A stretch of 64,000 nt of DNA, taken from assembly GCA_027452125.1 (NCBI GenBank), contig DAIDGZ010000125.1:1-64000 (forward strand). Reading direction: 5' to 3'. The notes under the pieces were generated by a model. It made no database searches, was not told the DNA's origin, and saw only the letters and a program-made list of their open reading frames with translations. The stretch is from Acidobacteriaceae bacterium (GTDB taxonomy: Bacteria > Acidobacteriota > Terriglobia > Terriglobales > Acidobacteriaceae). Shown here one piece after another: positions 1-64,000 of the stretch. Made by a program: the position numbers and the translations under genes. The number at the start of each line of letters is the position of its first letter. The first letter of the stretch is position 1.

Positions 1-2
1 AA

Positions 3-1199
3 GGCGCCTGGGGCTATCAGTTCTACGCCCTGCGCCCCCTCGAGTTCACCGCGCAGATGGCCACCCGCGCCGGCGTCAACCTGTGGCAACAGGAGCCCAA
101 CCTGACCGCGCTGCTCCTCTCGCCCCTCGGCGTCATGTTCCCCGATGGCACCCTGCCCGCCTTCAACGACTCCCACTCCGTCGACCTCTATGAGGAGTCA
201 GGCCTCTACGAGGTGGCCTACGCCGCCACCCACAACCCCGACTTCGCCGCCATCTGCGACCACGCCGGGCGCGACAACCGCCAGGCCTTCCTCTTCGGCG
301 TGCCCAGTATCGACAAGGCCTCGCTGCCCCACCCCAAAAGCGCCGTCTTCCCCGATGCCGGCTATGCCACGCTGCGCGCGCCCCAGGGCGACCTGACGGA
401 GATCATGAAATTCGGCCCGCACGGCGGCGGCCACGGCCACTTCGACAAGCTCAATGAAGTCCTCTATGCCCAGGGCGGCATGATGAGCGTCGATCCCGGC
501 ACCCACTTCTACGGCATCCCCATCCACGCCAGCTGGGACAAGATGACCGTCGCCCACAACACCGTCAGCGTCGATGAGCAGCCGCAAAAACCCGCCACCG
601 GCAAGCTGCTCAACTGGCAGGCCGAGCCCGCGTTCACCGCCGTCACTGCCGACGCTGGCCCCGTCTACGACCACGTCGACCTGCAACGCACCTCGCTCGT
701 CACCTCCGGCTACGTGCTGGAGATTACGACGGCGAAGTCCACCGACGGCCAGGCCCACGACTTCGACTGGAACTACCACAACTACGGCGTCGAGCAGGTC
801 CAGGGCCAGTTCACCCCGTACGCCGGCTTCCCGCAAAACGCCGGCTACAACAACCTCATCGACAACCAGAGCGCGCAGATCGCGGGCGACATCCACGCCA
901 CCTTCACCATGGACAAGGGCCGCGCCATGCACGTGTGGATGCTGGCCGCCGGCGCGCCCAGCCTGGTCATCACCGGCCGCGCCCCGGGGCCGGACCTCCG
1001 CGTCAAGGTGCCCTACCTCCTCGTCCGCCGCCACGCCAGCCAGGCGCGCTTCGTCACCGTGCTGGAACCGGGCCCCGGCCCCGCAACGATCCAGAGCGTG
1101 ACAGAGAAGGATGGCGTCCTGCGCATCCGCTCCGCACAGTGGGAAGACACCATCACCCCCGGCGCAAAGATCGCCTACACCCGCAGGCCGCTGCGCTAG
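3..1199 (+). CDS. Heparinase II/III-like polysaccharide lyase domain protein, 5'-truncated by window edge
   Basis: Frame stays open to the window start (GAWGYQFYALRPLEFTAQM precedes the listed ORF); motifs HGHFDKLNEVLYA...DPGTHFYG...AHNTVSVDEQPQ typical of heparinase II/III-like/alginate lyase C-terminal domain. Confidence 0.75.
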   Translation, partial: GAWGYQFYALRPLEFTAQMATRAGVNLWQQEPNLTALLLSPLGVMFPDGTLPAFNDSHSVDLYEESGLYEVAYAATHNPDFAAICDHAGRDNRQAFLFGVPSIDKASLPHPKSAVFPDAGYATLRAPQGDLTEIMKFGPHGGGHGHFDKLNEVLYAQGGMMSVDPGTHFYGIPIHASWDKMTVAHNTVSVDEQPQKPATGKLLNWQAEPAFTAVTADAGPVYDHVDLQRTSLVTSGYVLEITTAKSTDGQAHDFDWNYHNYGVEQVQGQFTPYAGFPQNAGYNNLIDNQSAQIAGDIHATFTMDKGRAMHVWMLAAGAPSLVITGRAPGPDLRVKVPYLLVRRHASQARFVTVLEPGPGPATIQSVTEKDGVLRIRSAQWEDTITPGAKIAYTRRPLR

Positions 1200-1973
1200 C
1201 GCGCCCATCCACAGGATGCCCATCCTTCCGCAGCCATCGCGGAAGGATGGGCAAGCACAAATCCCACCCGCTGCCAAGCAAACTGACGTGCACGACGCAT
1301 TGGCTTAACGGAATGACGGTGGACTGCGCACACGCAACACTGGAAAGGCAAAGAAGCAACCAGGCCCATGACTTGCTCAAGACTTCCTCTGGCGTCGAAC
1401 TTTCGCTTGTGGGGTCTGCGGGGAACAAAGATTGCCCCCAGCATGCGGCAACGCGCAACAGGAAGCCATCGGCAAATGGAGTCGCGGCCAGATGCCGGGC
1501 GCCCTGTCCATGGCGCAGCCTCATCGTGAAATGGATGAGCAGCCGCCTGCATCCCGGCAAAATTTTCTTCCGCGCCGTTGCAGATAATTTCCCCCGTCTG
1601 GCCTATCCTTCCCTCAGAGCGCAGGAAGACCGCACCCGCAGGGCAAAGCGCATCGCCGAACTCATCGGCCATCTCCCCGCGCGTGTCAGGCGCCGCCAGA
1701 TGGCAGAAAAAGCTCGAAAGCCTCAAAAATGCAGCATTTACCTCGATAGAATGCACGTTTTTTTGCATCGATGCACACGTTTTTTCGGTTGTTTTGCCGG
1801 CAGAGACAAGCTGCAATCTATTGATAGAAAATAAGTTAAACAGGTATCACCGGCCAGGAAGGGCTCAAAAAATCGGGATACCCCTCCCCCCGGGTCCAGC
1901 CGCCCGGCGGCGCTGGCCAGAGGCCGCAGCCGTTCGCTTGTTCCTGAGGAACTTGTCTTGCGGAGGTTGCGCG

Positions 1974-2732
1974 TTACGCCAGCAGCACTTCGATGCCATG
2001 GCTGCGCAGCATGGCCACCGACTCCGGCGCGGCGCCGCTGTCGGTGACCACCACATGCGCGGCGCTCAGCGGCGCCACCGGGAACATCCCGCCCCGGCCA
2101 AACTTGGTGTGGTCGGCCACGATGATCACCTTCCCCGCGTGCTCGATCATCTTCTGCTCCGAGCCAACAACCAGGGTATTGTTGTTGCTGAATCCGCTCT
2201 CGGAGATGCCGCCGATGCCCATCACCACCACATCCGCCCGCACCGCGCTCAGCATCTGCTCGCTGAAGGGGCCAAGCAGCACCCGCAGCCGCGGATACAG
2301 ATACCCCCCGGTCAGCGTCAGCTCAATGTTGCGCAGCGCCTCCAGGCTCTCTGCAATGGGCAGCGAGTTGGTGACCACATGCAGTGACTTGGCCGCCAGT
2401 TCGCGAGCTACCGCGGCCACCGTCGATCCGCCGTCCAGGATCACCGTCTGATTGTTGTGGATCAGCCCGGCAGTCACCCGGGCAATGCGCGCCTTCTCGT
2501 CGCTGCAGCGCTCCGTCTCCACCGCGTAGTCAAAGGCGCGGCTGGGCGGCGGCTGCAAGGAGATGGCTCCGCCGTAGACGCGGCGCAGCACCTTCTCTTC
2601 TTCGAGGATGTCCAGGTCGCGGCGGACCGTGGACTCAGAGGCGTCCAGCTCCCGGCACAGGGTCTCCAGATCAAGGAAGTCCCGCGTCTCAAACATCTGG
2701 CGGATTCGGAGTTGCCGTTCGGCTGCTTTCAT
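1974..2732 (-). CDS. DeoR/GlpR family transcriptional regulator
   Basis: N-terminal HTH (LCRELDASESTVRRDLDILEEEKVLRRVYGGA) and DeoR sensor domain (ILDGGSTVAAVARELA, VTNSLPIAESL, GIGGIS). Confidence 0.9.
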   Translation of the reverse strand: MKAAERQLRIRQMFETRDFLDLETLCRELDASESTVRRDLDILEEEKVLRRVYGGAISLQPPPSRAFDYAVETERCSDEKARIARVTAGLIHNNQTVILDGGSTVAAVARELAAKSLHVVTNSLPIAESLEALRNIELTLTGGYLYPRLRVLLGPFSEQMLSAVRADVVVMGIGGISESGFSNNNTLVVGSEQKMIEHAGKVIIVADHTKFGRGGMFPVAPLSAAHVVVTDSGAAPESVAMLRSHGIEVLLA

Positions 2733-2793
2733 CGTTGAAAAAGGCCCCGCGCGGCGGGCTGCATAGGCGCAGCCGCCGCGCCACAGGGATTCT

Positions 2794-3873
2794 TTACCTG
2801 GCTCCCAGCGCCTGCATCACCGCATCGGTCACGGCCTTCACCAGGCTGTCCACCTCGCGATCCGAGCTGCTGGAGCGGCCAATGTTGCCGTCGCAGGGCG
2901 TTGGATCGATGGCGATGGAACTCGAGCTCTCCATATCCGCAAGCTGGCACTCCTTCATGCGGTTGGGATCGAAGCGCGCATCGGGCAGGCCCAGCTTCTT
3001 CTTGATGGCCAGCAGATCGTCGGCGTGCTGCTCTGAGATGTAGGAGATGGGGGTGCCCAGCTGCGAGGCCAGCATCAGCGTCCAGCAGTAGGTCTCCAGC
3101 ACCTCGGCATACCACTCGGCGTGGGTCACCGTATCCGCCCAGCACACGATGCCGTGATTGGCCAGCAGCACCGTGTTGTGCTGCTGCACATAGGGGATCA
3201 CGGTCTGCGCAAACTCCAGGGTACCAGGGGTCTTGTAAGGCGAGATCGCCACCTTGCCCACGAAGACCTCGAACTCGGGAATGATGTTGTTCGGCGGCAC
3301 CTTGCCGGTGATGGCATAGGCCGTGGCGTGCGGCGGATGGCAGTGCACCACGGACTTGGCCTCAGGCACGGACTTGTAGATCTCCAGGTGCAGCAGAATC
3401 TCGCTGGTGCGCGGACGCACGCCGGCGATCTGGTTGCCGTCCAGGTCCACCATGCAGATGAGGTCGGGCGTCAGGTCATACTTGCTGCACAGCGTGGGCG
3501 TGCACAGCACCTCGTTGGGACCGATGCGGTAGGAGATGTTGCCGCCGTTGCCGTCGACAAACTGGCGCATCCACAGCTTCTTGCCGACCTCGCAGATCTC
3601 CTTCTTCACGGCTTCGGCTTCCGGCGAGTTGAACAGGCTGGCGTTCACACCCGGGCGGCTGGCCGCCGCGGCCGGAGCCGCCGCGGATGCCGCGACATTG
3701 CCGCCTTCCACCAGCGTGATCCGGCGCTGCTGGATGTACTCCCGGGCTGACGGAGTGATCACGCTGTTCTGCGCCACCACCAGACGGGTTGCGCCCGCTG
3801 CCGCTGCATCCTGCACATCGCGCAGCACAATCACCTTGCGGCCTGAAATATCTACGCTCTTGTCGTTGCTCAC
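2794..3873 (-). CDS. BMC-associated class II aldolase (L-fuculose/rhamnulose-phosphate aldolase type) with N-terminal extension and C-terminal encapsulation-peptide-like helix
   Basis: GNGGNISYR, VHCHPPHATAYA, ANHGIV class II aldolase zinc-site motifs; Ser-rich linker then DSLVKAVTDAVMQALGAR. Confidence 0.85.
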   Translation of the reverse strand: MSNDKSVDISGRKVIVLRDVQDAAAAGATRLVVAQNSVITPSAREYIQQRRITLVEGGNVAASAAAPAAAASRPGVNASLFNSPEAEAVKKEICEVGKKLWMRQFVDGNGGNISYRIGPNEVLCTPTLCSKYDLTPDLICMVDLDGNQIAGVRPRTSEILLHLEIYKSVPEAKSVVHCHPPHATAYAITGKVPPNNIIPEFEVFVGKVAISPYKTPGTLEFAQTVIPYVQQHNTVLLANHGIVCWADTVTHAEWYAEVLETYCWTLMLASQLGTPISYISEQHADDLLAIKKKLGLPDARFDPNRMKECQLADMESSSSIAIDPTPCDGNIGRSSSSDREVDSLVKAVTDAVMQALGAR

Positions 3874-3910
3874 TTCCGCACCTCGAAATCTTGATGAAAC
3901 CTGTTAGCCA

Positions 3911-4192
3911 TCACACGTCGATCGATTCGACGATCATGGCGCAATACGCGTCCACCGGGACCGAGCCCGGCCAGAAAGGGTTGGCCGCTTCCCGGCCTTC
4001 CGTAAATGCCACCAACTGTCCCTTGGCGGCGCCCAACTCATCCACGGCGATCAATGCCTTGCCTCCGCCCCGTCCGTTCTTCGCGCGAAGGTTCTCCATC
4101 GTCACCGGTTCCAGCACCACCAGCGTGCGGCCCTTGTAGGAGTCCACGGCTGGGTTCAGCACCACGTGCCCGCGCACAATGCCCAGTCTCAC
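3911..4192 (-). CDS. BMC-P (EutN/CcmL family) pentameric vertex protein
   Basis: 93 aa, MRLGIVRGHVVLNPAVDSYKGRTLVVLEPV...VAVDELGAAKGQLVAF; overlaps upstream BMC-P by 4 nt. Confidence 0.9.
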   Translation of the reverse strand: MRLGIVRGHVVLNPAVDSYKGRTLVVLEPVTMENLRAKNGRGGGKALIAVDELGAAKGQLVAFTEGREAANPFWPGSVPVDAYCAMIVESIDV

Positions 4193-4473
4193 CCCTGGCT
4201 CCTCTCCGCGGGCATGTGCACCGCATCCACCAGGCCAATCACCACCAGCCGCGCCGGTGTGGTGTTCCCCAGCCGGGTGCGGGCGATGTCCCCGTCGGTG
4301 GAGACGATGACGGTGTCGCCCTTACCCGCCCCCAGCCAGTCCAGCACCAGCACTGGCTCGGCGGCGGCGCTGCCGTCCGCCTCCAGCCGTGATGCAACCA
4401 GGAACCGGCAGCCGTTCAGGGTCTCGTGTTTCACGGGGGCTACTGCCGTGCCCTCGATCCGCGCCAGGTACAT
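4189..4473 (-). CDS. BMC-P (EutN/CcmL family) pentameric vertex protein
   Basis: 94 aa, MYLARIEGTAVAPVKHETLNGCRFLVA...VLDWLGAGKGDTVIVSTDGDIAR. Confidence 0.9.
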   Translation of the reverse strand: MYLARIEGTAVAPVKHETLNGCRFLVASRLEADGSAAAEPVLVLDWLGAGKGDTVIVSTDGDIARTRLGNTTPARLVVIGLVDAVHMPAERSQG

Positions 4474-4475
4474 CG

Positions 4476-5915
4476 CTAAATAATCCGCAGAGCGGCGCCC
4501 ACCACCATCTGGCGCTCGCGGGTGAAGGTCAGCGGCGTGGTGATGCCTTCGCCGGTGGGCGTTGCAATGCTGTGGCTGAAGTACCCCGGCCCGCCCACGC
4601 CCAACGAGGCCGGCGAGGCCGCGTTGTGAATGAACAGCGTGGTGTTCATGGCCCGCGCCATCTTGGTGGCCGTCTCCACGTTCTGCGTGTGGATGATGGC
4701 CGTGTGCCGGTAGCCATGCTCAGCCTTGACTGAGGCAGCGATGGCCGCGTCCACATTAGGCACGCGCACCACGGGCACGAAAGGCATCATCTGCTCTTCC
4801 ACCACGTAGGGATGATTCTCGTCCGTCTCGCCAAACAGCAGCGGCGTGCCTGCCGGAACCTGTACGCCCGCGGCCGCAGCCAGCACTGCTACATCCTTGC
4901 CCACGAGGTCTTTCTTCACGTGAGCGCGGGCGCAGCCGCCACCATCGCCGTCAAAGGTGAAGGCGGCCTTGGTGAGGCGATCGATAGCTGAAGGATCGAG
5001 CTGATACGCTCCGGCACGACGCATGGCAGCCATAAAGGCATCAGCCACTAAGGCCACGACGAAGATCTCTTTCTCGCCGATGCACAACAGATTATTGTCG
5101 AACGAGGCGCCATCGATGATGCAGCGCGCCGCGCGATCCAGATCGGCCGTCTCGTCCACCACCACCGGGGGATTGCCCGGGCCAGCCGCGATGACGCGCT
5201 TGCCGGACTTGCTGGCAGCCTTCACCACCATCGGCCCGCCGGTCACGCAGAGCAGCGCAATCTTGGGATGATGGAAGATCTGCTCGGCAGCCTCAATGGT
5301 CGGCGTCTGAATTGTCGTGAGCGCGTTTGCCACGCCCAGCTCCCGCTCAAACTCGCGGTTGAAGAGCTGCAGCGCATACTGCGCTACCCGTGCGCCGGAG
5401 GGATGCGGCCCAAAAACTGCCGTATTGCCCGCGGCCAGAATATTGATGGCATTGGCGGCCAGCGTGGGCACGGAGTGCGTCACCGGCAGCATCATGCCGA
5501 TCACGCCCCAGGGCGCGCGCTCGATGATGCACAGGCCGCTCTGGTCACTGCGCGCATCGCTGCGCATGGCCTCGACGCCGAGCACAAAGCGCATGTTGGT
5601 CAGCTTCAGGATCTTGTGATCCAGCCGGCCCACCTTGGTCTCTTCCATCTCCATGCGGCCCAGCTCTTCGCGCCGGTCGTTGCAGATGCGCCGCACAATA
5701 TCGATCATGCGTCCGCGCTGCTCCAGGCTCATCGCCGCAATCTTTTTCTGCGCTTCATCGGCCGCGTTCACCGCCTCGTCCACGGTGGCAAACACGCCAT
5801 CGCGCGCCGGCGTGACGGCAGGAGCGGCTGATGCCGCCTGCGGCTGCAACTGGACGCGCAGCCTGGCCACCACTTCCTTGGCAATCTCCGCGATTACCTG
5901 TTCCTGAATCTGCAT
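4476..5915 (-). CDS. CoA-acylating aldehyde dehydrogenase (PduP/EutE-like), N-terminal encapsulation peptide
   Basis: Start refined to CAT at 5913-5915 (MQIQEQVIAEIAKEVVARLRVQL); catalytic motif SFDNNLLCIGEKEIF; located between BMC-P genes. Confidence 0.9.
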   Translation of the reverse strand: MQIQEQVIAEIAKEVVARLRVQLQPQAASAAPAVTPARDGVFATVDEAVNAADEAQKKIAAMSLEQRGRMIDIVRRICNDRREELGRMEMEETKVGRLDHKILKLTNMRFVLGVEAMRSDARSDQSGLCIIERAPWGVIGMMLPVTHSVPTLAANAINILAAGNTAVFGPHPSGARVAQYALQLFNREFERELGVANALTTIQTPTIEAAEQIFHHPKIALLCVTGGPMVVKAASKSGKRVIAAGPGNPPVVVDETADLDRAARCIIDGASFDNNLLCIGEKEIFVVALVADAFMAAMRRAGAYQLDPSAIDRLTKAAFTFDGDGGGCARAHVKKDLVGKDVAVLAAAAGVQVPAGTPLLFGETDENHPYVVEEQMMPFVPVVRVPNVDAAIAASVKAEHGYRHTAIIHTQNVETATKMARAMNTTLFIHNAASPASLGVGGPGYFSHSIATPTGEGITTPLTFTRERQMVVGAALRII

Positions 5916-6211
5916 TATGGCTTCTCCAAGACCGCGCCCTCCACCTCGACGGCATCGATGATGCCGACGATCACGGCGTCTACGGGCGCATCCTTCGTAG
6001 CAGGCGTCAACCGCGCCGAGCTGCCCTGGGTAAACAGGACACACTCGCCCACGCCCGCGCCTACGCTATCCACCGCCACCACCGAACTTCCCGAGATCTG
6101 CAGCCTGCCCTCTTTGGTGATGTAGGGCTGTATCAGCAGCAGCTTCATCCCGCGAAACCTGGCGTTCTTCTGGGTGGAGACTACGTTGCCAATCACCTTT
6201 GCAATAAACAT
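5915..6211 (-). CDS. BMC-P (EutN/CcmL family) pentameric vertex protein
   Basis: 98 aa, MFIAKVIGNVVSTQKNARFRGMKLLLIQP...VVAVDSVGAGVGECVLFTQGSSAR. Confidence 0.92.
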   Translation of the reverse strand: MFIAKVIGNVVSTQKNARFRGMKLLLIQPYITKEGRLQISGSSVVAVDSVGAGVGECVLFTQGSSARLTPATKDAPVDAVIVGIIDAVEVEGAVLEKP

Positions 6212-6259
6212 GCCGGCTCACCTCACACGCCGCGGCGGAGTGTTGTCCGCCGCGCCCGG

Positions 6260-6532
6260 CTACTTCGGCAGTACGGCCGTAACGTTGTCATGGGGCCGAG
6301 CGATCACGTGCACGCTCTGCACCTCGCCAGCCGCACGCGCCGCGGCGGCGCCTGCATCCACAGCAGCGCGTACGCTGCCCACATCACCCGAAACGTACAC
6401 CGAGCACAGGCCGCTGCCCACCTTGGTCCAGCCCAGAAACTTGACGCTGGCCGCCTTGAGCATCGCGTCCGTCGCCTGCACCAGAGCCACGAGGCCCTTG
6501 GTTTCGATCATTCCAACCGCTTCATTCGCCAT
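6260..6532 (-). CDS. BMC-H hexameric shell protein
   Basis: 90 aa, [58 protein letters not shown]...VIARPHD. Confidence 0.95.
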
Positions 6533-6553
6533 GGATCTTCTCCAAATCTCCGG

Positions 6554-6823
6554 TTACTTCAACATGCTTTCCACGAGGGCATCGTGAGGCCGGGGAATCA
6601 CGTGCGACGAGACCAGCTCGCCCACCACCTTGGCCGCAGCCGAACCCGCATCCACAGCGGCGCGCACGCTGCCCACATCACCGCGCACGATAGCGGTAAT
6701 AAAGCCGCCGCCGATCTGAACGGTCTTCACCAGCTCCACGCTGGCCGCCTTCACCATGGCATCGCTGGCCTCAACCAGGCCCACCATGCCGCGGGTCTCA
6801 ATCAATCCGATTGCCTGACTCAT
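6554..6823 (-). CDS. BMC-H hexameric shell protein
   Basis: 89 aa, [58 protein letters not shown]...VIPRPHD. Confidence 0.96.
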   Translation of the reverse strand: MSQAIGLIETRGMVGLVEASDAMVKAASVELVKTVQIGGGFITAIVRGDVGSVRAAVDAGSAAAKVVGELVSSHVIPRPHDALVESMLK

Positions 6824-6843
6824 CTTCAGTCTCCTTCTTCCTG

Positions 6844-7137
6844 CTAGGCCTTCTTGGCGGCGGGCTTGCTCTGCTGCACAAACGAAGGCAGTTCGTCGTG
6901 GGGCCGCGAGATTACCTGCACGCTCACCACTTCTCCGATGCGCGCGGCAGCTTCGGCTCCGGCATCCGTTGCCGCCTTGACGGCAGCCACGTCGCCCTCG
7001 ACGAAGGCGGTTACCAGGCCGGAACCTACGGTCTGCCAGCCGGCGAAGGTCACATTTGCGGACTTGAGCATGGCGTCGACCGCCTCGAACAGCGCGACCA
7101 GACCCTTTGTCTCAATCATTCCAAGCGCTTGTTTCAT
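6844..7137 (-). CDS. BMC-H hexameric shell protein with KPAAKKA tail
   Basis: 97 aa, [58 protein letters not shown]...[12 protein letters not shown]. Confidence 0.95.
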
Positions 7138-7161
7138 CGCTTCCTCTCTTGTTGCGTAGCG

Positions 7162-7842
7162 TTACTTGAACAGTTCAACGTCTTTGGTCAAATGCAGGCC
7201 ACACGCGTTGGCCTCGTCGGTGTCCATGTGCACATTCAGCTTCGATGTCGGATCAATGCGCACGTGAACGTTGTTGAAGGTGACGCCGGCGGGGCCGCCG
7301 ACGCGGAGTTTCATCATGTCGCCCTTGGTGACGCCGAAGTAGGCCGCCTCCTGGGGATTCATGTGGACGTGAATGGCCGCGCGGATGACGCCTTTCTTCA
7401 GCTCCACCACGCCCTTGGGACCAACAATGACCGCACCCGGCGTTCCCTCAATGTCGCCCGAGAGGCGCACCGGGATATCTTTGAAGCCCAGCGTGATCGC
7501 ATCGGTAAAGGCCAGCTCCACCTGCGACTCCTTGCGCATGGGACCAAGAATGCGGAGGTTGGAGATGATGCGGCTGCGCGGACCGACGATCGTCACCGTC
7601 TCCCTGGCCGCGTAGTTGCCCTCCTGAAAGAGGGGGCGATCCACGGTCAGCTCGGAGCCGGGGCCGAACAGAATATCCATGTCCTCGCGGCAGACGTGCA
7701 TGTGCCGGGAAGATGACTGCACCACGAGCTGCGGCACGGAGCCGTTCTTTCCCTTGCCCAGATACTCCAGGGCTACCTGCCGGACAATGCGTTCGACCGC
7801 CGCGCGATCGACATTTCCTAATGTTGCGCTCGCCATAAGCAA
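7162..7842 (-). CDS. pduL: PduL-type phosphate propanoyltransferase/phosphotransacylase with N-terminal encapsulation-peptide-like helix
   Basis: VVQSSSRHMHVCREDMDILFG...RLSGDIEGTPGAVIVGPKGVVELKKGVIRAAIHVHMNPQEAAYFGVTKGD; N-term DRAAVERIVRQVALEYL. Confidence 0.92.
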   Translation of the reverse strand: MLMASATLGNVDRAAVERIVRQVALEYLGKGKNGSVPQLVVQSSSRHMHVCREDMDILFGPGSELTVDRPLFQEGNYAARETVTIVGPRSRIISNLRILGPMRKESQVELAFTDAITLGFKDIPVRLSGDIEGTPGAVIVGPKGVVELKKGVIRAAIHVHMNPQEAAYFGVTKGDMMKLRVGGPAGVTFNNVHVRIDPTSKLNVHMDTDEANACGLHLTKDVELFK

Positions 7843-7852
7843 TCCTGTGCTG

Positions 7853-9019
7853 CTACAAGTTCACCTGCTGCGCGGCCGACTTCGCCTGCGCCACCACGGC
7901 CACGGTCTCGCGGGCCACGACCAGTTCTTCATTGGCAGGGACGATGTAGACCTTGACCGCGGAGTTCGCGGTCGAGATCAGCCCCTCGCCCTTCACCGTG
8001 CGATTCTTCTCCGCATCCATTTCAATACCGAAGGCGGAGAGATTGCTGAGAACAGCGGCACGAATCTCGGCGCTATTCTCGCCGATGCCGCCGGAAAAGG
8101 TAATCACATCCACGCCGCCCAGTTCCACCAGGAACGCTCCCAGGTAGTGCCGGATCGAGCGGACAAATACATCCAGCGCCAACTTCGAGCGCGCATCGCC
8201 TGCCGCTGCCGCCTCCGTCAGGTCGCGCACATCGCCGCTCTTGCCGCTCACGCCGGCCAGGCCTGCTTGGCTGCCCAGCAGGGCCGTCATCTCGTCCGGG
8301 CCCAGCCCCAGCTTCTTCATCATGTGCAGCACGGCAAATACGTCAACGTCGCCCACACGATTGTTCTGCGGCAGGCCTGACTGCGGCGAGGCGCCCATGC
8401 TCGTGTCCTCGCCCACTCCATTCCGGAAGGCGCCCACGCTGGAACTGCCACCCAGATGGCAGGAGATGTGCCGCACCTCCGCCCGGCCCAGCAGAATCCG
8501 CGCCCGCTCGCTGGCTGCCCGATGGCTGGCCCCGTGGAAGCCGTAGCGGCGAATGCCATGCTCGGTGCGCCACTCATACGGAACCGCATACGTGGTCGCG
8601 GCCTCGTCCATAAAACGCCAGGTAAATGGCTCCATCACCGCCACCAGCGGCACACCCGGCAACTCCTCGGCAAAAGCCTTCATGGCCGCGATATAGGGAG
8701 GATTGTGCGCAGGGGCAAGGAAGCAGAACTGTTCCATCGCGGCCAGAAAGTTCTCATCGATGATCTGCGGCGCGTTCAACGGCCCGGCATGCACCGCCTT
8801 GAAGCCAACCGCGCCAATCTCCTGCAAACTCGCCAGCGGCTTGCCTTCGCCCGTAATCTCACCGATGCACTTATGAATGGCCGAAGGGTAGTCCGCGCAT
8901 TCGCCTCCCGGCTGCCCAATGCGCTCTACCCGGCCCTCGGCCAGAACCGTCTCGGCCGGCATATCCAGGACTCGGTATTTGAAAGAGGTAGTACCGATGT
9001 TTGGTATCAGAACTTTCAT
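7853..9019 (-). CDS. Acetate/propionate kinase family protein (divergent)
   Basis: NIGTTSFKYRVLDM, HGIRRYGFHGASH, CHLGGSSSVGAFRNGVGEDTSMG, TFSGGIGENSAEIR, NEELVVARE. Confidence 0.88.
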   Translation of the reverse strand: MKVLIPNIGTTSFKYRVLDMPAETVLAEGRVERIGQPGGECADYPSAIHKCIGEITGEGKPLASLQEIGAVGFKAVHAGPLNAPQIIDENFLAAMEQFCFLAPAHNPPYIAAMKAFAEELPGVPLVAVMEPFTWRFMDEAATTYAVPYEWRTEHGIRRYGFHGASHRAASERARILLGRAEVRHISCHLGGSSSVGAFRNGVGEDTSMGASPQSGLPQNNRVGDVDVFAVLHMMKKLGLGPDEMTALLGSQAGLAGVSGKSGDVRDLTEAAAAGDARSKLALDVFVRSIRHYLGAFLVELGGVDVITFSGGIGENSAEIRAAVLSNLSAFGIEMDAEKNRTVKGEGLISTANSAVKVYIVPANEELVVARETVAVVAQAKSAAQQVNL

Positions 9020-9033
9020 GTTTTTGACCGATC

Positions 9034-9062
9034 TTGATTGAAGTTGAATGATACGATACAGT
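9034..9062 (+). promoter_or_regulatory. Candidate sigma70-type promoter for the pduS-like/BMC-T pair (TTGATT-17-TACAGT)
   Basis: -35 TTGATT 9034-9039, 17 nt spacer, -10 TACAGT 9057-9062; start codon at 9115. Confidence 0.4.
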
Positions 9063-9077
9063 GTTTGGCAGAGTCAA
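9048..9077 (-). promoter_or_regulatory. Candidate sigma70-type promoter for the ackA-like to deoR BMC operon (TTGACT-18-TATCAT)
   Basis: Minus-strand -35 TTGACT (plus AGTCAA 9072-9077), 18 nt spacer, -10 TATCAT (plus ATGATA 9048-9053). Confidence 0.4.
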
Positions 9078-9114
9078 TTGTAATTTCTTGAGAGATTCTG
9101 AGAGGCAAATTCAG

Positions 9115-10464
9115 ATGGCAGCAAAGGCGAGCACATCGCAGATACATCCGGTGAGCGGCGGCGCTTCCGCCACCACTCCCGAGCGCGTGGAAGAACTTGG
9201 AATCGTAGGCGCCGGCGGCGGCGGCTTCCCCACTGCGGTCAAGCTCCGCACCCAGGTTTCCACGGTCATCGCCAACGCCGCTGAGTGCGAACCCCTGCTA
9301 CACAAGGACAAGGAGCTGTTGCATCACTTTGCCGAGCCCTTTCTGCGCGGCATGCAGCAGGTGATGCACCTGGTGGGCGCCCGCGAGGGCGTGGTGGGCA
9401 TCAAGGAGAAGTACCACGACATCATTGAGACTCTGGAGCAGATGGCCCCTGCAGGCATCCGCATAGCTCCGCTGCCCGACGTCTACCCCGCGGGCGATGA
9501 GTTCATCCTGGTGCACATGGTCACCGGGCGGGTGATCCCGCCGGGAGGCCTGCCCAAAGACGTAGACGTGATGGTGGCCAACGTGGAGACGCTGATGAAT
9601 ATCGGCCTGGACCGCCCCGTCACCCACAAGTACCTGACCGTGGCTGGAGCCGTGGCCAACCCGATGACCGTGCGTGTGCCCATCGGCGTCACCATCGGCG
9701 AGGTGATCGAAGCCGCCGGCGGAGCCACCGCGGAGCACATCGGCGTACTGCTGGGCGGCGTGATGATGGCCAAGCCCGCGCCAAACCTGAACGTACCCGT
9801 CACCAAGACGACCGGCGGCATCATCGTGCTGCCCGCCGAGCATACCCTCATCAAGCGGCACAACGCCCCATGGATTCAGGTGGAGAAGATTGGCCGCTCG
9901 GCATGCGACCAGTGCCGCTTCTGCACCGAGTTCTGCCCGCGCTTCCTGCTGGGCCACCCGATCGAGCCGCATCGCGCCATGCAGTCGCTGGGCTTCCAGG
10001 TGGCGGCGGATGTGGCAGTGGCCACGCTCTACTGCTGCGAGTGCAACCTGTGCAGCATGTACGCCTGCCCTGAGGATCTGGACCCCAAGAATGTGTGCGT
10101 GCAGAACAAGCCGCTGGCCCGCGAACGCGGACTCACCTTCAAGGGCTCTCCGGCCTCTATTGAGCCACACCCCATGGCGGAGTTCCGCCGCGTGCCCATG
10201 CGCCGGCTCATCGCCAAGCTGGGTCTGGGCGAGTTCAACAACACCGGCCCGCTCACCGAGCTGCCGCTGCACCCGCGCAAGGTGACCATCCCCCTCAAGC
10301 AGCACGCCGGCGCGCCCTCCGCAGCCGTGGTGAAGAGCGGCGACCGTGTGCGCGTAGGCGACTTGCTGGCCGCACCAGAAGCGGGCAAACTCGGCGCGCG
10401 CATCCATGCCAGCATCGACGGCGTGGTGACCGTAGGCCAGGATTCCGTCGTCATTGAGGCGTAG
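9115..10464 (+). CDS. PduS/RnfC-like NADH-oxidising Fe-S flavoprotein
   Basis: GAGGGGFPTAVKLR nucleotide-binding loop; two ferredoxin-type Cys clusters CDQCRFCTEFCPR and CCECNLCSMYACPE; about 449 aa, similar to PduS. Confidence 0.88.
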   Translation: MAAKASTSQIHPVSGGASATTPERVEELGIVGAGGGGFPTAVKLRTQVSTVIANAAECEPLLHKDKELLHHFAEPFLRGMQQVMHLVGAREGVVGIKEKYHDIIETLEQMAPAGIRIAPLPDVYPAGDEFILVHMVTGRVIPPGGLPKDVDVMVANVETLMNIGLDRPVTHKYLTVAGAVANPMTVRVPIGVTIGEVIEAAGGATAEHIGVLLGGVMMAKPAPNLNVPVTKTTGGIIVLPAEHTLIKRHNAPWIQVEKIGRSACDQCRFCTEFCPRFLLGHPIEPHRAMQSLGFQVAADVAVATLYCCECNLCSMYACPEDLDPKNVCVQNKPLARERGLTFKGSPASIEPHPMAEFRRVPMRRLIAKLGLGEFNNTGPLTELPLHPRKVTIPLKQHAGAPSAAVVKSGDRVRVGDLLAAPEAGKLGARIHASIDGVVTVGQDSVVIEA

Positions 10465-10514
10465 CGCAGGCATCCACCTGCAAGCAGACACAGAGGATTG
10501 AAGGAGCAGACGAA

Positions 10515-11075
10515 GTGGCAGAGATTAAATCGATTGGACTGATTGAGCTTTCCAGCGTAGCAGCAGGCTACCTGGTGCAGGACATTATGCTGAAGGCCGG
10601 CTCTGTGCATCTGATGCTGGCGCGCACCATCTGCTCAGGCAAGTACCTCATCGTCGTATCCGGCGACGTGACCAGTGTGCAGGCGGCATTGCTGGCCGGC
10701 GCACAGCAGGCCGGCGCCTCGCTCATCGAGCGGCGGCAGATTGCCCGCGTTCACCCCACAGTACTGGAGGCCATTGCGCAGGCAGTCGAAGTCGATCCTG
10801 CCCAGCTGCGCTCCATCGGCGTGGTGGAGACCTTCTCCGCAGCCAGCATTATTGAGGCCGCCGATGCTGCGATCAAGACCGCCAACGTAACCCTGCTGCG
10901 CGTCCACCTGGCCATGGCGCTGGGCGGCAAGGGCTTCGTGGTGATGGCCGGCGATGTCTCCAGTGTGCAGGCTGCCGTGGCCGCCGCGGCCAAGGCCGCG
11001 GGCGATGATGGAATGCTTGTGGGCAAGGCCGTCATCCCGGCGCCCTCACCCGAGCTGTTCAAGGACTACCTGTAA
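10515..11075 (+). CDS. BMC-T (tandem BMC domain) trimeric shell protein, PduT-like
   Basis: Two BMC domains (IKSIGLIELSSVAAGYLVQDIMLKAGSV... and LRSIGVVETFSAASIIEAADAAIKTANV...); RTICSGKYL resembles PduT KTICPGKFL; GTG start. Confidence 0.93.
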   Translation: MAEIKSIGLIELSSVAAGYLVQDIMLKAGSVHLMLARTICSGKYLIVVSGDVTSVQAALLAGAQQAGASLIERRQIARVHPTVLEAIAQAVEVDPAQLRSIGVVETFSAASIIEAADAAIKTANVTLLRVHLAMALGGKGFVVMAGDVSSVQAAVAAAAKAAGDDGMLVGKAVIPAPSPELFKDYL

Positions 11076-11142
11076 GCCGCCTATTGTGCGCAATGTTTCG
11101 TGCGCCAGCGTTGTCAGCACACGCAAGGGAGCGAACGGAAGT

Positions 11143-13221
11143 CTAAATTGATTTGGAAGAATCCTGTTGCTTGGTCGAGGCAGGATTCTCCTTGCGGAAG
11201 AACTCCTCCACATCCGTGATCGTCGTGGTCATGCGATACGGCGGCAGGCTGGCCAGAAAGGTCTGCCCGTAACGCTGGCGGCGGATGCGCGGATCGAGCA
11301 GCACCAGGACGCCGCGATCTTCCAGTGAGCGAATGAGCCGCCCGAAGCCCTGCTTCAGGGTCAGCACCGCCTCCGGCACCTGATACTCGAAAAACGGCTT
11401 GCCACCGGCCTCTTCAATGGCCTTCATCCGCGCCTGCACGACCGGGTCGCTGGGCACGGCGAAGGGCAGACGGTCGATGATGACGCAGCTCAGTGCTTCG
11501 CCCTGCACATCCACCCCCTGCCAGAAGCTGGCGGTGCCGAACAGCACGGCGTTGGGGGTCATGCGGAACTCTTCGATGAGCGCCTTGCGCGGCGCAGTGC
11601 CGTGCAGCAGGATGGGATAGTCCAGCACCGGCAGCAGACGTTCGTAAAGATCGCGCATCTGGCTGTAGCTGGTAAACAGGCAGAAGGCGCGGCCCTTGCT
11701 GATCTCCAGCACGCGCTGAATGCAGCGCGCCGCAGCCTCGGGAAACTCCGCATCGCGGGGGTCGGGCATCTGCGGCGGCAGATAGAGCAAAGCCTGCTCG
11801 CCATAGCGGAAGTGCGAGGGCACAATCAGCTCGCGCGCTTCGCTGAGTCCCACGCGGCGGCGCAGATGGTCAAAGCCGCCCTGCACGGTAAGCGTAGCCG
11901 AGGTGAGCACCACGGTAGGAATGCTCTCAAAGAGCTGTTCGCGCAGCAGCTCGGAGACATCGATGGGCGTAGCCTGCAAAAACGTGTTCCGTGCCTGGCC
12001 GCGGCTGCCCGCCGTACGCAGCGCCGCCGCCGAGCGATCTGTACCCGCGCCGTGCGCCGCGCGCCGCTCCATCCAATACACCATGTTGCTGGAGTCCGAC
12101 TCCAGCAGGAACTCCAGCTCACTGCGCAGCCGGGCTACACGCTTGCGCAGCCCCGGCGCTTCCTCCGCGCCACTCAGGCCTTCCAGATCAACCTCCAGGC
12201 GCTTCAGTGCCGCGCGTACGGAGAGGTAGAAGTCCCCGGAGGATTCCAGAAACAGCTCCCGCTCCAGAAACGGTTGGCGGCCATCCGTCTGGATCGGAAG
12301 GATCGAGAAGAAGAGCCGGGCGCGCTCGCGCAGAGCCTGCGTGGCGGCAGGCAGATTCTCCGTACCCTCCTTGCCGCGCAACATGGTGTCGATGTCGCGG
12401 GCCAGCTCCTCAAAGCGAATGTTGCTCACCGAAAGTCCAAAATAATTCGAAGCCACTTCTTCCAGTTCGTGCGCCTCATCGAAGACCACCGCGGCAGCCT
12501 CCGGCAGAATGCCCGCATCCGGAGCGCCCGCAGCCTGCTGCTTCACCGAAAGATCGGCAAAAAACAGGTGGTGGTTCACGATGATGATGTCGGACTCCAG
12601 CGCCTTGCGCCGCATCTCGGTGATAAAGCAGCGCTGATAGTCGGGGCAGGTCGATCCCAGGCAGGCCTCGGCGCGCGCATCCAGCTTTTGCCACAGCGCG
12701 CTCACCTCCGGCAGGCCTGCGAGTTCCGCGCGATCGCCTGTCTCCGTCTCGCGCTCCCATTCGGCAATCTGGCGATACTGGTCAATCTCCTCCAAACCGC
12801 TGAGAATTGGCTGGTTACGCAGGGTCACCAGCTTGTGGCGGCATAGATAGTTGGCCCGGCCCTTCATGTAGCAGACGCGCAAGGGGCCGAGCAGCGTCTC
12901 CAGAAAGGGCATATCGCGAAAGTAAAGCTGGTCCTGCAGGGCTTTCGTTCCTGTAGAGATAATCACGCGCTGGCCGGTGCGCAAGGCAGGCAGCAGATAC
13001 GCCAGGGTCTTGCCGGTGCCCGTCCCCGCCTCCACAATCAGATGGCGGCGTTCACTCAGCGCCCGCTCTACGGACTTGGCCATCTCCAGTTGCCCAGGGC
13101 GGTACTCATAGGGCAGCGGTGACTGCGCAAGGATGCCCCCCGGCGCGAAGAACTCGTGCAGGGTAGGCAGGGCGCGGACGGGGGTATCGGCGGTCGACAT
13201 GAAGGGCGCTCTCTCCATCAT
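11143..13221 (-). CDS. DinG/XPD-family ATP-dependent helicase
   Basis: Walker A EAGTGTGKTLAYLLP, DEAH box (VVFDEAHELEEVA), Fe-S cysteines (YLCRHK...CLGSTCPDYQRCF), motif VI GFGRLIRS. Confidence 0.9.
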   Translation of the reverse strand: MMERAPFMSTADTPVRALPTLHEFFAPGGILAQSPLPYEYRPGQLEMAKSVERALSERRHLIVEAGTGTGKTLAYLLPALRTGQRVIISTGTKALQDQLYFRDMPFLETLLGPLRVCYMKGRANYLCRHKLVTLRNQPILSGLEEIDQYRQIAEWERETETGDRAELAGLPEVSALWQKLDARAEACLGSTCPDYQRCFITEMRRKALESDIIIVNHHLFFADLSVKQQAAGAPDAGILPEAAAVVFDEAHELEEVASNYFGLSVSNIRFEELARDIDTMLRGKEGTENLPAATQALRERARLFFSILPIQTDGRQPFLERELFLESSGDFYLSVRAALKRLEVDLEGLSGAEEAPGLRKRVARLRSELEFLLESDSSNMVYWMERRAAHGAGTDRSAAALRTAGSRGQARNTFLQATPIDVSELLREQLFESIPTVVLTSATLTVQGGFDHLRRRVGLSEARELIVPSHFRYGEQALLYLPPQMPDPRDAEFPEAAARCIQRVLEISKGRAFCLFTSYSQMRDLYERLLPVLDYPILLHGTAPRKALIEEFRMTPNAVLFGTASFWQGVDVQGEALSCVIIDRLPFAVPSDPVVQARMKAIEEAGGKPFFEYQVPEAVLTLKQGFGRLIRSLEDRGVLVLLDPRIRRQRYGQTFLASLPPYRMTTTITDVEEFFRKENPASTKQQDSSKSI

Positions 13222-13432
13222 AGTGAGGCTGGAGCGCCCCGGCCTTTCGGCTCTCCTGTACGGGAAGCGGAGGCCCCGGAAAGTAGGCCGCGGAGGCCGG
13301 TGAGGACGCTAAACGGTCCGGTTCAGCAGCCGGACCGGTACACTAAGAGAGCAGGTCTGCCGGGTTTTACCCAGCCAGCGCGGGCGCAAGCCCGGCAATT
13401 TCCGTCCCGGTAGGCCCAAGAGGAGAGCTCGT

Positions 13433-14884
13433 TTGCCCACGTATCGCAGATCCGTCATTCCGGTCCGGCCCGGCGCGCAGGCGTTGCCGCTGGTGGCCAT
13501 TGTGGGCCGGCCCAACGTGGGCAAGTCCACGCTGTTCAACCGGCTTACCGCCAGCCGCCGCTCCATCGTGGGCGACGAGCCCGGCATCACCCGCGACCGC
13601 ATCTATGGCGAGTATGAGTGGGGCGGACGCCGCTTCCGCCTGGTGGATACCGGCGGCATCGTCCCCGATGATCCGGAGCTGATCCCCACCGAAATCTACA
13701 ACCAGGCCCGCGTGGCGCTGGACGATGCCGATGCGCTGATCATGGTGGTGGACGCGCGCACTGAGCTGGCCAGCCCGGACTACGACCTGGCCCGCCTGCT
13801 GCAGCGCGGCTCCAAGCCGCTCTTCCTCGCCGTGAATAAGGTCGAGGGCGAAGCCATGGCCCTGCACGCGCAGAACTTCCGCCGCCTGGGTATTCGCGAG
13901 GTATATCCGGTGAGCGCCGAACACGGCCTGGGCATCGGCGAACTGCTGGATGCCGTGGCCGAAGTGCTGCCCGAGACGCCGGAAGCACAGGAACTGCCCG
14001 CGGAGCCGGAAGAAGAGCCACAGACCGAATCCAAACACCGCACCCACGGCGAGTTTGAGCAGCACGAAGTAGCGGTAGCCATCATTGGCCGGCCCAACGT
14101 GGGCAAAAGCACCCTGCTGAACGCGCTCACCGGCACCTCGCGAGCCATCGTCTCGCCCATCGCCGGCACCACGCGCGATGCCGTGGACGAGGTCGTCGAG
14201 TTCGAAGGCCAGTCGCTACGCTTTGTGGATACCGCCGGCATCCGGCGCAAGGGCAAGACCCACCTGATGGCTGAAAAACTCAGCGTGGTCATGGCCCGCC
14301 GCCACCTGGAAGCCGCCGACGTGGCGCTGCTGGTTATCGACGCCACCGAGGGCGTCACCGCCAGCGATGCCACCATTGGCGGCTATGCGCATGAGAGTGG
14401 CCGCAGCGTCATCATTGTGGTGAACAAGTGGGATGCGGTCACTACCGGCCGCACCGACGGCCGCCCGCCCGCCGACCGTGAAGTCTTCGAGCAGCAGCTC
14501 CGCAGCGCGCTCAAGTATCTGAGCGATGCGCCGGTCATCTTTCTCTCTGCCAAGGAGAAGACCGGCCTGCCCCGCGTGTTGCGCGACGTCAAGGCAATCG
14601 CTGCCGAACGCCGCAAGCGCGTGTCCACGGGACAGATGAATCGCTTCCTGGACAAGATCGACTTCCAGCGCGCACCGGTACCCATGTCCAAGCGCATCCG
14701 CATCTTCTACATGACCCAGGCAGCGGTGGCCCCGCCAACGTTTGTCCTGTTCACGGATCGCGATGTGAAGCTGCACTTTGCCTTTGAGCGATTCCTGGAA
14801 AACCAGATACGCGAGGCCTTTGGCTTCAAGGGCACCCCCATCTGGTTCAAGGTAAAGGCGCGCAACGCAGATAAAAACGAGTAG
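13433..14884 (+). CDS. der: Ribosome biogenesis GTPase Der (EngA)
   Basis: Two tandem GTPase domains with VGRPNVGKSTLFN and IGRPNVGKSTLLN; KH-like C-terminus; TTG start. Confidence 0.96.
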   Translation: MPTYRRSVIPVRPGAQALPLVAIVGRPNVGKSTLFNRLTASRRSIVGDEPGITRDRIYGEYEWGGRRFRLVDTGGIVPDDPELIPTEIYNQARVALDDADALIMVVDARTELASPDYDLARLLQRGSKPLFLAVNKVEGEAMALHAQNFRRLGIREVYPVSAEHGLGIGELLDAVAEVLPETPEAQELPAEPEEEPQTESKHRTHGEFEQHEVAVAIIGRPNVGKSTLLNALTGTSRAIVSPIAGTTRDAVDEVVEFEGQSLRFVDTAGIRRKGKTHLMAEKLSVVMARRHLEAADVALLVIDATEGVTASDATIGGYAHESGRSVIIVVNKWDAVTTGRTDGRPPADREVFEQQLRSALKYLSDAPVIFLSAKEKTGLPRVLRDVKAIAAERRKRVSTGQMNRFLDKIDFQRAPVPMSKRIRIFYMTQAAVAPPTFVLFTDRDVKLHFAFERFLENQIREAFGFKGTPIWFKVKARNADKNE

Positions 14885-14945
14885 CGCTGGGAACTGGCAA
14901 TGGCCTGGCTTGCCCGCTCTTCTTCACACAGCGTAAGGTAGGCGC

Positions 14946-15572
14946 ATGCTCTTCGAGCTGCTCTTCTTCCTACTCTGTTTTGCCACGATCTCTGCCATTG
15001 CCGGTGGGGGACTGCTCTTCCTGCGCGGGCAGCGCCGCGAAGCACGGCGCACATTTGTGGTGCTGGCAGCGGGATGGGGTATTTACATGGCCATTTTGGC
15101 CGCAGTCTCACTCGGCAAACCGCAGCGCGCGGTTCCTTTCGGCCAGGAGCTCTGCTTCGACGAGATGTGCTTCTCCGTAGTGCGCGCAGAGACCGCAACG
15201 ATCCTGGGACCAACGGGCCAGACCGTCCACGCGCAGGGCATCTTTCACATCGTCACTGTCCGCGTCACCAGCCACTCGCTCGGCACCACACAAAGCGAGG
15301 GCGGCGTAAGGGCCTACCTGGTGAGCAACGGCAGGAGCTACGGCGTCTCCGCCTCCGGGCAAAGCGCCTGGCAGGCCGCCAACGGCAATACACCGCCGCT
15401 GACTGCAACGCTGGAGCCAGGCCAGAGCGTGGGGAGCGTGCTGGTCTTCGATCTGCCCCGTGACGCAACCAACCCCGGCCTGAGCCTGAGCCACGGCCTC
15501 ACGCCCGGCTATCTGGTTATCGGCGAGTCTCCACTCTTCCGCAAACCGACCCTTTTGCAATTGCAGCAGTAA
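14946..15572 (+). CDS. Hypothetical membrane-anchored protein (two N-terminal TM segments)
   Basis: MLFELLFFLLCFATISAIAGGGLLF and FVVLAAGWGIYMAILAAV hydrophobic segments followed by a beta-rich extracytoplasmic region. Confidence 0.6.
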   Translation: MLFELLFFLLCFATISAIAGGGLLFLRGQRREARRTFVVLAAGWGIYMAILAAVSLGKPQRAVPFGQELCFDEMCFSVVRAETATILGPTGQTVHAQGIFHIVTVRVTSHSLGTTQSEGGVRAYLVSNGRSYGVSASGQSAWQAANGNTPPLTATLEPGQSVGSVLVFDLPRDATNPGLSLSHGLTPGYLVIGESPLFRKPTLLQLQQ

Positions 15573-15575
15573 AGC

Positions 15576-17543
15576 TTACTGCGCCACACCCGCGCCCACC
15601 GCTGCGCCGACCCCATTCGCGCCCGGCGTCAGGTTCGTGATGTGCACACTGGCTTCGGTCTCCGGCACGGTGCCATCGTTCACCTGCACCTGCACCGGCT
15701 TGCCCGGCACCAGGATGCGGGTGATGGCCTTGCCCTGGCCTCCGATCAACATGCGCTGGGTGACAGAAGTATTCTGTGTAGTCACCGTGACCGGCACCTC
15801 CGCCGCGGCATAGCCGGAGTTGGATACATTCACGGCCACCAGCCAGTTCCCTGCTTCCACCGGCGCCGGGAAGACGCTGTCGATCTTCAGGTCGGGCAGT
15901 CCCTTGTCCGCATCCACCCAGTCGTTGAAGAACCACGAGAGATCGCTGCGCATGCTGGACTGCTCCAGCAGTTGTTCGAACGAGCCCGACCCCGTATCGC
16001 GGCCGTATCCCTTGCTCACATCATCGGCGGGATTGTAGGCGCGCAGGGCCGCGGAAAGCGATGCATCGCCCACAATGCTCCGCAGCATCCAGAAGACGTA
16101 CGTGGCCTTCACACGGTAGTAGATGGGCGAAATGGCCTGCGCCAATGGCTGTCCGGGACTCATGCCCGGGCTGGAAGGCTCGGCCAGCGCCAGCGCCTGC
16201 CGCGACGCCTCCAGCGACTCCAGCGCCATCTTGCGGCCACGCTCGCGCTCAATCCACAGGGTGCCCATGAAGTGCGCGACCCCCTCACTCAGCCACGCCC
16301 GCGGCGACTGCATCCACGCGTGCGTCAAGGCATGCGCCAGGATTCCGTCGAGCTGGTCCGGTGTGGCTGTACGCACAGCGGTAGCCAGCATGGCTCCGGT
16401 CTCAAAGGGCGCATCCTCGGCATCCGGCAGGTCCAGAACCACGAGTTGTGCCCTCGGCTGCTTGCCCAGCCAGCCCTGCAGAAACGGCGTCACCGCGCTG
16501 GTAGCTGTAGTCCAGTCCTGCGCTGCGGCCTGATGTGCGGGCAGAATCCACAGGGTGGTATTTGTGCCCGGGACCGCCGTGCGCTGCGCCACAAACAGGC
16601 TGGGCGCTTCAAACCCCAGCGTCGAGCCATCCAGCGTCGCCGTGGCAATGCCCTCCATGCCCAGGCCGCCGCTCATCTGGTGCAGCGCCGCCGGATGCCC
16701 GTTAATCAGGGCCACATTCGGCGCCTCGCCGTAGGGATACTCCACCGTGAGGCGCAGCCGGAAGCTGGCTCCGGCCAGCCGCAGCTTGTGCTCGCCCATC
16801 TCGTCAAACAGCCGCGCTCCCTGACCCAGGACCACCGGTACGCTGGCTGCCGGATACCACACTACATTGCCAAAGCCGCGCAGGCCGGTAAACTGCACGC
16901 CAATCGAGTCCCAGTCCGAGTGCAAGGCCACATCCGCCGGCGTGCCAATGGCCAACAACCGCTGCGCATTGGCATCGATCGTGCCCGAGTAGCTCACATC
17001 CAGCTGCACGCTTGCTCCCGGAACCAGCGGCGTGCTCAGCGGCACCGCAGCCTCGTGCAACTGCCCGGTGTGATCCGCATCCGAGTTCAGCGTAGCCACC
17101 GGGAACTGCACATCGCGGTTGTTCACACGGATGCGCTCCCAGTTGAGCGTGGAAGAAAGCTGCAATGGGATCAGCGGGAGCATGATCTTGCCGTCGTTGC
17201 GCACCGTCAGCAGCGCACGCACCGCGATGCCGTGCTGTGCGGTCCGCAGGTGCACGTCCATGTCGAACGCAGTGATGGTGACCGCTTGCCGCTCGGCGTC
17301 GGTGGCCGTGGGCGCACTGGCGGCCTCCGCTCCGGGAGCGCCCGCCGCCGGGCCTGCGCTGCTGGTCACCTGTCCATTGGCGTCGGTCGAGCGGGAGAAA
17401 ATCACCTGTCCCCCAGGCTGCTGGCTGGTCGCAGGCGGAGGAGGCAGCGGCAGATCGTGGGAGCTTTGTGCAGCAACCGGCAGCGCCACCAGGGCGGCAG
17501 CAGCCAAAGTGAGCGCGGCACAGCGCGCAATGCGAAAACTCAT
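15576..17543 (-). CDS. M1-like (gluzincin) metallopeptidase homologue with degenerate HEXXH (HALTH)
   Basis: Signal peptide; LAHALTHAWMQSPRAWLSEGVAHFM aligns with the M1 HELAHQW...WLNEGFA.F motif. Confidence 0.7.
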   Translation of the reverse strand: MSFRIARCAALTLAAAALVALPVAAQSSHDLPLPPPPATSQQPGGQVIFSRSTDANGQVTSSAGPAAGAPGAEAASAPTATDAERQAVTITAFDMDVHLRTAQHGIAVRALLTVRNDGKIMLPLIPLQLSSTLNWERIRVNNRDVQFPVATLNSDADHTGQLHEAAVPLSTPLVPGASVQLDVSYSGTIDANAQRLLAIGTPADVALHSDWDSIGVQFTGLRGFGNVVWYPAASVPVVLGQGARLFDEMGEHKLRLAGASFRLRLTVEYPYGEAPNVALINGHPAALHQMSGGLGMEGIATATLDGSTLGFEAPSLFVAQRTAVPGTNTTLWILPAHQAAAQDWTTATSAVTPFLQGWLGKQPRAQLVVLDLPDAEDAPFETGAMLATAVRTATPDQLDGILAHALTHAWMQSPRAWLSEGVAHFMGTLWIERERGRKMALESLEASRQALALAEPSSPGMSPGQPLAQAISPIYYRVKATYVFWMLRSIVGDASLSAALRAYNPADDVSKGYGRDTGSGSFEQLLEQSSMRSDLSWFFNDWVDADKGLPDLKIDSVFPAPVEAGNWLVAVNVSNSGYAAAEVPVTVTTQNTSVTQRMLIGGQGKAITRILVPGKPVQVQVNDGTVPETEASVHITNLTPGANGVGAAVGAGVAQ

Positions 17544-18358
17544 GAACCCAGGCCTTTCTTTGTATGCGGTTTGGACGCGCCCCCGCGCGTGGGGAGAGCG
17601 ACACCCTGCTGCGCCCGGGCAGCCGCGCGTCGTTGCCGGTATGCCTCATAAAGCACCACCGCTCCGGCAGCCGACACGTTGAGCGAGCTCACGCCGCCTG
17701 CCATCGGGATGCGCAGCAGATGATCGCAGGTGCGGCGCACCAGATCGTGCAGCCCGGCGCCTTCACGGCCCAGCACCAGCACGCAGTTGCCGGTCAGGTC
17801 AAACTGGTCGTAGTCGGTCTCGCCGCGCTCATCCAGGCCGATAACCCACAAATTCCGCTCTTTCAGCTCCTCCAGCGCACGCACCAGGTTCACCACCCTG
17901 GCAATGCGGATGTGCTCGGCGGCGCCGGCACTGGCCTTCACCGCCACGGGGCTTAGTGGAGCGGCACGGCGCTCGGTGAGCACCACACCGTCCACCCCGG
18001 CGCCGTCAGCCACGCGCAGCAATGCGCCCAGATTCTGGGGATCTTCCACACCATCCAAAGCCAGGACGAGCCGCGCTGCATCCGGCTGAGTGGCGTTCGA
18101 GGTGAACAGGTCTTCGATGGAGAGAAACTGCTGCCCTCGCACCATGGCCACCACGCCCTGATGAGCTGCTGTCTTGGCCAGCAGAGTCAGTTCCTCGCGG
18201 CCTACTGCGCGCACTGCCACCCCGGCCTCACGGCATTGGGTCATCAGCCGCTCCAGCCGCGTATCGCGCCGCTCCCGCGCCACCAATACCTGGTCAAATC
18301 GCCGCTTGCCGGCGCGCAAAGCCTCTTCCACCGGGTGCAGCCCGTAGAGCAAGTCCAT
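17540..18358 (-). CDS. TrmH/SpoU family 23S rRNA 2'-O-methyltransferase (RlmB-like)
   Basis: DLLYGLHPVEEALRAGKRRFDQVLVARE; LALDGVEDPQNLGALLRVADGAGVDGV; NCVLVLGREGAGLHDLVRRTCDHLLRIPMAGGVSSLNVSAAGAVVLYE. Confidence 0.93.
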   Translation of the reverse strand: MDLLYGLHPVEEALRAGKRRFDQVLVARERRDTRLERLMTQCREAGVAVRAVGREELTLLAKTAAHQGVVAMVRGQQFLSIEDLFTSNATQPDAARLVLALDGVEDPQNLGALLRVADGAGVDGVVLTERRAAPLSPVAVKASAGAAEHIRIARVVNLVRALEELKERNLWVIGLDERGETDYDQFDLTGNCVLVLGREGAGLHDLVRRTCDHLLRIPMAGGVSSLNVSAAGAVVLYEAYRQRRAAARAQQGVALPTRGGASKPHTKKGLGS

Positions 18359-18715
18359 AGGGATAGTGTAGATGCCTGCCGTTCCAAAGACAGCGACAAG
18401 TTGCCAAGCAGCGAATCCTGCCCGATCCAGGCCTCTACATCCCACCCGATGGCACACGCAGGTTTTCCTCCGCCCGGTAATGCCAGACCATTCGACTGTC
18501 CCACCCCTTCAACCCTGTGCTACACTTCCGCCTTACCAACCCATTTCACGGCGGGCGCAGTCATGGCTTGGTTCCGTTCCGCGCCTCGCCGCATCGGAGG
18601 TTTCTGGCCATGGAAACCGCTCTCCGGCTGACCCAACGCGTCCTTCTTCTCCCCTCGCCACTGCTTCCCTGCGTCGCATCTATTCCAATCACTGACATAG
18701 GAAAGGAGTTACCCC

Positions 18716-19612
18716 ATGACTGCCCCTACGCTCCTCGTTCTGGCTGCCGGCACCGGCAGCCGTTATGGCGGCCTGAAGCTGAATGAGCCCGTTGGTCCCA
18801 ACGGCGAAATCATCATGGACTACTCCATCCACGATGCGCTCCGTGCAGGCTTTGGCAAGGTGGTCTTTGTGCTCCATCGGGGAATCGAGCTGGCCTTCAA
18901 GGAGATGGTCAGCCGGCGCTATGGCAAGCACCTGCAGGCGGAGTACGTCTTCCAGGATCTGGCGCGGATTCCACCTGGATTCCATGTTCCGCTCGGCCGC
19001 ACCGCCCCCTGGGGAACCACCCACGCCATCCTGATGGCCGCCGAGGTCATCCATACCCCGTTCGCTGTCATCAATGTCTATGACTTTTACGGAGCCCAGA
19101 GCTACCACGCACTGGCGCAGCATCTGATGGCGGAGTCAGCCGACTATGCCGTGATGGGCTTTGTCCTGCGGAATACGCTCCCCGATTTTGGCCCGGTCGC
19201 GCGGGCTATATGTCAGGTAGACGATCACGGCTACCTGGAGAACGTCGTGGAGCTGAAGAATGTGGAGCGGATGGGTGGCCATGCCTTCAATATCGATGCG
19301 GTAGGCCGGGAAACCCGTCTGACCGGCGACGAAGTGGTCTCCATGAACATGTGGGGATTTACCCCGCACATTTTTCCTCTGCTCCACCAACGGTTTGAGC
19401 GCTTCCTCGAGGTGTACGGCAGAGATGGGAAGGCTGAGTGCTACATCCCTAACACCGTGAACGAATTACTAGCCATCGGACAGGCGCGGGTCAAGGTGCT
19501 GCGCAGCGGTGAGGACTGCTTTGGACTGACCTACAGGGAAGATCATCCTCGGGCAGTGGAGTGTGTGCGCCGGCTGGTTGAGGACGGGCACTATCCGCGT
19601 AAGCTCTGGTAA
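18716..19612 (+). CDS. Nucleotidyltransferase (sugar NTP-transferase family)
   Basis: LLVLAAGTGSRYGGLKLNEPVGPNGEIIMDYSIHDALRAGFGKVVFV. Confidence 0.8.
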   Translation: MTAPTLLVLAAGTGSRYGGLKLNEPVGPNGEIIMDYSIHDALRAGFGKVVFVLHRGIELAFKEMVSRRYGKHLQAEYVFQDLARIPPGFHVPLGRTAPWGTTHAILMAAEVIHTPFAVINVYDFYGAQSYHALAQHLMAESADYAVMGFVLRNTLPDFGPVARAICQVDDHGYLENVVELKNVERMGGHAFNIDAVGRETRLTGDEVVSMNMWGFTPHIFPLLHQRFERFLEVYGRDGKAECYIPNTVNELLAIGQARVKVLRSGEDCFGLTYREDHPRAVECVRRLVEDGHYPRKLW

Positions 19613-19752
19613 TTCTTGTGGGATAAACGAAGCTGCGCAGATAGCTGGCGAGAACACACAGCGCGCGTAGAGGCACCATTCAGGTGGATGGAACGCAAGG
19701 ATGGAGTGCGCGGCCGGGACCGATTGCCCCAGCCGCGCGGGTTACGACGGTC

Positions 19753-20184
19753 TTAGACCAGCTTGGCGTCCAGCGTGATCTCAGTGTTGTTGGCGAACAG
19801 CTTGGAGATGGGGCAGCCTGCCTTGGCGTTGGCAGCAGCCGTGTCAAAGGCCTCCTGCGTGGCGCCGGGGACGCTGGCCGTGGTGGTCAGAGCAATCTTC
19901 GTCACCGCGAAGCCGGCATCGGTCTTGGCCAGCGTAACCGCCGCCTGGGTCTCGATCTTCTCCGGCGTCAGGCCGGCGCCGCCGAGCTGCGCGCCCAGGG
20001 CCATGGAGAAGCAGCTGGCATGCGCCGCCGCGATCAGCTCCTCGGGCGTGGTGCCCGAATCAGCGCCTTCAAAGCGCGTCGCAAACGAGTAGTTGGCGTT
20101 GCTCAGCACGCCTGTTGCCGTGGAGATGATGCCCTTGCCTTCCTTCAGTGAACCTGTCCAAACCGCACTTGCCTTGCTTGCCAT
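19753..20184 (-). CDS. OsmC family peroxiredoxin
   Basis: Start refined to 20184 (MASKASAVWTGSLKEGKG); TTPEELIAAAHASCFSMALGAQL and KAGCPISKLFANNTEITLDAKL. Confidence 0.92.
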   Translation of the reverse strand: MASKASAVWTGSLKEGKGIISTATGVLSNANYSFATRFEGADSGTTPEELIAAAHASCFSMALGAQLGGAGLTPEKIETQAAVTLAKTDAGFAVTKIALTTTASVPGATQEAFDTAAANAKAGCPISKLFANNTEITLDAKLV

Positions 20185-20346
20185 ATTCCCTCCTTGGGGG
20201 TTTCGGAAACCGGTGATTTTGAGATGTTCGGGTTGAGCCCGCCGGCGCAGGGGAAGTCCGCGCCATGTGATTGCCGTTGATGTTTCGGGCGCCTGTCCGG
20301 GAAACCGGACTCGGGCTGTCCTCTCTTCCATGCTAATCTGTCGGGC

Positions 20347-20550
20347 ATGGCCCTGCATCTTCCCCCCGCCACGAGTCCGGCAATTGACGCGGAATTCACG
20401 CAGGCTTTCTCACATGGTGAGGTGGCAGTGCGCCCGGTGGAGCACCACTGCCAGATCTGCCCCACCTGCGGCCACGCACTCAATAGCCATCGCTGCAAGC
20501 TGGTGTGCGCCCATTGCGGCTATTACATGAGCTGCGCCGACTACTACTAA
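20347..20550 (+). CDS. Small zinc-ribbon protein
   Basis: 67 aa, CQICPTCGHALNSHRCKLVCAHCGYYMSCADYY; two CxxC-type pairs. Confidence 0.7.
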   Translation: MALHLPPATSPAIDAEFTQAFSHGEVAVRPVEHHCQICPTCGHALNSHRCKLVCAHCGYYMSCADYY

Positions 20551-20574
20551 GACCGCCGGCAAGCCTGCTTTCCC

Positions 20575-21693
20575 TTATTCCGTGTCTTCTTCCGTAACTT
20601 CAGCCATGGACGACTGTGCCGGCGGCAGCAGATGGGCTCGAGTGAGCACTTTGCGCGCCAGGCCAGTCAGGGCCATATCCGCAGCCTTGCCCAGCGGAAC
20701 CCACCGGCGTTCGCCACCGGCCACGGTCAGTTCGTCCACCGCTTCCACCGGCACCGCGCGGATGCGCACGTAATAGTTCACCTGCATGATGGCGTGGCGC
20801 ACCGTCATGCGCAGATCCTGCGGCGGCACCGCCGGATTCTGTAAGCTCGGCAGTTCCCACAGTCCCGGCATGACGGTCTGCGAGGCAGAGCGCTGCTCCA
20901 GCAGCACCTGGCGTTTGTCTGTTTCCGTGTCGCGAACCGCGGCTTCGGGCCGCACCACCAGGGCATAGCCCACTTCGCGGCTCTGCATGCGAGGGCGAGG
21001 AACGGTCTTGTGCTCACCTTGCGTCTTGCACTCGCCGCGCAGCGGACACACCAGGCACTGGGGATTGCGCGGCAGGCAAAGCGTTGCTCCCAGCTCCATC
21101 ATGGCCTGATTAAAGTCGCCCGGGCGGCGTGGATCGATGAGTTGGTTGGCCAGCATCTCGATATTTCTGCGCTGCGCCGCGGCTCCGGTGCGTCCCGTGG
21201 CCGGCCAACCCACCAGGCGGCAGATGACGCGCTCCACGTTGCCATCCACTACGGCCACACGCTCTCCGTGGGCGATGCTGGCAATGGCCGCGGCAGTGTA
21301 GGAGCCGATGCCCGGCAGGGCGCGAAGCTCGGCGGCGGTGGCGGGCAGGTTGCCGCCCAGATTGCTGGACACAAACTGCGCGGCTTTGTGCAGCATGCGC
21401 GCCCGGCGGTAATAGCCCAGGCCGCTCCACAGCGCGAGTACCTCCTGCTCCGGGGCAAGCGCCAGAGAGATGAGCGTGGGAAAACGGGCGATAAAGGCAA
21501 GATAGCGCTCAATGACTACGGCGACCCGCGTCTGTTGCAGCATGATCTCGCTCACCCAGATGGCATAGGGATTGCGGCTGCGCCGCCAGGGCAGATCGCG
21601 CCGGTTGCGCTCGTACCAGTCGAGCAACTGGGAGCGCATGCGTCCCATCGTCGCGGGCGTCCACGTCTGCTCAGTTGTGTTTTCTTTGGCCAT
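20575..21693 (-). CDS. mutY: A/G-specific adenine DNA glycosylase
   Basis: LPWRRSRNPYAIWVSEIMLQQTRV; LPGIGSYTAAAIASIAHGE; 4Fe-4S CLPRNPQCLVCPLRGEC; NUDIX-like C-terminus. Confidence 0.95.
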   Translation of the reverse strand: MAKENTTEQTWTPATMGRMRSQLLDWYERNRRDLPWRRSRNPYAIWVSEIMLQQTRVAVVIERYLAFIARFPTLISLALAPEQEVLALWSGLGYYRRARMLHKAAQFVSSNLGGNLPATAAELRALPGIGSYTAAAIASIAHGERVAVVDGNVERVICRLVGWPATGRTGAAAQRRNIEMLANQLIDPRRPGDFNQAMMELGATLCLPRNPQCLVCPLRGECKTQGEHKTVPRPRMQSREVGYALVVRPEAAVRDTETDKRQVLLEQRSASQTVMPGLWELPSLQNPAVPPQDLRMTVRHAIMQVNYYVRIRAVPVEAVDELTVAGGERRWVPLGKAADMALTGLARKVLTRAHLLPPAQSSMAEVTEEDTE

Positions 21694-21948
21694 TCTGATT
21701 CGTCTGAAGATCCTACGCTGCGGCGGCGCCGTTCCTGTTTTGATCCAAAGGCCCAAACAGTTCAGGCTTGGGTCGGACCTTTTGCAGGCCAAAACCACAT
21801 CGTCTCAATCCGTCCTATTGCTCATGGTACTGTAGGAGCAAAACCCGCCGGCGAAAATGGGCAAAAGCAGCCGGCATGTGCGGCTCGTTCAGCTGCGCAG
21901 CCAGGATATTTTCGGCCTACTCAGGACCTGTTCACGAGGAGAGTGAGC

Positions 21949-22794
21949 ATGATGCGGAAAACTCTGTCGCTTTATGCAGGTGTTTGCCTGCTGGCGTTGC
22001 CCGTCTTTCTTCAGGGGCAGGCAGTTCCTTCTTCCAGCCTGGCCGGCCAGGACAACCGTGCCGTACCCATTGCCACGCAGATAGCCCAGACCACGCGCAA
22101 TGCCAGGATCTATCCCGCGCCGGTTTCGCGGCTGGCCCTGGGGGTGGGCGTCTCTCCGCTGGGCGTCAACATGATGGCCGCTACCAACCTGAACCGTTTC
22201 CTGAACCTGCGCGCCACAGGCAGCCTCTTCAAGTACACGGTGAACAACATCAGCACCAACGGCTTCAACGTGGATGCGGACCTGAATCTGGCCTCCGCCG
22301 GGCTCTCGCTGGACTTTTATCCATTTCCGCGCCACGGTCTGCGCTTCAGCCCGGGAGTGCTGTTCTACAACACCAACGGCGTCGACGCCATCTTTACCGC
22401 ACAGGGCGGCACCAGCTTCACGCTGAACAATGTCACCTACTACGCTTCGTCCTCCAATCCAGTGAAAGGCTTCGGCACTGTGGGCCTGCACAGCCAGAAT
22501 CCGGCGTTTACGATCACTGGCGGCTGGGGCAACATGATTCCGCGCAGCGGCGGACACTTCTCGTTTCCGGTGGAGGTCGGCGTGGCGCTGGTGGGCTCCC
22601 CGGCACTGAATATCGTGCTCAACTCTGGACAGGTGTGCAATGCCCAGGGGCTGAACTGCGTGAACGTAGCCACCGATCCCGACGTGCAGAGCAATCTGCA
22701 GGCCCAGATCGCCAAGTACAAAAAGGATATGGATCCGCTAAAAACCTATCCCATCGTGTCCGTGGGCTTCGCCTACAGCTTTCGCATTCGTTAG
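21949..22794 (+). CDS. Predicted outer-membrane beta-barrel/secreted protein
   Basis: Signal peptide MMRKTLSLYAGVCLLALPVFLQGQA; beta-rich body ending in ...VSVGFAYSFRIR (aromatic-rich barrel C-terminus). Confidence 0.6.
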   Translation: MMRKTLSLYAGVCLLALPVFLQGQAVPSSSLAGQDNRAVPIATQIAQTTRNARIYPAPVSRLALGVGVSPLGVNMMAATNLNRFLNLRATGSLFKYTVNNISTNGFNVDADLNLASAGLSLDFYPFPRHGLRFSPGVLFYNTNGVDAIFTAQGGTSFTLNNVTYYASSSNPVKGFGTVGLHSQNPAFTITGGWGNMIPRSGGHFSFPVEVGVALVGSPALNIVLNSGQVCNAQGLNCVNVATDPDVQSNLQAQIAKYKKDMDPLKTYPIVSVGFAYSFRIR

Positions 22795-22897
22795 AGCCTG
22801 AAATCGGCGGCCGAGGGCTGCCACCCCCTCAGGGGGACAGCCTATAATTTCCGCAGGCTTCCTCCGGCCTGAACTTCCCCGTAAAGCGAGAACCACC

Positions 22898-23704
22898 TTG
22901 GCGCGTGAATTGTTTACAGCACGTCTTCTTCGCAAAGAGTGCATCTCCGAGTCGTCTCAGTGCTACCACTTCGTCTTCTCTGTGGAGGATCACGAGAGTT
23001 TCCCCTTTGCCCCCGGGCAGTTCATGTCGGCCCTGGCCCAGGACCCCAACGGCAAGCAGCAGACGCGCGCCTACTCCATTGCCTCGGCGCCGCACGCCAA
23101 CCAGTTTGAACTGTGCGTCAACCGCGTGGACAACGGCTTCTTTTCCAACCACCTGGCTGACCTGACGGATCTGCCGCCGGGGGGCGCCATCCAGGTGCAC
23201 GGTCCGCATGGCCACTTCACGCTGCGCGAACCGGTCACCGACTCCATTCTGATCTCCACTGGAACGGGCATCGCACCCATGCGGGGCTTTGCGCAATGGC
23301 TCTTCCCCAAGGATGGGCCGGATCGCAGCCAGGGCAAAGACATCTGGATGGTGTACGGAACGCGCCACGAGACGGAGCTCTATTATCGCGAGGAGTTTGA
23401 GGAACTGGCCGCGCGCCATCCCAACTTCCACTACCTGCCCACGCTCAGCCGTGCCGGTGAGGACTGGAAGGGGCTACGCGGCTACGTGCAGGAGCATGTT
23501 GCCCGCATCGTGGAGGAGCGCGCCGCACGCCTGGGCCTGACGCTGCCCACACCGGAACCCGATCCTGCCATTCCCGCGGCCGAGCTCAAGTTCGACATCC
23601 ACGCCTACATCTGCGGCCTGAACAACATGGTCGCCGGTGTCCGCGAGTGCCTTGCCGGTTACGGCTGGCACCGCAAGCAGATCGTCTTTGAGCGCTACGA
23701 CTGA
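22898..23704 (+). CDS. Ferredoxin-NADP reductase family oxidoreductase
   Basis: RAYSIASAP FAD-binding motif; LISTGTGIAPMRGFAQWLF NAD(P) motif; YICGLNNMVAGVRE. Confidence 0.88.
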   Translation: MARELFTARLLRKECISESSQCYHFVFSVEDHESFPFAPGQFMSALAQDPNGKQQTRAYSIASAPHANQFELCVNRVDNGFFSNHLADLTDLPPGGAIQVHGPHGHFTLREPVTDSILISTGTGIAPMRGFAQWLFPKDGPDRSQGKDIWMVYGTRHETELYYREEFEELAARHPNFHYLPTLSRAGEDWKGLRGYVQEHVARIVEERAARLGLTLPTPEPDPAIPAAELKFDIHAYICGLNNMVAGVRECLAGYGWHRKQIVFERYD

Positions 23705-23747
23705 TCGCATCTGCGCCCGTAATCGCTGATCCGCCCGGAGACAGCGG

Positions 23748-25010
23748 TTACGGCTGCGTCGCGCTTGCCTTGGCCTTGGTGGTGAACTTCTTGATGATGA
23801 ACTCGCGTACCAGGTTGTCGCCCGCATAGCTGGCCACACTTAGAGCGCCGTTGATGAACGTCAACGAGGCGCCGCGGTCTGCCTGCGGGTAGTAGAGGTT
23901 CGTCAGCCCACCCGCGGCAAAACTGCCCAGAATATGCGCATAGGCGGGCCGCCAACGGCCGCTGTCAGTCCGCGTCATCACCGCAGCGGAGATCGCATAC
24001 ATGGCGCGCGAGGTGACTGTACCCGTCCCGCGATAAAAGTAGCGCGGGTCCTGATGGAAGATGGATGGCAGCACTGCATAGCCCAGCAGATGCGCGGTCA
24101 AGGCGCTGCCGTAGGTGGCCCCATAACGCTTGGCATACCCACTGAATCCACCGCCATATCCGGAGAATGCATTCACGTACTGCTCCGCTCCGGCAATTCC
24201 AGCCGCACTCAAAAAGGTCACCGGATCGATCATCGAGCGAAAGGCCAGCTCATATTTCTGCTTCGGGCCCAGTGGTGGCGCGTTCCAGTCATAGCTGGTG
24301 TAGAAATTGGGAAAGATGCCCATAACCCGCTGCTGCTCGGCAATCTTTACCTGCTCTTCGGCCAGCACCTCGGGATCAGCCTCCACCCTGACTACTGCGG
24401 AGGTGGCCAGCGGCAGGCGGACATCCCGCACCAGGCGGAACTCGCCCGCGTGCAGCTGAATCACCGGCGAAACATAGGTACCCCATCCCTTGCCGCTCAC
24501 CTTCAGCGTGAAGCGGCCCGCAGGCAGTGCTGCAAAGGTGAACTCGCCATTGCTTCCCGACTTGAGGCTTATGGGCCTGCCATTGCCGCTGGCCGGGCTA
24601 AGTGTCACCGTAGCCCCCTGCACCTCAGAGCCATTCGTGTCCAGAACCGTACCGGAGAGGGTGGCGGAGTCTGCCTTGGATGCCGCACCGTCCGCCTGCC
24701 CGGCCGGGTTCGGGGCATTCGGCAGTTTCTCCCCGTTGGTTATGGAAGGCGCGGCCTGCGCTGACAGGGAGCGTGGAAAAATCCCTGCAAGCATCATCCC
24801 CGCCACGCCGAATAAGAGAAGAAGCGCTGGACAGGAACGATTCGTAAACAAGGCAACACGGCACTGGCCGCGCAGCCCCTGGCCTCGTCTGCCAGTGCGT
24901 GTACGGGCAGGAACACCCATCCTTGGGAAGTGCATACGATCTCCGGGGATATTGATTTCCGGCCCAATGAGAAGGACCTTGCCGCGGCGGAATCCACACT
25001 GCACAGACAC
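23748..25010 (-). CDS. Carboxypeptidase-regulatory-like (CarboxypepD_reg) domain protein, secreted
   Basis: SATLSGTVLDTNGSEVQGATVTLSPASGNGRPISLKSGSNGEFTFAALPAGRFTLKVSGKGW. Confidence 0.7.
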   Translation of the reverse strand: MSVQCGFRRGKVLLIGPEINIPGDRMHFPRMGVPARTRTGRRGQGLRGQCRVALFTNRSCPALLLLFGVAGMMLAGIFPRSLSAQAAPSITNGEKLPNAPNPAGQADGAASKADSATLSGTVLDTNGSEVQGATVTLSPASGNGRPISLKSGSNGEFTFAALPAGRFTLKVSGKGWGTYVSPVIQLHAGEFRLVRDVRLPLATSAVVRVEADPEVLAEEQVKIAEQQRVMGIFPNFYTSYDWNAPPLGPKQKYELAFRSMIDPVTFLSAAGIAGAEQYVNAFSGYGGGFSGYAKRYGATYGSALTAHLLGYAVLPSIFHQDPRYFYRGTGTVTSRAMYAISAAVMTRTDSGRWRPAYAHILGSFAAGGLTNLYYPQADRGASLTFINGALSVASYAGDNLVREFIIKKFTTKAKASATQP

Positions 25011-25173
25011 GGGTCCCGCACTCGATGGACGATTTCAGGATACGGGTGTCATCACCGGCTCACATGACGATTTCGTCATATCGACAGTTTGCCGACTCTC
25101 ATCCGACACTCATCAACTCCATGTAAATCAGCAGACTATGAATCCGAAAGACGAGCACTGTCCTGCTCTGAAA

Positions 25174-26016
25174 CTATAAGTTGAAAAGCTCACGCAGCCG
25201 CTTGGTCTGGGCGCGGCTCACCGGGATCTCGGTCTGGCGCTTATCGTTCATGCGCAGCTGATAGCTGGATTTGAACCACGGCACTACCTCGCGGATGTGG
25301 TTGATATTCACCACAAAGCCGCGATGCGCGCGCCAGAACAGCGCCGGATCAAGCAATTCCAGGAGTTCCTCCAGGGTGCGGCACTTGGAGTGCCCCTCGA
25401 AGGTCTGCGTCACCACGCGGATGACGCCCTCATCGATAGCGGCAAAGCAAATGTCTGCCTGATCCACCAGCAGCAGCCGGCTCTGCGCCTGCACAATCAG
25501 CCGCGCCGGCTGCGGCGCGCGTCCAGCGCCCCGCGGCCCGTTGAGCAGCCGCAGCAATGCGTCCAACTGCGTCTCAATGGGCTTTTCTGCCGGCGAAGTT
25601 TGATCGGCAGCCAGCCGCCCGCGGGCCCGTTCGACGGCCTGCTCCACGCGGGCGCGGTCAAAGGGTTTGAGCAGGTAGTCCACTGCGTTGACGTCGAAGG
25701 CACGCACGGCATACTGGTCATACGCCGTGGCAAACACGATCTGCGGCAGCGGTTCGGCCGCTTCGCCGTCCTCGCCCGCGGCAGCGCCCGGACGACGGCG
25801 CTCCATGAGCCGCTGGATCACGGCGAATCCATCCTGGCCGGGCATCTGCACATCCAGAAACACCAGGTCAGGACGGCACTCCTCGATCAGATCCACGGCC
25901 TCGATGCCATTGGCGCCCTGGCCCACAATCTCCACTCCGCCCACAGACTCGAGCAGATATTTCAACTCCTCGCGGGCGAGCTTTTCGTCGTCGATGATCA
26001 GTGCTGATAGCGCCAT
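25174..26016 (-). CDS. LytTR-family response regulator
   Basis: Receiver domain (ALIIDDEKLAREELKYLLE...PDLVFLDVQMPGQDGFAV...YLLKPFDRARV) plus C-terminal LytTR (FWRAHRGFVVNINHIREVVPW). Confidence 0.92.
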   Translation of the reverse strand: MALSALIIDDEKLAREELKYLLESVGGVEIVGQGANGIEAVDLIEECRPDLVFLDVQMPGQDGFAVIQRLMERRRPGAAAGEDGEAAEPLPQIVFATAYDQYAVRAFDVNAVDYLLKPFDRARVEQAVERARGRLAADQTSPAEKPIETQLDALLRLLNGPRGAGRAPQPARLIVQAQSRLLLVDQADICFAAIDEGVIRVVTQTFEGHSKCRTLEELLELLDPALFWRAHRGFVVNINHIREVVPWFKSSYQLRMNDKRQTEIPVSRAQTKRLRELFNL

Positions 26017-26137
26017 AGGATCGAAACTTGATTGTAGGAAGAGCGTCAGGCCCGGTCAATCCGGGCCCGGCGGAACAGGATGCTTGAAGGCAGAGGAAGG
26101 GAAATATAGATTGCCGAACCGGAGCTGACTGCGAAGC

Positions 26138-26665
26138 CTAGTCTCCGAGAACGTGCAGCCGGCGGGGCATCTCGTCCTCTGCCAGGGAGTGGCCGCAGCG
26201 GGTGCAATAGATATCCGTGGTGCGCACCGAGCGGTAGCAGTTGCCGCAACTGGCGGTCAGCCGGTAGTTGCACTGCGGGCAGAAGTGGAAGTCGCTCTGC
26301 ACATGGGTGCTGCAGGCCGGGCAACGCGTCACCTCCGGCTGGCGCAGCAGGAAGTACAGCACGGCGCCGATGCCGCCCGGCATCACAAAGCAGACCAGCA
26401 TCCAGAAGCGGGTGCTCATGCCGCGCCGCGGCGCATCCTTGCTGATGTAGCCCACCATCAGGAAGTAGAGCGCAACCACCACGCCCCAGGAGAGATTGAA
26501 GTAGATACGGAAGCCCAGCGGCGGCGGCGCATGGTGCCGGTGCTCGGGCGCGATGATCCAGAAATAGTACTCAATCAGCAGAAATGCGATGCTGGCGAGG
26601 ATGATTGACCACGCCGGAATCATCCGTTCATCGTCATTCACGGCAATGGACTGAGGTTCATGCAT
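26138..26665 (-). CDS. Zinc-ribbon membrane protein
   Basis: TM segments plus CPACSTHVQSDFHFCPQCNYRLTASCGNCYRSVRTTDIYCTRCGHSL. Confidence 0.7.
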   Translation of the reverse strand: MHEPQSIAVNDDERMIPAWSIILASIAFLLIEYYFWIIAPEHRHHAPPPLGFRIYFNLSWGVVVALYFLMVGYISKDAPRRGMSTRFWMLVCFVMPGGIGAVLYFLLRQPEVTRCPACSTHVQSDFHFCPQCNYRLTASCGNCYRSVRTTDIYCTRCGHSLAEDEMPRRLHVLGD

Positions 26666-26797
26666 ACAGGCTCCCTCCTCCCGGGAGGGTGTTCATACAA
26701 GATTAAGCCAAGCTTAACCTTTATTCAGATGGACGAGAAGAAGAAGCTGGAAGTTGCCTGCACAACAGAACAAATCGCGTAGCCGCCAGAAAGGTGT

Positions 26798-27157
26798 TCA
26801 GGACCGCTTGCGCAGCCAGCCGGCCACCAGGACAGAAGCCAGCAGCGCAGCCAGAAAGACCCCCACCCAGAGACTGAATTGGGTTGATATATCCGCCAGG
26901 CGCTCGCCGCCGATCAAATCGTCGGCCACATGCCATGCAAATGGACCTAAGATGATGATAAAAAGCAAGATAGATGCAAGGGCGAGGGAGCGGCTGCGTT
27001 TTTGCCCGGCCTTTTGTTCCTGCATGACGCCAAGCGAAGCAATCACCACGCGCCGTGTGCGATGGGCGACTGCGCTCTCGCGTCCAGCCTGGGTGCCGGC
27101 CAGGGTGGAGACCAGCGTACGATCCGCACCTCTTTCGGTCACCACGGAATCTTTCAC
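26798..27157 (-). CDS. Small membrane protein translationally coupled to sigma factor
   Basis: Two TM segments; start codon overlaps the sigma-factor stop by 4 nt. Confidence 0.6.
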   Translation of the reverse strand: MKDSVVTERGADRTLVSTLAGTQAGRESAVAHRTRRVVIASLGVMQEQKAGQKRSRSLALASILLFIIILGPFAWHVADDLIGGERLADISTQFSLWVGVFLAALLASVLVAGWLRKRS

Positions 27158-27804
27158 ACGGCCTCCGTGATCGGCGCCATAGCCTGCTCCAGGCGCGGCT
27201 TGAGCATCGCCAGGCCGCGATAGAGTCTGGATTTCACAGTGGAGAGCGGCGCACGCGTCACCTTGGCGATCTCCTCGAGCGACAGCTCCTCATGGAAGCG
27301 CAACACCAGCACCTCGCGGTGCAGCGTGTCGAGTTGCAGCAGGGCCGCGGCAATACGCTCGCGGTCTTCCAGGCTGGCAAAGCTTTCAAAAGGCGTCGGC
27401 TCGGTATCGGCCACCTCAAAGCTCATCGGGCGGTCATCGTCGCCGCTCTCGATCAGCTCGTCCAGGCTGCTCATGGTGCGCTTGCGGCGCATGTCGATGA
27501 CCAGATTGCGCGCGATGGTGAAGAGCCACGTCTCGAAGCGTGCCTTGCCGTTGAACTGCGCCCCGCGAACCAGAACCCGCATCCAGACCTCCTGAAAGAG
27601 GTCCTCGGCCAGCTCCCGCTGCCCGGTGAGATACAGCAAATAGCGCAATAACCGGTGCTGATACTTCGCGATCAGCTGATCGAGCAGGCCGGCATCCTGC
27701 CGTTTGAGCCCCTGCGCAACCGCAAGGCTCTCCTGCCGCGCCTGTTCCTCGGCGACGGTGGCCTTGCTCTGGGCAAAAAACGGCTGGATCGAGGCGAAGG
27801 TCAT
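27154..27804 (-). CDS. RNA polymerase sigma-70 family (ECF-type) sigma factor
   Basis: Region 2 (LRYLLYLTGQRELAEDLFQEVWMRVLVRG...FETWLFTIARNLVIDMRR) and region 4 (LQLDTLHREVLVLRFHEELSLEEIAKVTRAPLSTVKSRLYRGLAML). Confidence 0.93.
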   Translation of the reverse strand: MTFASIQPFFAQSKATVAEEQARQESLAVAQGLKRQDAGLLDQLIAKYQHRLLRYLLYLTGQRELAEDLFQEVWMRVLVRGAQFNGKARFETWLFTIARNLVIDMRRKRTMSSLDELIESGDDDRPMSFEVADTEPTPFESFASLEDRERIAAALLQLDTLHREVLVLRFHEELSLEEIAKVTRAPLSTVKSRLYRGLAMLKPRLEQAMAPITEAV

Positions 27805-27884
27805 CTCAACTGATTAGACGATAAACCCTGCCACAAAGACGAGCGAAATCGGCCGCGACAGGAAAAAGTTTCCCAGCAGGCGCC

Positions 27885-28559
27885 TCAAACCCCTCGCTCA
27901 AGGCGCTGCAGCGCCTCATCCACGGCTTTGGCGGCACGGCGCTCACGCGCTTCCACCGTCTCGTAATAGAAGATGCCCAGCAGGTGTCCCCGTCTCTGCA
28001 CCGGCGTCATCGCCTCCCATGCCTCGCGGGCGCGCGGTGTGCGCTGGAAGATCGCCCGCAGGACCGGGGGCGGCTCCTGTTCGCCTTCCATGGCCTGCAT
28101 GAGCCGCTCTGCCATCCGTTCGGCGCGCTTCAGGCGGGTTGCGGCGCCTTTGGGCTCGCTCACCCACTTGCCAATCTCTCGCCGTGTGGACTCGCTCAGG
28201 GCACCAAACCAGCGGCGCAGGCTGTGCGCCCCCTTCAACTCGCGCTCCAGTTCAGGAGGGACCAGCACCTCACGCTCCTCCATATCCGGCTCCATGCGGA
28301 TGCGCACCCGGGAACCCACCGCGGCCCCAGCGCCAGCCTGCATCTTTTTATTGACCAGCAGGATGTACCCGTCGCCGCCGAGGTTGGGAAAGAGCGAGGT
28401 GCGAAAGGGAAAACCTTCAATCTCGCCCTTCACTCGACGGCCGCGGCGCTGCGGCCAGGCCTTGGCGATATCGAAGGGGATTCGGGCGATCGTCCAGCGC
28501 AGATGGGTTCCATCCGGCTCGAGCATTGCGGTAAATGATTTGGCAGGAGAAGCGCACAT
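27885..28559 (-). CDS. DUF1905 / YdeI (OmpD-associated)-like protein
   Basis: Start refined to 28559; FDIAKAWPQRRGRRVKGEIEGFPFRTSLFPNLGGDGYILLVNKKMQ and YdeI-like C-terminal helices. Confidence 0.75.
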   Translation of the reverse strand: MCASPAKSFTAMLEPDGTHLRWTIARIPFDIAKAWPQRRGRRVKGEIEGFPFRTSLFPNLGGDGYILLVNKKMQAGAGAAVGSRVRIRMEPDMEEREVLVPPELERELKGAHSLRRWFGALSESTRREIGKWVSEPKGAATRLKRAERMAERLMQAMEGEQEPPPVLRAIFQRTPRAREAWEAMTPVQRRGHLLGIFYYETVEARERRAAKAVDEALQRLERGV

Positions 28560-28662
28560 AGTCAATCCAGCCTCGCCAGTATGCCGGTACACCGCATACG
28601 GATCAAGTCCGCCGCGCAACCCCGCGCCTGAGAACTGCTTGTGCCGTACACTGGAAGGCATC

Positions 28663-30255
28663 ATGCGCCAGCACGTCTCTCGTCTTGCCTCCCTGTTTGC
28701 CGCGGTCTCTCTCCCACTCTGCGCACAGGCGCAGGCCGCTCATTCCGCTGGCGCTGAGGCCCGGACAGAGAGTGCTTATCGGCTAGCAGTGCAGCAGGGG
28801 CCAGCCGCACTGCGCGGCTTTCTGGAGGACTTTCCCAAAGGCGCAGACCTGCACGTGCATCTCTCCGGGGCGGTCTACGCCGAGACGTTCATTCACGATG
28901 CCGCAAAGGATGGCGTCTGCATCGATCCTGCAGCGTTACAGTTTGCCAAACCACCCTGCAGCGGCAAGCTGCTTCCGGCCAGCGAGTTCTCCGGCGATCT
29001 GACCCCGGCGGAGCAAAAGCTCTACGACGAACTGATTGACGCCTTCTCCATGCGCGGCTTTGTACCCACCCCCGGCTGGAACGGGCATGACCAGTTCTTT
29101 GCCACCTTTGACCGCTTTGGCGGGCTCAACAAAAGCCACACCGCCGAGTGGGTGGATGAGGTGGCCCGCCGCGCCGCCGCCCAGAACGAACAGTATCTGG
29201 AGCTGATGGTGACGCCGCCCTTCGGCCACGCCGCTGCCCTGGGAAAAGAAATCGGCTGGAGCGCAGCGATGAGCCAGCCAAATGTAAGCCCGGCAGACTT
29301 TGCCCGGCTGCGGCAGGAACTGCTGGACCACGGCCTGCGCCAGGAGGTTGCCGCCGACCGCCAGGAGGTGGCAACCGCTGAGGAGGGCCGCAACAAGCTG
29401 GAGCACTGCAGCACCCCCCAGGCCATGTCTGCCTGCCAGGTGCAGATCCGTTACCTCTATCAGATCCTGCGCGGCAACCCGCCCCAGCAGGTCTTTGCGC
29501 AAACACTGCTGGGCTTTGAAACGGTTGAGGCCAGCATGGAGGCCGGACAGGGCGGCTTTGCCGGCATCAACTTTGTCATGCCCGAAGACGGCTACCTCTC
29601 CATGCGCGACTACGCGCTGCAGATGAAGATGGTGGGCTATCTGCACTCCGTCTATCCCCACGTGCACATCGCGCTGCACGCCGGCGAGCTGACCGAAGGG
29701 CTGGTGCCGCCAGAGGGACTGCGCTTCCACATCCGTCAGGCCGTCGAGATCGCCCACGCCGAGCGCATTGGGCACGGCGTCGACGTGATGTACGAGGACA
29801 ACGCCGCGCAACTGCTGAAGGAGATGGCCGCCCGGCACATCATGGTGGAGATCAACCTCAGCTCCAACGAAGGCATTCTGGGCGTGAAGGGCGATGAACA
29901 CCCCTTCCCGATCTACCTGAAGGAACATGTACCGGTGGCGCTCTCCACCGATGATGAGGGTGTGAGCCGCATTGATCTGACCCACGAGTATGTGCGCGCC
30001 GCGCTGGACTATCACCTGAGCTACGCGCAGCTCAAGACGCTGGCTCGCACCGGCATGGAGCACAACTTCCTGCCTGGCCCCAGCCTGTGGGCCAAGCCAG
30101 ACGACTTCGGCATGCCGGTTGTTGCCTGCCGCAGCCAGGAACTGGGCTCCCAAAAGCCTTCCTCCGCGTGCCAGGCATTTCTCCGCGGTAGCCAGAAAGC
30201 TGCAGCCCAGTGGGAGCTGGAACAGCGCTTCCACTCCTTCGAAGCGCGCTTCTAG
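28663..30255 (+). CDS. Adenosine deaminase family amidohydrolase with N-terminal signal peptide
   Basis: LHVHLSGAVYAE, ALHAGE, RIGHGVDV, VEINLSSNEGILG, ALSTDDEGVSRIDLTHEY. Confidence 0.88.
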   Translation: MRQHVSRLASLFAAVSLPLCAQAQAAHSAGAEARTESAYRLAVQQGPAALRGFLEDFPKGADLHVHLSGAVYAETFIHDAAKDGVCIDPAALQFAKPPCSGKLLPASEFSGDLTPAEQKLYDELIDAFSMRGFVPTPGWNGHDQFFATFDRFGGLNKSHTAEWVDEVARRAAAQNEQYLELMVTPPFGHAAALGKEIGWSAAMSQPNVSPADFARLRQELLDHGLRQEVAADRQEVATAEEGRNKLEHCSTPQAMSACQVQIRYLYQILRGNPPQQVFAQTLLGFETVEASMEAGQGGFAGINFVMPEDGYLSMRDYALQMKMVGYLHSVYPHVHIALHAGELTEGLVPPEGLRFHIRQAVEIAHAERIGHGVDVMYEDNAAQLLKEMAARHIMVEINLSSNEGILGVKGDEHPFPIYLKEHVPVALSTDDEGVSRIDLTHEYVRAALDYHLSYAQLKTLARTGMEHNFLPGPSLWAKPDDFGMPVVACRSQELGSQKPSSACQAFLRGSQKAAAQWELEQRFHSFEARF

Positions 30256-30532
30256 CCGGATCTCTGTTTCCCACTGTCCATTACGGGGCTCGTCCCGCCC
30301 GAGGCGTGCCCAAAATATTTTGAAAAAAATCGCGACTTTCCTCACCCAGTTTGGTTAGCATCTTGGAACGTCAGCGAATCCCCCTGAATACCCCTCTGAC
30401 GGGTAGCAGTCATACCGGACTCGGAATTGGTGTTGGGCAAGTGAATGCTCACTGGTGTCCTTTTCCCTGGAGAGGCGCAGTGTGCATACGCGAGCATACC
30501 CACACCGCTTGCTGGTTTGGTTGAGGAGGTGC

Positions 30533-32680
30533 ATGGTGCATCGTTCGTCTTGCCGGCGCTTGAGCGCGGCCTGTGCGTTTACTTTGGTTCTGGCCCTGCT
30601 GGCCAGCGGGTGTAGCGGAGGCGGCGCGGGGGGCGGAACATCGCAGACGGCCCAACCGTCCATCACAGTCACTGGAAACAACCAGGTGCGGCTGGGCAGC
30701 ACGGACGCCTTCGCCGCCAGTGTTACAAACCTGACTAACTCCGCGGTGACCTGGCAGGTAAATGGCGTCGCGGGCGGAAACTCCTCGCTGGGCACCATCA
30801 CCAGCGGCGGCGTCTATACGCCCCCAGCGACCATCCCGTCGAACAATACCGTCACCGTGAGCGCTGTCAGCGTAGCCTCTCCCACGGTCTCCGGCTCCGC
30901 GCAGGTGAGCATCCTCAACCCGGTTCCCTCGGTCTCCGCAGCCATCGCCTCGCCCGTCTCCGGTACCAGCTACACACTGGAGGTAGACGGATCGGGGTTC
31001 CTCTCCAACTCGCAGATTGAGACCAACGGCACCGCGCTCTCCACCACGTACCTCTCGTCCACTGCCCTGCAAGCTACCGTGACCATCCCGTCGGGCAGCA
31101 CAGCGTTGAGTGTGACCGTGGTGAACCCCAATCCGGGCAGCGCCACGTCCACGGCCATCAACGCCATCATCGACAAGGCCTCCGTTGCCGCTGCCGCGCG
31201 CCTGCTGGACCAGGGCACCTTCGGTCCTACGCTGTCGGGTATCCAGCATGTGCAGCAGATCGGTCTCGACGCATGGATCACCGAGCAATTCAACACGCCC
31301 GATACAGCGCTGGCCAAAATCCCCTCGCCGCTGCCGGCGCTGTGCGCCTCCAGCAATAATCCGACCCCATGCGAGCAGTCTGAGTGGTGGCAGACGGTAC
31401 TCACCGGCAAAGACCAGTTGCGCCAGCGGGTGGCTTTTGCGTTGAGCGAAATTTTTGTTATCTCCACCGACACGGTCAATGGCAACGCGGCTGTGGCCTA
31501 CCACAACATGCTGGCCAATGACGCCTTTGGCAACTTCCTCACCGTCATGCACGATGTGACGCTGTCGCCGGGCATGGGCGCCTATCTGAACATGCTCAAC
31601 AGCGCCGCGGCGCCGGCTGGGCAGATCGCCAATGAAAACTACGCGCGCGAGCTGATGCAACTCTTCACCATCGGACTCAACGAACTCAATTCCGATGGCT
31701 CACTGCAACTCGACAGCAACAACCAGCCAATTCCTACCTATACCCAGGCCCAGGTGCAGGCCTTCGCCAAAGCCTACACGGGCTGGACCTATGCCTCCTC
31801 CACGGGCGGCACACCCAGCAAGTTCCCCAACACTGCGGCAAACTACTTCTCGCCCATGGCCGCCGTGGAATCCGAACACGACACCAGCGCCAAGACGCTG
31901 CTCAACGGCACCGTGCTTCCCGCCGGACAGACCGCGGAACAAGACCTGCAAGGCGCGCTGAACAACATCTTCACCCACCCCAACGTGGGTCCCTTCGTCT
32001 GTAAGCAGCTCATCCAGCACCTGGTGACCAGCACGCCCAGCCCCGCCTATGTCCAGCGCGTAGCCGCGGTCTTTGCGGACAACGGCAGCGGCGTCCGCGG
32101 CGACATGCAGGCCGTCATCCGTGCCATCCTGGAGGATCCCGAGGCGCGCGCCGGAGATACCGACGCCACCTATGACGGCGGCCACTTGCGCGAGCCCATG
32201 CTGTGGCTGGCCAACTTCATGCGTGCCGTGGGTTTCTCCAACACAGACCCCAATGGCTCCTACAACTCACTGTCCAATTACGCGAGTTCGCTCAGTGAGC
32301 AGCCCTATCGCTCCCCCAGCGTCTTCAACTTCTTCCCGCCCAGCTACGTGATTCCGCAAACCAAGCTGAACGCCCCGGAGTTCGATCTGGAGAACACGGC
32401 CAGCGCCATCCTGCGCCTGTCGCTGGCGGATTCGCTGGTCAACAACAAAATCTCCGGCTTCAGCATTGATCTGAGCGCCACCAGCACGCTGGGGCAGATC
32501 GCCGCCAATAGTCCCGGGCAGATGGTGGACACGCTGGGCGTGATGTTCATGCATGGACAGATGCCCGCGCAGATGCGCAGCGAGATTCTCAACGCCATCA
32601 ACGGGCTGGGGACAGCGCAACAGGTGCGCGTGGCCACCTACCTGGTCATCACATCCTCGCAATACAAAGTCATGCACTAG
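30533..32680 (+). CDS. DUF1800 family secreted lipoprotein with N-terminal Ig/IPT-like repeats
   Basis: Lipobox LASGC; C-terminal AARLLDQGTFGPT...ARELMQLFTIGL...FVCKQLIQHLVTS.PSP.YVQRVAAVF typical of DUF1800. Confidence 0.85.
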   Translation: MVHRSSCRRLSAACAFTLVLALLASGCSGGGAGGGTSQTAQPSITVTGNNQVRLGSTDAFAASVTNLTNSAVTWQVNGVAGGNSSLGTITSGGVYTPPATIPSNNTVTVSAVSVASPTVSGSAQVSILNPVPSVSAAIASPVSGTSYTLEVDGSGFLSNSQIETNGTALSTTYLSSTALQATVTIPSGSTALSVTVVNPNPGSATSTAINAIIDKASVAAAARLLDQGTFGPTLSGIQHVQQIGLDAWITEQFNTPDTALAKIPSPLPALCASSNNPTPCEQSEWWQTVLTGKDQLRQRVAFALSEIFVISTDTVNGNAAVAYHNMLANDAFGNFLTVMHDVTLSPGMGAYLNMLNSAAAPAGQIANENYARELMQLFTIGLNELNSDGSLQLDSNNQPIPTYTQAQVQAFAKAYTGWTYASSTGGTPSKFPNTAANYFSPMAAVESEHDTSAKTLLNGTVLPAGQTAEQDLQGALNNIFTHPNVGPFVCKQLIQHLVTSTPSPAYVQRVAAVFADNGSGVRGDMQAVIRAILEDPEARAGDTDATYDGGHLREPMLWLANFMRAVGFSNTDPNGSYNSLSNYASSLSEQPYRSPSVFNFFPPSYVIPQTKLNAPEFDLENTASAILRLSLADSLVNNKISGFSIDLSATSTLGQIAANSPGQMVDTLGVMFMHGQMPAQMRSEILNAINGLGTAQQVRVATYLVITSSQYKVMH

Positions 32681-32710
32681 AGCCGGCCGTGTGCCCTGGA
32701 GGAGACTGAG

Positions 32711-34048
32711 ATGAAAGCCTCACGCAGAAGTTTTATCCGTTATGCAAGCCTGGCCGCGGCCGGCAACCTGCTCGGCCTGCGCCCCTTCGGCGCGCTCAAT
32801 GCGCTGGCGCAAAGCGCGGGCGACTATAAGGCGCTGGTGTGCGTGTTCCTGTTTGGCGGCAACGACGCCAACAACATGCTCATCCCCTTTGACACCACCG
32901 GCTACGGCCAATACTCGTCCATCCGCGGCCCGCTGGCCCTGGCGCAGAACACGCTGCTGCCGCTGACCCCTGCGCCGAACTTTGCCCTGAACCCCAGCAT
33001 CCCCGACATCCAAACCCTCTTCAACAACAAGAACGCAGCCTTCGTAGCCAACGTGGGCACGCTGGTGCAGCCGCTGACCCGCACGCAGTATCTCGCCGGA
33101 CAGACCGCGCCCACCAATCTCTTCTCTCACCCTGACCAGCAGTTGGAGTGGCAGAACGCCGCACAGAGCGCGGCCACGCCCACCGGCTGGGCCGGGCGCA
33201 TGGCCGATGTGCTGGGCAGCAGTTACAACTCTGGCGCTTCAATCCCCATGATTACGTCCGTGGCTGGCGATTCGCTCTTCTGCAACGGAACGAACTCCAC
33301 GCCGGTCTCCATCTCGCCCGGCAACCTGAGCGGCGCCGCCTGCTCTGAGGGCGCCGAATGTGCCGCGCGCCAGGCTGCCGCCCAGGCTCTGCTCACGCTC
33401 AACTCCGGCGTCTCGCTGGTGCAGGCCGATGACGGCATCACCACCAATGCCTATGCCTATGCCAAGACCCTCTCCGATGCCGTGCAGTCCATCAGCCCGC
33501 TGCAAACCGTGTTTCCTGCAAACAACGGCCTGGCTGCACAGTTGAAGCAGATCGCGCAGATCATCCAGGTGCGCGCCGCTCTCGGCGTGCAGCGGCAAAT
33601 CTTCTTTGCCGGCATCGGCAACTTCGACACCCATGCGGACCAGATCACTCTGCAGAACGGCCTGCTCTCCCAGATCTCGCCGGCGCTAGCCGCCTTCTAC
33701 CAGGCCACTGTGGAACTGAATGTCGCCAGCGAAGTGACCACCTTCACCATGTCCGACTTCAGCCGCGCCTTTCAGCCCAACTCCAACAACGGCAGCGATC
33801 ACGCCTGGGGCTCGCATCACATCGTCATGGGCGGCGCGGTCAAGGGCGGGCAGATCTACGGCACTTATCCAACGCTGGCCCTGGGCGGGCCGGATGACTC
33901 CGGATCCAACGGCCGCTGGATTCCCTCCACCGCCACCAGCCAGTATGCCGCGACGCTGGCGCAGTGGTTCGGCGTCACCTCCAGCGAGTTGCCCACGGTG
34001 CTGCCGGCCATCGGCAACTTCAGCACCAACAACCTCGGCTTCGTGTAG
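32711..34048 (+). CDS. DUF1501 family protein, Tat-like signal
   Basis: SRRSFIRYASLAAAGNL; LVCVFLFGGNDANNMLIPFD; TFTMSDFSRAFQPNSNNGSDHAWGSHHIVMGGAVKGGQIYG. Confidence 0.9.
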   Translation: MKASRRSFIRYASLAAAGNLLGLRPFGALNALAQSAGDYKALVCVFLFGGNDANNMLIPFDTTGYGQYSSIRGPLALAQNTLLPLTPAPNFALNPSIPDIQTLFNNKNAAFVANVGTLVQPLTRTQYLAGQTAPTNLFSHPDQQLEWQNAAQSAATPTGWAGRMADVLGSSYNSGASIPMITSVAGDSLFCNGTNSTPVSISPGNLSGAACSEGAECAARQAAAQALLTLNSGVSLVQADDGITTNAYAYAKTLSDAVQSISPLQTVFPANNGLAAQLKQIAQIIQVRAALGVQRQIFFAGIGNFDTHADQITLQNGLLSQISPALAAFYQATVELNVASEVTTFTMSDFSRAFQPNSNNGSDHAWGSHHIVMGGAVKGGQIYGTYPTLALGGPDDSGSNGRWIPSTATSQYAATLAQWFGVTSSELPTVLPAIGNFSTNNLGFV

Positions 34049-34086
34049 GCCTTTACCCCCGGGCCAGGCAGGCCTACACTTTGCGC

Positions 34087-34521
34087 ATGGACAACGAGCG
34101 CATCCGCGCCATCTGCCTGGCCCTGCCCCATGGAACCGAGACGCTGAACTGGGGCCATCGGCTGGTCTACTGGGTAGGCGACCGCGCCATCGGCGGCAAG
34201 ATGTTTGCCATGACCGATGCCGATGGCCTCAGCCGCGATGTGCTGCTCTTCCACGCCGGCCCGGAGCGTTACCACGAGCTACTGGAGGTCGACGGCATCT
34301 TTCCTGCGCCGCATCTTGCTCGTGCTCACTGGGTGGCGCTGGAACGCTGGGATGCGCTGCGCCCGCGCGAGATTGAGGACGAACTGACGCGTGCCCACGC
34401 GCTGATCTATGCCCGGCTGCCCAAACAGACCAAGACCGTGCTGGCGCTCCCTCGCAAGGAGCAGGCGCGCCTTATCGCGGAACGCAGACGGATGCTCGCG
34501 GAAAGTGAAAGGGCACGATAA
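34087..34521 (+). CDS. MmcQ/YjbR family protein
   Basis: RIRAICLALPHGTETLNWGHRLVYWVGD...ARAHWVALERWDAL. Confidence 0.8.
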   Translation: MDNERIRAICLALPHGTETLNWGHRLVYWVGDRAIGGKMFAMTDADGLSRDVLLFHAGPERYHELLEVDGIFPAPHLARAHWVALERWDALRPREIEDELTRAHALIYARLPKQTKTVLALPRKEQARLIAERRRMLAESERAR

Positions 34522-34555
34522 CCCGCACAGCGTGCCCTTCGTGGATGAGGCAGTC

Positions 34556-35023
34556 TTATTCCTCGTGATCCAACGCCTGCCCCTGGGGACCTACCTGAAT
34601 CTCTGAGTGCCTGCCGGCGGTACGCACCTGGGCCTCATAAGCCACGAGCCTGCCCCGCTTGGTCAGTGATTCCACCTTAGTGATAATGCCTTTGCCTGCC
34701 TTGCTCTTAAGAGCGCTCTGCACTTCGGCAGACAGACCATTCAGAGCCACTTGTTCTTCTACCTCCAGCAACTTTCCATCCGGAGCAATGGTCACATCAC
34801 GAGAGTGTCCGTGGACCATCATCTCCACTTCATACTCCAGCATGCCGCCTTCGCGATCTTCGCTGTACCCCTTCACAACCGCTCCGCTACTTTGCTCATT
34901 TGCGGTCTTGCTCACCGCGGGTGGCAGCGCAGACTTGGCAATCTTCTTCTCTGCGGCACATGCTGGAAGACTCATCACCAGCACCGCACCGGTGGCCACA
35001 ATCATCCTCAGTTTCTGATTCAT
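34556..35023 (-). CDS. Secreted PepSY-like domain protein
   Basis: Signal peptide; repeated EYEVEMMVHGHSRDVTIAPDGKLLEVEEQV and AYEAQVRTAGRHSEIQVGPQGQAL. Confidence 0.65.
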   Translation of the reverse strand: MNQKLRMIVATGAVLVMSLPACAAEKKIAKSALPPAVSKTANEQSSGAVVKGYSEDREGGMLEYEVEMMVHGHSRDVTIAPDGKLLEVEEQVALNGLSAEVQSALKSKAGKGIITKVESLTKRGRLVAYEAQVRTAGRHSEIQVGPQGQALDHEE

Positions 35024-35182
35024 GATGCTGTCCTTTCCGTAGCCCGGTTGACTACTTGGCCATCGTATGTGAGGTGCACTTAAGGAATGCTGAAAGCCAC
35101 CTAAGGTATTTTTGGAACCACCCTGGCTTCATTGCCGTATCTGCTCTTGGAGTCCCTAAGAGCGCAAGAAGGAGCCGATGCC

Positions 35183-35374
35183 ATGATCAAATTTCTTCTC
35201 TGGTGCATTCTTCTGGTTTTGTGCTGGCCGCTGGCGCTGGTGGCGCTGGTCGCCTATCCGCTGATCTGGCTGCTCCTGCTGCCCTTCCGGCTGGTGGGCA
35301 TCGCCGTGGGCGGAGTGCTGGAATTGGTCACGGCCATCATCTTCTTGCCCGGCCGGGTGCTCAAGGCGATCTAA
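35183..35374 (+). CDS. Small membrane protein (63 aa)
   Basis: MIKFLLWCILLVLCWPLALVALVAYPLIWLLLLPFRLVGIAVGGVLELVTAIIFLPGRVLKAI, hydrophobic throughout. Confidence 0.6.
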   Translation: MIKFLLWCILLVLCWPLALVALVAYPLIWLLLLPFRLVGIAVGGVLELVTAIIFLPGRVLKAI

Positions 35375-35504
35375 GTCTCTGGCCGTCCGTCATCGGATGA
35401 CAGGATGCTGAAATTACTTCGCTTTGAGGGCATCCGATTCGTCTCTTTCCAGCAACCTTGCCTTCCACTCGACATCCTTTCCGGCGATGCAGTAGCGTGA
35501 CCCT

Positions 35505-36290
35505 ATGGCAGTCTCTCTCGCATTGCAGGGCAAGGTGGCCCTCATCACCGGCGGCGCGCGCGGCATTGGCGCGGAGACGGTTCGGCTCTTCACCCAGGCC
35601 GGGGCGCGGGTCGTCTTCAACTACCAGCGGGCACGGGAGCGGGCACTGGCTCTGCAATCCGAGTGCGGCGGCCCCGATCGCTGCCTGGCCGTGCAGCAGG
35701 AGTTAAGCACTCCCGCGGAGGGGCGGGCGCTGGCGGCCGCGGCGGTAGCCGCCTTTGGCCGGCTGGATGCGCTGGTCGTCAACCATGGTGTATGGCCTCC
35801 GCGGGACGTGCCCATCAGCCGCATGGAGGACGCGCAGTGGCGGCACACGCTGGGCGTCAACCTCGACTCGGTCTTCGGTCTCGTCCAGGCCGCCGTGGCT
35901 CAGATGGAGAGGCAAGACGCCCCCAGTGAAGTGCGCGGCCACATTGTGCTCATCAGTTCCACCGCTGGCCAGCGCGGTGAGGCCTTCCACGCCGATTACG
36001 CGGTGACCAAAGGCGCGCTGATCAGTCTGACCAAAAGCCTCTCCAGTGAGTTAGCGCCACGGGGGATTCGCGTCAACTGCGTCGCGCCAGGCTGGGTGGC
36101 TACCGAGATGACGGAGACAACGCTCAACGACCCTGAGCAGGGGCCGAAGATTCGTACTGCCATTCCCGTGGGCCGGGTCGCGGAGCCGCGCGAGATTGCT
36201 GGCCCGGTGCTGTTTCTGTGCACCCCGCTGGCCGGCTTCATCAGCGGCGAAGTGCTCAACGTAAACGGCGGCTCGGTTCTGGTAGGATGA
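35505..36290 (+). CDS. Short-chain dehydrogenase/reductase
   Basis: ALITGGARGIGAETV; YAVTKGALISLTKSLSSELAPRGIRVNCVAPGWV; SGEVLNVNGG. Confidence 0.92.
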   Translation: MAVSLALQGKVALITGGARGIGAETVRLFTQAGARVVFNYQRARERALALQSECGGPDRCLAVQQELSTPAEGRALAAAAVAAFGRLDALVVNHGVWPPRDVPISRMEDAQWRHTLGVNLDSVFGLVQAAVAQMERQDAPSEVRGHIVLISSTAGQRGEAFHADYAVTKGALISLTKSLSSELAPRGIRVNCVAPGWVATEMTETTLNDPEQGPKIRTAIPVGRVAEPREIAGPVLFLCTPLAGFISGEVLNVNGGSVLVG

Positions 36291-36331
36291 GGTCCCCGGG
36301 CTTGCATTGCCGGGCTGGACGGAGAGGATCG

Positions 36332-37120
36332 ATGCGCAGAGTGTGGGTTGCACTGGTAGTGGCGGCATTGCTGGCGGCGCCATGCGCAATGCGGGCGCAG
36401 GTAAATCCTGACGCACAAAAGAATGCCGACCAGGCGCGCGCCGTTCTCGGCAGCATGGTAAAGGTCCTGGGCGGCGATGCCTGGCTGAACATGACCAACT
36501 TTGTCCGTGAAGGCTACTATGCCTCCTTTTACCAGGGGAAGCCTAACCTGGGCACCATGTTGTATTGGGAATACCACGCCTGGCCTGACCATGACCGCAT
36601 CGAATTCACCAAGCATCGCGACGTGGTGCAGTTCTACGAGGGCGAGCAGGGCTGGGAGGTAACCTATCGCGGCAAGCACCCCCTGCCCAAGGACATCGTG
36701 GATGACTTTCTGCGCCGCCGGAATCACTCCATTGAAACCGCCATCAAAGTCTGGATGAAGGATCCAAAAACGCTGCTGCTGTACGAAGGCAAGCGCCTGG
36801 CCGAACGCCATCTCTGCGATCAGGTCACTCTGATTACCGCGCAGAATGACTCCCTCACCATCCTGGTGGACAACGAATCGCATCTGCCCCGGCGCAGTTC
36901 CTTCCAATGGCGCGATCCCGTCTATCACGACTTCAATACCGACGCAGAGGAATACGATAACTACCATCTCGTGCAGGGCTTTCCCACGCCGCTCTCCATT
37001 ACGCGCTTCAAGAACGATGAGATGGTGCGCCAGTATTACATAACCAAGGTGAGCTATAACCAGTCGCTGCCAGCCGAAATATGGGATGTGGATGCCGCGG
37101 CGCGGCGCATCAAAAAGTAG
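36332..37120 (+). CDS. Secreted hypothetical protein (outer-membrane lipoprotein-sorting-like)
   Basis: Signal peptide MRRVWVALVVAALLAAPCAMRAQ; LGSMVKVLGGDAWLNMTNFVREG...LVDNESHLPRRSSFQWRDPVYH. Confidence 0.55.
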   Translation: MRRVWVALVVAALLAAPCAMRAQVNPDAQKNADQARAVLGSMVKVLGGDAWLNMTNFVREGYYASFYQGKPNLGTMLYWEYHAWPDHDRIEFTKHRDVVQFYEGEQGWEVTYRGKHPLPKDIVDDFLRRRNHSIETAIKVWMKDPKTLLLYEGKRLAERHLCDQVTLITAQNDSLTILVDNESHLPRRSSFQWRDPVYHDFNTDAEEYDNYHLVQGFPTPLSITRFKNDEMVRQYYITKVSYNQSLPAEIWDVDAAARRIKK

Positions 37121-37162
37121 CTTGCGCGTAGCACTGTAAATGACACGTAAGTTGTACTTGTC

Positions 37163-37195
37163 GAGTCACTCGTTGGTTGCTTCGTCGAGTTACTC
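37163..37195. promoter_or_regulatory. Pair of GAGTNACTC inverted repeats
   Basis: GAGTCACTC at 37163-37171 and GAGTTACTC at 37187-37195, centres 24 bp apart, upstream of the EAL gene. Confidence 0.4.
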
Positions 37196-37410
37196 TCGAT
37201 ACATCATCTTTTGGGGCCGTCCTCAGCGGCTGTCACCACTGAAGCATGGGACAGGCGCGAGACTTTTTATTTTTTGAAGGATAAATCGGACTAATTTTCT
37301 ACCAGGACCTGACGCAACTCACGGAACAGGCAAGACCCCGCATAGCAACACGTCACACGGGCCAAACATGCTGGGCACGCAGGATCATCTCTCCCCCGGA
37401 CGAAGACTGC

Positions 37411-38802
37411 ATGCATATCAGAAATATTTCGGATCAGAACCTGGACGACGAACTGCGCCGTCATCTGCTGGCTTACGGCCAGCGGTTCGACATGCAGACC
37501 GGATTCCTCAACTACAAATCGTTCCTCGAAGCTCTGCACGCGCGGCTGCAGGCGCGCACTCCCGGCCGCGAAACCGCGCTGCTGTGGATCGACGTGCTCA
37601 ACATGCGCAAGGAGTTTGCGCTCTGGGGTTCCAGAGGTTCTGAGGTTCTCATCGAGCACATTACGGAGACGCTGCGCTCCGCTGCCAGCGAAGATATGCT
37701 GATCGGGCGCTTCAGCGGACGCAGCTTTCTGGTGGCGCTCGACGCCTGCAAGGAGAGCAAGGCAGACCGCCAGCGTATCCAGGGAATCATCAAATCCCTT
37801 CTCTCCATACGCACACTGGCCTCCCATGCCTACATTGAGGCCGTGGCGGGCGTCGCCTTCTCTCCCTCAGACACGGAGACCGCCGAAGACCTGGTCCGTT
37901 TCGCCAGCATGGCCGCCACACGCGCCAGTTCGGTCAAGAACTCGTCCGTGCTCGCCTTTCATGCCGGCATGAATGACAACATCGTGCGCAACCACCGGCT
38001 GGAAGTGGAAATGCACAAGGCCCTCGACGAAAACCAGTTCAGCATTGTCTACCAGCCCAAGATCGAACTGACGACCGGCAGGATACTCGGCGCGGAAGCT
38101 CTGATCCGCTGGCACCACCCCGAGTGGGGCACGGTAATGCCCAGCGAGTTCATCCCCGTGGCCGAGCGATCTGACCTCGCCCACCGGATTCTGGACTTCA
38201 TGCTGCGCACCTCGCTCAGCGATGTGCAGCGTTGGAATGATGTCGAGGTGCTGATACCGCTGATCGCCGTAAATATGTCCTGGGCCAACATGCGGCGCGA
38301 CGACTTTGCCGGCATCGTCCAGAGCATCCTCACCGATACGCCCATCGCTCCAGCAACCCTGGAGTTGGAGATTACGGAATCCGTCCTCTTTGATGATGAG
38401 CAGTTGTTCTCCGCGCGCATGCGCCAGTTGCGCGCCATCGGCGTGCGAGTTGCCATCGACGACTTCGGCACACGCTATACCGGCTTCAACATGCTCAAGG
38501 AGCTGCCCCTCGACGCCATGAAGATCGACCGCTGCTTCATTCACGGCATCGACCGCTCCAGGGACATGCAGGCGCTGTGCACCACCATCGTGGCCATGGC
38601 TCAGCAGCTCAAGCTGCGCACCGTGGCTGAAGGCGTAGAGAAGATCGAGGAGCTTGAAGCCCTCAAGCATATTGGCTGCGATGCTGCTCAGGGCTTCCTC
38701 TTCCAGCAGCCCATCGCGGCCAGCGAGTTCAGCGCTTTCGTGCGGGAGTGGCCGGTGCGCATGAGCTGCTTCGGCTTCTCGTCTGGCTCCAGCGGTTCCT
38801 AG
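37411..38802 (+). CDS. EAL-domain cyclic-di-GMP phosphodiesterase with degenerate GGDEF domain
   Basis: GAEALIRW, ELEITES, DDFGTRYTGFNMLKELPLDAMKIDR, VAEGVE, AQGFLFQQP; GGDEF site replaced by RFSGRSFLVAL. Confidence 0.9.
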   Translation: MHIRNISDQNLDDELRRHLLAYGQRFDMQTGFLNYKSFLEALHARLQARTPGRETALLWIDVLNMRKEFALWGSRGSEVLIEHITETLRSAASEDMLIGRFSGRSFLVALDACKESKADRQRIQGIIKSLLSIRTLASHAYIEAVAGVAFSPSDTETAEDLVRFASMAATRASSVKNSSVLAFHAGMNDNIVRNHRLEVEMHKALDENQFSIVYQPKIELTTGRILGAEALIRWHHPEWGTVMPSEFIPVAERSDLAHRILDFMLRTSLSDVQRWNDVEVLIPLIAVNMSWANMRRDDFAGIVQSILTDTPIAPATLELEITESVLFDDEQLFSARMRQLRAIGVRVAIDDFGTRYTGFNMLKELPLDAMKIDRCFIHGIDRSRDMQALCTTIVAMAQQLKLRTVAEGVEKIEELEALKHIGCDAAQGFLFQQPIAASEFSAFVREWPVRMSCFGFSSGSSGS

Positions 38803-38904
38803 CAGCTGTCCGATCGCTTCCGGCCAGGCGGCGGCTTGTGGCGTTTATTTATAATCCAGTGGAGCGCACGGCTGCCAAGCCGGGGCGCTCCCCGGAGTTC
38901 GAGC

Positions 38905-39396
38905 ATGACCTTTTCCATCCAGGAAATCATGGATTTCCTGCCTCACCGCTATCCCTTTTTGCTGATTGACCGCGTGGTGGAGTTTGAGCGCACCAAGCGG
39001 CTGGTGGCCATCAAGAACGTGACCATCAACGAGCCCTTCTTTCAGGGGCACTTCCCCGGCTACCCAATCATGCCCGGGGTGCTGGTGGTGGAAGCCATGG
39101 CCCAGGCCGGCGGCATCATCATGTTGGCCGAACTGCCGGATCGCGACAAGAAGCTGGTGGTTTTCACCGGCATTGAGCGCGCCAAGTTCCGCCGCCCCGT
39201 AACCCCCGGCGACCAGTTGCGCATCGAGGTGGACGTGCTCTCCTTCCGCACGCGCGCTGGACGCATCCAGGGCCGGGCATTGATCGACGGCAAGCTGGCC
39301 TGCGAGGCCACGCTCACCTGCCAGGTGGTGCCGCGGGGGCGCGAACAGCGTCCGGCCGGCGACACGCAGGCTGAGCCAGCGGCGGAGAACGCGTGA
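38905..39396 (+). CDS. fabZ: 3-hydroxyacyl-ACP dehydratase FabZ
   Basis: FLPHRYPFLLIDRV; FFQGHFPGYPIMPGVLVVEAMAQAGG. Confidence 0.95.
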   Translation: MTFSIQEIMDFLPHRYPFLLIDRVVEFERTKRLVAIKNVTINEPFFQGHFPGYPIMPGVLVVEAMAQAGGIIMLAELPDRDKKLVVFTGIERAKFRRPVTPGDQLRIEVDVLSFRTRAGRIQGRALIDGKLACEATLTCQVVPRGREQRPAGDTQAEPAAENA

Positions 39397-40163
39397 GTAT
39401 TCATCCCACAAGCGTGGTCGCGCCGGGAGCGGTGATTCCCGACTCCTGCACGGTGGGACCGTTCTGCACCATCGGGCCGGAGGTGGTGCTCGGCGAGGAG
39501 TGCCGCCTCATCTCGCACGTCGTGCTCGATGGGCGCACGCGCATCGGCGCGCGCAACGTGATTTACCCCTTTGCCTCCGTCGGCGTGCCGCCGCAGGACC
39601 TGAAGTACAAGGGCGAGCCTACAGAGACGATCCTCGGCGACGACAATACGATTCGCGAGAGCGTCACCATCAGCCGTGGCACTGTGGGCGGTGGCGGCAT
39701 CACCCGGCTCGGCTCCAGCAACCTGCTGATGACCTGCGTACACATCGGCCACGACAGCCAAGTGGGCAGCCACTGCATCCTGGCCAATGCGGCCACGCTG
39801 GCCGGCCACGTCACCATTGAAGATTATGTGACGCTGGGCGCCTTCTGTCCCGTCCACCAGTTCTGCATCGTGGGTCAGCATGCCTTCATCGGCGGCGGCA
39901 CCATCGTCACCCAGGACGTGTTGCCCTTCTCCAAGACCTCCGCGCGGCGCGAGAACAAGGCCTTCGGCGTCAATAGCCTCGGCCTGGAGCGGCGCGGCTT
40001 CAGCCCGGAGCGCATCAAAGCGCTGCAAAAGGCCTTCCGCCTGCTGCTGGTCTCCAAACTGAACACCACGCAGGCCGTGGAGAAGATGAAGGAACTGGAC
40101 GGCGAGGATGTGGCCCTTCTAGTGAATTTCATCGAGCGCAGCCATCGCGGAGTGATCAAGTAG
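39393..40163 (+). CDS. lpxA: UDP-N-acetylglucosamine acyltransferase
   Basis: Left-handed beta-helix hexapeptides; HPTSVVAPGAVIPDSCTVGPFC; HIGHDSQVGSHCILANAATLAGHV; GTG start overlapping fabZ stop. Confidence 0.95.
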   Translation: MSIHPTSVVAPGAVIPDSCTVGPFCTIGPEVVLGEECRLISHVVLDGRTRIGARNVIYPFASVGVPPQDLKYKGEPTETILGDDNTIRESVTISRGTVGGGGITRLGSSNLLMTCVHIGHDSQVGSHCILANAATLAGHVTIEDYVTLGAFCPVHQFCIVGQHAFIGGGTIVTQDVLPFSKTSARRENKAFGVNSLGLERRGFSPERIKALQKAFRLLLVSKLNTTQAVEKMKELDGEDVALLVNFIERSHRGVIK

Positions 40164-40165
40164 CA

Positions 40166-41020
40166 ATGAAGCTTGGCCTCATCGCCGGTAACGGCCGTTT
40201 TCCCTTCCTGCTGCTGGATGCGGCGCGGGCACAGGGAATCGCCGTCGCTGTTGCCGCCATCCGCGAAGAGACCGATCCGGAGATCAACCAGCGGGCCGCT
40301 GCCGACCCCGGCATCACCGTGCACTGGCTCTCACTGGGCGAGCTCTCGCGGCTCATTGAAACCTTCCATAAGGAAGGCGTATCCCAGGCCGTGATGGCCG
40401 GTCAGGTCAAGCACAAGCAGATCTTCTCCAGCATCCGGCCGGACTGGCGGCTGGCCAAGCTGCTGCTCAACCTGCGTACACGCAACACCGACATGCTGCT
40501 GGGCGCGGTAGCCAAGGTGCTGGGCGACGAAGGCATCGAGCTGATCAGTTCCACCGCATTTCTAAAGCCGCTGCTGGCCCAGGAGGGCGTGCTCACCGCG
40601 CGCGCGCCCGACGAAGATGAGCGCAGGAACATCGAGTATGGCTTGCAGGTGGCGCGCGCCGTGGCGGGCTTCGACATTGGTCAGACAGTGGTGGTGGCGG
40701 CACAGGCCTGCGTCGCCGTGGAGGCGATGGAAGGCACCGACGCGACCATCGAACGTGCTGGCCGCCTGATGACCTCCATGGACGGCGAAGCCTCCACGCT
40801 GGAGCGCAGGCTGACGGTAATCAAAATCGCCAAGCCCAACCAGGACATGCGCTTTGACGTACCGGTCATCGGCATGGCCACGGTGGAGACCATGATCCGC
40901 GCCGGGGCAAGCTGCCTCTCCGTCGAGGCAGGCCGCACCCTGCTCTTTGACCGCGAGGGCCTGTTGCAGCGCGCCAGCCAGGCAGGCATTGCCATTGTGG
41001 CGTCTCCGCGCTCATACTGA
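40166..41020 (+). CDS. lpxI: LpxI-family UDP-2,3-diacylglucosamine pyrophosphatase (DUF1009)
   Basis: KLGLIAGNGRFPFLLLDAARAQG; VSQAVMAGQVKHKQIF; TVVVAAQACVAVEAMEGTDATIERAG. Confidence 0.88.
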   Translation: MKLGLIAGNGRFPFLLLDAARAQGIAVAVAAIREETDPEINQRAAADPGITVHWLSLGELSRLIETFHKEGVSQAVMAGQVKHKQIFSSIRPDWRLAKLLLNLRTRNTDMLLGAVAKVLGDEGIELISSTAFLKPLLAQEGVLTARAPDEDERRNIEYGLQVARAVAGFDIGQTVVVAAQACVAVEAMEGTDATIERAGRLMTSMDGEASTLERRLTVIKIAKPNQDMRFDVPVIGMATVETMIRAGASCLSVEAGRTLLFDREGLLQRASQAGIAIVASPRSY

Positions 41021-41119
41021 CCGCACAGGGGCGATTCCCCGCTGGAGCCACTCGCCAGCGCCTTTCTCTTCGCCCTCTGGTTTCCAGATTTTTGTCGATT
41101 GTTATCCAGGAGGTTCGTC

Positions 41120-41644
41120 GTGAGGAAGTCGTTCCTGCTCTCCCTGGCCGCGCTGACACTGTTCGCGGTCTCCACCCTCAACGCACATGCAGCCGATGCC
41201 GTGCCCAGCGTCGGCCAGTCAGCGCCCACCTTCACGCTGCCATCACAGACCGGCGCAAAGATCTCCCTCAAGAGCTACCGCGGCAAGTGGGTGGTGCTCT
41301 ATTTCTATCCGAGAGACATGACCTCCGGCTGCACCATCGAAGCCCACAACTTCCAGAACTCGCTGAGCCAGTTCGAGGCTAAACACGCGGTCATTCTCGG
41401 CGTCAGTGTGGACTCCCTGGATAGCCACAAGCAGTTCTGCGCCAAAGACGGCCTCACCTTCCACCTGCTCTCCGACACCGGGCACAAGGTGGTAAGCGAG
41501 TATGGCTCACTGGGCGGCTACAACGGCGTAGCCATCGCCAACCGCAACACCTTCCTCATCGATCCCAAGGGCAAGATCGCCAAGGTGTGGGTCAAGGTCA
41601 ATCCGCGCACCGCGGCCTCGGATGTGCTGGCGGCTCTGCCGTAG
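41120..41644 (+). CDS. Exported peroxiredoxin (AhpC/TSA, Bcp-like)
   Basis: Signal peptide; FYPRDMTSGCTIEAHNFQ and resolving-type Cys HKQFC; start is GTG 41120 or TTG 41099. Confidence 0.85.
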   Translation: MRKSFLLSLAALTLFAVSTLNAHAADAVPSVGQSAPTFTLPSQTGAKISLKSYRGKWVVLYFYPRDMTSGCTIEAHNFQNSLSQFEAKHAVILGVSVDSLDSHKQFCAKDGLTFHLLSDTGHKVVSEYGSLGGYNGVAIANRNTFLIDPKGKIAKVWVKVNPRTAASDVLAALP

Positions 41645-41674
41645 CCTGTTCTGAACTGAGTACAGACGCAAAAA

Positions 41675-41695
41675 AGCCCGGCGAGTTGCCGGGCT
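41675..41695. terminator. Bidirectional Rho-independent terminator
   Basis: aaaaAGCCCGGC-gagtt-GCCGGGCTctttt between convergent genes. Confidence 0.8.
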
Positions 41696-41728
41696 CTTTT
41701 GCTTGCCTTGTGTTGCCTGTTGCCGTGG

Positions 41729-42385
41729 TTACTTGGTTGCCTTCTTCGCGGGAGCCTTCTTCGCAGGAGCCTTCTTGGCAACCGCCTTCTTCGCAGGAGC
41801 CTTCTTCGCCGCTGCCTTCTTCGCAGGGGCCTTCTTGACTGCTGCCTTCTTCGCCACTGCCTTCTTCGCAGGAGCCTTCTTCGCTGCTGCCTTCTTGGCG
41901 GGCGCCTTCTTTGCTGCCTTCTTAACTGCCAACGGTTTACCTCGTTTGGTAGATTTGCTAGCGCTCTTGCCGGCTGCTGCCTTCTTGACAACAACCTTTC
42001 CGCCCTTTGCGCCAGCGGCTTTCTTTGCGGCGGATTTCTTCGCGGCCTTCTTGGCCACAATCTTCTTGGCGGCTGCCTTCTTTACTGGGGCCTTCTTCGC
42101 TGCCTTCTTGGGTGCTTTCTTCGCAGCTTTCTTGGCCACAGGCTTCTTTGCAGCCTTCTTGGCAATCTTCTTTGCGGGGGTTTTTCTGGGGGCTGCCTTT
42201 TTCACGGCCGGCGCCGCAGAGGGTTGCGCCACAACCTCGACCACTGCTTCTTCAACGACAACCTCATCGTCGTCCGAGGAGGTCAAGACGCCGGAGATTT
42301 CGACTTCGTCTTCATCGTCGTCCGCGAAGTTGTTCAGGTGATCGGGGTCCAACTCAGGCTCCCCATGCGGGTCGCCGTCGCTCAT
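41729..42385 (-). CDS. Lys/Ala/Pro-rich histone H1-like (AlgP-like) protein with acidic N-terminus
   Basis: Iterated [12 protein letters not shown] motifs; N-terminal [11 protein letters not shown]...[11 protein letters not shown]. Confidence 0.8.
41736..42195 (-). repeat. Degenerate tandem repeat encoding (K/A)[13 protein letters not shown]
   Basis: Recurrent gccttcttcgcaggagccttcttcgc-type units on the plus strand. Confidence 0.8.
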
Positions 42386-42565
42386 CGCGTACATCCTGAG
42401 AATATCTTCCATCCCATTGCCTCCAGCGGCTCGCCGCTGCGCTTATCTCGCTTCTCACTTCGCATCACGGAGACACACATTCCGCTTGCGCAAATGAGTT
42501 TAGCAATAGCTTGCACATAAAAGCTAGCAAAACACAAGTACGTAATGAGGCACTGGCAACTTTTT

Positions 42566-44356
42566 TCACTCCTTGGCCGTCGACTTCCGGCTTCTGGTCG
42601 TCTTCTTGCGCGTCTTCGTGGACGTGTGATGCGTCTCCGATGCGCTTGTTTTATGCGTGGCTCGCGCAGTGTTCGTGCTCCTGTGCGCGGTGCTGGAGGT
42701 GCGCCGATGCCTGGTGGATCGGCGGTGGACAGGCGCCGGAGCCGCCACACGCAGTCTCCGCCCGGCGGCAACATGAATGCCGCGGATGCGGTTCCAGCGG
42801 CGTAGATCCGTCAGCGACACGCCAAAGCGATCGGCGATGGTCACTAGCGTGTCGCCGCGGCGAACCACGTACAGCACGGTGCGCTCGGCAGAGGTCCGGG
42901 CCACTGGCACCACCAGGCCTTCCACACCATCCAGACTCTCCGTCGCGCTGAGCTGGTTGGCTGCCGCCAGTTCCGCGACCGACGCGTGATATTCATGCGC
43001 AACCGAAGCCAGCGTATCGCCCTCGGCTACGTGATGGTATCGCCAGCTGTCGCGCTTATCCTCGGGAATCTGGGCGATTCGCTGTTCGAAGACCGATGCG
43101 GTGCCCGGCGGCAGATGCAGGTCAAATGACATGTCAGGCGGCGTGACCATGCGTAGCAGGCTCGGATTCAATGCCTCCAGCTCATCCACCGGCGTCCCCA
43201 CTAAATCTGATACCAACCGCAGATCCACCGAGTAGTCCACTGTTACCGTGTCGGTCAGCACCGGGGGATCCAGCGGCATATCGTCAAAGCCATACTGCTT
43301 GGGGTGATTGGCGATGATGATGGCGGCCAGAATCTCCGGCACGTAGTTCTCCGTCTCCTGGGGCAGTTCGTGACGTTTGTAGAGCTCCCAGAAGTCGGCA
43401 TAGCCCGTGCGCTGCACGGCGCGCTGGATGTTGCCGGCGCCGTGGTCATAGGCCGCCATGGCCAGATACCAGTCGCCCAGCTGGTCATAAAGAAACTTCA
43501 TATAGCGGGCGTAGGCGCGCGTGGACTTCTCCGGATCGAAGCGCTCATCTACATAGCCATTGCGCGTCAGCCCATAGTTGCCATAAGGCATGAACTGCCA
43601 CATGCCGCCAGCGCCGGAGCTGCGATTGACCGCGCGCGGCTGAAAGCCCGACTCCGCCACAGCCAGATAGATCAGGTCTTGCGGCACGCCCTCCTCGGCA
43701 AGCACGCGCTGAATCATCGGCTTGTAACGGCCAGCGCGCTGAAAGGAGTGCAGCAGCGTGTAGTGGCCCTTTTGCGTATTGGCAAAGAAGTTGATGAAGC
43801 TGGCAACGTAGTCATTCATCACCAGCGGTAGATCGGACTTGGTGGTGGCCAGCTCGGCACGCGCCTTGGCCACAAAGTTGGGATCGACTTTGAAGGTGAC
43901 TTCGCTGGCCACATCGGCAGGCGAAGGCTCCTCCTGCGGCGCAAAGCCATTGCCCTGCTTCAGAGCCTCCATCTCCAGTGCATTCACGGAGTCCACAATC
44001 CGCTCGAATTCGTCGTCCAGTTGCGGGTCGCCCTTGATATCGAGCCCGCTCCGCAACATCAGATCAACCGCGTGGTCAAACTGCACTTTGGCCTCAGGCA
44101 GCTTGCCCTGGCGATAGTCGGCATTGCCCTCGGCAAACGCCGCATCCACCTGCTTCAAGAGTTGCTGAACACGCTGACCATGCACACTGGCCGCAGAGGG
44201 CTGCGTTGTGGACGGGGCAGGCGTAGCCGGCAGAGCAGGCGCTGTGGCCTGCGGAGCCGGAGCTGCAGGAGCGGCAGCGGGCTTTGCCGGCCCGCACGCA
44301 GAGAAAAGAAAAATAGAAAAAAGACTCCCAGACAGCAGATACGGCTTCCAACTCAT
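42566..44356 (-). CDS. Membrane-bound lytic murein transglycosylase (MltD-like) with LysM domains, lipoprotein
   Basis: Lipobox FSACG; SLT motif VPQDLIYLAVAESGFQPRAVNRSSGAGGMWQFMPYGNYGL; LysM-like HVAEGDTLASVAHEYH and VVRRGDTLVTIADRFGVSLTDLRRWN. Confidence 0.92.
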   Translation of the reverse strand: MSWKPYLLSGSLFSIFLFSACGPAKPAAAPAAPAPQATAPALPATPAPSTTQPSAASVHGQRVQQLLKQVDAAFAEGNADYRQGKLPEAKVQFDHAVDLMLRSGLDIKGDPQLDDEFERIVDSVNALEMEALKQGNGFAPQEEPSPADVASEVTFKVDPNFVAKARAELATTKSDLPLVMNDYVASFINFFANTQKGHYTLLHSFQRAGRYKPMIQRVLAEEGVPQDLIYLAVAESGFQPRAVNRSSGAGGMWQFMPYGNYGLTRNGYVDERFDPEKSTRAYARYMKFLYDQLGDWYLAMAAYDHGAGNIQRAVQRTGYADFWELYKRHELPQETENYVPEILAAIIIANHPKQYGFDDMPLDPPVLTDTVTVDYSVDLRLVSDLVGTPVDELEALNPSLLRMVTPPDMSFDLHLPPGTASVFEQRIAQIPEDKRDSWRYHHVAEGDTLASVAHEYHASVAELAAANQLSATESLDGVEGLVVPVARTSAERTVLYVVRRGDTLVTIADRFGVSLTDLRRWNRIRGIHVAAGRRLRVAAPAPVHRRSTRHRRTSSTAHRSTNTARATHKTSASETHHTSTKTRKKTTRSRKSTAKE

Positions 44357-44571
44357 ATTCTTGAACAGACGCAAGGAGCCTGCTGAACGTAACCCTGCCT
44401 GCAGACGCCCTGTTTGCGCCACACTCCGCTCCCGGCACTCGGTGAGATTGGCTCCGGCGCCCAGCGCCTGCGACTGATAGAGAGCCCTAGGGCGATGATA
44501 AGCTATGCCAAGGAGGCCCGCTGCGGCGGGCGCGCAGAAATTGCGCAGCGCGCTCTCCCCACCCGCCCCCC

Positions 44572-46383
<1,812 letters not shown>

Positions 46384-46812
46384 CCATCCTCCAACCGGAA
46401 TGGGCCCGCATCGCTCAATCCGGGTTGGAGCATGTCATTCAGACTTTTTTGTCGCGCAATCGCTCCCGACACGCTCGTTGTGCACACGACACACCTGCGT
46501 CCTCAGGCTTCATTCGGTCATCATTCATTCACAGTGAACTGTGGAAAGCATAGTGATCGATCGAGTCCTGGCGCGCTGCTCCGCACGCCAGTTTCCAAAG
46601 ACGCCCTACGATTTGAATTATTGATAAATAAGGATTTATATCGCTTAACAAAGATAGACGTTTCTTGGCAAGCGAAAAATGAGGCCTTTTGCCACAGACT
46701 CTCCAGTGGGAATCCACAATTTTTTCCACAGAAGTGCTCCAACTATGGATCGAATTGGAACTCCTGTATTCCCTGTCCAGAGAAAATTTCCCTCTGCGCG
46801 AACAGAAACGGC

Positions 46813-46837
46813 AAGAGGCCCCAGAACGGGGCCTCTT
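46813..46837 (-). terminator. Perfect 10-bp-stem hairpin downstream of OmpH gene
   Basis: AAGAGGCCCC-agaac-GGGGCCTCTT. Confidence 0.65.
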
Positions 46838-46860
46838 GAGATGCCGAAAACCAGGCTGGA

Positions 46861-47493
46861 TTAGTGGGCAGCCGGCTTGGCGGTGTGCGGCTGAGGCGCC
46901 GAGGGAACGCCGCCAGAGGACGGCTGACCCGGCTGCGGCGGCGGTGCAGGCACACCTGACTTGGTGTTGTAGGCGTCAATGATGGCCTTGGTAATGTTTA
47001 CCGAGTCCGCAGCCCACAGAACCTGGCTCTGCTGCTGGCCAAAGTCCAGAATCAGCGTGTAGCCATGCTGCTTGGCATAGTCATTCAGCACGTCATATAC
47101 CTTGGACGCCAGACCGTTGTAGAGATCCTGCATCTCCTGCTGGAAGTCGTTCTGCGCGTCTTCCGCATCCCGCTGCAACGTCTTCCGCTTTTCGTCAATG
47201 GCATGCGCCCGTGACGTGCGTTCGGCATCGGAGAGCTTGGCATTGTCCGCCTGCAGCTGCTTGGTCAGGCTGTCGATCTCGTCGCTGAGCGTCTTCAACT
47301 GCTGGCGGCGGGGTTCAAACTTCTTTTCCAGATCGGCAAAATCCCGCTGCCCCTCATTGGTCTGGGCTACAGCTACCTGGAAAGCAACAACGCCAACCTT
47401 CACCGGGCCTGCCGGTGCGGCTGGAGTCTGGGCGGCGGCGCTCAGGAGCGAGCCCAAGGCCAGCGAAACAACGAGTGCAATCGAGCGCTTCAT
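46861..47493 (-). CDS. OmpH/Skp family periplasmic chaperone
   Basis: Signal peptide; VGVVAFQVAVAQTNEGQRDFADLEKKFEPRRQQLKTLSDEIDSLTKQL; coiled-coil. Confidence 0.85.
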   Translation of the reverse strand: MKRSIALVVSLALGSLLSAAAQTPAAPAGPVKVGVVAFQVAVAQTNEGQRDFADLEKKFEPRRQQLKTLSDEIDSLTKQLQADNAKLSDAERTSRAHAIDEKRKTLQRDAEDAQNDFQQEMQDLYNGLASKVYDVLNDYAKQHGYTLILDFGQQQSQVLWAADSVNITKAIIDAYNTKSGVPAPPPQPGQPSSGGVPSAPQPHTAKPAAH

Positions 47494-47703
47494 GCGAATT
47501 CAAAACTCCTTCGATGTTCCTGCGTCCCCGCTCGGACTGCCCCGAACACGCCTCTCCCCAGTCGCTCAAAAACCTCACGCTCCTTTGTAGGGAACTTGAC
47601 GCCGGATGACGCGGAGGCAGGTGTAGACGCGGACGGATACGCCAGCGGAAACTACTGTGGATTATAGGAGGCGCCGGAGAGCAGCGTCAAACAAGCTGGA
47701 AAT

Positions 47704-47746
47704 GCAGAACCCGCGCCTCGTTGGTCCCGGGCGCGGGTCATTCTGC
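47704..47746 (-). terminator. Extended hairpin downstream of second OmpH gene
   Basis: GCAGAACCCGCGCC-loop-GGCGCGGG(TCA)TTCTGC. Confidence 0.5.
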
Positions 47747-47757
47747 CGCTTGCTGCC

Positions 47758-48354
47758 TTACTTGGCGGCTGGTGCGGGCGCTGCCGGCAAACCGGCTGCG
47801 GGAGCAGGAATTCCCGACTTCTGGTTGTAGGCTGCCACCACTTCCTTGGTGATGTTGGTGGAGTCCGCGGCCCACAGAACCTGGCTCTGCTGCTGGCCAA
47901 AGTCCATCACGGTGGTATACCCATGCGCCTGGGCATAGGAGATCATCTCCTGACCCACCTTCTGCGCCACGCCGTTGAACATATCCTGCATCTGTTGCTG
48001 GAAGTCGTTCTGGGCATCCTCTGAGTCGCGCTGCAGCTGCTGCTTCTTCGTGTTGATGACGCTCGCGCGCGAGGCCCGCTCCGCATCGCTCAGCTTGCTT
48101 CCCTGCGCTTCCAGATCCTTCGTCAGGCTGTCGATCTGGTCGCTCAGGGTCTTCAACTGCTGCTTCTGCGGCTCAAACTTCTTCTGCAGATCGGCAAAGT
48201 TCCGCTGAAACTCGTTGGTCTGGGCCACGGCCACCTGGAAGGCGATCACGGCGATCTTGGTCGGGTGGGCGGCTGGGGCGGCCGGCGTTTGGGCAAATGC
48301 GGTGAGGGCCATGGCCGGCACCAGTGCGGCAGCTACTGCAAAGAAACGCTTCAT
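47758..48354 (-). CDS. OmpH/Skp family periplasmic chaperone (tandem paralogue)
   Basis: Start refined to 48354 (MKRFFAVAAALVPAMALTAFAQ); IAVIAFQVAVAQTNEFQRNFADLQKKFEPQKQQLKTLSDQIDSL. Confidence 0.85.
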   Translation of the reverse strand: MKRFFAVAAALVPAMALTAFAQTPAAPAAHPTKIAVIAFQVAVAQTNEFQRNFADLQKKFEPQKQQLKTLSDQIDSLTKDLEAQGSKLSDAERASRASVINTKKQQLQRDSEDAQNDFQQQMQDMFNGVAQKVGQEMISYAQAHGYTTVMDFGQQQSQVLWAADSTNITKEVVAAYNQKSGIPAPAAGLPAAPAPAAK

Positions 48355-48607
48355 ACGACTGAAAAACTCCTTGAGAATTCCCGTGCGACTGCCCACGCCA
48401 AAGCGATCGGACAGACACGTGCCTCCTGAGAAACCTGACTGCATCCTCTCAGGAAACCTCGCACGGCAAGCCGCAGAGACAGGAAAAGACGCTTTGGGAG
48501 ACATCAGCAGGAACTGGTTGGATTATATAGGGGGCCGCGACTGTATCGTCAAACCTCACGCAAAGCACCCATACCCAGCCGCCCGGCCTGTGCGTGCGGC
48601 AAAGGCA

Positions 48608-48634
48608 GAGGCCACCCCGCTTTGGGGTGGCCTC
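48608..48634 (-). terminator. Perfect 11-bp-stem hairpin downstream of bamA
   Basis: GAGGCCACCCC-gcttt-GGGGTGGCCTC. Confidence 0.65.
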
Positions 48635-48661
48635 CGTGATCGCACCATGCTTGACATTGAC

Positions 48662-51619
48662 TTAGAACGTCGTGGAAATGGTCAGCCGGAAGGTCTTGCG
48701 TGGCTCCCGGAAGACATATTGTGGGCCGTACGCCTGGATCGCCTGCTGGTAGGTGTAGTCGCCCGCGCCGCCCGGAGGGAACATGCTACGCGTGATCAAC
48801 TGTGCCGAACAGCTGCTGCGGTGGCCACCGAGATTCACATCGTTGCAGTACGGAGTCTCGAACAGACGCAGCGGGTTGTAGGCATAGTAGAGTCGCAGCG
48901 GCGCGTTCACGATGGGCACAATCACCGAGAGCTGGGCGCCGGTGGACATGCGGGGCACAAAGTTGGTGCCTGCAACCGGCCGGATATTCGGCTGGAATCC
49001 AACCTTCGATCCCGGAATGCCGCCCTGGCAGGCGCCGTTGTTGAAGACCGGGCAGCCATAGAGCGGGGCCAGCAACGAGGCAAAGCCTTCGGGGCTCTGC
49101 TCCAACTGCTGACGGCTCACTGCCGCGTCAATTCCTAAATCGTCAAAGAGGGCAAAGGTAAACGGCCCGACGACGGGGATGCGGTACTCCACGTTGGTGG
49201 TCAGGTTGGTGTCACCACCGATGGACGCAATGCCGTAAATTGGCAGCGGAACCTGGATGCACTGGTTGTCCTGCGGGTTGGCAGGATCACGCGGCACGCA
49301 GCTTCCATCCGGGTTGGTCAGCTGGAAGTTGATGCGGTTGGGCACGTAGCCATACGGCGTAGCGCTGCGCACATCGAATCCACGCAACTCCTGCTCACCA
49401 CCCGCATAGAAGCGGTTGTTAGGAGGCGCCACGGCGCCGCCAAAGCCGCGAATGTAGTTCAGCTGCGCACGGATGGCCAGCACATTACGCCCGTTCGGCG
49501 AGATGCGCAGGTTGTGCATGGGCAGATAGCGCATGTAGGAGATTGCCGGGTTGATGTACCGGACATTGCCCCACAAACCTGCCGCCTGAAGGACCGCCGT
49601 GAACTGCTCTCCCTCGCGCGGGCGCAACGGATTGCTGACCGTGTTGTAGGAGTAGCTCAGCGAAACATTGCTATTCACGATGCCGGATAGCGCGTTGTTG
49701 CCCTGGATGCCGGAACGGAAGGCGATGGTCTGGAAGAAGGTCTGCGACGCCGTGCTGAACGCCGTGATCGTCGACCGGGTCCACGAATAGGTGAAGCCGA
49801 CCTGCTGGAAGGCATGCCGCTTAAGCGGATAGCTGACCGAGAAATTGAAGCCGGCTGACGCAGTGTTGTAGTTTTGCGTGAGCGATTTCTCCGCCGCGCT
49901 CAGGTTGAGTGATGCGCCTGTGCTGGTCTGGTAGTTCTTCGCGGCGTTGTAGTCCTGCTTGTTATTGAAAATCTGGAAGCCGACATTGATGGGCCGGTTG
50001 CGCACATACGGCTGATCGAATCCGAACAGGAACTGGCGGCTCACGCTGCCCAGGTTGGCCTGCAGGCTCAGCGTCTCGCCCAGACCCAGGAAGTTGTTGG
50101 TCTGGTAGTTCACGCCCAGGAACGCGCCGGAGAGGCCGCTGACGCCACCGTTCATGCCGATGGAGTTCTTGCCCTTCTCCTTCACCTTCAGCAGCAGTTC
50201 CACCGTGCCGGTATCCGAGTTCTGGATGGCGGTTGAATCCTGGTCCACCTTGAGCGGCTCAAAGTACTGCAGCTGATTCAGGCGCATCAGGCTCATCTCC
50301 CACAGGCGGGAGTTGTAGACCGAACCCTCATCCAGCAGCAACTCACGGCGGATGACGCGATCGCGGGTAATGGTATTGCCCTGGAACTCAATCCGTGACA
50401 CGTAGAACGGCTTGCCTTCATCGATGTCGATGTCAAACGAGACCGTCTTCTTCTGGTCGTTGAAGATGGGCTTGGGAATGGCGCCGAAGTTGATGTAGCC
50501 CAGTTCCCCATAGGCCTTCTTCAAGTTGTCGAGGCCCTTCGCAATCTCCGTGGCATTGAACCAGTCACCATCCTTGATCGGGAAGGTGGAGCGCAGAGCC
50601 TTCACATTCCGCACGGCCTTGTTGCCGGTGAAGGTAATGGTGCCCAGGCGGTAGCGGCCGCCTTCTTCAATAGGCATCAGGATGTCGATCCGCTTACCGC
50701 GGCGCGGACGGAAGGTAAACCAGTTCAAGCCGCCTTCGTCGCGGATATGTGTCGTAGGCTGCTCCACCGCTGCGTTGTAATAGCCCTTGTCCTGATAGGC
50801 GCGGCGAACCCGCTCCGTGTCCTCGTCCAGTTTGGAGGAGTCATAGGTCTGCGGGAATAGATCTTCAAAGAAGATCGAGTAGGGAATGCCGATCGGCCGC
50901 AGGTTCTTCATCGAACGGCGCAGCACACGCGAGCCGATGTGCTCGTTGCCCGTGAAGCGGATCTTGCCGACCTTCACTACCGGGCCTTCCTTGATATTGA
51001 AGTTCACCTGCACCGAGGCCGGGGGGATGGTCTTCACCTCGGTCTTGATGGTGGCAAACTGGTGGCCGTGCTCCGCCAGCAACTCCTTGATCACCGTCTC
51101 GGCGCGCTTGATGCGCGTGGGATCGTACTGGCTCTCCACCGAGAGGCCGACCTTCTCCTTCTTGAAGCGGTCCAGCACATCCGACTGCGAGACGCTGCTC
51201 AGCCCCTTGTAGTTAATCTCGCGGATCGTGGGCTTCTCGCGGACAAACACGTCGAGAATGATGCCCTTTGCCGTATCTTCGCGCTCAATGCGCAGATCCT
51301 CGAAGTAGCCGGTGTTCCACAGCGAGTTGAAGTCGCGCTCGATCTCCAGCGGATCGTAGGTATCACCGGGGTGGGTAAACAGCCGCGCCAGAATGGTCTC
51401 GCGGGGAATACGGCGGTTGCCGATCACGCGGATCTGGTCAATGGTGTTCGGGGATGTCTGGGCCATGGCGGGCAGGGCCGCCAGGCTCAACAGAGCCAGC
51501 AGCATGCCTGCGCACAGGCTGACCACCTTGCGGAGACGGGAGATGGAAACGTGCTTGATCTTCACCGGGCTGGAGCCCTGCGGCGAGCACAAGTACTGGT
51601 GCGGTCCATAGTTCGGCAT
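48662..51619 (-). CDS. bamA: Outer membrane protein assembly factor BamA
   Basis: POTRA repeats (IDQIRVIGNRRIPRETILARL..., IREINYKGLSSVSQSDVL..., KVGKIRFTGNEHIG..., VSRIEFQGNTITRDRVIRREL) and C-terminal barrel ending TFRLTISTTF; start uncertain. Confidence 0.93.
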   Translation of the reverse strand: MPNYGPHQYLCSPQGSSPVKIKHVSISRLRKVVSLCAGMLLALLSLAALPAMAQTSPNTIDQIRVIGNRRIPRETILARLFTHPGDTYDPLEIERDFNSLWNTGYFEDLRIEREDTAKGIILDVFVREKPTIREINYKGLSSVSQSDVLDRFKKEKVGLSVESQYDPTRIKRAETVIKELLAEHGHQFATIKTEVKTIPPASVQVNFNIKEGPVVKVGKIRFTGNEHIGSRVLRRSMKNLRPIGIPYSIFFEDLFPQTYDSSKLDEDTERVRRAYQDKGYYNAAVEQPTTHIRDEGGLNWFTFRPRRGKRIDILMPIEEGGRYRLGTITFTGNKAVRNVKALRSTFPIKDGDWFNATEIAKGLDNLKKAYGELGYINFGAIPKPIFNDQKKTVSFDIDIDEGKPFYVSRIEFQGNTITRDRVIRRELLLDEGSVYNSRLWEMSLMRLNQLQYFEPLKVDQDSTAIQNSDTGTVELLLKVKEKGKNSIGMNGGVSGLSGAFLGVNYQTNNFLGLGETLSLQANLGSVSRQFLFGFDQPYVRNRPINVGFQIFNNKQDYNAAKNYQTSTGASLNLSAAEKSLTQNYNTASAGFNFSVSYPLKRHAFQQVGFTYSWTRSTITAFSTASQTFFQTIAFRSGIQGNNALSGIVNSNVSLSYSYNTVSNPLRPREGEQFTAVLQAAGLWGNVRYINPAISYMRYLPMHNLRISPNGRNVLAIRAQLNYIRGFGGAVAPPNNRFYAGGEQELRGFDVRSATPYGYVPNRINFQLTNPDGSCVPRDPANPQDNQCIQVPLPIYGIASIGGDTNLTTNVEYRIPVVGPFTFALFDDLGIDAAVSRQQLEQSPEGFASLLAPLYGCPVFNNGACQGGIPGSKVGFQPNIRPVAGTNFVPRMSTGAQLSVIVPIVNAPLRLYYAYNPLRLFETPYCNDVNLGGHRSSCSAQLITRSMFPPGGAGDYTYQQAIQAYGPQYVFREPRKTFRLTISTTF

Positions 51620-51955
51620 CACGGGAAGAATATGCACACCCTCATTGCTGAAAATCTGATCCTGCCACAAGGAAAGATGATTATATTGGACCGCGGCCAC
51701 ACCGCCCAACCCGGCGGGCATTGCCATGCCCCGGAAATCGCGTCTTCCCCACTTCCCCGGTCCGCCTGCTGGCGAATCCGGCTCGGCTCCCCACCCTCGC
51801 TCCGCTGGAGCCTGTCTGCTCCCGGCGCGGTGGCATCGTCCCCCGGTGTCGCCACCATGAAGGACCGGAACCCATTACCCAGTCTACCGGAAGGAATTGG
51901 GTTGAAGCGACCTGCATCCCAGACCTGTCGGCAGTAATCTCTTTAGACGTGGGCG

Positions 51956-52498
51956 ATGCGATCTGGATACCGTGCCGCCCGGAGGTTTTTTGCCTTGGAT
52001 TCCGCACAGGACAGAACCATCTATCCCTACTCAGCCCCGTTGCTCGACGGCCAGAATCGCAGCCTTGCCCAGTTCCGCGGTCAGGTCGTGCTCATCGTCA
52101 ATACCGCCAGCCAGTGCGGCTTTACTCCGCAATATGCGGGCCTGGAAGAGATCTATCGCCGCTACAGGGATCGCGGCTTTACCGTTCTTGGCTTCCCCTG
52201 CAATCAATTTGGCGGGCAGGAGCCGGGTTCTGCCGCGGAGATTGGCGCCTTCTGCAGCCGAAACTTCGGGGTCACCTTCCCCCTCTTCGGCAAAATCGAG
52301 GTCAACGGTCCCCAGGCCCACCCGCTTTACCAATTCCTGAAACAGGAAAAACGCGGCTTGCTTGGCCTGGGCCGAATTTCCTGGAACTTCACCAAATTTC
52401 TTGTGGACCGGGATGGGCGGGTGCAACGGCGCTTCGGTCCAGCCGCCCGGCCTGCAAAAATCGCTCCCGTCATCGAGCGCCTGTTAGGGCCCGCATGA
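51956..52498 (+). CDS. Glutathione peroxidase family protein
   Basis: LIVNTASQCGFTPQYAGLEEIYRRY; FPCNQFGGQEPGSAAEI; ISWNFTKFLVDRDG. Confidence 0.92.
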   Translation: MRSGYRAARRFFALDSAQDRTIYPYSAPLLDGQNRSLAQFRGQVVLIVNTASQCGFTPQYAGLEEIYRRYRDRGFTVLGFPCNQFGGQEPGSAAEIGAFCSRNFGVTFPLFGKIEVNGPQAHPLYQFLKQEKRGLLGLGRISWNFTKFLVDRDGRVQRRFGPAARPAKIAPVIERLLGPA

Positions 52499-52727
52499 CG
52501 GGCATAATGCCAGGCATAGGTCAGACCTCTCCTGCGTCTCATCGACTAAAATAAGCGTCTCAGAAGAAAAACCGGTCCGGGGCGGCCAGAGCCGCCTCCC
52601 GGACTGGATTGCACAAAATTGGCAGGATCGATCTCCTGGCGTTCACGCACCGTTTTTCCTGCGCCCGCAGAGGCAGAAAACGAGGTGGCGTCCACGGTGG
52701 ATCTGTTCGGGAGCGAGTACCAATCGT

Positions 52728-55700
52728 ATGTGGATTGTTCGGCTTGCGCTGCGGCGGCCTTATACATTTATCGTTTTCGCGCTCCTGATCCTCATCCTCG
52801 GGGTATACAGCATCTTGTCGATGCCTACCGATATCTTTCCAGATATCGATATCCCCGTGGTCACTGTCGTCTGGCAGTTTACCGGGATGTCTGCCCAGCA
52901 GATTGCCAACCGCATCGTCTCCAACGACGAGCGCGGCATGACAATCACAGTCAACGACATTGACCACATCGAGTCGCAGTCGCTGGTGGGCATCGGCGTC
53001 ATCAAGGTCTTCTTCCACCCCGGCGCCAACATCGCCGAAGCCGTTGCCCAGATCACCGCCATCAGCCAGGTGGAACTGCGCTCTCTGCCGCCCGGCACCG
53101 TGCCGCCATTCATTATTCAGTACAACGCCTCCAGCGTCCCGGTTCTGCAATTGGCACTCTCCGGCCGCGGCCTCAATGAACAGCAACTGTTCGACCTGGC
53201 CACCAACACCATCCGCGTACAACTGGCCACCGTCGAGGGCGCGCAGATGCCCTTTCCCTACGGCGGCACGCAACGCCAGATCCAGGTCGATCTGAACATG
53301 GCAGCCTTGCAGGCCAAGGGGCTCTCCCCGGCGGATGTCGTCAACGCCATCGGCAGTCAGAACGTCATTGCCCCCTCTGGCACCATGAAGATCAACCGCT
53401 TCGAGTACCAGGTGGAAACCAACGCCGCTCCCACTGTACTCGACGATCTGAACAATCTGCCCATCAAAACGGTCAACGGAGCGGTGGTCTACATCCGCGA
53501 CGTGGCGCATGTGCGCGACGGCAACCCGCCCCAAACCAACATTGTGCGCGTCAACGGACACCGGGCCATCGTGATGAACATCATGAAAACCGGCTCATCC
53601 TCCACGCTGGACATCATCAAGGGCGTACGCGACAAGATCGCCTACATCCGCGGCCAGTTGCCGCCCACGCTGCATATCGATCCGGTCTCCGACCAGTCCA
53701 TCTTTGTCCGCGGAGCCATCAGCGGTGTCGTGCGCGAGGCCATCATCGCCGCCTGCCTCACCGCCATCATGATCCTGGTCTTCCTGGGAAGCTGGCGTTC
53801 CACCATCATCATCGCGGTCTCCATCCCGCTCTCCATTCTCTGCTCGCTCATCGTTCTCTACGCCCTGCACCAGACCATTAACATCATGACCCTCGGCGGC
53901 ATGGCCCTGGCCGTCGGCATCCTGGTGGACGATGCCACCGTAGCCATTGAGAACATCAATCGCTATCTCGAATCAGGCAAGGAGCTGGAACAATCCATCC
54001 TCGAAGGCTCGGCACAGATCGCTGTCCCGGCTTTTGTCTCCACTCTCTCCATCTGCATCGTCTTTGTACCCATGTTCTTCCTCACCGGCGTGGCGCACTA
54101 CCTGTTCGTGCCGCTGGCCGAGGCCGTGGTCTTCGCCATGCTGGCCAGCTATATGCTCTCGCGTACGCTGGTGCCCACCATGGCCAAGTACATGCTCCGG
54201 GAGCATGACGACGCAGAGCTAACCCGCAAGCACTCCAGCCGCAATCCCTTTACCGTCTTTCAGCGCGGCTTCGAGGACGGCTTTGCCCGCTTCCGCAACG
54301 GCTATCTGCGCCTGCTCACCCTGTGCGTGGATCATGCCGGCGTCTTTCTCGTCCTGTTTTTTGGCTTCGTCGTGGCATCCATCGGACTGCTGGCTCCCTG
54401 GCTCGGCCAGGACTTCTTCCCCTCCGTAGACTCGGGGCAGTTCAAGATTCACGTCCGCGCGCACACCGGCATGCGCATTGAAGAAACCGCTGCGCTGTGC
54501 GACCACATTGATAACACCATCCGGCAGCAGATTCCAGCCAATGAACTTTCCACCATCATGGACAACATCGGCCTGCCCTACTCCTCGCTGAACTTGTCCT
54601 ACTCCACATCCGGCCTGGTAGGTACGGCAGACGCCGACATTCAGGTGCAGCTCGCGCCAGATCATCACCCCACGGGCGCGTATGTGGAGCACCTGCGTAG
54701 CGTGCTCGCGCGCGAGTATCCCGGCGTCACCTTCTACGTGCTGCCGGTCGATATCGTCACCCAGATTCTGGATTTTGGTCTGGCCGCGCCCATCGATATC
54801 CAGATCCTTGGCCCCAACGTCTACGGCAACCGCGCCCTCGCCGAGCGCGTCCTCAATGAAGTACGCTATGTTCCCGGCATCGCTGACGCACGCATCCAGC
54901 AGCCCTTCAACGAGCCCACCTGGACCGTCAATGTCGACCGCACGCGGGCCAGTGAGGTCGGACTAACGGAAAAGGATGTGGCGCAAAGCCTGCTGGTAGC
55001 GCTCAGCGGCAGCTTCCAGACCAGCCCCACCTTCTACCTCGATCCCCGTAACGGTGTGTCCTACAACATTGCCGTGCAAACGCCGCAGTACAGGCTCGAC
55101 ACCCTGGCGGCACTCAACAGCCTGCCACTCACCGCGCCAAGCACATCTTCCGCCGCAAGCGCAGCGAACGCAGGTAACAGTGCTCTGGCTACCACCGCGC
55201 CTGGAGCACTTCCCCTGGGCGCACCGGCGGGCAGCACATCCACGGCAGCTCCCGGAGCCTCCAAACCGGTGCAGGTGCTGGGCAACCTGGCCAGCATCAA
55301 CCCCGGAGCCGAAGAGGCAACCGTCAGCCACTACGACATCTCCCCGGTCATCGATCTCTTTGCCAACGTGGACGGCGCCGATCTCGGCTCAGTGACGCGC
55401 GCCGTAGAGAAGATCATCGCGCGGCACCAGAAAGACCTGCCCCGCGGCAGCCACTTTGTGCTGCGCGGGCAGAGTGAGACCATGCGCCAGTCCTACATCG
55501 GCCTGCTCTCCGGACTCGCCTTCTCTATCCTGCTGGTCTATCTGCTGATCGTGGTCAACTTCCAGTCCTGGCTGGATCCGTTTCTCATCATCTCTGCACT
55601 GCCCGCCGCGCTGGCTGGCATCGTGTGGTTTCTCTTCCTCACCCACACCCGGCTCAGCGTGCCTGCCCTCACCGGCGCCATCATGTGCATGGGCGTGGCC

Positions 55701-56057
55701 ACGGCCAACTCCATCCTGGTGGTCAGCTTCGCTCGGGAGCAGTTGGAGGTGCTGGTTGGGGACGCGCGCACGGCTGCGCTGAATGCCGGCTTTGTTCGCT
55801 TGCGTCCGGTGCTGATGACCGCGCTGGCCATGATCATCGGCATGGTGCCCATGGCCCTGGGTCTCGGGGATGGCGGCGAGCAGAACGCCCCGCTGGGCCG
55901 CGCTGTCATCGGCGGCCTGTTGCTGGCCACCGTGGCCACGCTCTTCTTTGTCCCAGCCTTCTTCTCCTTCATCCATGGCCGCATGGAACGCCGCCGGGCA
56001 ACACATAGCGCCGCGGCTACGGTAGCATTCGACGAATTTGACGAGGTATCGGAGTAG
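52728..56057 (+). CDS. RND family efflux transporter permease
   Basis: 1109 aa; MPTDIFPDIDIPVVTVVWQFTGMS; GGMALAVGILVDDATVAIENINRYLE; AcrB/MdtB-like organisation. Confidence 0.93.
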   Translation: MWIVRLALRRPYTFIVFALLILILGVYSILSMPTDIFPDIDIPVVTVVWQFTGMSAQQIANRIVSNDERGMTITVNDIDHIESQSLVGIGVIKVFFHPGANIAEAVAQITAISQVELRSLPPGTVPPFIIQYNASSVPVLQLALSGRGLNEQQLFDLATNTIRVQLATVEGAQMPFPYGGTQRQIQVDLNMAALQAKGLSPADVVNAIGSQNVIAPSGTMKINRFEYQVETNAAPTVLDDLNNLPIKTVNGAVVYIRDVAHVRDGNPPQTNIVRVNGHRAIVMNIMKTGSSSTLDIIKGVRDKIAYIRGQLPPTLHIDPVSDQSIFVRGAISGVVREAIIAACLTAIMILVFLGSWRSTIIIAVSIPLSILCSLIVLYALHQTINIMTLGGMALAVGILVDDATVAIENINRYLESGKELEQSILEGSAQIAVPAFVSTLSICIVFVPMFFLTGVAHYLFVPLAEAVVFAMLASYMLSRTLVPTMAKYMLREHDDAELTRKHSSRNPFTVFQRGFEDGFARFRNGYLRLLTLCVDHAGVFLVLFFGFVVASIGLLAPWLGQDFFPSVDSGQFKIHVRAHTGMRIEETAALCDHIDNTIRQQIPANELSTIMDNIGLPYSSLNLSYSTSGLVGTADADIQVQLAPDHHPTGAYVEHLRSVLAREYPGVTFYVLPVDIVTQILDFGLAAPIDIQILGPNVYGNRALAERVLNEVRYVPGIADARIQQPFNEPTWTVNVDRTRASEVGLTEKDVAQSLLVALSGSFQTSPTFYLDPRNGVSYNIAVQTPQYRLDTLAALNSLPLTAPSTSSAASAANAGNSALATTAPGALPLGAPAGSTSTAAPGASKPVQVLGNLASINPGAEEATVSHYDISPVIDLFANVDGADLGSVTRAVEKIIARHQKDLPRGSHFVLRGQSETMRQSYIGLLSGLAFSILLVYLLIVVNFQSWLDPFLIISALPAALAGIVWFLFLTHTRLSVPALTGAIMCMGVATANSILVVSFAREQLEVLVGDARTAALNAGFVRLRPVLMTALAMIIGMVPMALGLGDGGEQNAPLGRAVIGGLLLATVATLFFVPAFFSFIHGRMERRRATHSAAATVAFDEFDEVSE

Positions 56058-56063
56058 CAGCTT

Positions 56064-57263
56064 ATGAGCAACTCATCCAGCCAGAACCCGCACCACGAAC
56101 ACGAGCAGGCGGGCATGCCCGAAGTCAAGCCCATTGCGCCGCGCACCGCCGTAGTGGGCGTTGTGCTGGTTCTGGTGCTGGCCGGCGTTGTTGCCGCCAT
56201 CGGCATCCTCAGCCGTATGCACGCCGATACGGTGCTGGCGCAGCGCACGGATGAGTTGGCCGCGCCTACCGTCACCGTCGCTCCGCCCCAGCCTGGCAAG
56301 CCGGTGGACAACTACGTGCTTCCCGGCAACGTCACCGCATGGACCGACTCGCCCATTTATGCGCGCACCGACGGCTACCTGACCCACTGGTACTACGACA
56401 TCGGCGCCCGCGTGAAAAAAGGCGCGCTGCTGGCCGTCATCGCCACACCCGAGCTGGATAAGCAGGTGGCGCAGGCGCAGGCTGATCTGGCGACGGCCAG
56501 GGCCACCGCCAATAATGCCCACATCCAGGCCGAACGCTACTCCGGGCTGGTCAATTCCAACGCCGTGTCGCAGCAGGACACCGACACGTATGTGAATCAG
56601 GCCGCCGCCACCGCCGCCGCCGTCCGCTCCGCGCAGGCTAACTTGCAACGCTTGCTCCAGTTGCAGTCCTTCGAGAAGATCTACGCACCTTTTGACGGCG
56701 TGGTCACTGCCCGCACCGTGGACATTGGCCAGCTCATCAACCAGGGCGCCGGGGCCGAGCTCTTTCACCTGCAAGCCATTCAGACCCTGCGCGTCTACAC
56801 CAATGTTCCCCAGGCCTTTGCGCCGCAGATGAAGCGCGGCATGAAGGTCACGCTCACCTTCCCCGAGCATGTGGGCAAAACCTATGAGGGCACGCTGGTG
56901 CGAACCGCCGACGCCATCGATCCCGCCAGCCGCACATTGCTGGTGGAAGTGGATGTGCCCAATCGCAACGGGGAATTGATGCCCGGCTCACTCGCCCAGG
57001 TGCACTTCAAAACGCCCCCTGCCGCGCCCGCGCTGATCGTGCCTTCCGAAGCTCTGATCTTCCGCCGCCAGGGCCTGCAGATTGGCACGGTCGTCCATGG
57101 AAATATTGCCCATCTGGTACCGATCACGATCGGGCAGGACGACGGAGCCACTGTACAGATCGTCACCGGCCTCAACCCGGGCGACCAGGTCATACAGGAT
57201 CCGCCCGACTCACTGATTGAAGGCCAAAAAGTGCGCGTGGTCAGCGCCGAGGGGGGCAAATAG
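56064..57263 (+). CDS. RND efflux periplasmic adaptor (membrane fusion protein)
   Basis: Single N-terminal TM; GALLAVIATPELDKQVAQAQADLATARA; IYAPFDGVVTARTVDIGQLI. Confidence 0.93.
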   Translation: MSNSSSQNPHHEHEQAGMPEVKPIAPRTAVVGVVLVLVLAGVVAAIGILSRMHADTVLAQRTDELAAPTVTVAPPQPGKPVDNYVLPGNVTAWTDSPIYARTDGYLTHWYYDIGARVKKGALLAVIATPELDKQVAQAQADLATARATANNAHIQAERYSGLVNSNAVSQQDTDTYVNQAAATAAAVRSAQANLQRLLQLQSFEKIYAPFDGVVTARTVDIGQLINQGAGAELFHLQAIQTLRVYTNVPQAFAPQMKRGMKVTLTFPEHVGKTYEGTLVRTADAIDPASRTLLVEVDVPNRNGELMPGSLAQVHFKTPPAAPALIVPSEALIFRRQGLQIGTVVHGNIAHLVPITIGQDDGATVQIVTGLNPGDQVIQDPPDSLIEGQKVRVVSAEGGK

Positions 57264-57265
57264 CC

Positions 57266-58768
57266 ATGCCGGCTTGTGCGCACATCACGCGCCTGCGACG
57301 CCGCCATGGCGCAATCGCGCTGGCCGCTTCGGCTGGATTTCTGCTGCTGGCCGGCTGCAAGCCGGTTGGCCCCGACTACCGCCGGCCCGCGTATCCAACC
57401 GCGCCCGTCTACAAGGAGACCGGGGCATCCTCCGTGGTGACGCCGCCGCCCAACCCCGCGGGCGGCACATGGCAGCCTGCTTCTCCCTCGGACGGCATGC
57501 TGCGCGGCAAGTGGTGGGAGATCTACCAGGACCCCGAGCTGAACCGGCTCGAAGGCCGCATCGCAACGAACAACGAGCAACTGCGTCAGGCCGTGGAAAC
57601 CTACCTGGCCGCTCGCGATCTGGTCAGCGTGGCGCGCGCCAATCTTTACCCGGTGCTCTCTGCCGGGCCGTCGATCAGCCGCGAGCATATCTCCGCCAAC
57701 CGCCCCAACGCATCGGCCACCAGCAAGACCGGGTACAGCGACTTTGCCATCGGCGGCCAGGCCAGTTGGGAACCCGATTTCTGGGGCCGCATCCGCCGCA
57801 GCGTGGAAGCCGCGCACGCCAGCGCACAGGCCAGCGCCGCGGACCTGGCCAACGTGGACCTGAGTCTGCACGCGGAGATGGCCTCTGACTACTTTGCGCT
57901 GCGCGGCCTGGATGCCCAGACCCGTCTGCTCACTACCACCGTCCGTACGCTCGAACACCAGCTCAACCTGACGGAGCGTCTTCTCACTGGTGGCATCGCT
58001 ACTGAAGCCGATGTGGCCCAGGCCCGCACCCAGTTGGAAACCGTGCGTGCCCAACTCGTCGATGTAGGCGTAGCCCGCGCGCAGTATGAGCACGCCATTG
58101 GCACGCTGGCCAACTACAGCCTGCCCGGTTTCAGCATCCCGCCCTCGCCACTGGATCTGTCCTTGCCGAAGGTGCCCACCGGCGTGCCTTCGCAGCTGCT
58201 GCAGCGGCGGCCCGATATCGCGGCCGCGGAACGGCTCACCGACACCGCCAATGCGCAGATTGGCATCGCCGTCAGCGCCTTCTATCCCAACATTGGCCTG
58301 GGCGGTGCAGGCGGCTTTGAGAGTACGCATCCCGGCACCTGGATTCAGGGCCCCAGCGCCCTGTGGAGCCTCGGCGCGCAGGCCACGGAATTACTCTTCG
58401 ACGCCGGCCAGCGTCACGCGCTTACAGATCAGGCCCGCCACGCCTACGAGGCGCAGGTGGCGGCCTATCGCAACACTGTATTGCAGGCCTTCAACGATGT
58501 AGAGGACCAGCTCTCCAGCCTGCGCATCCTCGAACAGGAGTCAGGGGTAGAGCAGCAGGCCGTGGCTGCCGCACAGCACTCCTTTGACATCTCCAACATG
58601 CGCTACAAAGGCGGCGTCACCAGCTATCTTGAGGTGCTCACCGCGGAAACCGCACTCCTGCAAAATCAGCGCTCCGCCATCGATCTGCAAACACGCCAGT
58701 TCGAAGCCAGCGTCAGCCTGATCCGCGCCCTGGGCGGCGGTTGGGATACGACGCAGTTGCCGAAGTAA
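57266..58768 (+). CDS. RND efflux outer-membrane factor (NodT/OprM-like lipoprotein)
   Basis: Lipobox LLAGCKPVGPDYRRP; repeated OEP motifs; LLQRRPDIAAAERL. Confidence 0.93.
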   Translation: MPACAHITRLRRRHGAIALAASAGFLLLAGCKPVGPDYRRPAYPTAPVYKETGASSVVTPPPNPAGGTWQPASPSDGMLRGKWWEIYQDPELNRLEGRIATNNEQLRQAVETYLAARDLVSVARANLYPVLSAGPSISREHISANRPNASATSKTGYSDFAIGGQASWEPDFWGRIRRSVEAAHASAQASAADLANVDLSLHAEMASDYFALRGLDAQTRLLTTTVRTLEHQLNLTERLLTGGIATEADVAQARTQLETVRAQLVDVGVARAQYEHAIGTLANYSLPGFSIPPSPLDLSLPKVPTGVPSQLLQRRPDIAAAERLTDTANAQIGIAVSAFYPNIGLGGAGGFESTHPGTWIQGPSALWSLGAQATELLFDAGQRHALTDQARHAYEAQVAAYRNTVLQAFNDVEDQLSSLRILEQESGVEQQAVAAAQHSFDISNMRYKGGVTSYLEVLTAETALLQNQRSAIDLQTRQFEASVSLIRALGGGWDTTQLPK

Positions 58769-58771
58769 TGC

Positions 58772-59146
58772 TCAGTTCTTTGTAAGCAGTGGAAGGATGC
58801 GTATGCGGGTCCGTTTCGGATCAACGGTAAGCAAAGCTCCAGAAAGCAACTCCTGCTGCATCTGCTGAAGCGCCGCTATCACCGGCTTGCCAATGAGATC
58901 GAGGCTTAAATCATCCGAGCGAATTTGCACTACGCTTGGCTTTGAAGCCTGAGTTGCTGCCAGAATTGCACCGAAATCCAGATCATGTGTAAGGACTATG
59001 CAATGATGCACGCGGGCGTATGTCATGATCTCAGTGTCGGATGCCGTAGCTGCTCCAATCACTGACCAATGAACCGCCTCCATGCCCGCATTTCTGAGCG
59101 CTTCCACCCATTGCGGCGAGAGGTTCATATCGACGATCAGCTTCAT
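58772..59146 (-). CDS. DUF5615 PIN-like protein (putative toxin)
   Basis: MKLIVDMNLSPQWVEALRNAGMEAVHWSVIGAATASDTEIMTYARVHHCIVLTHDLDFGAILA. Confidence 0.85.
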   Translation of the reverse strand: MKLIVDMNLSPQWVEALRNAGMEAVHWSVIGAATASDTEIMTYARVHHCIVLTHDLDFGAILAATQASKPSVVQIRSDDLSLDLIGKPVIAALQQMQQELLSGALLTVDPKRTRIRILPLLTKN

Positions 59147-59391
59147 GCCGTAGCCAACATGATTTCGCGTTCTTCTGCGAGCCAGGCAGCATAACGAAGC
59201 GCCTGCATCACATCCTCGCGGTCCAGATAGGGATAACTGGAAAGAATCTCCTCAACGCTGTGCCCGGCTCCGATCTGGCCAACAATCATGCCCACCGTAA
59301 CCCGCATCCCGCGAATGCACGCCTTGCCACCCATCATGTGAGGATCAAGCGTTATGCGATCAAACTGTCCCATGCGCCGCTCCATGTTCAC
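59143..59391 (-). CDS. DUF433 protein (putative antitoxin)
   Basis: DRITLDPHMMGGKACIRGMRVTVGMIVGQIGAGHSVEEILSSYPYLDREDVMQALRYAAW; overlaps DUF5615 by 4 nt. Confidence 0.88.
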   Translation of the reverse strand: MNMERRMGQFDRITLDPHMMGGKACIRGMRVTVGMIVGQIGAGHSVEEILSSYPYLDREDVMQALRYAAWLAEEREIMLATA

Positions 59392-59425
59392 GATGAGCTT
59401 ATCGTAGCCCTTTGCCGCATTTCTT

Positions 59426-61609
59426 TCAAAGAGGCTCTCTGGAGCCGGTCATAGTCAGCGCACCATTCCCTGTCCCATACGCCTTCACCGGCACTTCGGT
59501 GAGCGGTATTCCCGGCCCTTCCCACATCAGGTGCGGCCAACCTTCGCTGTTGGAGTGCAGACCTTCAAGATGCAGTGTGTGCCAGCCGGCGCGCAGCCCC
59601 AGCGAGCCTCGCGCATACCGCACCGCGTTCCCCGATGAGCCGCATACCTGGCTGAAAGGTGGCCCTGTCTTCGCCACCTCTTTACCATCAATCACCAGCC
59701 GCGCCCCGTCTCGCGAGGTCAGGTAGAACGTATAGCCGCCCTCCGCAGGCACATGCACGGAACCATCCCACGCGGTAGCGTAGCGGGTAAATCCCTGCGC
59801 GTCCGCCACCAGACCCGCGGAATGTCCGGTAAACAGGGGCTGTTGCCGCGACAGGTCCGGCAGTTCCGTCCACGCGCCGGGATAGATCTTCCACGTGAGC
59901 CCCGGCGTAACCGGCGCCGTCGGCTTTGCTGCCTCCTGCCACTGGCTCACCACCGTCACATCCTGTTCCGCCCAGTCTTCGTGGCCATTCTTGTCCTGCA
60001 CGTGCAGCAGAACACGGAACATCCCTGCCCCATTGGCGCCGTCCAGCTCGGTTCCATCGGCATCTGCAAAGCGATGCGTTACGTGCCGCCCATGCGCCTG
60101 GGTTCCATCCCCAAAGAGCCAGGTGTACCTTGCTCCCGGCATGCTTCGCGCAACAAAGGTCACATTCCTGTGCGGAGTGGCCGACGCCGGTGACACGGCA
60201 AAGGCCGCTACCGGCGCCGTTACCGGGGCAAAGCGTGGCTGCGCTGCCCCGCCTGTCACGCTCAGCGGTATCTGGGCATCCTCCGTCACGCGCGTCTGGC
60301 CATACTTCACGTTGCCGAACGTCACCCCCGCGACATCCCCGGTCAGCGTGGACTCCGCCAGCGGCGGCTGGCCCAGCGCCCAGATATTGCGGAAGGTGAA
60401 GTTGCGCAAGGAAGGCTGCTCCTGCTCCATCTGCACCAGCGAGTACCAGTTATCCAGGAAGAGATTTTCAAAGGTGTAGCCGCTATGCGTGCCACGCGCT
60501 CCACTGGCGCCCCAGAAACCCAACAGGGCAAAGGTCTGCCCGCAGGCGCCGATGCCGGCGTGCAGTATGTCTGAGTCGCGCAGCGTAAAGTTGCTGGAGT
60601 TGAAGGTCTTCTGCGGCCATCCGGCGCGCACGATATTCGAGATGCTGGTGGAGAGTTCGCTGTGCTCAATCAGGATGTTGCGCACATCCTTGCCCGGACG
60701 CAACAGATCGTCCTGTGTATAGCCGTCCCAGTTGCCCTGCATGGCAAATACATCGTCTGACGAGCGAATAAACGCATTGCGCACCACCGCGTCGCCGCCG
60801 CCCAGCCAATCCATGCCGTCCTGGTTGGCGTTGCCAATGTTGCCGCCCACCACGCGCAGATCGTCATAGGTAAAGCCCGTCGAGTCCTTCATCTGGATCG
60901 ACCATGTCCGCGAGCGCACAATGCAGGTCAATCCGCTGATCTGCACATCATGCGCCTCGTACGCGCCGATGCAGTGCCAGTCCGGTCTCTGCATCCATCC
61001 TTCGTCGGCGTTGGGCGCCTGCGGCCCGTCGTAGACGATGGTTCCCCGGCCCAGCACCTTCACATCCTGCACCTTCCACAGGTTCAGGCTGCCAAAGAGA
61101 TACGCTCCCGGCTCCAGGTAGATGGTGTCGCCGCTCTTGGGATTCAGGCTGTCGCGGTGTACGCCTGCGGAAATGATCCGCACATGCGGTCCGGCAGGCG
61201 GAGGCGCCGGCGGGGCCCCGGCAAAGAGAAACAGCATTCGCGCCCGATTCAGAAAATCGTCAGGCCGCGCAATCGACAGCTTCGCCGGAGCCGTCAGCCG
61301 GAAGCGGATCGTGTCGCCATTCCGCGTTGCCCGCAGACCCAGCCGCCACGGCTGAAGATCCACGCCATGTTCCCAGAAGCCCTTCTCGCTGGCCGTGATG
61401 GCCACCTCCACCGGCGCCGTCATGTCGAAGCTGACGTAGTCATAGCTCGACGCGGCATGGGCCACATCCACAGGCCTGCCGTTCACCGTAACGGTAAAGA
61501 ATGTGGAGCGCATCTCCGCTGGAACCGGAACCGGCTGCACATGCCGCGCCGCATGGAAGGCAGCGGGCAAAGCGAACAGGGCAGTCAGCACAGCGCGAAG
61601 ACCCATCAA
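59426..61609 (-). CDS. Secreted GH28/dextranase-like right-handed beta-helix glycosidase with PKD-like and PA14-like domains
   Basis: SGDTIYLEPGAYLFGSLNLWKVQDVKVLGRGTIVYDG; parallel beta-helix; PKD-like ARYTWLFGDGTQAHGRHVTHRFADADG; PA14-like GGYTFYLTSRDGARLVIDGKEV. Confidence 0.8.
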   Translation of the reverse strand: MMGLRAVLTALFALPAAFHAARHVQPVPVPAEMRSTFFTVTVNGRPVDVAHAASSYDYVSFDMTAPVEVAITASEKGFWEHGVDLQPWRLGLRATRNGDTIRFRLTAPAKLSIARPDDFLNRARMLFLFAGAPPAPPPAGPHVRIISAGVHRDSLNPKSGDTIYLEPGAYLFGSLNLWKVQDVKVLGRGTIVYDGPQAPNADEGWMQRPDWHCIGAYEAHDVQISGLTCIVRSRTWSIQMKDSTGFTYDDLRVVGGNIGNANQDGMDWLGGGDAVVRNAFIRSSDDVFAMQGNWDGYTQDDLLRPGKDVRNILIEHSELSTSISNIVRAGWPQKTFNSSNFTLRDSDILHAGIGACGQTFALLGFWGASGARGTHSGYTFENLFLDNWYSLVQMEQEQPSLRNFTFRNIWALGQPPLAESTLTGDVAGVTFGNVKYGQTRVTEDAQIPLSVTGGAAQPRFAPVTAPVAAFAVSPASATPHRNVTFVARSMPGARYTWLFGDGTQAHGRHVTHRFADADGTELDGANGAGMFRVLLHVQDKNGHEDWAEQDVTVVSQWQEAAKPTAPVTPGLTWKIYPGAWTELPDLSRQQPLFTGHSAGLVADAQGFTRYATAWDGSVHVPAEGGYTFYLTSRDGARLVIDGKEVAKTGPPFSQVCGSSGNAVRYARGSLGLRAGWHTLHLEGLHSNSEGWPHLMWEGPGIPLTEVPVKAYGTGNGALTMTGSREPL

Positions 61610-61690
61610 CGACGCAACCCCTTGGGGAAAGATGGAAATGTGATCACTCTAGCATCTGGCTCGCGGGCGCGCGCAGGCACAACTTCCCGC

Positions 61691-62425
61691 TCAGATGCCT
61701 TCGCCCATGGAAACCCACTGCCGCAGCCGCTCCAGTTCCACGCGATACGCGGTGCGCTCCGCCTCCTCTGCCGCGAACGGCTCGGGGCAGGGCTCCGCGG
61801 CGCCCAGACGAACCTCCAGCTCATCCACCCGCGCGGAAAGGGCAATCAGCGCATCGGAGAGCGGATCCTTCACATCGTGCGGATCCGTGATCAACACCCG
61901 CTGACCATTGCGGTACACAATGTGCGCGGGCACGCCCACCACAGTCGAATTGGGCGGTACATCCGCCAGCACCACCGATCCCGCGCCGACACGAGAGTTC
62001 TCGCCCACCGTGATGTTGCCCAGGATATTCGCATTGTTGCCGATGAACACGCCGTCGCAGATGGTTGGATGCCGCTTGCCGTGCTCTTTGCCCGTGCCGC
62101 CCAGCGTCACGCCCTGGTAGAGCGTCACATCGCTGCCCACAATCGCCGTCTCGCCAATCACCACACCCGTCGCATGATCGATGAACAGCCTCCGCCCCAG
62201 CAGCGCCCCAGGATGAATATCGACGCCCGTGAAAAATCGGCCAATCTGCGAAAGCAAGCGCGCCGGCAGGCGCAGATGGCGCTGCCACAGCGCATGCGAG
62301 ATCTGATGCATCCACACCGCCCACAGGCCGGGATAGCACAGAAACACCTCCAGCCAGGTGCGCGCGGCGGGGTCGCGCTCCATCACCGAAGCAATATCTT
62401 CACGGATCCGGGCAAGCAGAGACAT
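61691..62425 (-). CDS. cysE: Serine O-acetyltransferase
   Basis: [61 protein letters not shown]. Confidence 0.95.
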
Positions 62426-62493
62426 TGTGCGCTTTCAAAACAGGTTAACGAGCCGGGCGGTGCGTTGCGCTGCACTGCCCGGCTCCAGGTGCA

Positions 62494-63468
62494 TTAGCTG
62501 GCCGGCGCTTCAACCGGCAGCGCCAGAGCCTGCTGACGTGTGGCCTCAAACAGCGCACTGGACAGGTAGCGCTCGCCAAAGCTGGGGATAATCGCCACGA
62601 TCAGCTTGCCGGCATTCTCCGGCCGCGCGGCCACCTTCAGCGCAGCAGCCACTGCGGCGCCTGAACTGATGCCCACAAACAGACCCTCTTCCTTGGGCAG
62701 GCGGCGCGCCATGTCGATGGCTTCGTCGTTGGTAATCTGCACCACTTCGTCGATCAGCTTGGTATCCAGAATGCTCGGGATAAAGCCCGCGCCCAGGCCC
62801 TGGATCTTGTGCGGACCCGGCTTGCCGCCCGAAAGCACCGCGCTGTCCGCCGGCTCCACGGCCACCGCCTTGAACTCCGGCTTGCGCTCCTTGATGTAGC
62901 GCGAGGTGCCGGTCAGCGTGCCGCCCGTGCCCACGCCAGAGATGAGGATGTCGGCCTTGCCGTCTGTATCTTCCCAGATCTCCGGGCCGGTAGTGGCATA
63001 GTGAATCGCCGGATTCGCCGGATTGTCGAACTGCTGCAGAATATGGCTGTTCGGCGTGCTGGCCTGCAGCTCGACCGCCTTCGCAATCGCACCCTTCATG
63101 CCGCCCGGACCCGGCGTCAGCACGATCTCCGCGCCCAGTGACAGCAGCGTCACGCGCCGCTCCAGGCTCATCGTCTCCGGCATGGTCAGGATGATTCGGT
63201 AGCCCCGGACCGCTGCCACGAAGGCCAGCGCGATGCCCGTATTGCCGCTGGTGGGCTCAATCAGCGTGGTCACCCCCGGCTTGATCGTGCCCGCCTTCTC
63301 CGCGGCATCGATCATGGCAAAGCCGATGCGGTCCTTCACGCTCGACATCGGGTTCTGACTTTCCAGCTTCACAACAACGGTCGCAGGCAGTCCAGCGGCC
63401 ACACGGTTCAGCCGCACAAGGGGAGTGTGGCCGATGATCTCAGTAACGTTCGCGGCAATGCGCGCCAT
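62494..63468 (-). CDS. cysK: Cysteine synthase A
   Basis: Start refined to 63468; [54 protein letters not shown]. Confidence 0.95.
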
Positions 63469-63755
63469 GACGATCTCCTTTTTCCGGGACGAATTCCCCG
63501 GCGTCTCTGCATTGTTAGGGGTGATCTTCGCTTGATCGGAAGGGAAAGGACGCATGTCCTCAAGACACACATCCGCATCGGGCAGCACCAGGACGGTGTT
63601 AGCGACATCGACGCATGTCAATAGCCTAGACCCATGCCACGGGGTATGGCAAGTGGCGGAGAAGAAAAGATGGCGCGATCGGAAGACCCGGCGCGATACC
63701 TGCCGCGAAACCTGGTAAGGACGAGCCCAGCGTGCAACTGGACTCGTCGTCCGCA

Positions 63756-64000
63756 TCAGCCCGTATTGCGCAGCCCCGCCGCAATACCGCTGATCGTTGC
63801 CGCCAGCGCCCGGTTCACCTCCGGCGTATCCTCGCCGGCCCGCTTGCGCCGCAGCATGTCCACCTGAATCAGGTGCATCGGATCTACATACGGGTTGCGC
63901 AGCCGGATCGAACGCGCCAGCACCTGGTTGCTCTCCAGCAGTTCCTTCTGCTGCAGGATGGCCAGCACCGCGCGCACCGTACGGTGGAACTCGCCCTCGA
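63756..64000 (-). CDS. ppc: Phosphoenolpyruvate carboxylase, C-terminal end only (truncated by window edge)
   Basis: [22 protein letters not shown]...[17 protein letters not shown], canonical PEPC C-terminus; frame open to the window end. Confidence 0.9.

What the first reader, a model, noticed from the sequence alone, without database searches (positions are those of the whole stretch)
10515..11075. BMC-T retains the cysteine of the PduT 4Fe-4S pore motif
The first BMC domain contains LARTICSGKYLIVVSGD (Cys40). From memory, Salmonella PduT has KTICPGKFLLMLGGD, where that cysteine (Cys38) ligates a 4Fe-4S cluster at the trimer threefold axis. The second domain has GGKGFVV in the equivalent place. 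A trimer would therefore present three cysteines at the pore, consistent with a redox-active shell protein.
Basis: partly seen in the sequence, partly recalled or inferred. Interest (0 to 1): 0.6.

Follow-up and report, generated by a model that had tools for sequence, protein, structure and literature searches.

The report
PduT-like iron-sulfur microcompartment shell protein
The gene encodes a bacterial-organelle shell protein whose only cysteine sits exactly where a known relative (PduT) holds an iron-sulfur cluster in its pore, next to a gene for a matching electron-transfer enzyme; this is a good example of a known kind, in a sugar-degrading compartment where that pair has been little described.

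Summary
Window 10515-11075 (+) encodes a 186-aa tandem BMC-domain (BMC-T) protein with a single cysteine, Cys40, that aligns without gaps to Cys38 of PduT (PDB 3PAC). The equivalent residue in domain 2 is Leu136, so a trimer would present three cysteines. An AlphaFold2 model (pLDDT 92.8) matches 3PAC at TM 0.92, rmsd 1.3 A. Cys40 is invariant in all 90 BMC-T loci from the first two searches.

The gene lies directly downstream of a PduS-like NADH/FMN/2x[4Fe-4S] oxidoreductase, divergent from a class II aldolase (PVM-like) microcompartment operon. In a sample of Acidobacteriota, a pore cysteine always comes with an adjacent PduS where the flank can be read. Cys-less BMC-Ts have none adjacent, and none in the 24 genomes checked. 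On the tree this is only about two changes, so the support is suggestive.

The locus has no alcohol or lactate dehydrogenase. In Planctomycetota, the LDH of PVM loci was seen only in PduS-negative genomes (5/9 against 0/16). I infer that PduS/PduT exports electrons from lumenal NADH. The cluster and the electron transfer are not shown. This is a new member of a known kind.

The parts
10515..11075 (+). PduT-like tandem BMC-domain shell protein (BMC-T), 186 aa, one cysteine
10632..10634 (+). codon of Cys40 (TGC), predicted pore ligand of a [4Fe-4S] cluster, equivalent to PduT Cys38
10920..10940 (+). domain-2 pore loop, codons 136-142 (LGGKGFV); Leu136 replaces the cysteine
   Evidence: direct reading
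9115..10464 (+). PduS-like oxidoreductase (Complex1_51K, SLBB, Fer4_17, C-terminal RnfC_N); two CxxC-type 4Fe-4S motifs, all eight ligand cysteines invariant in 64 sequences; the ORF can also start at 9061
9020..9114 (.). divergent intergenic region between AckA and PduS; block TTGATTGAAGTTGAATGATACGATACA shared with three relatives, possible operator
7853..9019 (-). acetate/propionate kinase (AckA-like)
7162..7842 (-). PduL phosphotransacylase with N-terminal encapsulation-peptide-like helix
6844..7137 (-). BMC-H shell protein
6554..6823 (-). BMC-H shell protein
6260..6532 (-). BMC-H shell protein
5915..6211 (-). BMC-P (EutN/CcmL) vertex protein
4476..5918 (-). CoA-acylating aldehyde dehydrogenase with N-terminal encapsulation-peptide-like helix
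4189..4473 (-). BMC-P vertex protein
3911..4192 (-). BMC-P vertex protein
2794..3873 (-). class II (fuculose/rhamnulose-phosphate type) aldolase with extra N-terminal domain and C-terminal encapsulation-peptide-like helix
1974..2732 (-). DeoR-family regulator

Best explanation
The gene encodes a PduT-like shell trimer. Three copies of Cys40 line its central pore and bind a [4Fe-4S] cluster. The cluster receives electrons from the PduS-like flavo-iron-sulfur protein encoded just upstream, which would sit on the inner face and oxidise lumenal NADH. The NADH comes from the acylating aldehyde dehydrogenase as it converts lactaldehyde, made by the class II aldolase from a 6-deoxysugar phosphate, to lactoyl-CoA. 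The pair would thus be a trans-shell electron outlet that regenerates NAD+ in a compartment whose operon has no alcohol or lactate dehydrogenase. Shown here: the cysteine, its invariance, the PduT fold, the PduS neighbour and its conserved ligands, the gene content, and the co-distribution with PduS. Inferred: trimer, cluster, PduS-PduT contact, direction of electron flow, substrate and cytosolic acceptor.
For: Cys40 aligns to the PduT ligand. The model matches 3PAC (TM 0.92, rmsd 1.3 A) and also 5DII, an engineered BMC-T that binds [4Fe-4S]. Cys40 is invariant in the first-search relatives. PduS lies immediately upstream, with all eight Fe-S ligands conserved 64/64. In the tree set 69 of 74 Cys BMC-Ts have PduS adjacent and 0 of 23 non-Cys ones do. 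Of 19 genomes whose locus showed no adjacent PduS, 17 carry PduS elsewhere, and 24 genomes with non-Cys BMC-T have no full-length PduS. The locus holds no NAD+-recycling dehydrogenase, and in Planctomycetota an LDH follows the aldolase in 5 of 9 PduS-negative PVM loci and 0 of 16 PduS-positive ones (Fisher p 0.002). Published: PduT's cluster is at +99 mV and PduS binds PduT (PMC2982820); the same outlet was proposed for GRM compartments (PMC6325248; PMC4207490).
Against: No spectroscopic or functional evidence exists for this protein. The cysteine-PduS match rests on about two changes on the tree, so it is not a statistically independent test, and the LDH contrast is likewise not corrected for kinship. 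PduS is best known as a corrin reductase; no B12 dehydratase was found in the own genome, but that genome is 67% complete and the control search for that family rang nowhere. The genome's Fe-ADH, away from the locus, could be an unlinked recycling enzyme.
Confidence: 0.7

Rival explanations
1. The trimer binds the cluster and PduS, but the pair serves a cobalamin or other cofactor-reductase role (as proposed for Pdu) rather than NAD+ regeneration for the aldolase pathway.
For: Citrobacter PduS binds and reduces cobalamin (PMC2982820).
Against: No B12-dependent enzyme is encoded in the locus, and none of the mapped close relatives shows an additional gene of that kind within it. Published GRM and aldolase loci carry PduS without B12 enzymes. 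The diol dehydratase search in the own genome was negative but weak.
Confidence: 0.12
2. The cysteine is an inherited relic or structural residue: the pore is an ordinary metabolite channel and no cluster is formed in vivo.
For: The Cys and non-Cys groups are nearly single clades, so inheritance alone could keep the residue. No cluster has been measured.
Against: Invariance at 40-50% overall identity points to strong constraint. The one nested clade without Cys (L190-L193) also lacks PduS adjacent and genome-wide. The cysteine persists when PduS is encoded elsewhere in the genome.
Confidence: 0.12
3. The three cysteines bind something else (a mononuclear metal, a [2Fe-2S] or [3Fe-4S] cluster, or form a redox thiol switch that gates the pore).
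For: Only three protein ligands are present; the fourth ligand is unknown even in PduT (PMC6325248).
Against: PduT with the same three-cysteine site is reported as 4Fe-4S binding (3PAC title), and an engineered BMC-T of the same fold binds [4Fe-4S] (5DII).
Confidence: 0.06

Closest known systems
PduT (Citrobacter freundii / Salmonella propanediol compartment; PDB 3PAC, 3N79)
   Same: Same tandem-BMC fold over the whole length (43% identity, TM 0.92), cysteine at the same pore position, gene next to pduS.
   Different: Different compartment (class II aldolase, no B12 diol dehydratase); scores 122 bits against the 250-bit cut-off of the curated PduT/eut equivalog; lacks the extra cysteines that PduT has in domain 2.
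PduS/PduT pairs of GRM (glycyl-radical) microcompartments
   Same: PduS and Cys-bearing PduT encoded together without a B12 enzyme; the C-[PSA]-G-K-Y motif of the published description fits.
   Different: The signature enzyme here is an aldolase and there is no glycyl radical enzyme or flavodoxin target in the locus.
PVM and PVM-like (fucose/rhamnose aldolase) microcompartments
   Same: DeoR regulator, class II aldolase, acylating AldDH, PduL, AckA, BMC-H and BMC-P genes.
   Different: No lactate/malate dehydrogenase; PduS and a Cys-bearing BMC-T present; found in Acidobacteriota.
Engineered [4Fe-4S] BMC-T from Haliangium ochraceum (PDB 5DII)
   Same: Tandem BMC fold binding a [4Fe-4S] cluster.
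   Different: The cluster site is engineered, and similarity to our protein is only about 31%, TM about 0.68.

Membership tests
PduT-type Fe-S BMC-T | tandem BMC domains with PduT fold | tested here: met
PduT-type Fe-S BMC-T | pore cysteine at PduT Cys38 | tested here: met
PduT-type Fe-S BMC-T | gene adjacent to pduS | tested here: met
PduT-type Fe-S BMC-T | cysteines of three subunits on the threefold axis | tested here: inconclusive
   inferred from ungapped alignment to 3PAC and monomer model; trimer not modelled
PduT-type Fe-S BMC-T | [4Fe-4S] cluster bound | not testable with these tools
   needs protein
NCBIfam TIGR02526 (eut_PduT equivalog) | score over the curated cut-off of 250.3 bits | tested here: not met
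   122.3 bits; so called PduT-like, not PduT
PduS | Complex1_51K, SLBB, Fer4_17 and RnfC_N domains, the last C-terminal | tested here: met
PduS | two four-cysteine 4Fe-4S motifs | tested here: met
   64/64 for each of eight cysteines
PduS | NADH/cobalamin reductase activity | not testable with these tools
   needs enzyme assay
PVM microcompartment | class II aldolase, DeoR, AckA, PduL, AldDH, BMC-P and BMC-H genes together | tested here: met
PVM microcompartment | lactate/malate dehydrogenase gene in the locus | tested here: not met
   (no LDH hit among the window ORFs)
[quoted passage not shown]
   three of each
PVM-like microcompartment (Axen 2014) | class II aldolase, DeoR usual, core alcohol dehydrogenase usually absent | tested here: met

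The most novel reading that the evidence does not exclude
In aldolase (rhamnose/fucose) microcompartments, the PduS/PduT pair takes the place of the encapsulated lactate dehydrogenase: NAD+ is regenerated by passing electrons out through an iron-sulfur pore instead of by reducing a metabolite. Acidobacteriota loci like this one and Pirellulales genomes use the pore, while other Planctomycetes use LDH.
Probability: 0.35. Interest if true: 0.6.

Novelty: new member of a known kind. Interest (0 to 1): 0.35.

Why it matters
Whether microcompartment shells carry electrons through iron-sulfur pores is a long-standing open question. This locus type isolates the question from B12 and glycyl-radical chemistry: PduS is the only gene in the operon besides the aldehyde dehydrogenase that looks able to handle NADH, so a pduS/pduT deletion or C40S mutant gives a clean prediction. 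The contrast with LDH-bearing PVM loci gives a natural comparison.

Tried and rejected
Statistical proof of the cysteine-PduS link: the counts are perfect in the phylum sample where the flank can be read, but the tree needs only two changes of the cysteine, so at most two independent pairs exist and a sign test has no power. Bias check: the first search used a peptide pattern containing the cysteine (ICSGKYLI), so I repeated it with whole-genome protein and profile searches that do not require it. Loss of PduS: 19 first-search loci showed no adjacent PduS (some are short contigs), but 17 of those genomes hold a full or near-full PduS elsewhere and two show only fragments. Substrate: rhamnulokinase and L-rhamnose isomerase were not found in the own genome, which is 67% complete and so says little. 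B12 diol dehydratase was not found, but the control was silent. A DeoR operator was seen only as a conserved block and not tested.

Full report
Observation. The ORF at 10515-11075 (+) has a GTG start with GAAGGAG eight bases upstream. It encodes two BMC domains. Its only cysteine is residue 40, in LARTICSGKYLIVVSGD. phmmer aligns it, with no gap nearby, to TICPGKF of PduT in 3PAC and TISPGKF in the C38S mutant 3N79. Reading back from the conserved GD of each domain, Leu136 of LGGKGFVV is the domain-2 counterpart.

Fold. An AlphaFold2 model on a 40-sequence alignment has mean pLDDT 92.8. Its DSSP places Cys40 at the end of strand 32-40, before strand 43-50, the turn that lines the pore in PduT. 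Foldseek's closest PDB matches are PduT-type proteins; 3PAC, titled a trimeric protein with a 4Fe-4S binding site, matches with TM 0.92 and rmsd 1.3 A, and 5DII, an engineered BMC-T that binds [4Fe-4S], is also among the matches. The trimer itself could not be modelled, so the axial position is inferred by homology.

Conservation. 80 relatives from named genomes and full-length relatives in the same class were aligned: all carry the cysteine. The best matches are MAGs named Acidobacteriaceae and Terracidiphilus, so the host is an acidobacterium of that kind. Only 5 of 35 other genomes of the same genus have a full-length copy, so the locus is patchy.

Partner. The gene directly upstream (9115-10464) has the four-domain order of PduS, with RnfC_N at the C-terminus rather than the N-terminus as in RnfC. 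Eight cysteines in two four-cysteine motifs are invariant in 64 sequences, and a glycine-rich GxGGGGFP nucleotide-site motif is conserved. PduS from Citrobacter binds PduT and carries flavin and two [4Fe-4S] clusters (PMC2982820).

Test of the link. A profile search of 396 Acidobacteriota genomes gave BMC-Ts with and without the cysteine. After fetching flanks, Cys BMC-Ts had PduS adjacent in every case except one at a contig end; no non-Cys BMC-T did. In the combined tree set the counts are 69 Cys with adjacent PduS, 4 Cys without, 0 non-Cys with and 23 non-Cys without. The four exceptions are Planctomycetes; a search of the 19 first-search genomes with no adjacent PduS found PduS elsewhere in 17. 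24 genomes with non-Cys BMC-T have no full-length PduS; the best is an RnfC-like 104-bit match in two. Non-Cys loci are mostly DeoC/RpiB (sugar-phosphate) compartments, while one DeoC-bearing locus, L194, has both the cysteine and PduS. The clade L190-L193, which the tree places inside the Cys group with moderate support, lacks both. The tree needs only two changes, so this is concordance and not a powered test.

Pathway. The divergent operon encodes a DeoR regulator, class II aldolase, three BMC-P, three BMC-H, acylating AldDH, PduL and AckA. Encapsulation-peptide-like helices are seen at the N-termini of AldDH and PduL and the C-terminus of the aldolase, and recur in relatives. Rhamnulokinase-like genes adjoin the locus in five relatives, four of them checked against the rhamnulokinase model, and a LUD-domain lactate-utilisation-type gene adjoins in some, which fits a deoxysugar-to-lactaldehyde-to-lactate route. 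This is inference for the window, since no rhamnose gene was found in its incomplete genome. The genes are packed tightly and include no alcohol, lactate or hydroxyacid dehydrogenase.

Replacement idea. Published PVM loci use a lactate/malate dehydrogenase gene as the predicted NAD+ recycler (PMC4207490). In 199 Planctomycetota genomes, PduS is rare (5 genomes) and the PVM-type aldolase is found in 17. Combining those loci with the PduS-positive genomes reached earlier, an L-LDH-type gene directly follows the aldolase in 5 of 9 PduS-negative loci with a readable operon and in 0 of 16 PduS-positive ones. Fisher p is 0.002, not corrected for kinship. It suggests that PduS/PduT and LDH are alternatives.

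Known or new. The conserved PduT cysteine and PduS pairing were already described for GRM loci, with electron export as the proposed role (PMC4207490; PMC6325248). The window protein misses the curated PduT cut-off (122 against 250 bits), so it is PduT-like. The papers read do not describe the pair in Acidobacteriota aldolase loci, but supplements were not available, so this is not a claim of priority.

Noticed in passing
L022-L081 (Planctomycetes loci) and L207-L224: In many Pirellulales/Thermoguttaceae genomes the PduS-PduT pair is a stand-alone satellite, unlinked from the aldolase microcompartment operon; in gut and termite members even PduS and PduT are apart.
   Followed up: partly
L243, L246, L247, L249, L250: An L-lactate-dehydrogenase-type gene directly follows the aldolase in PVM loci of PduS-negative Planctomycetota and in none of the PduS-positive ones examined.
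   Followed up: partly
window 2794-3873 (-), first about 75 codons; c0 proteins in L207-L250: The acidobacterial aldolase has an N-terminal domain (VITPSAREYI...) that weakly resembles a separate gene between the BMC-P genes of Planctomycetes; possible fusion. The separate protein (L213) has no Pfam match.
   Followed up: partly
L188, L189, L178, L180: BMC-Ts of DeoC/RpiB loci with a cysteine one residue later in the pore loop (VGCGK, IHCGR) and no PduS; possibly another redox or metal site.
   Followed up: no
window 9033-9081: Conserved block in the divergent AckA-PduS intergenic region (GAATGATACGATACA), a candidate operator for the locus DeoR regulator.
   Followed up: partly
window 57-1199 (+): Heparinase II/III-like C-terminal domain gene next to the DeoR gene, suggesting polysaccharide breakdown near the locus.
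   Followed up: no
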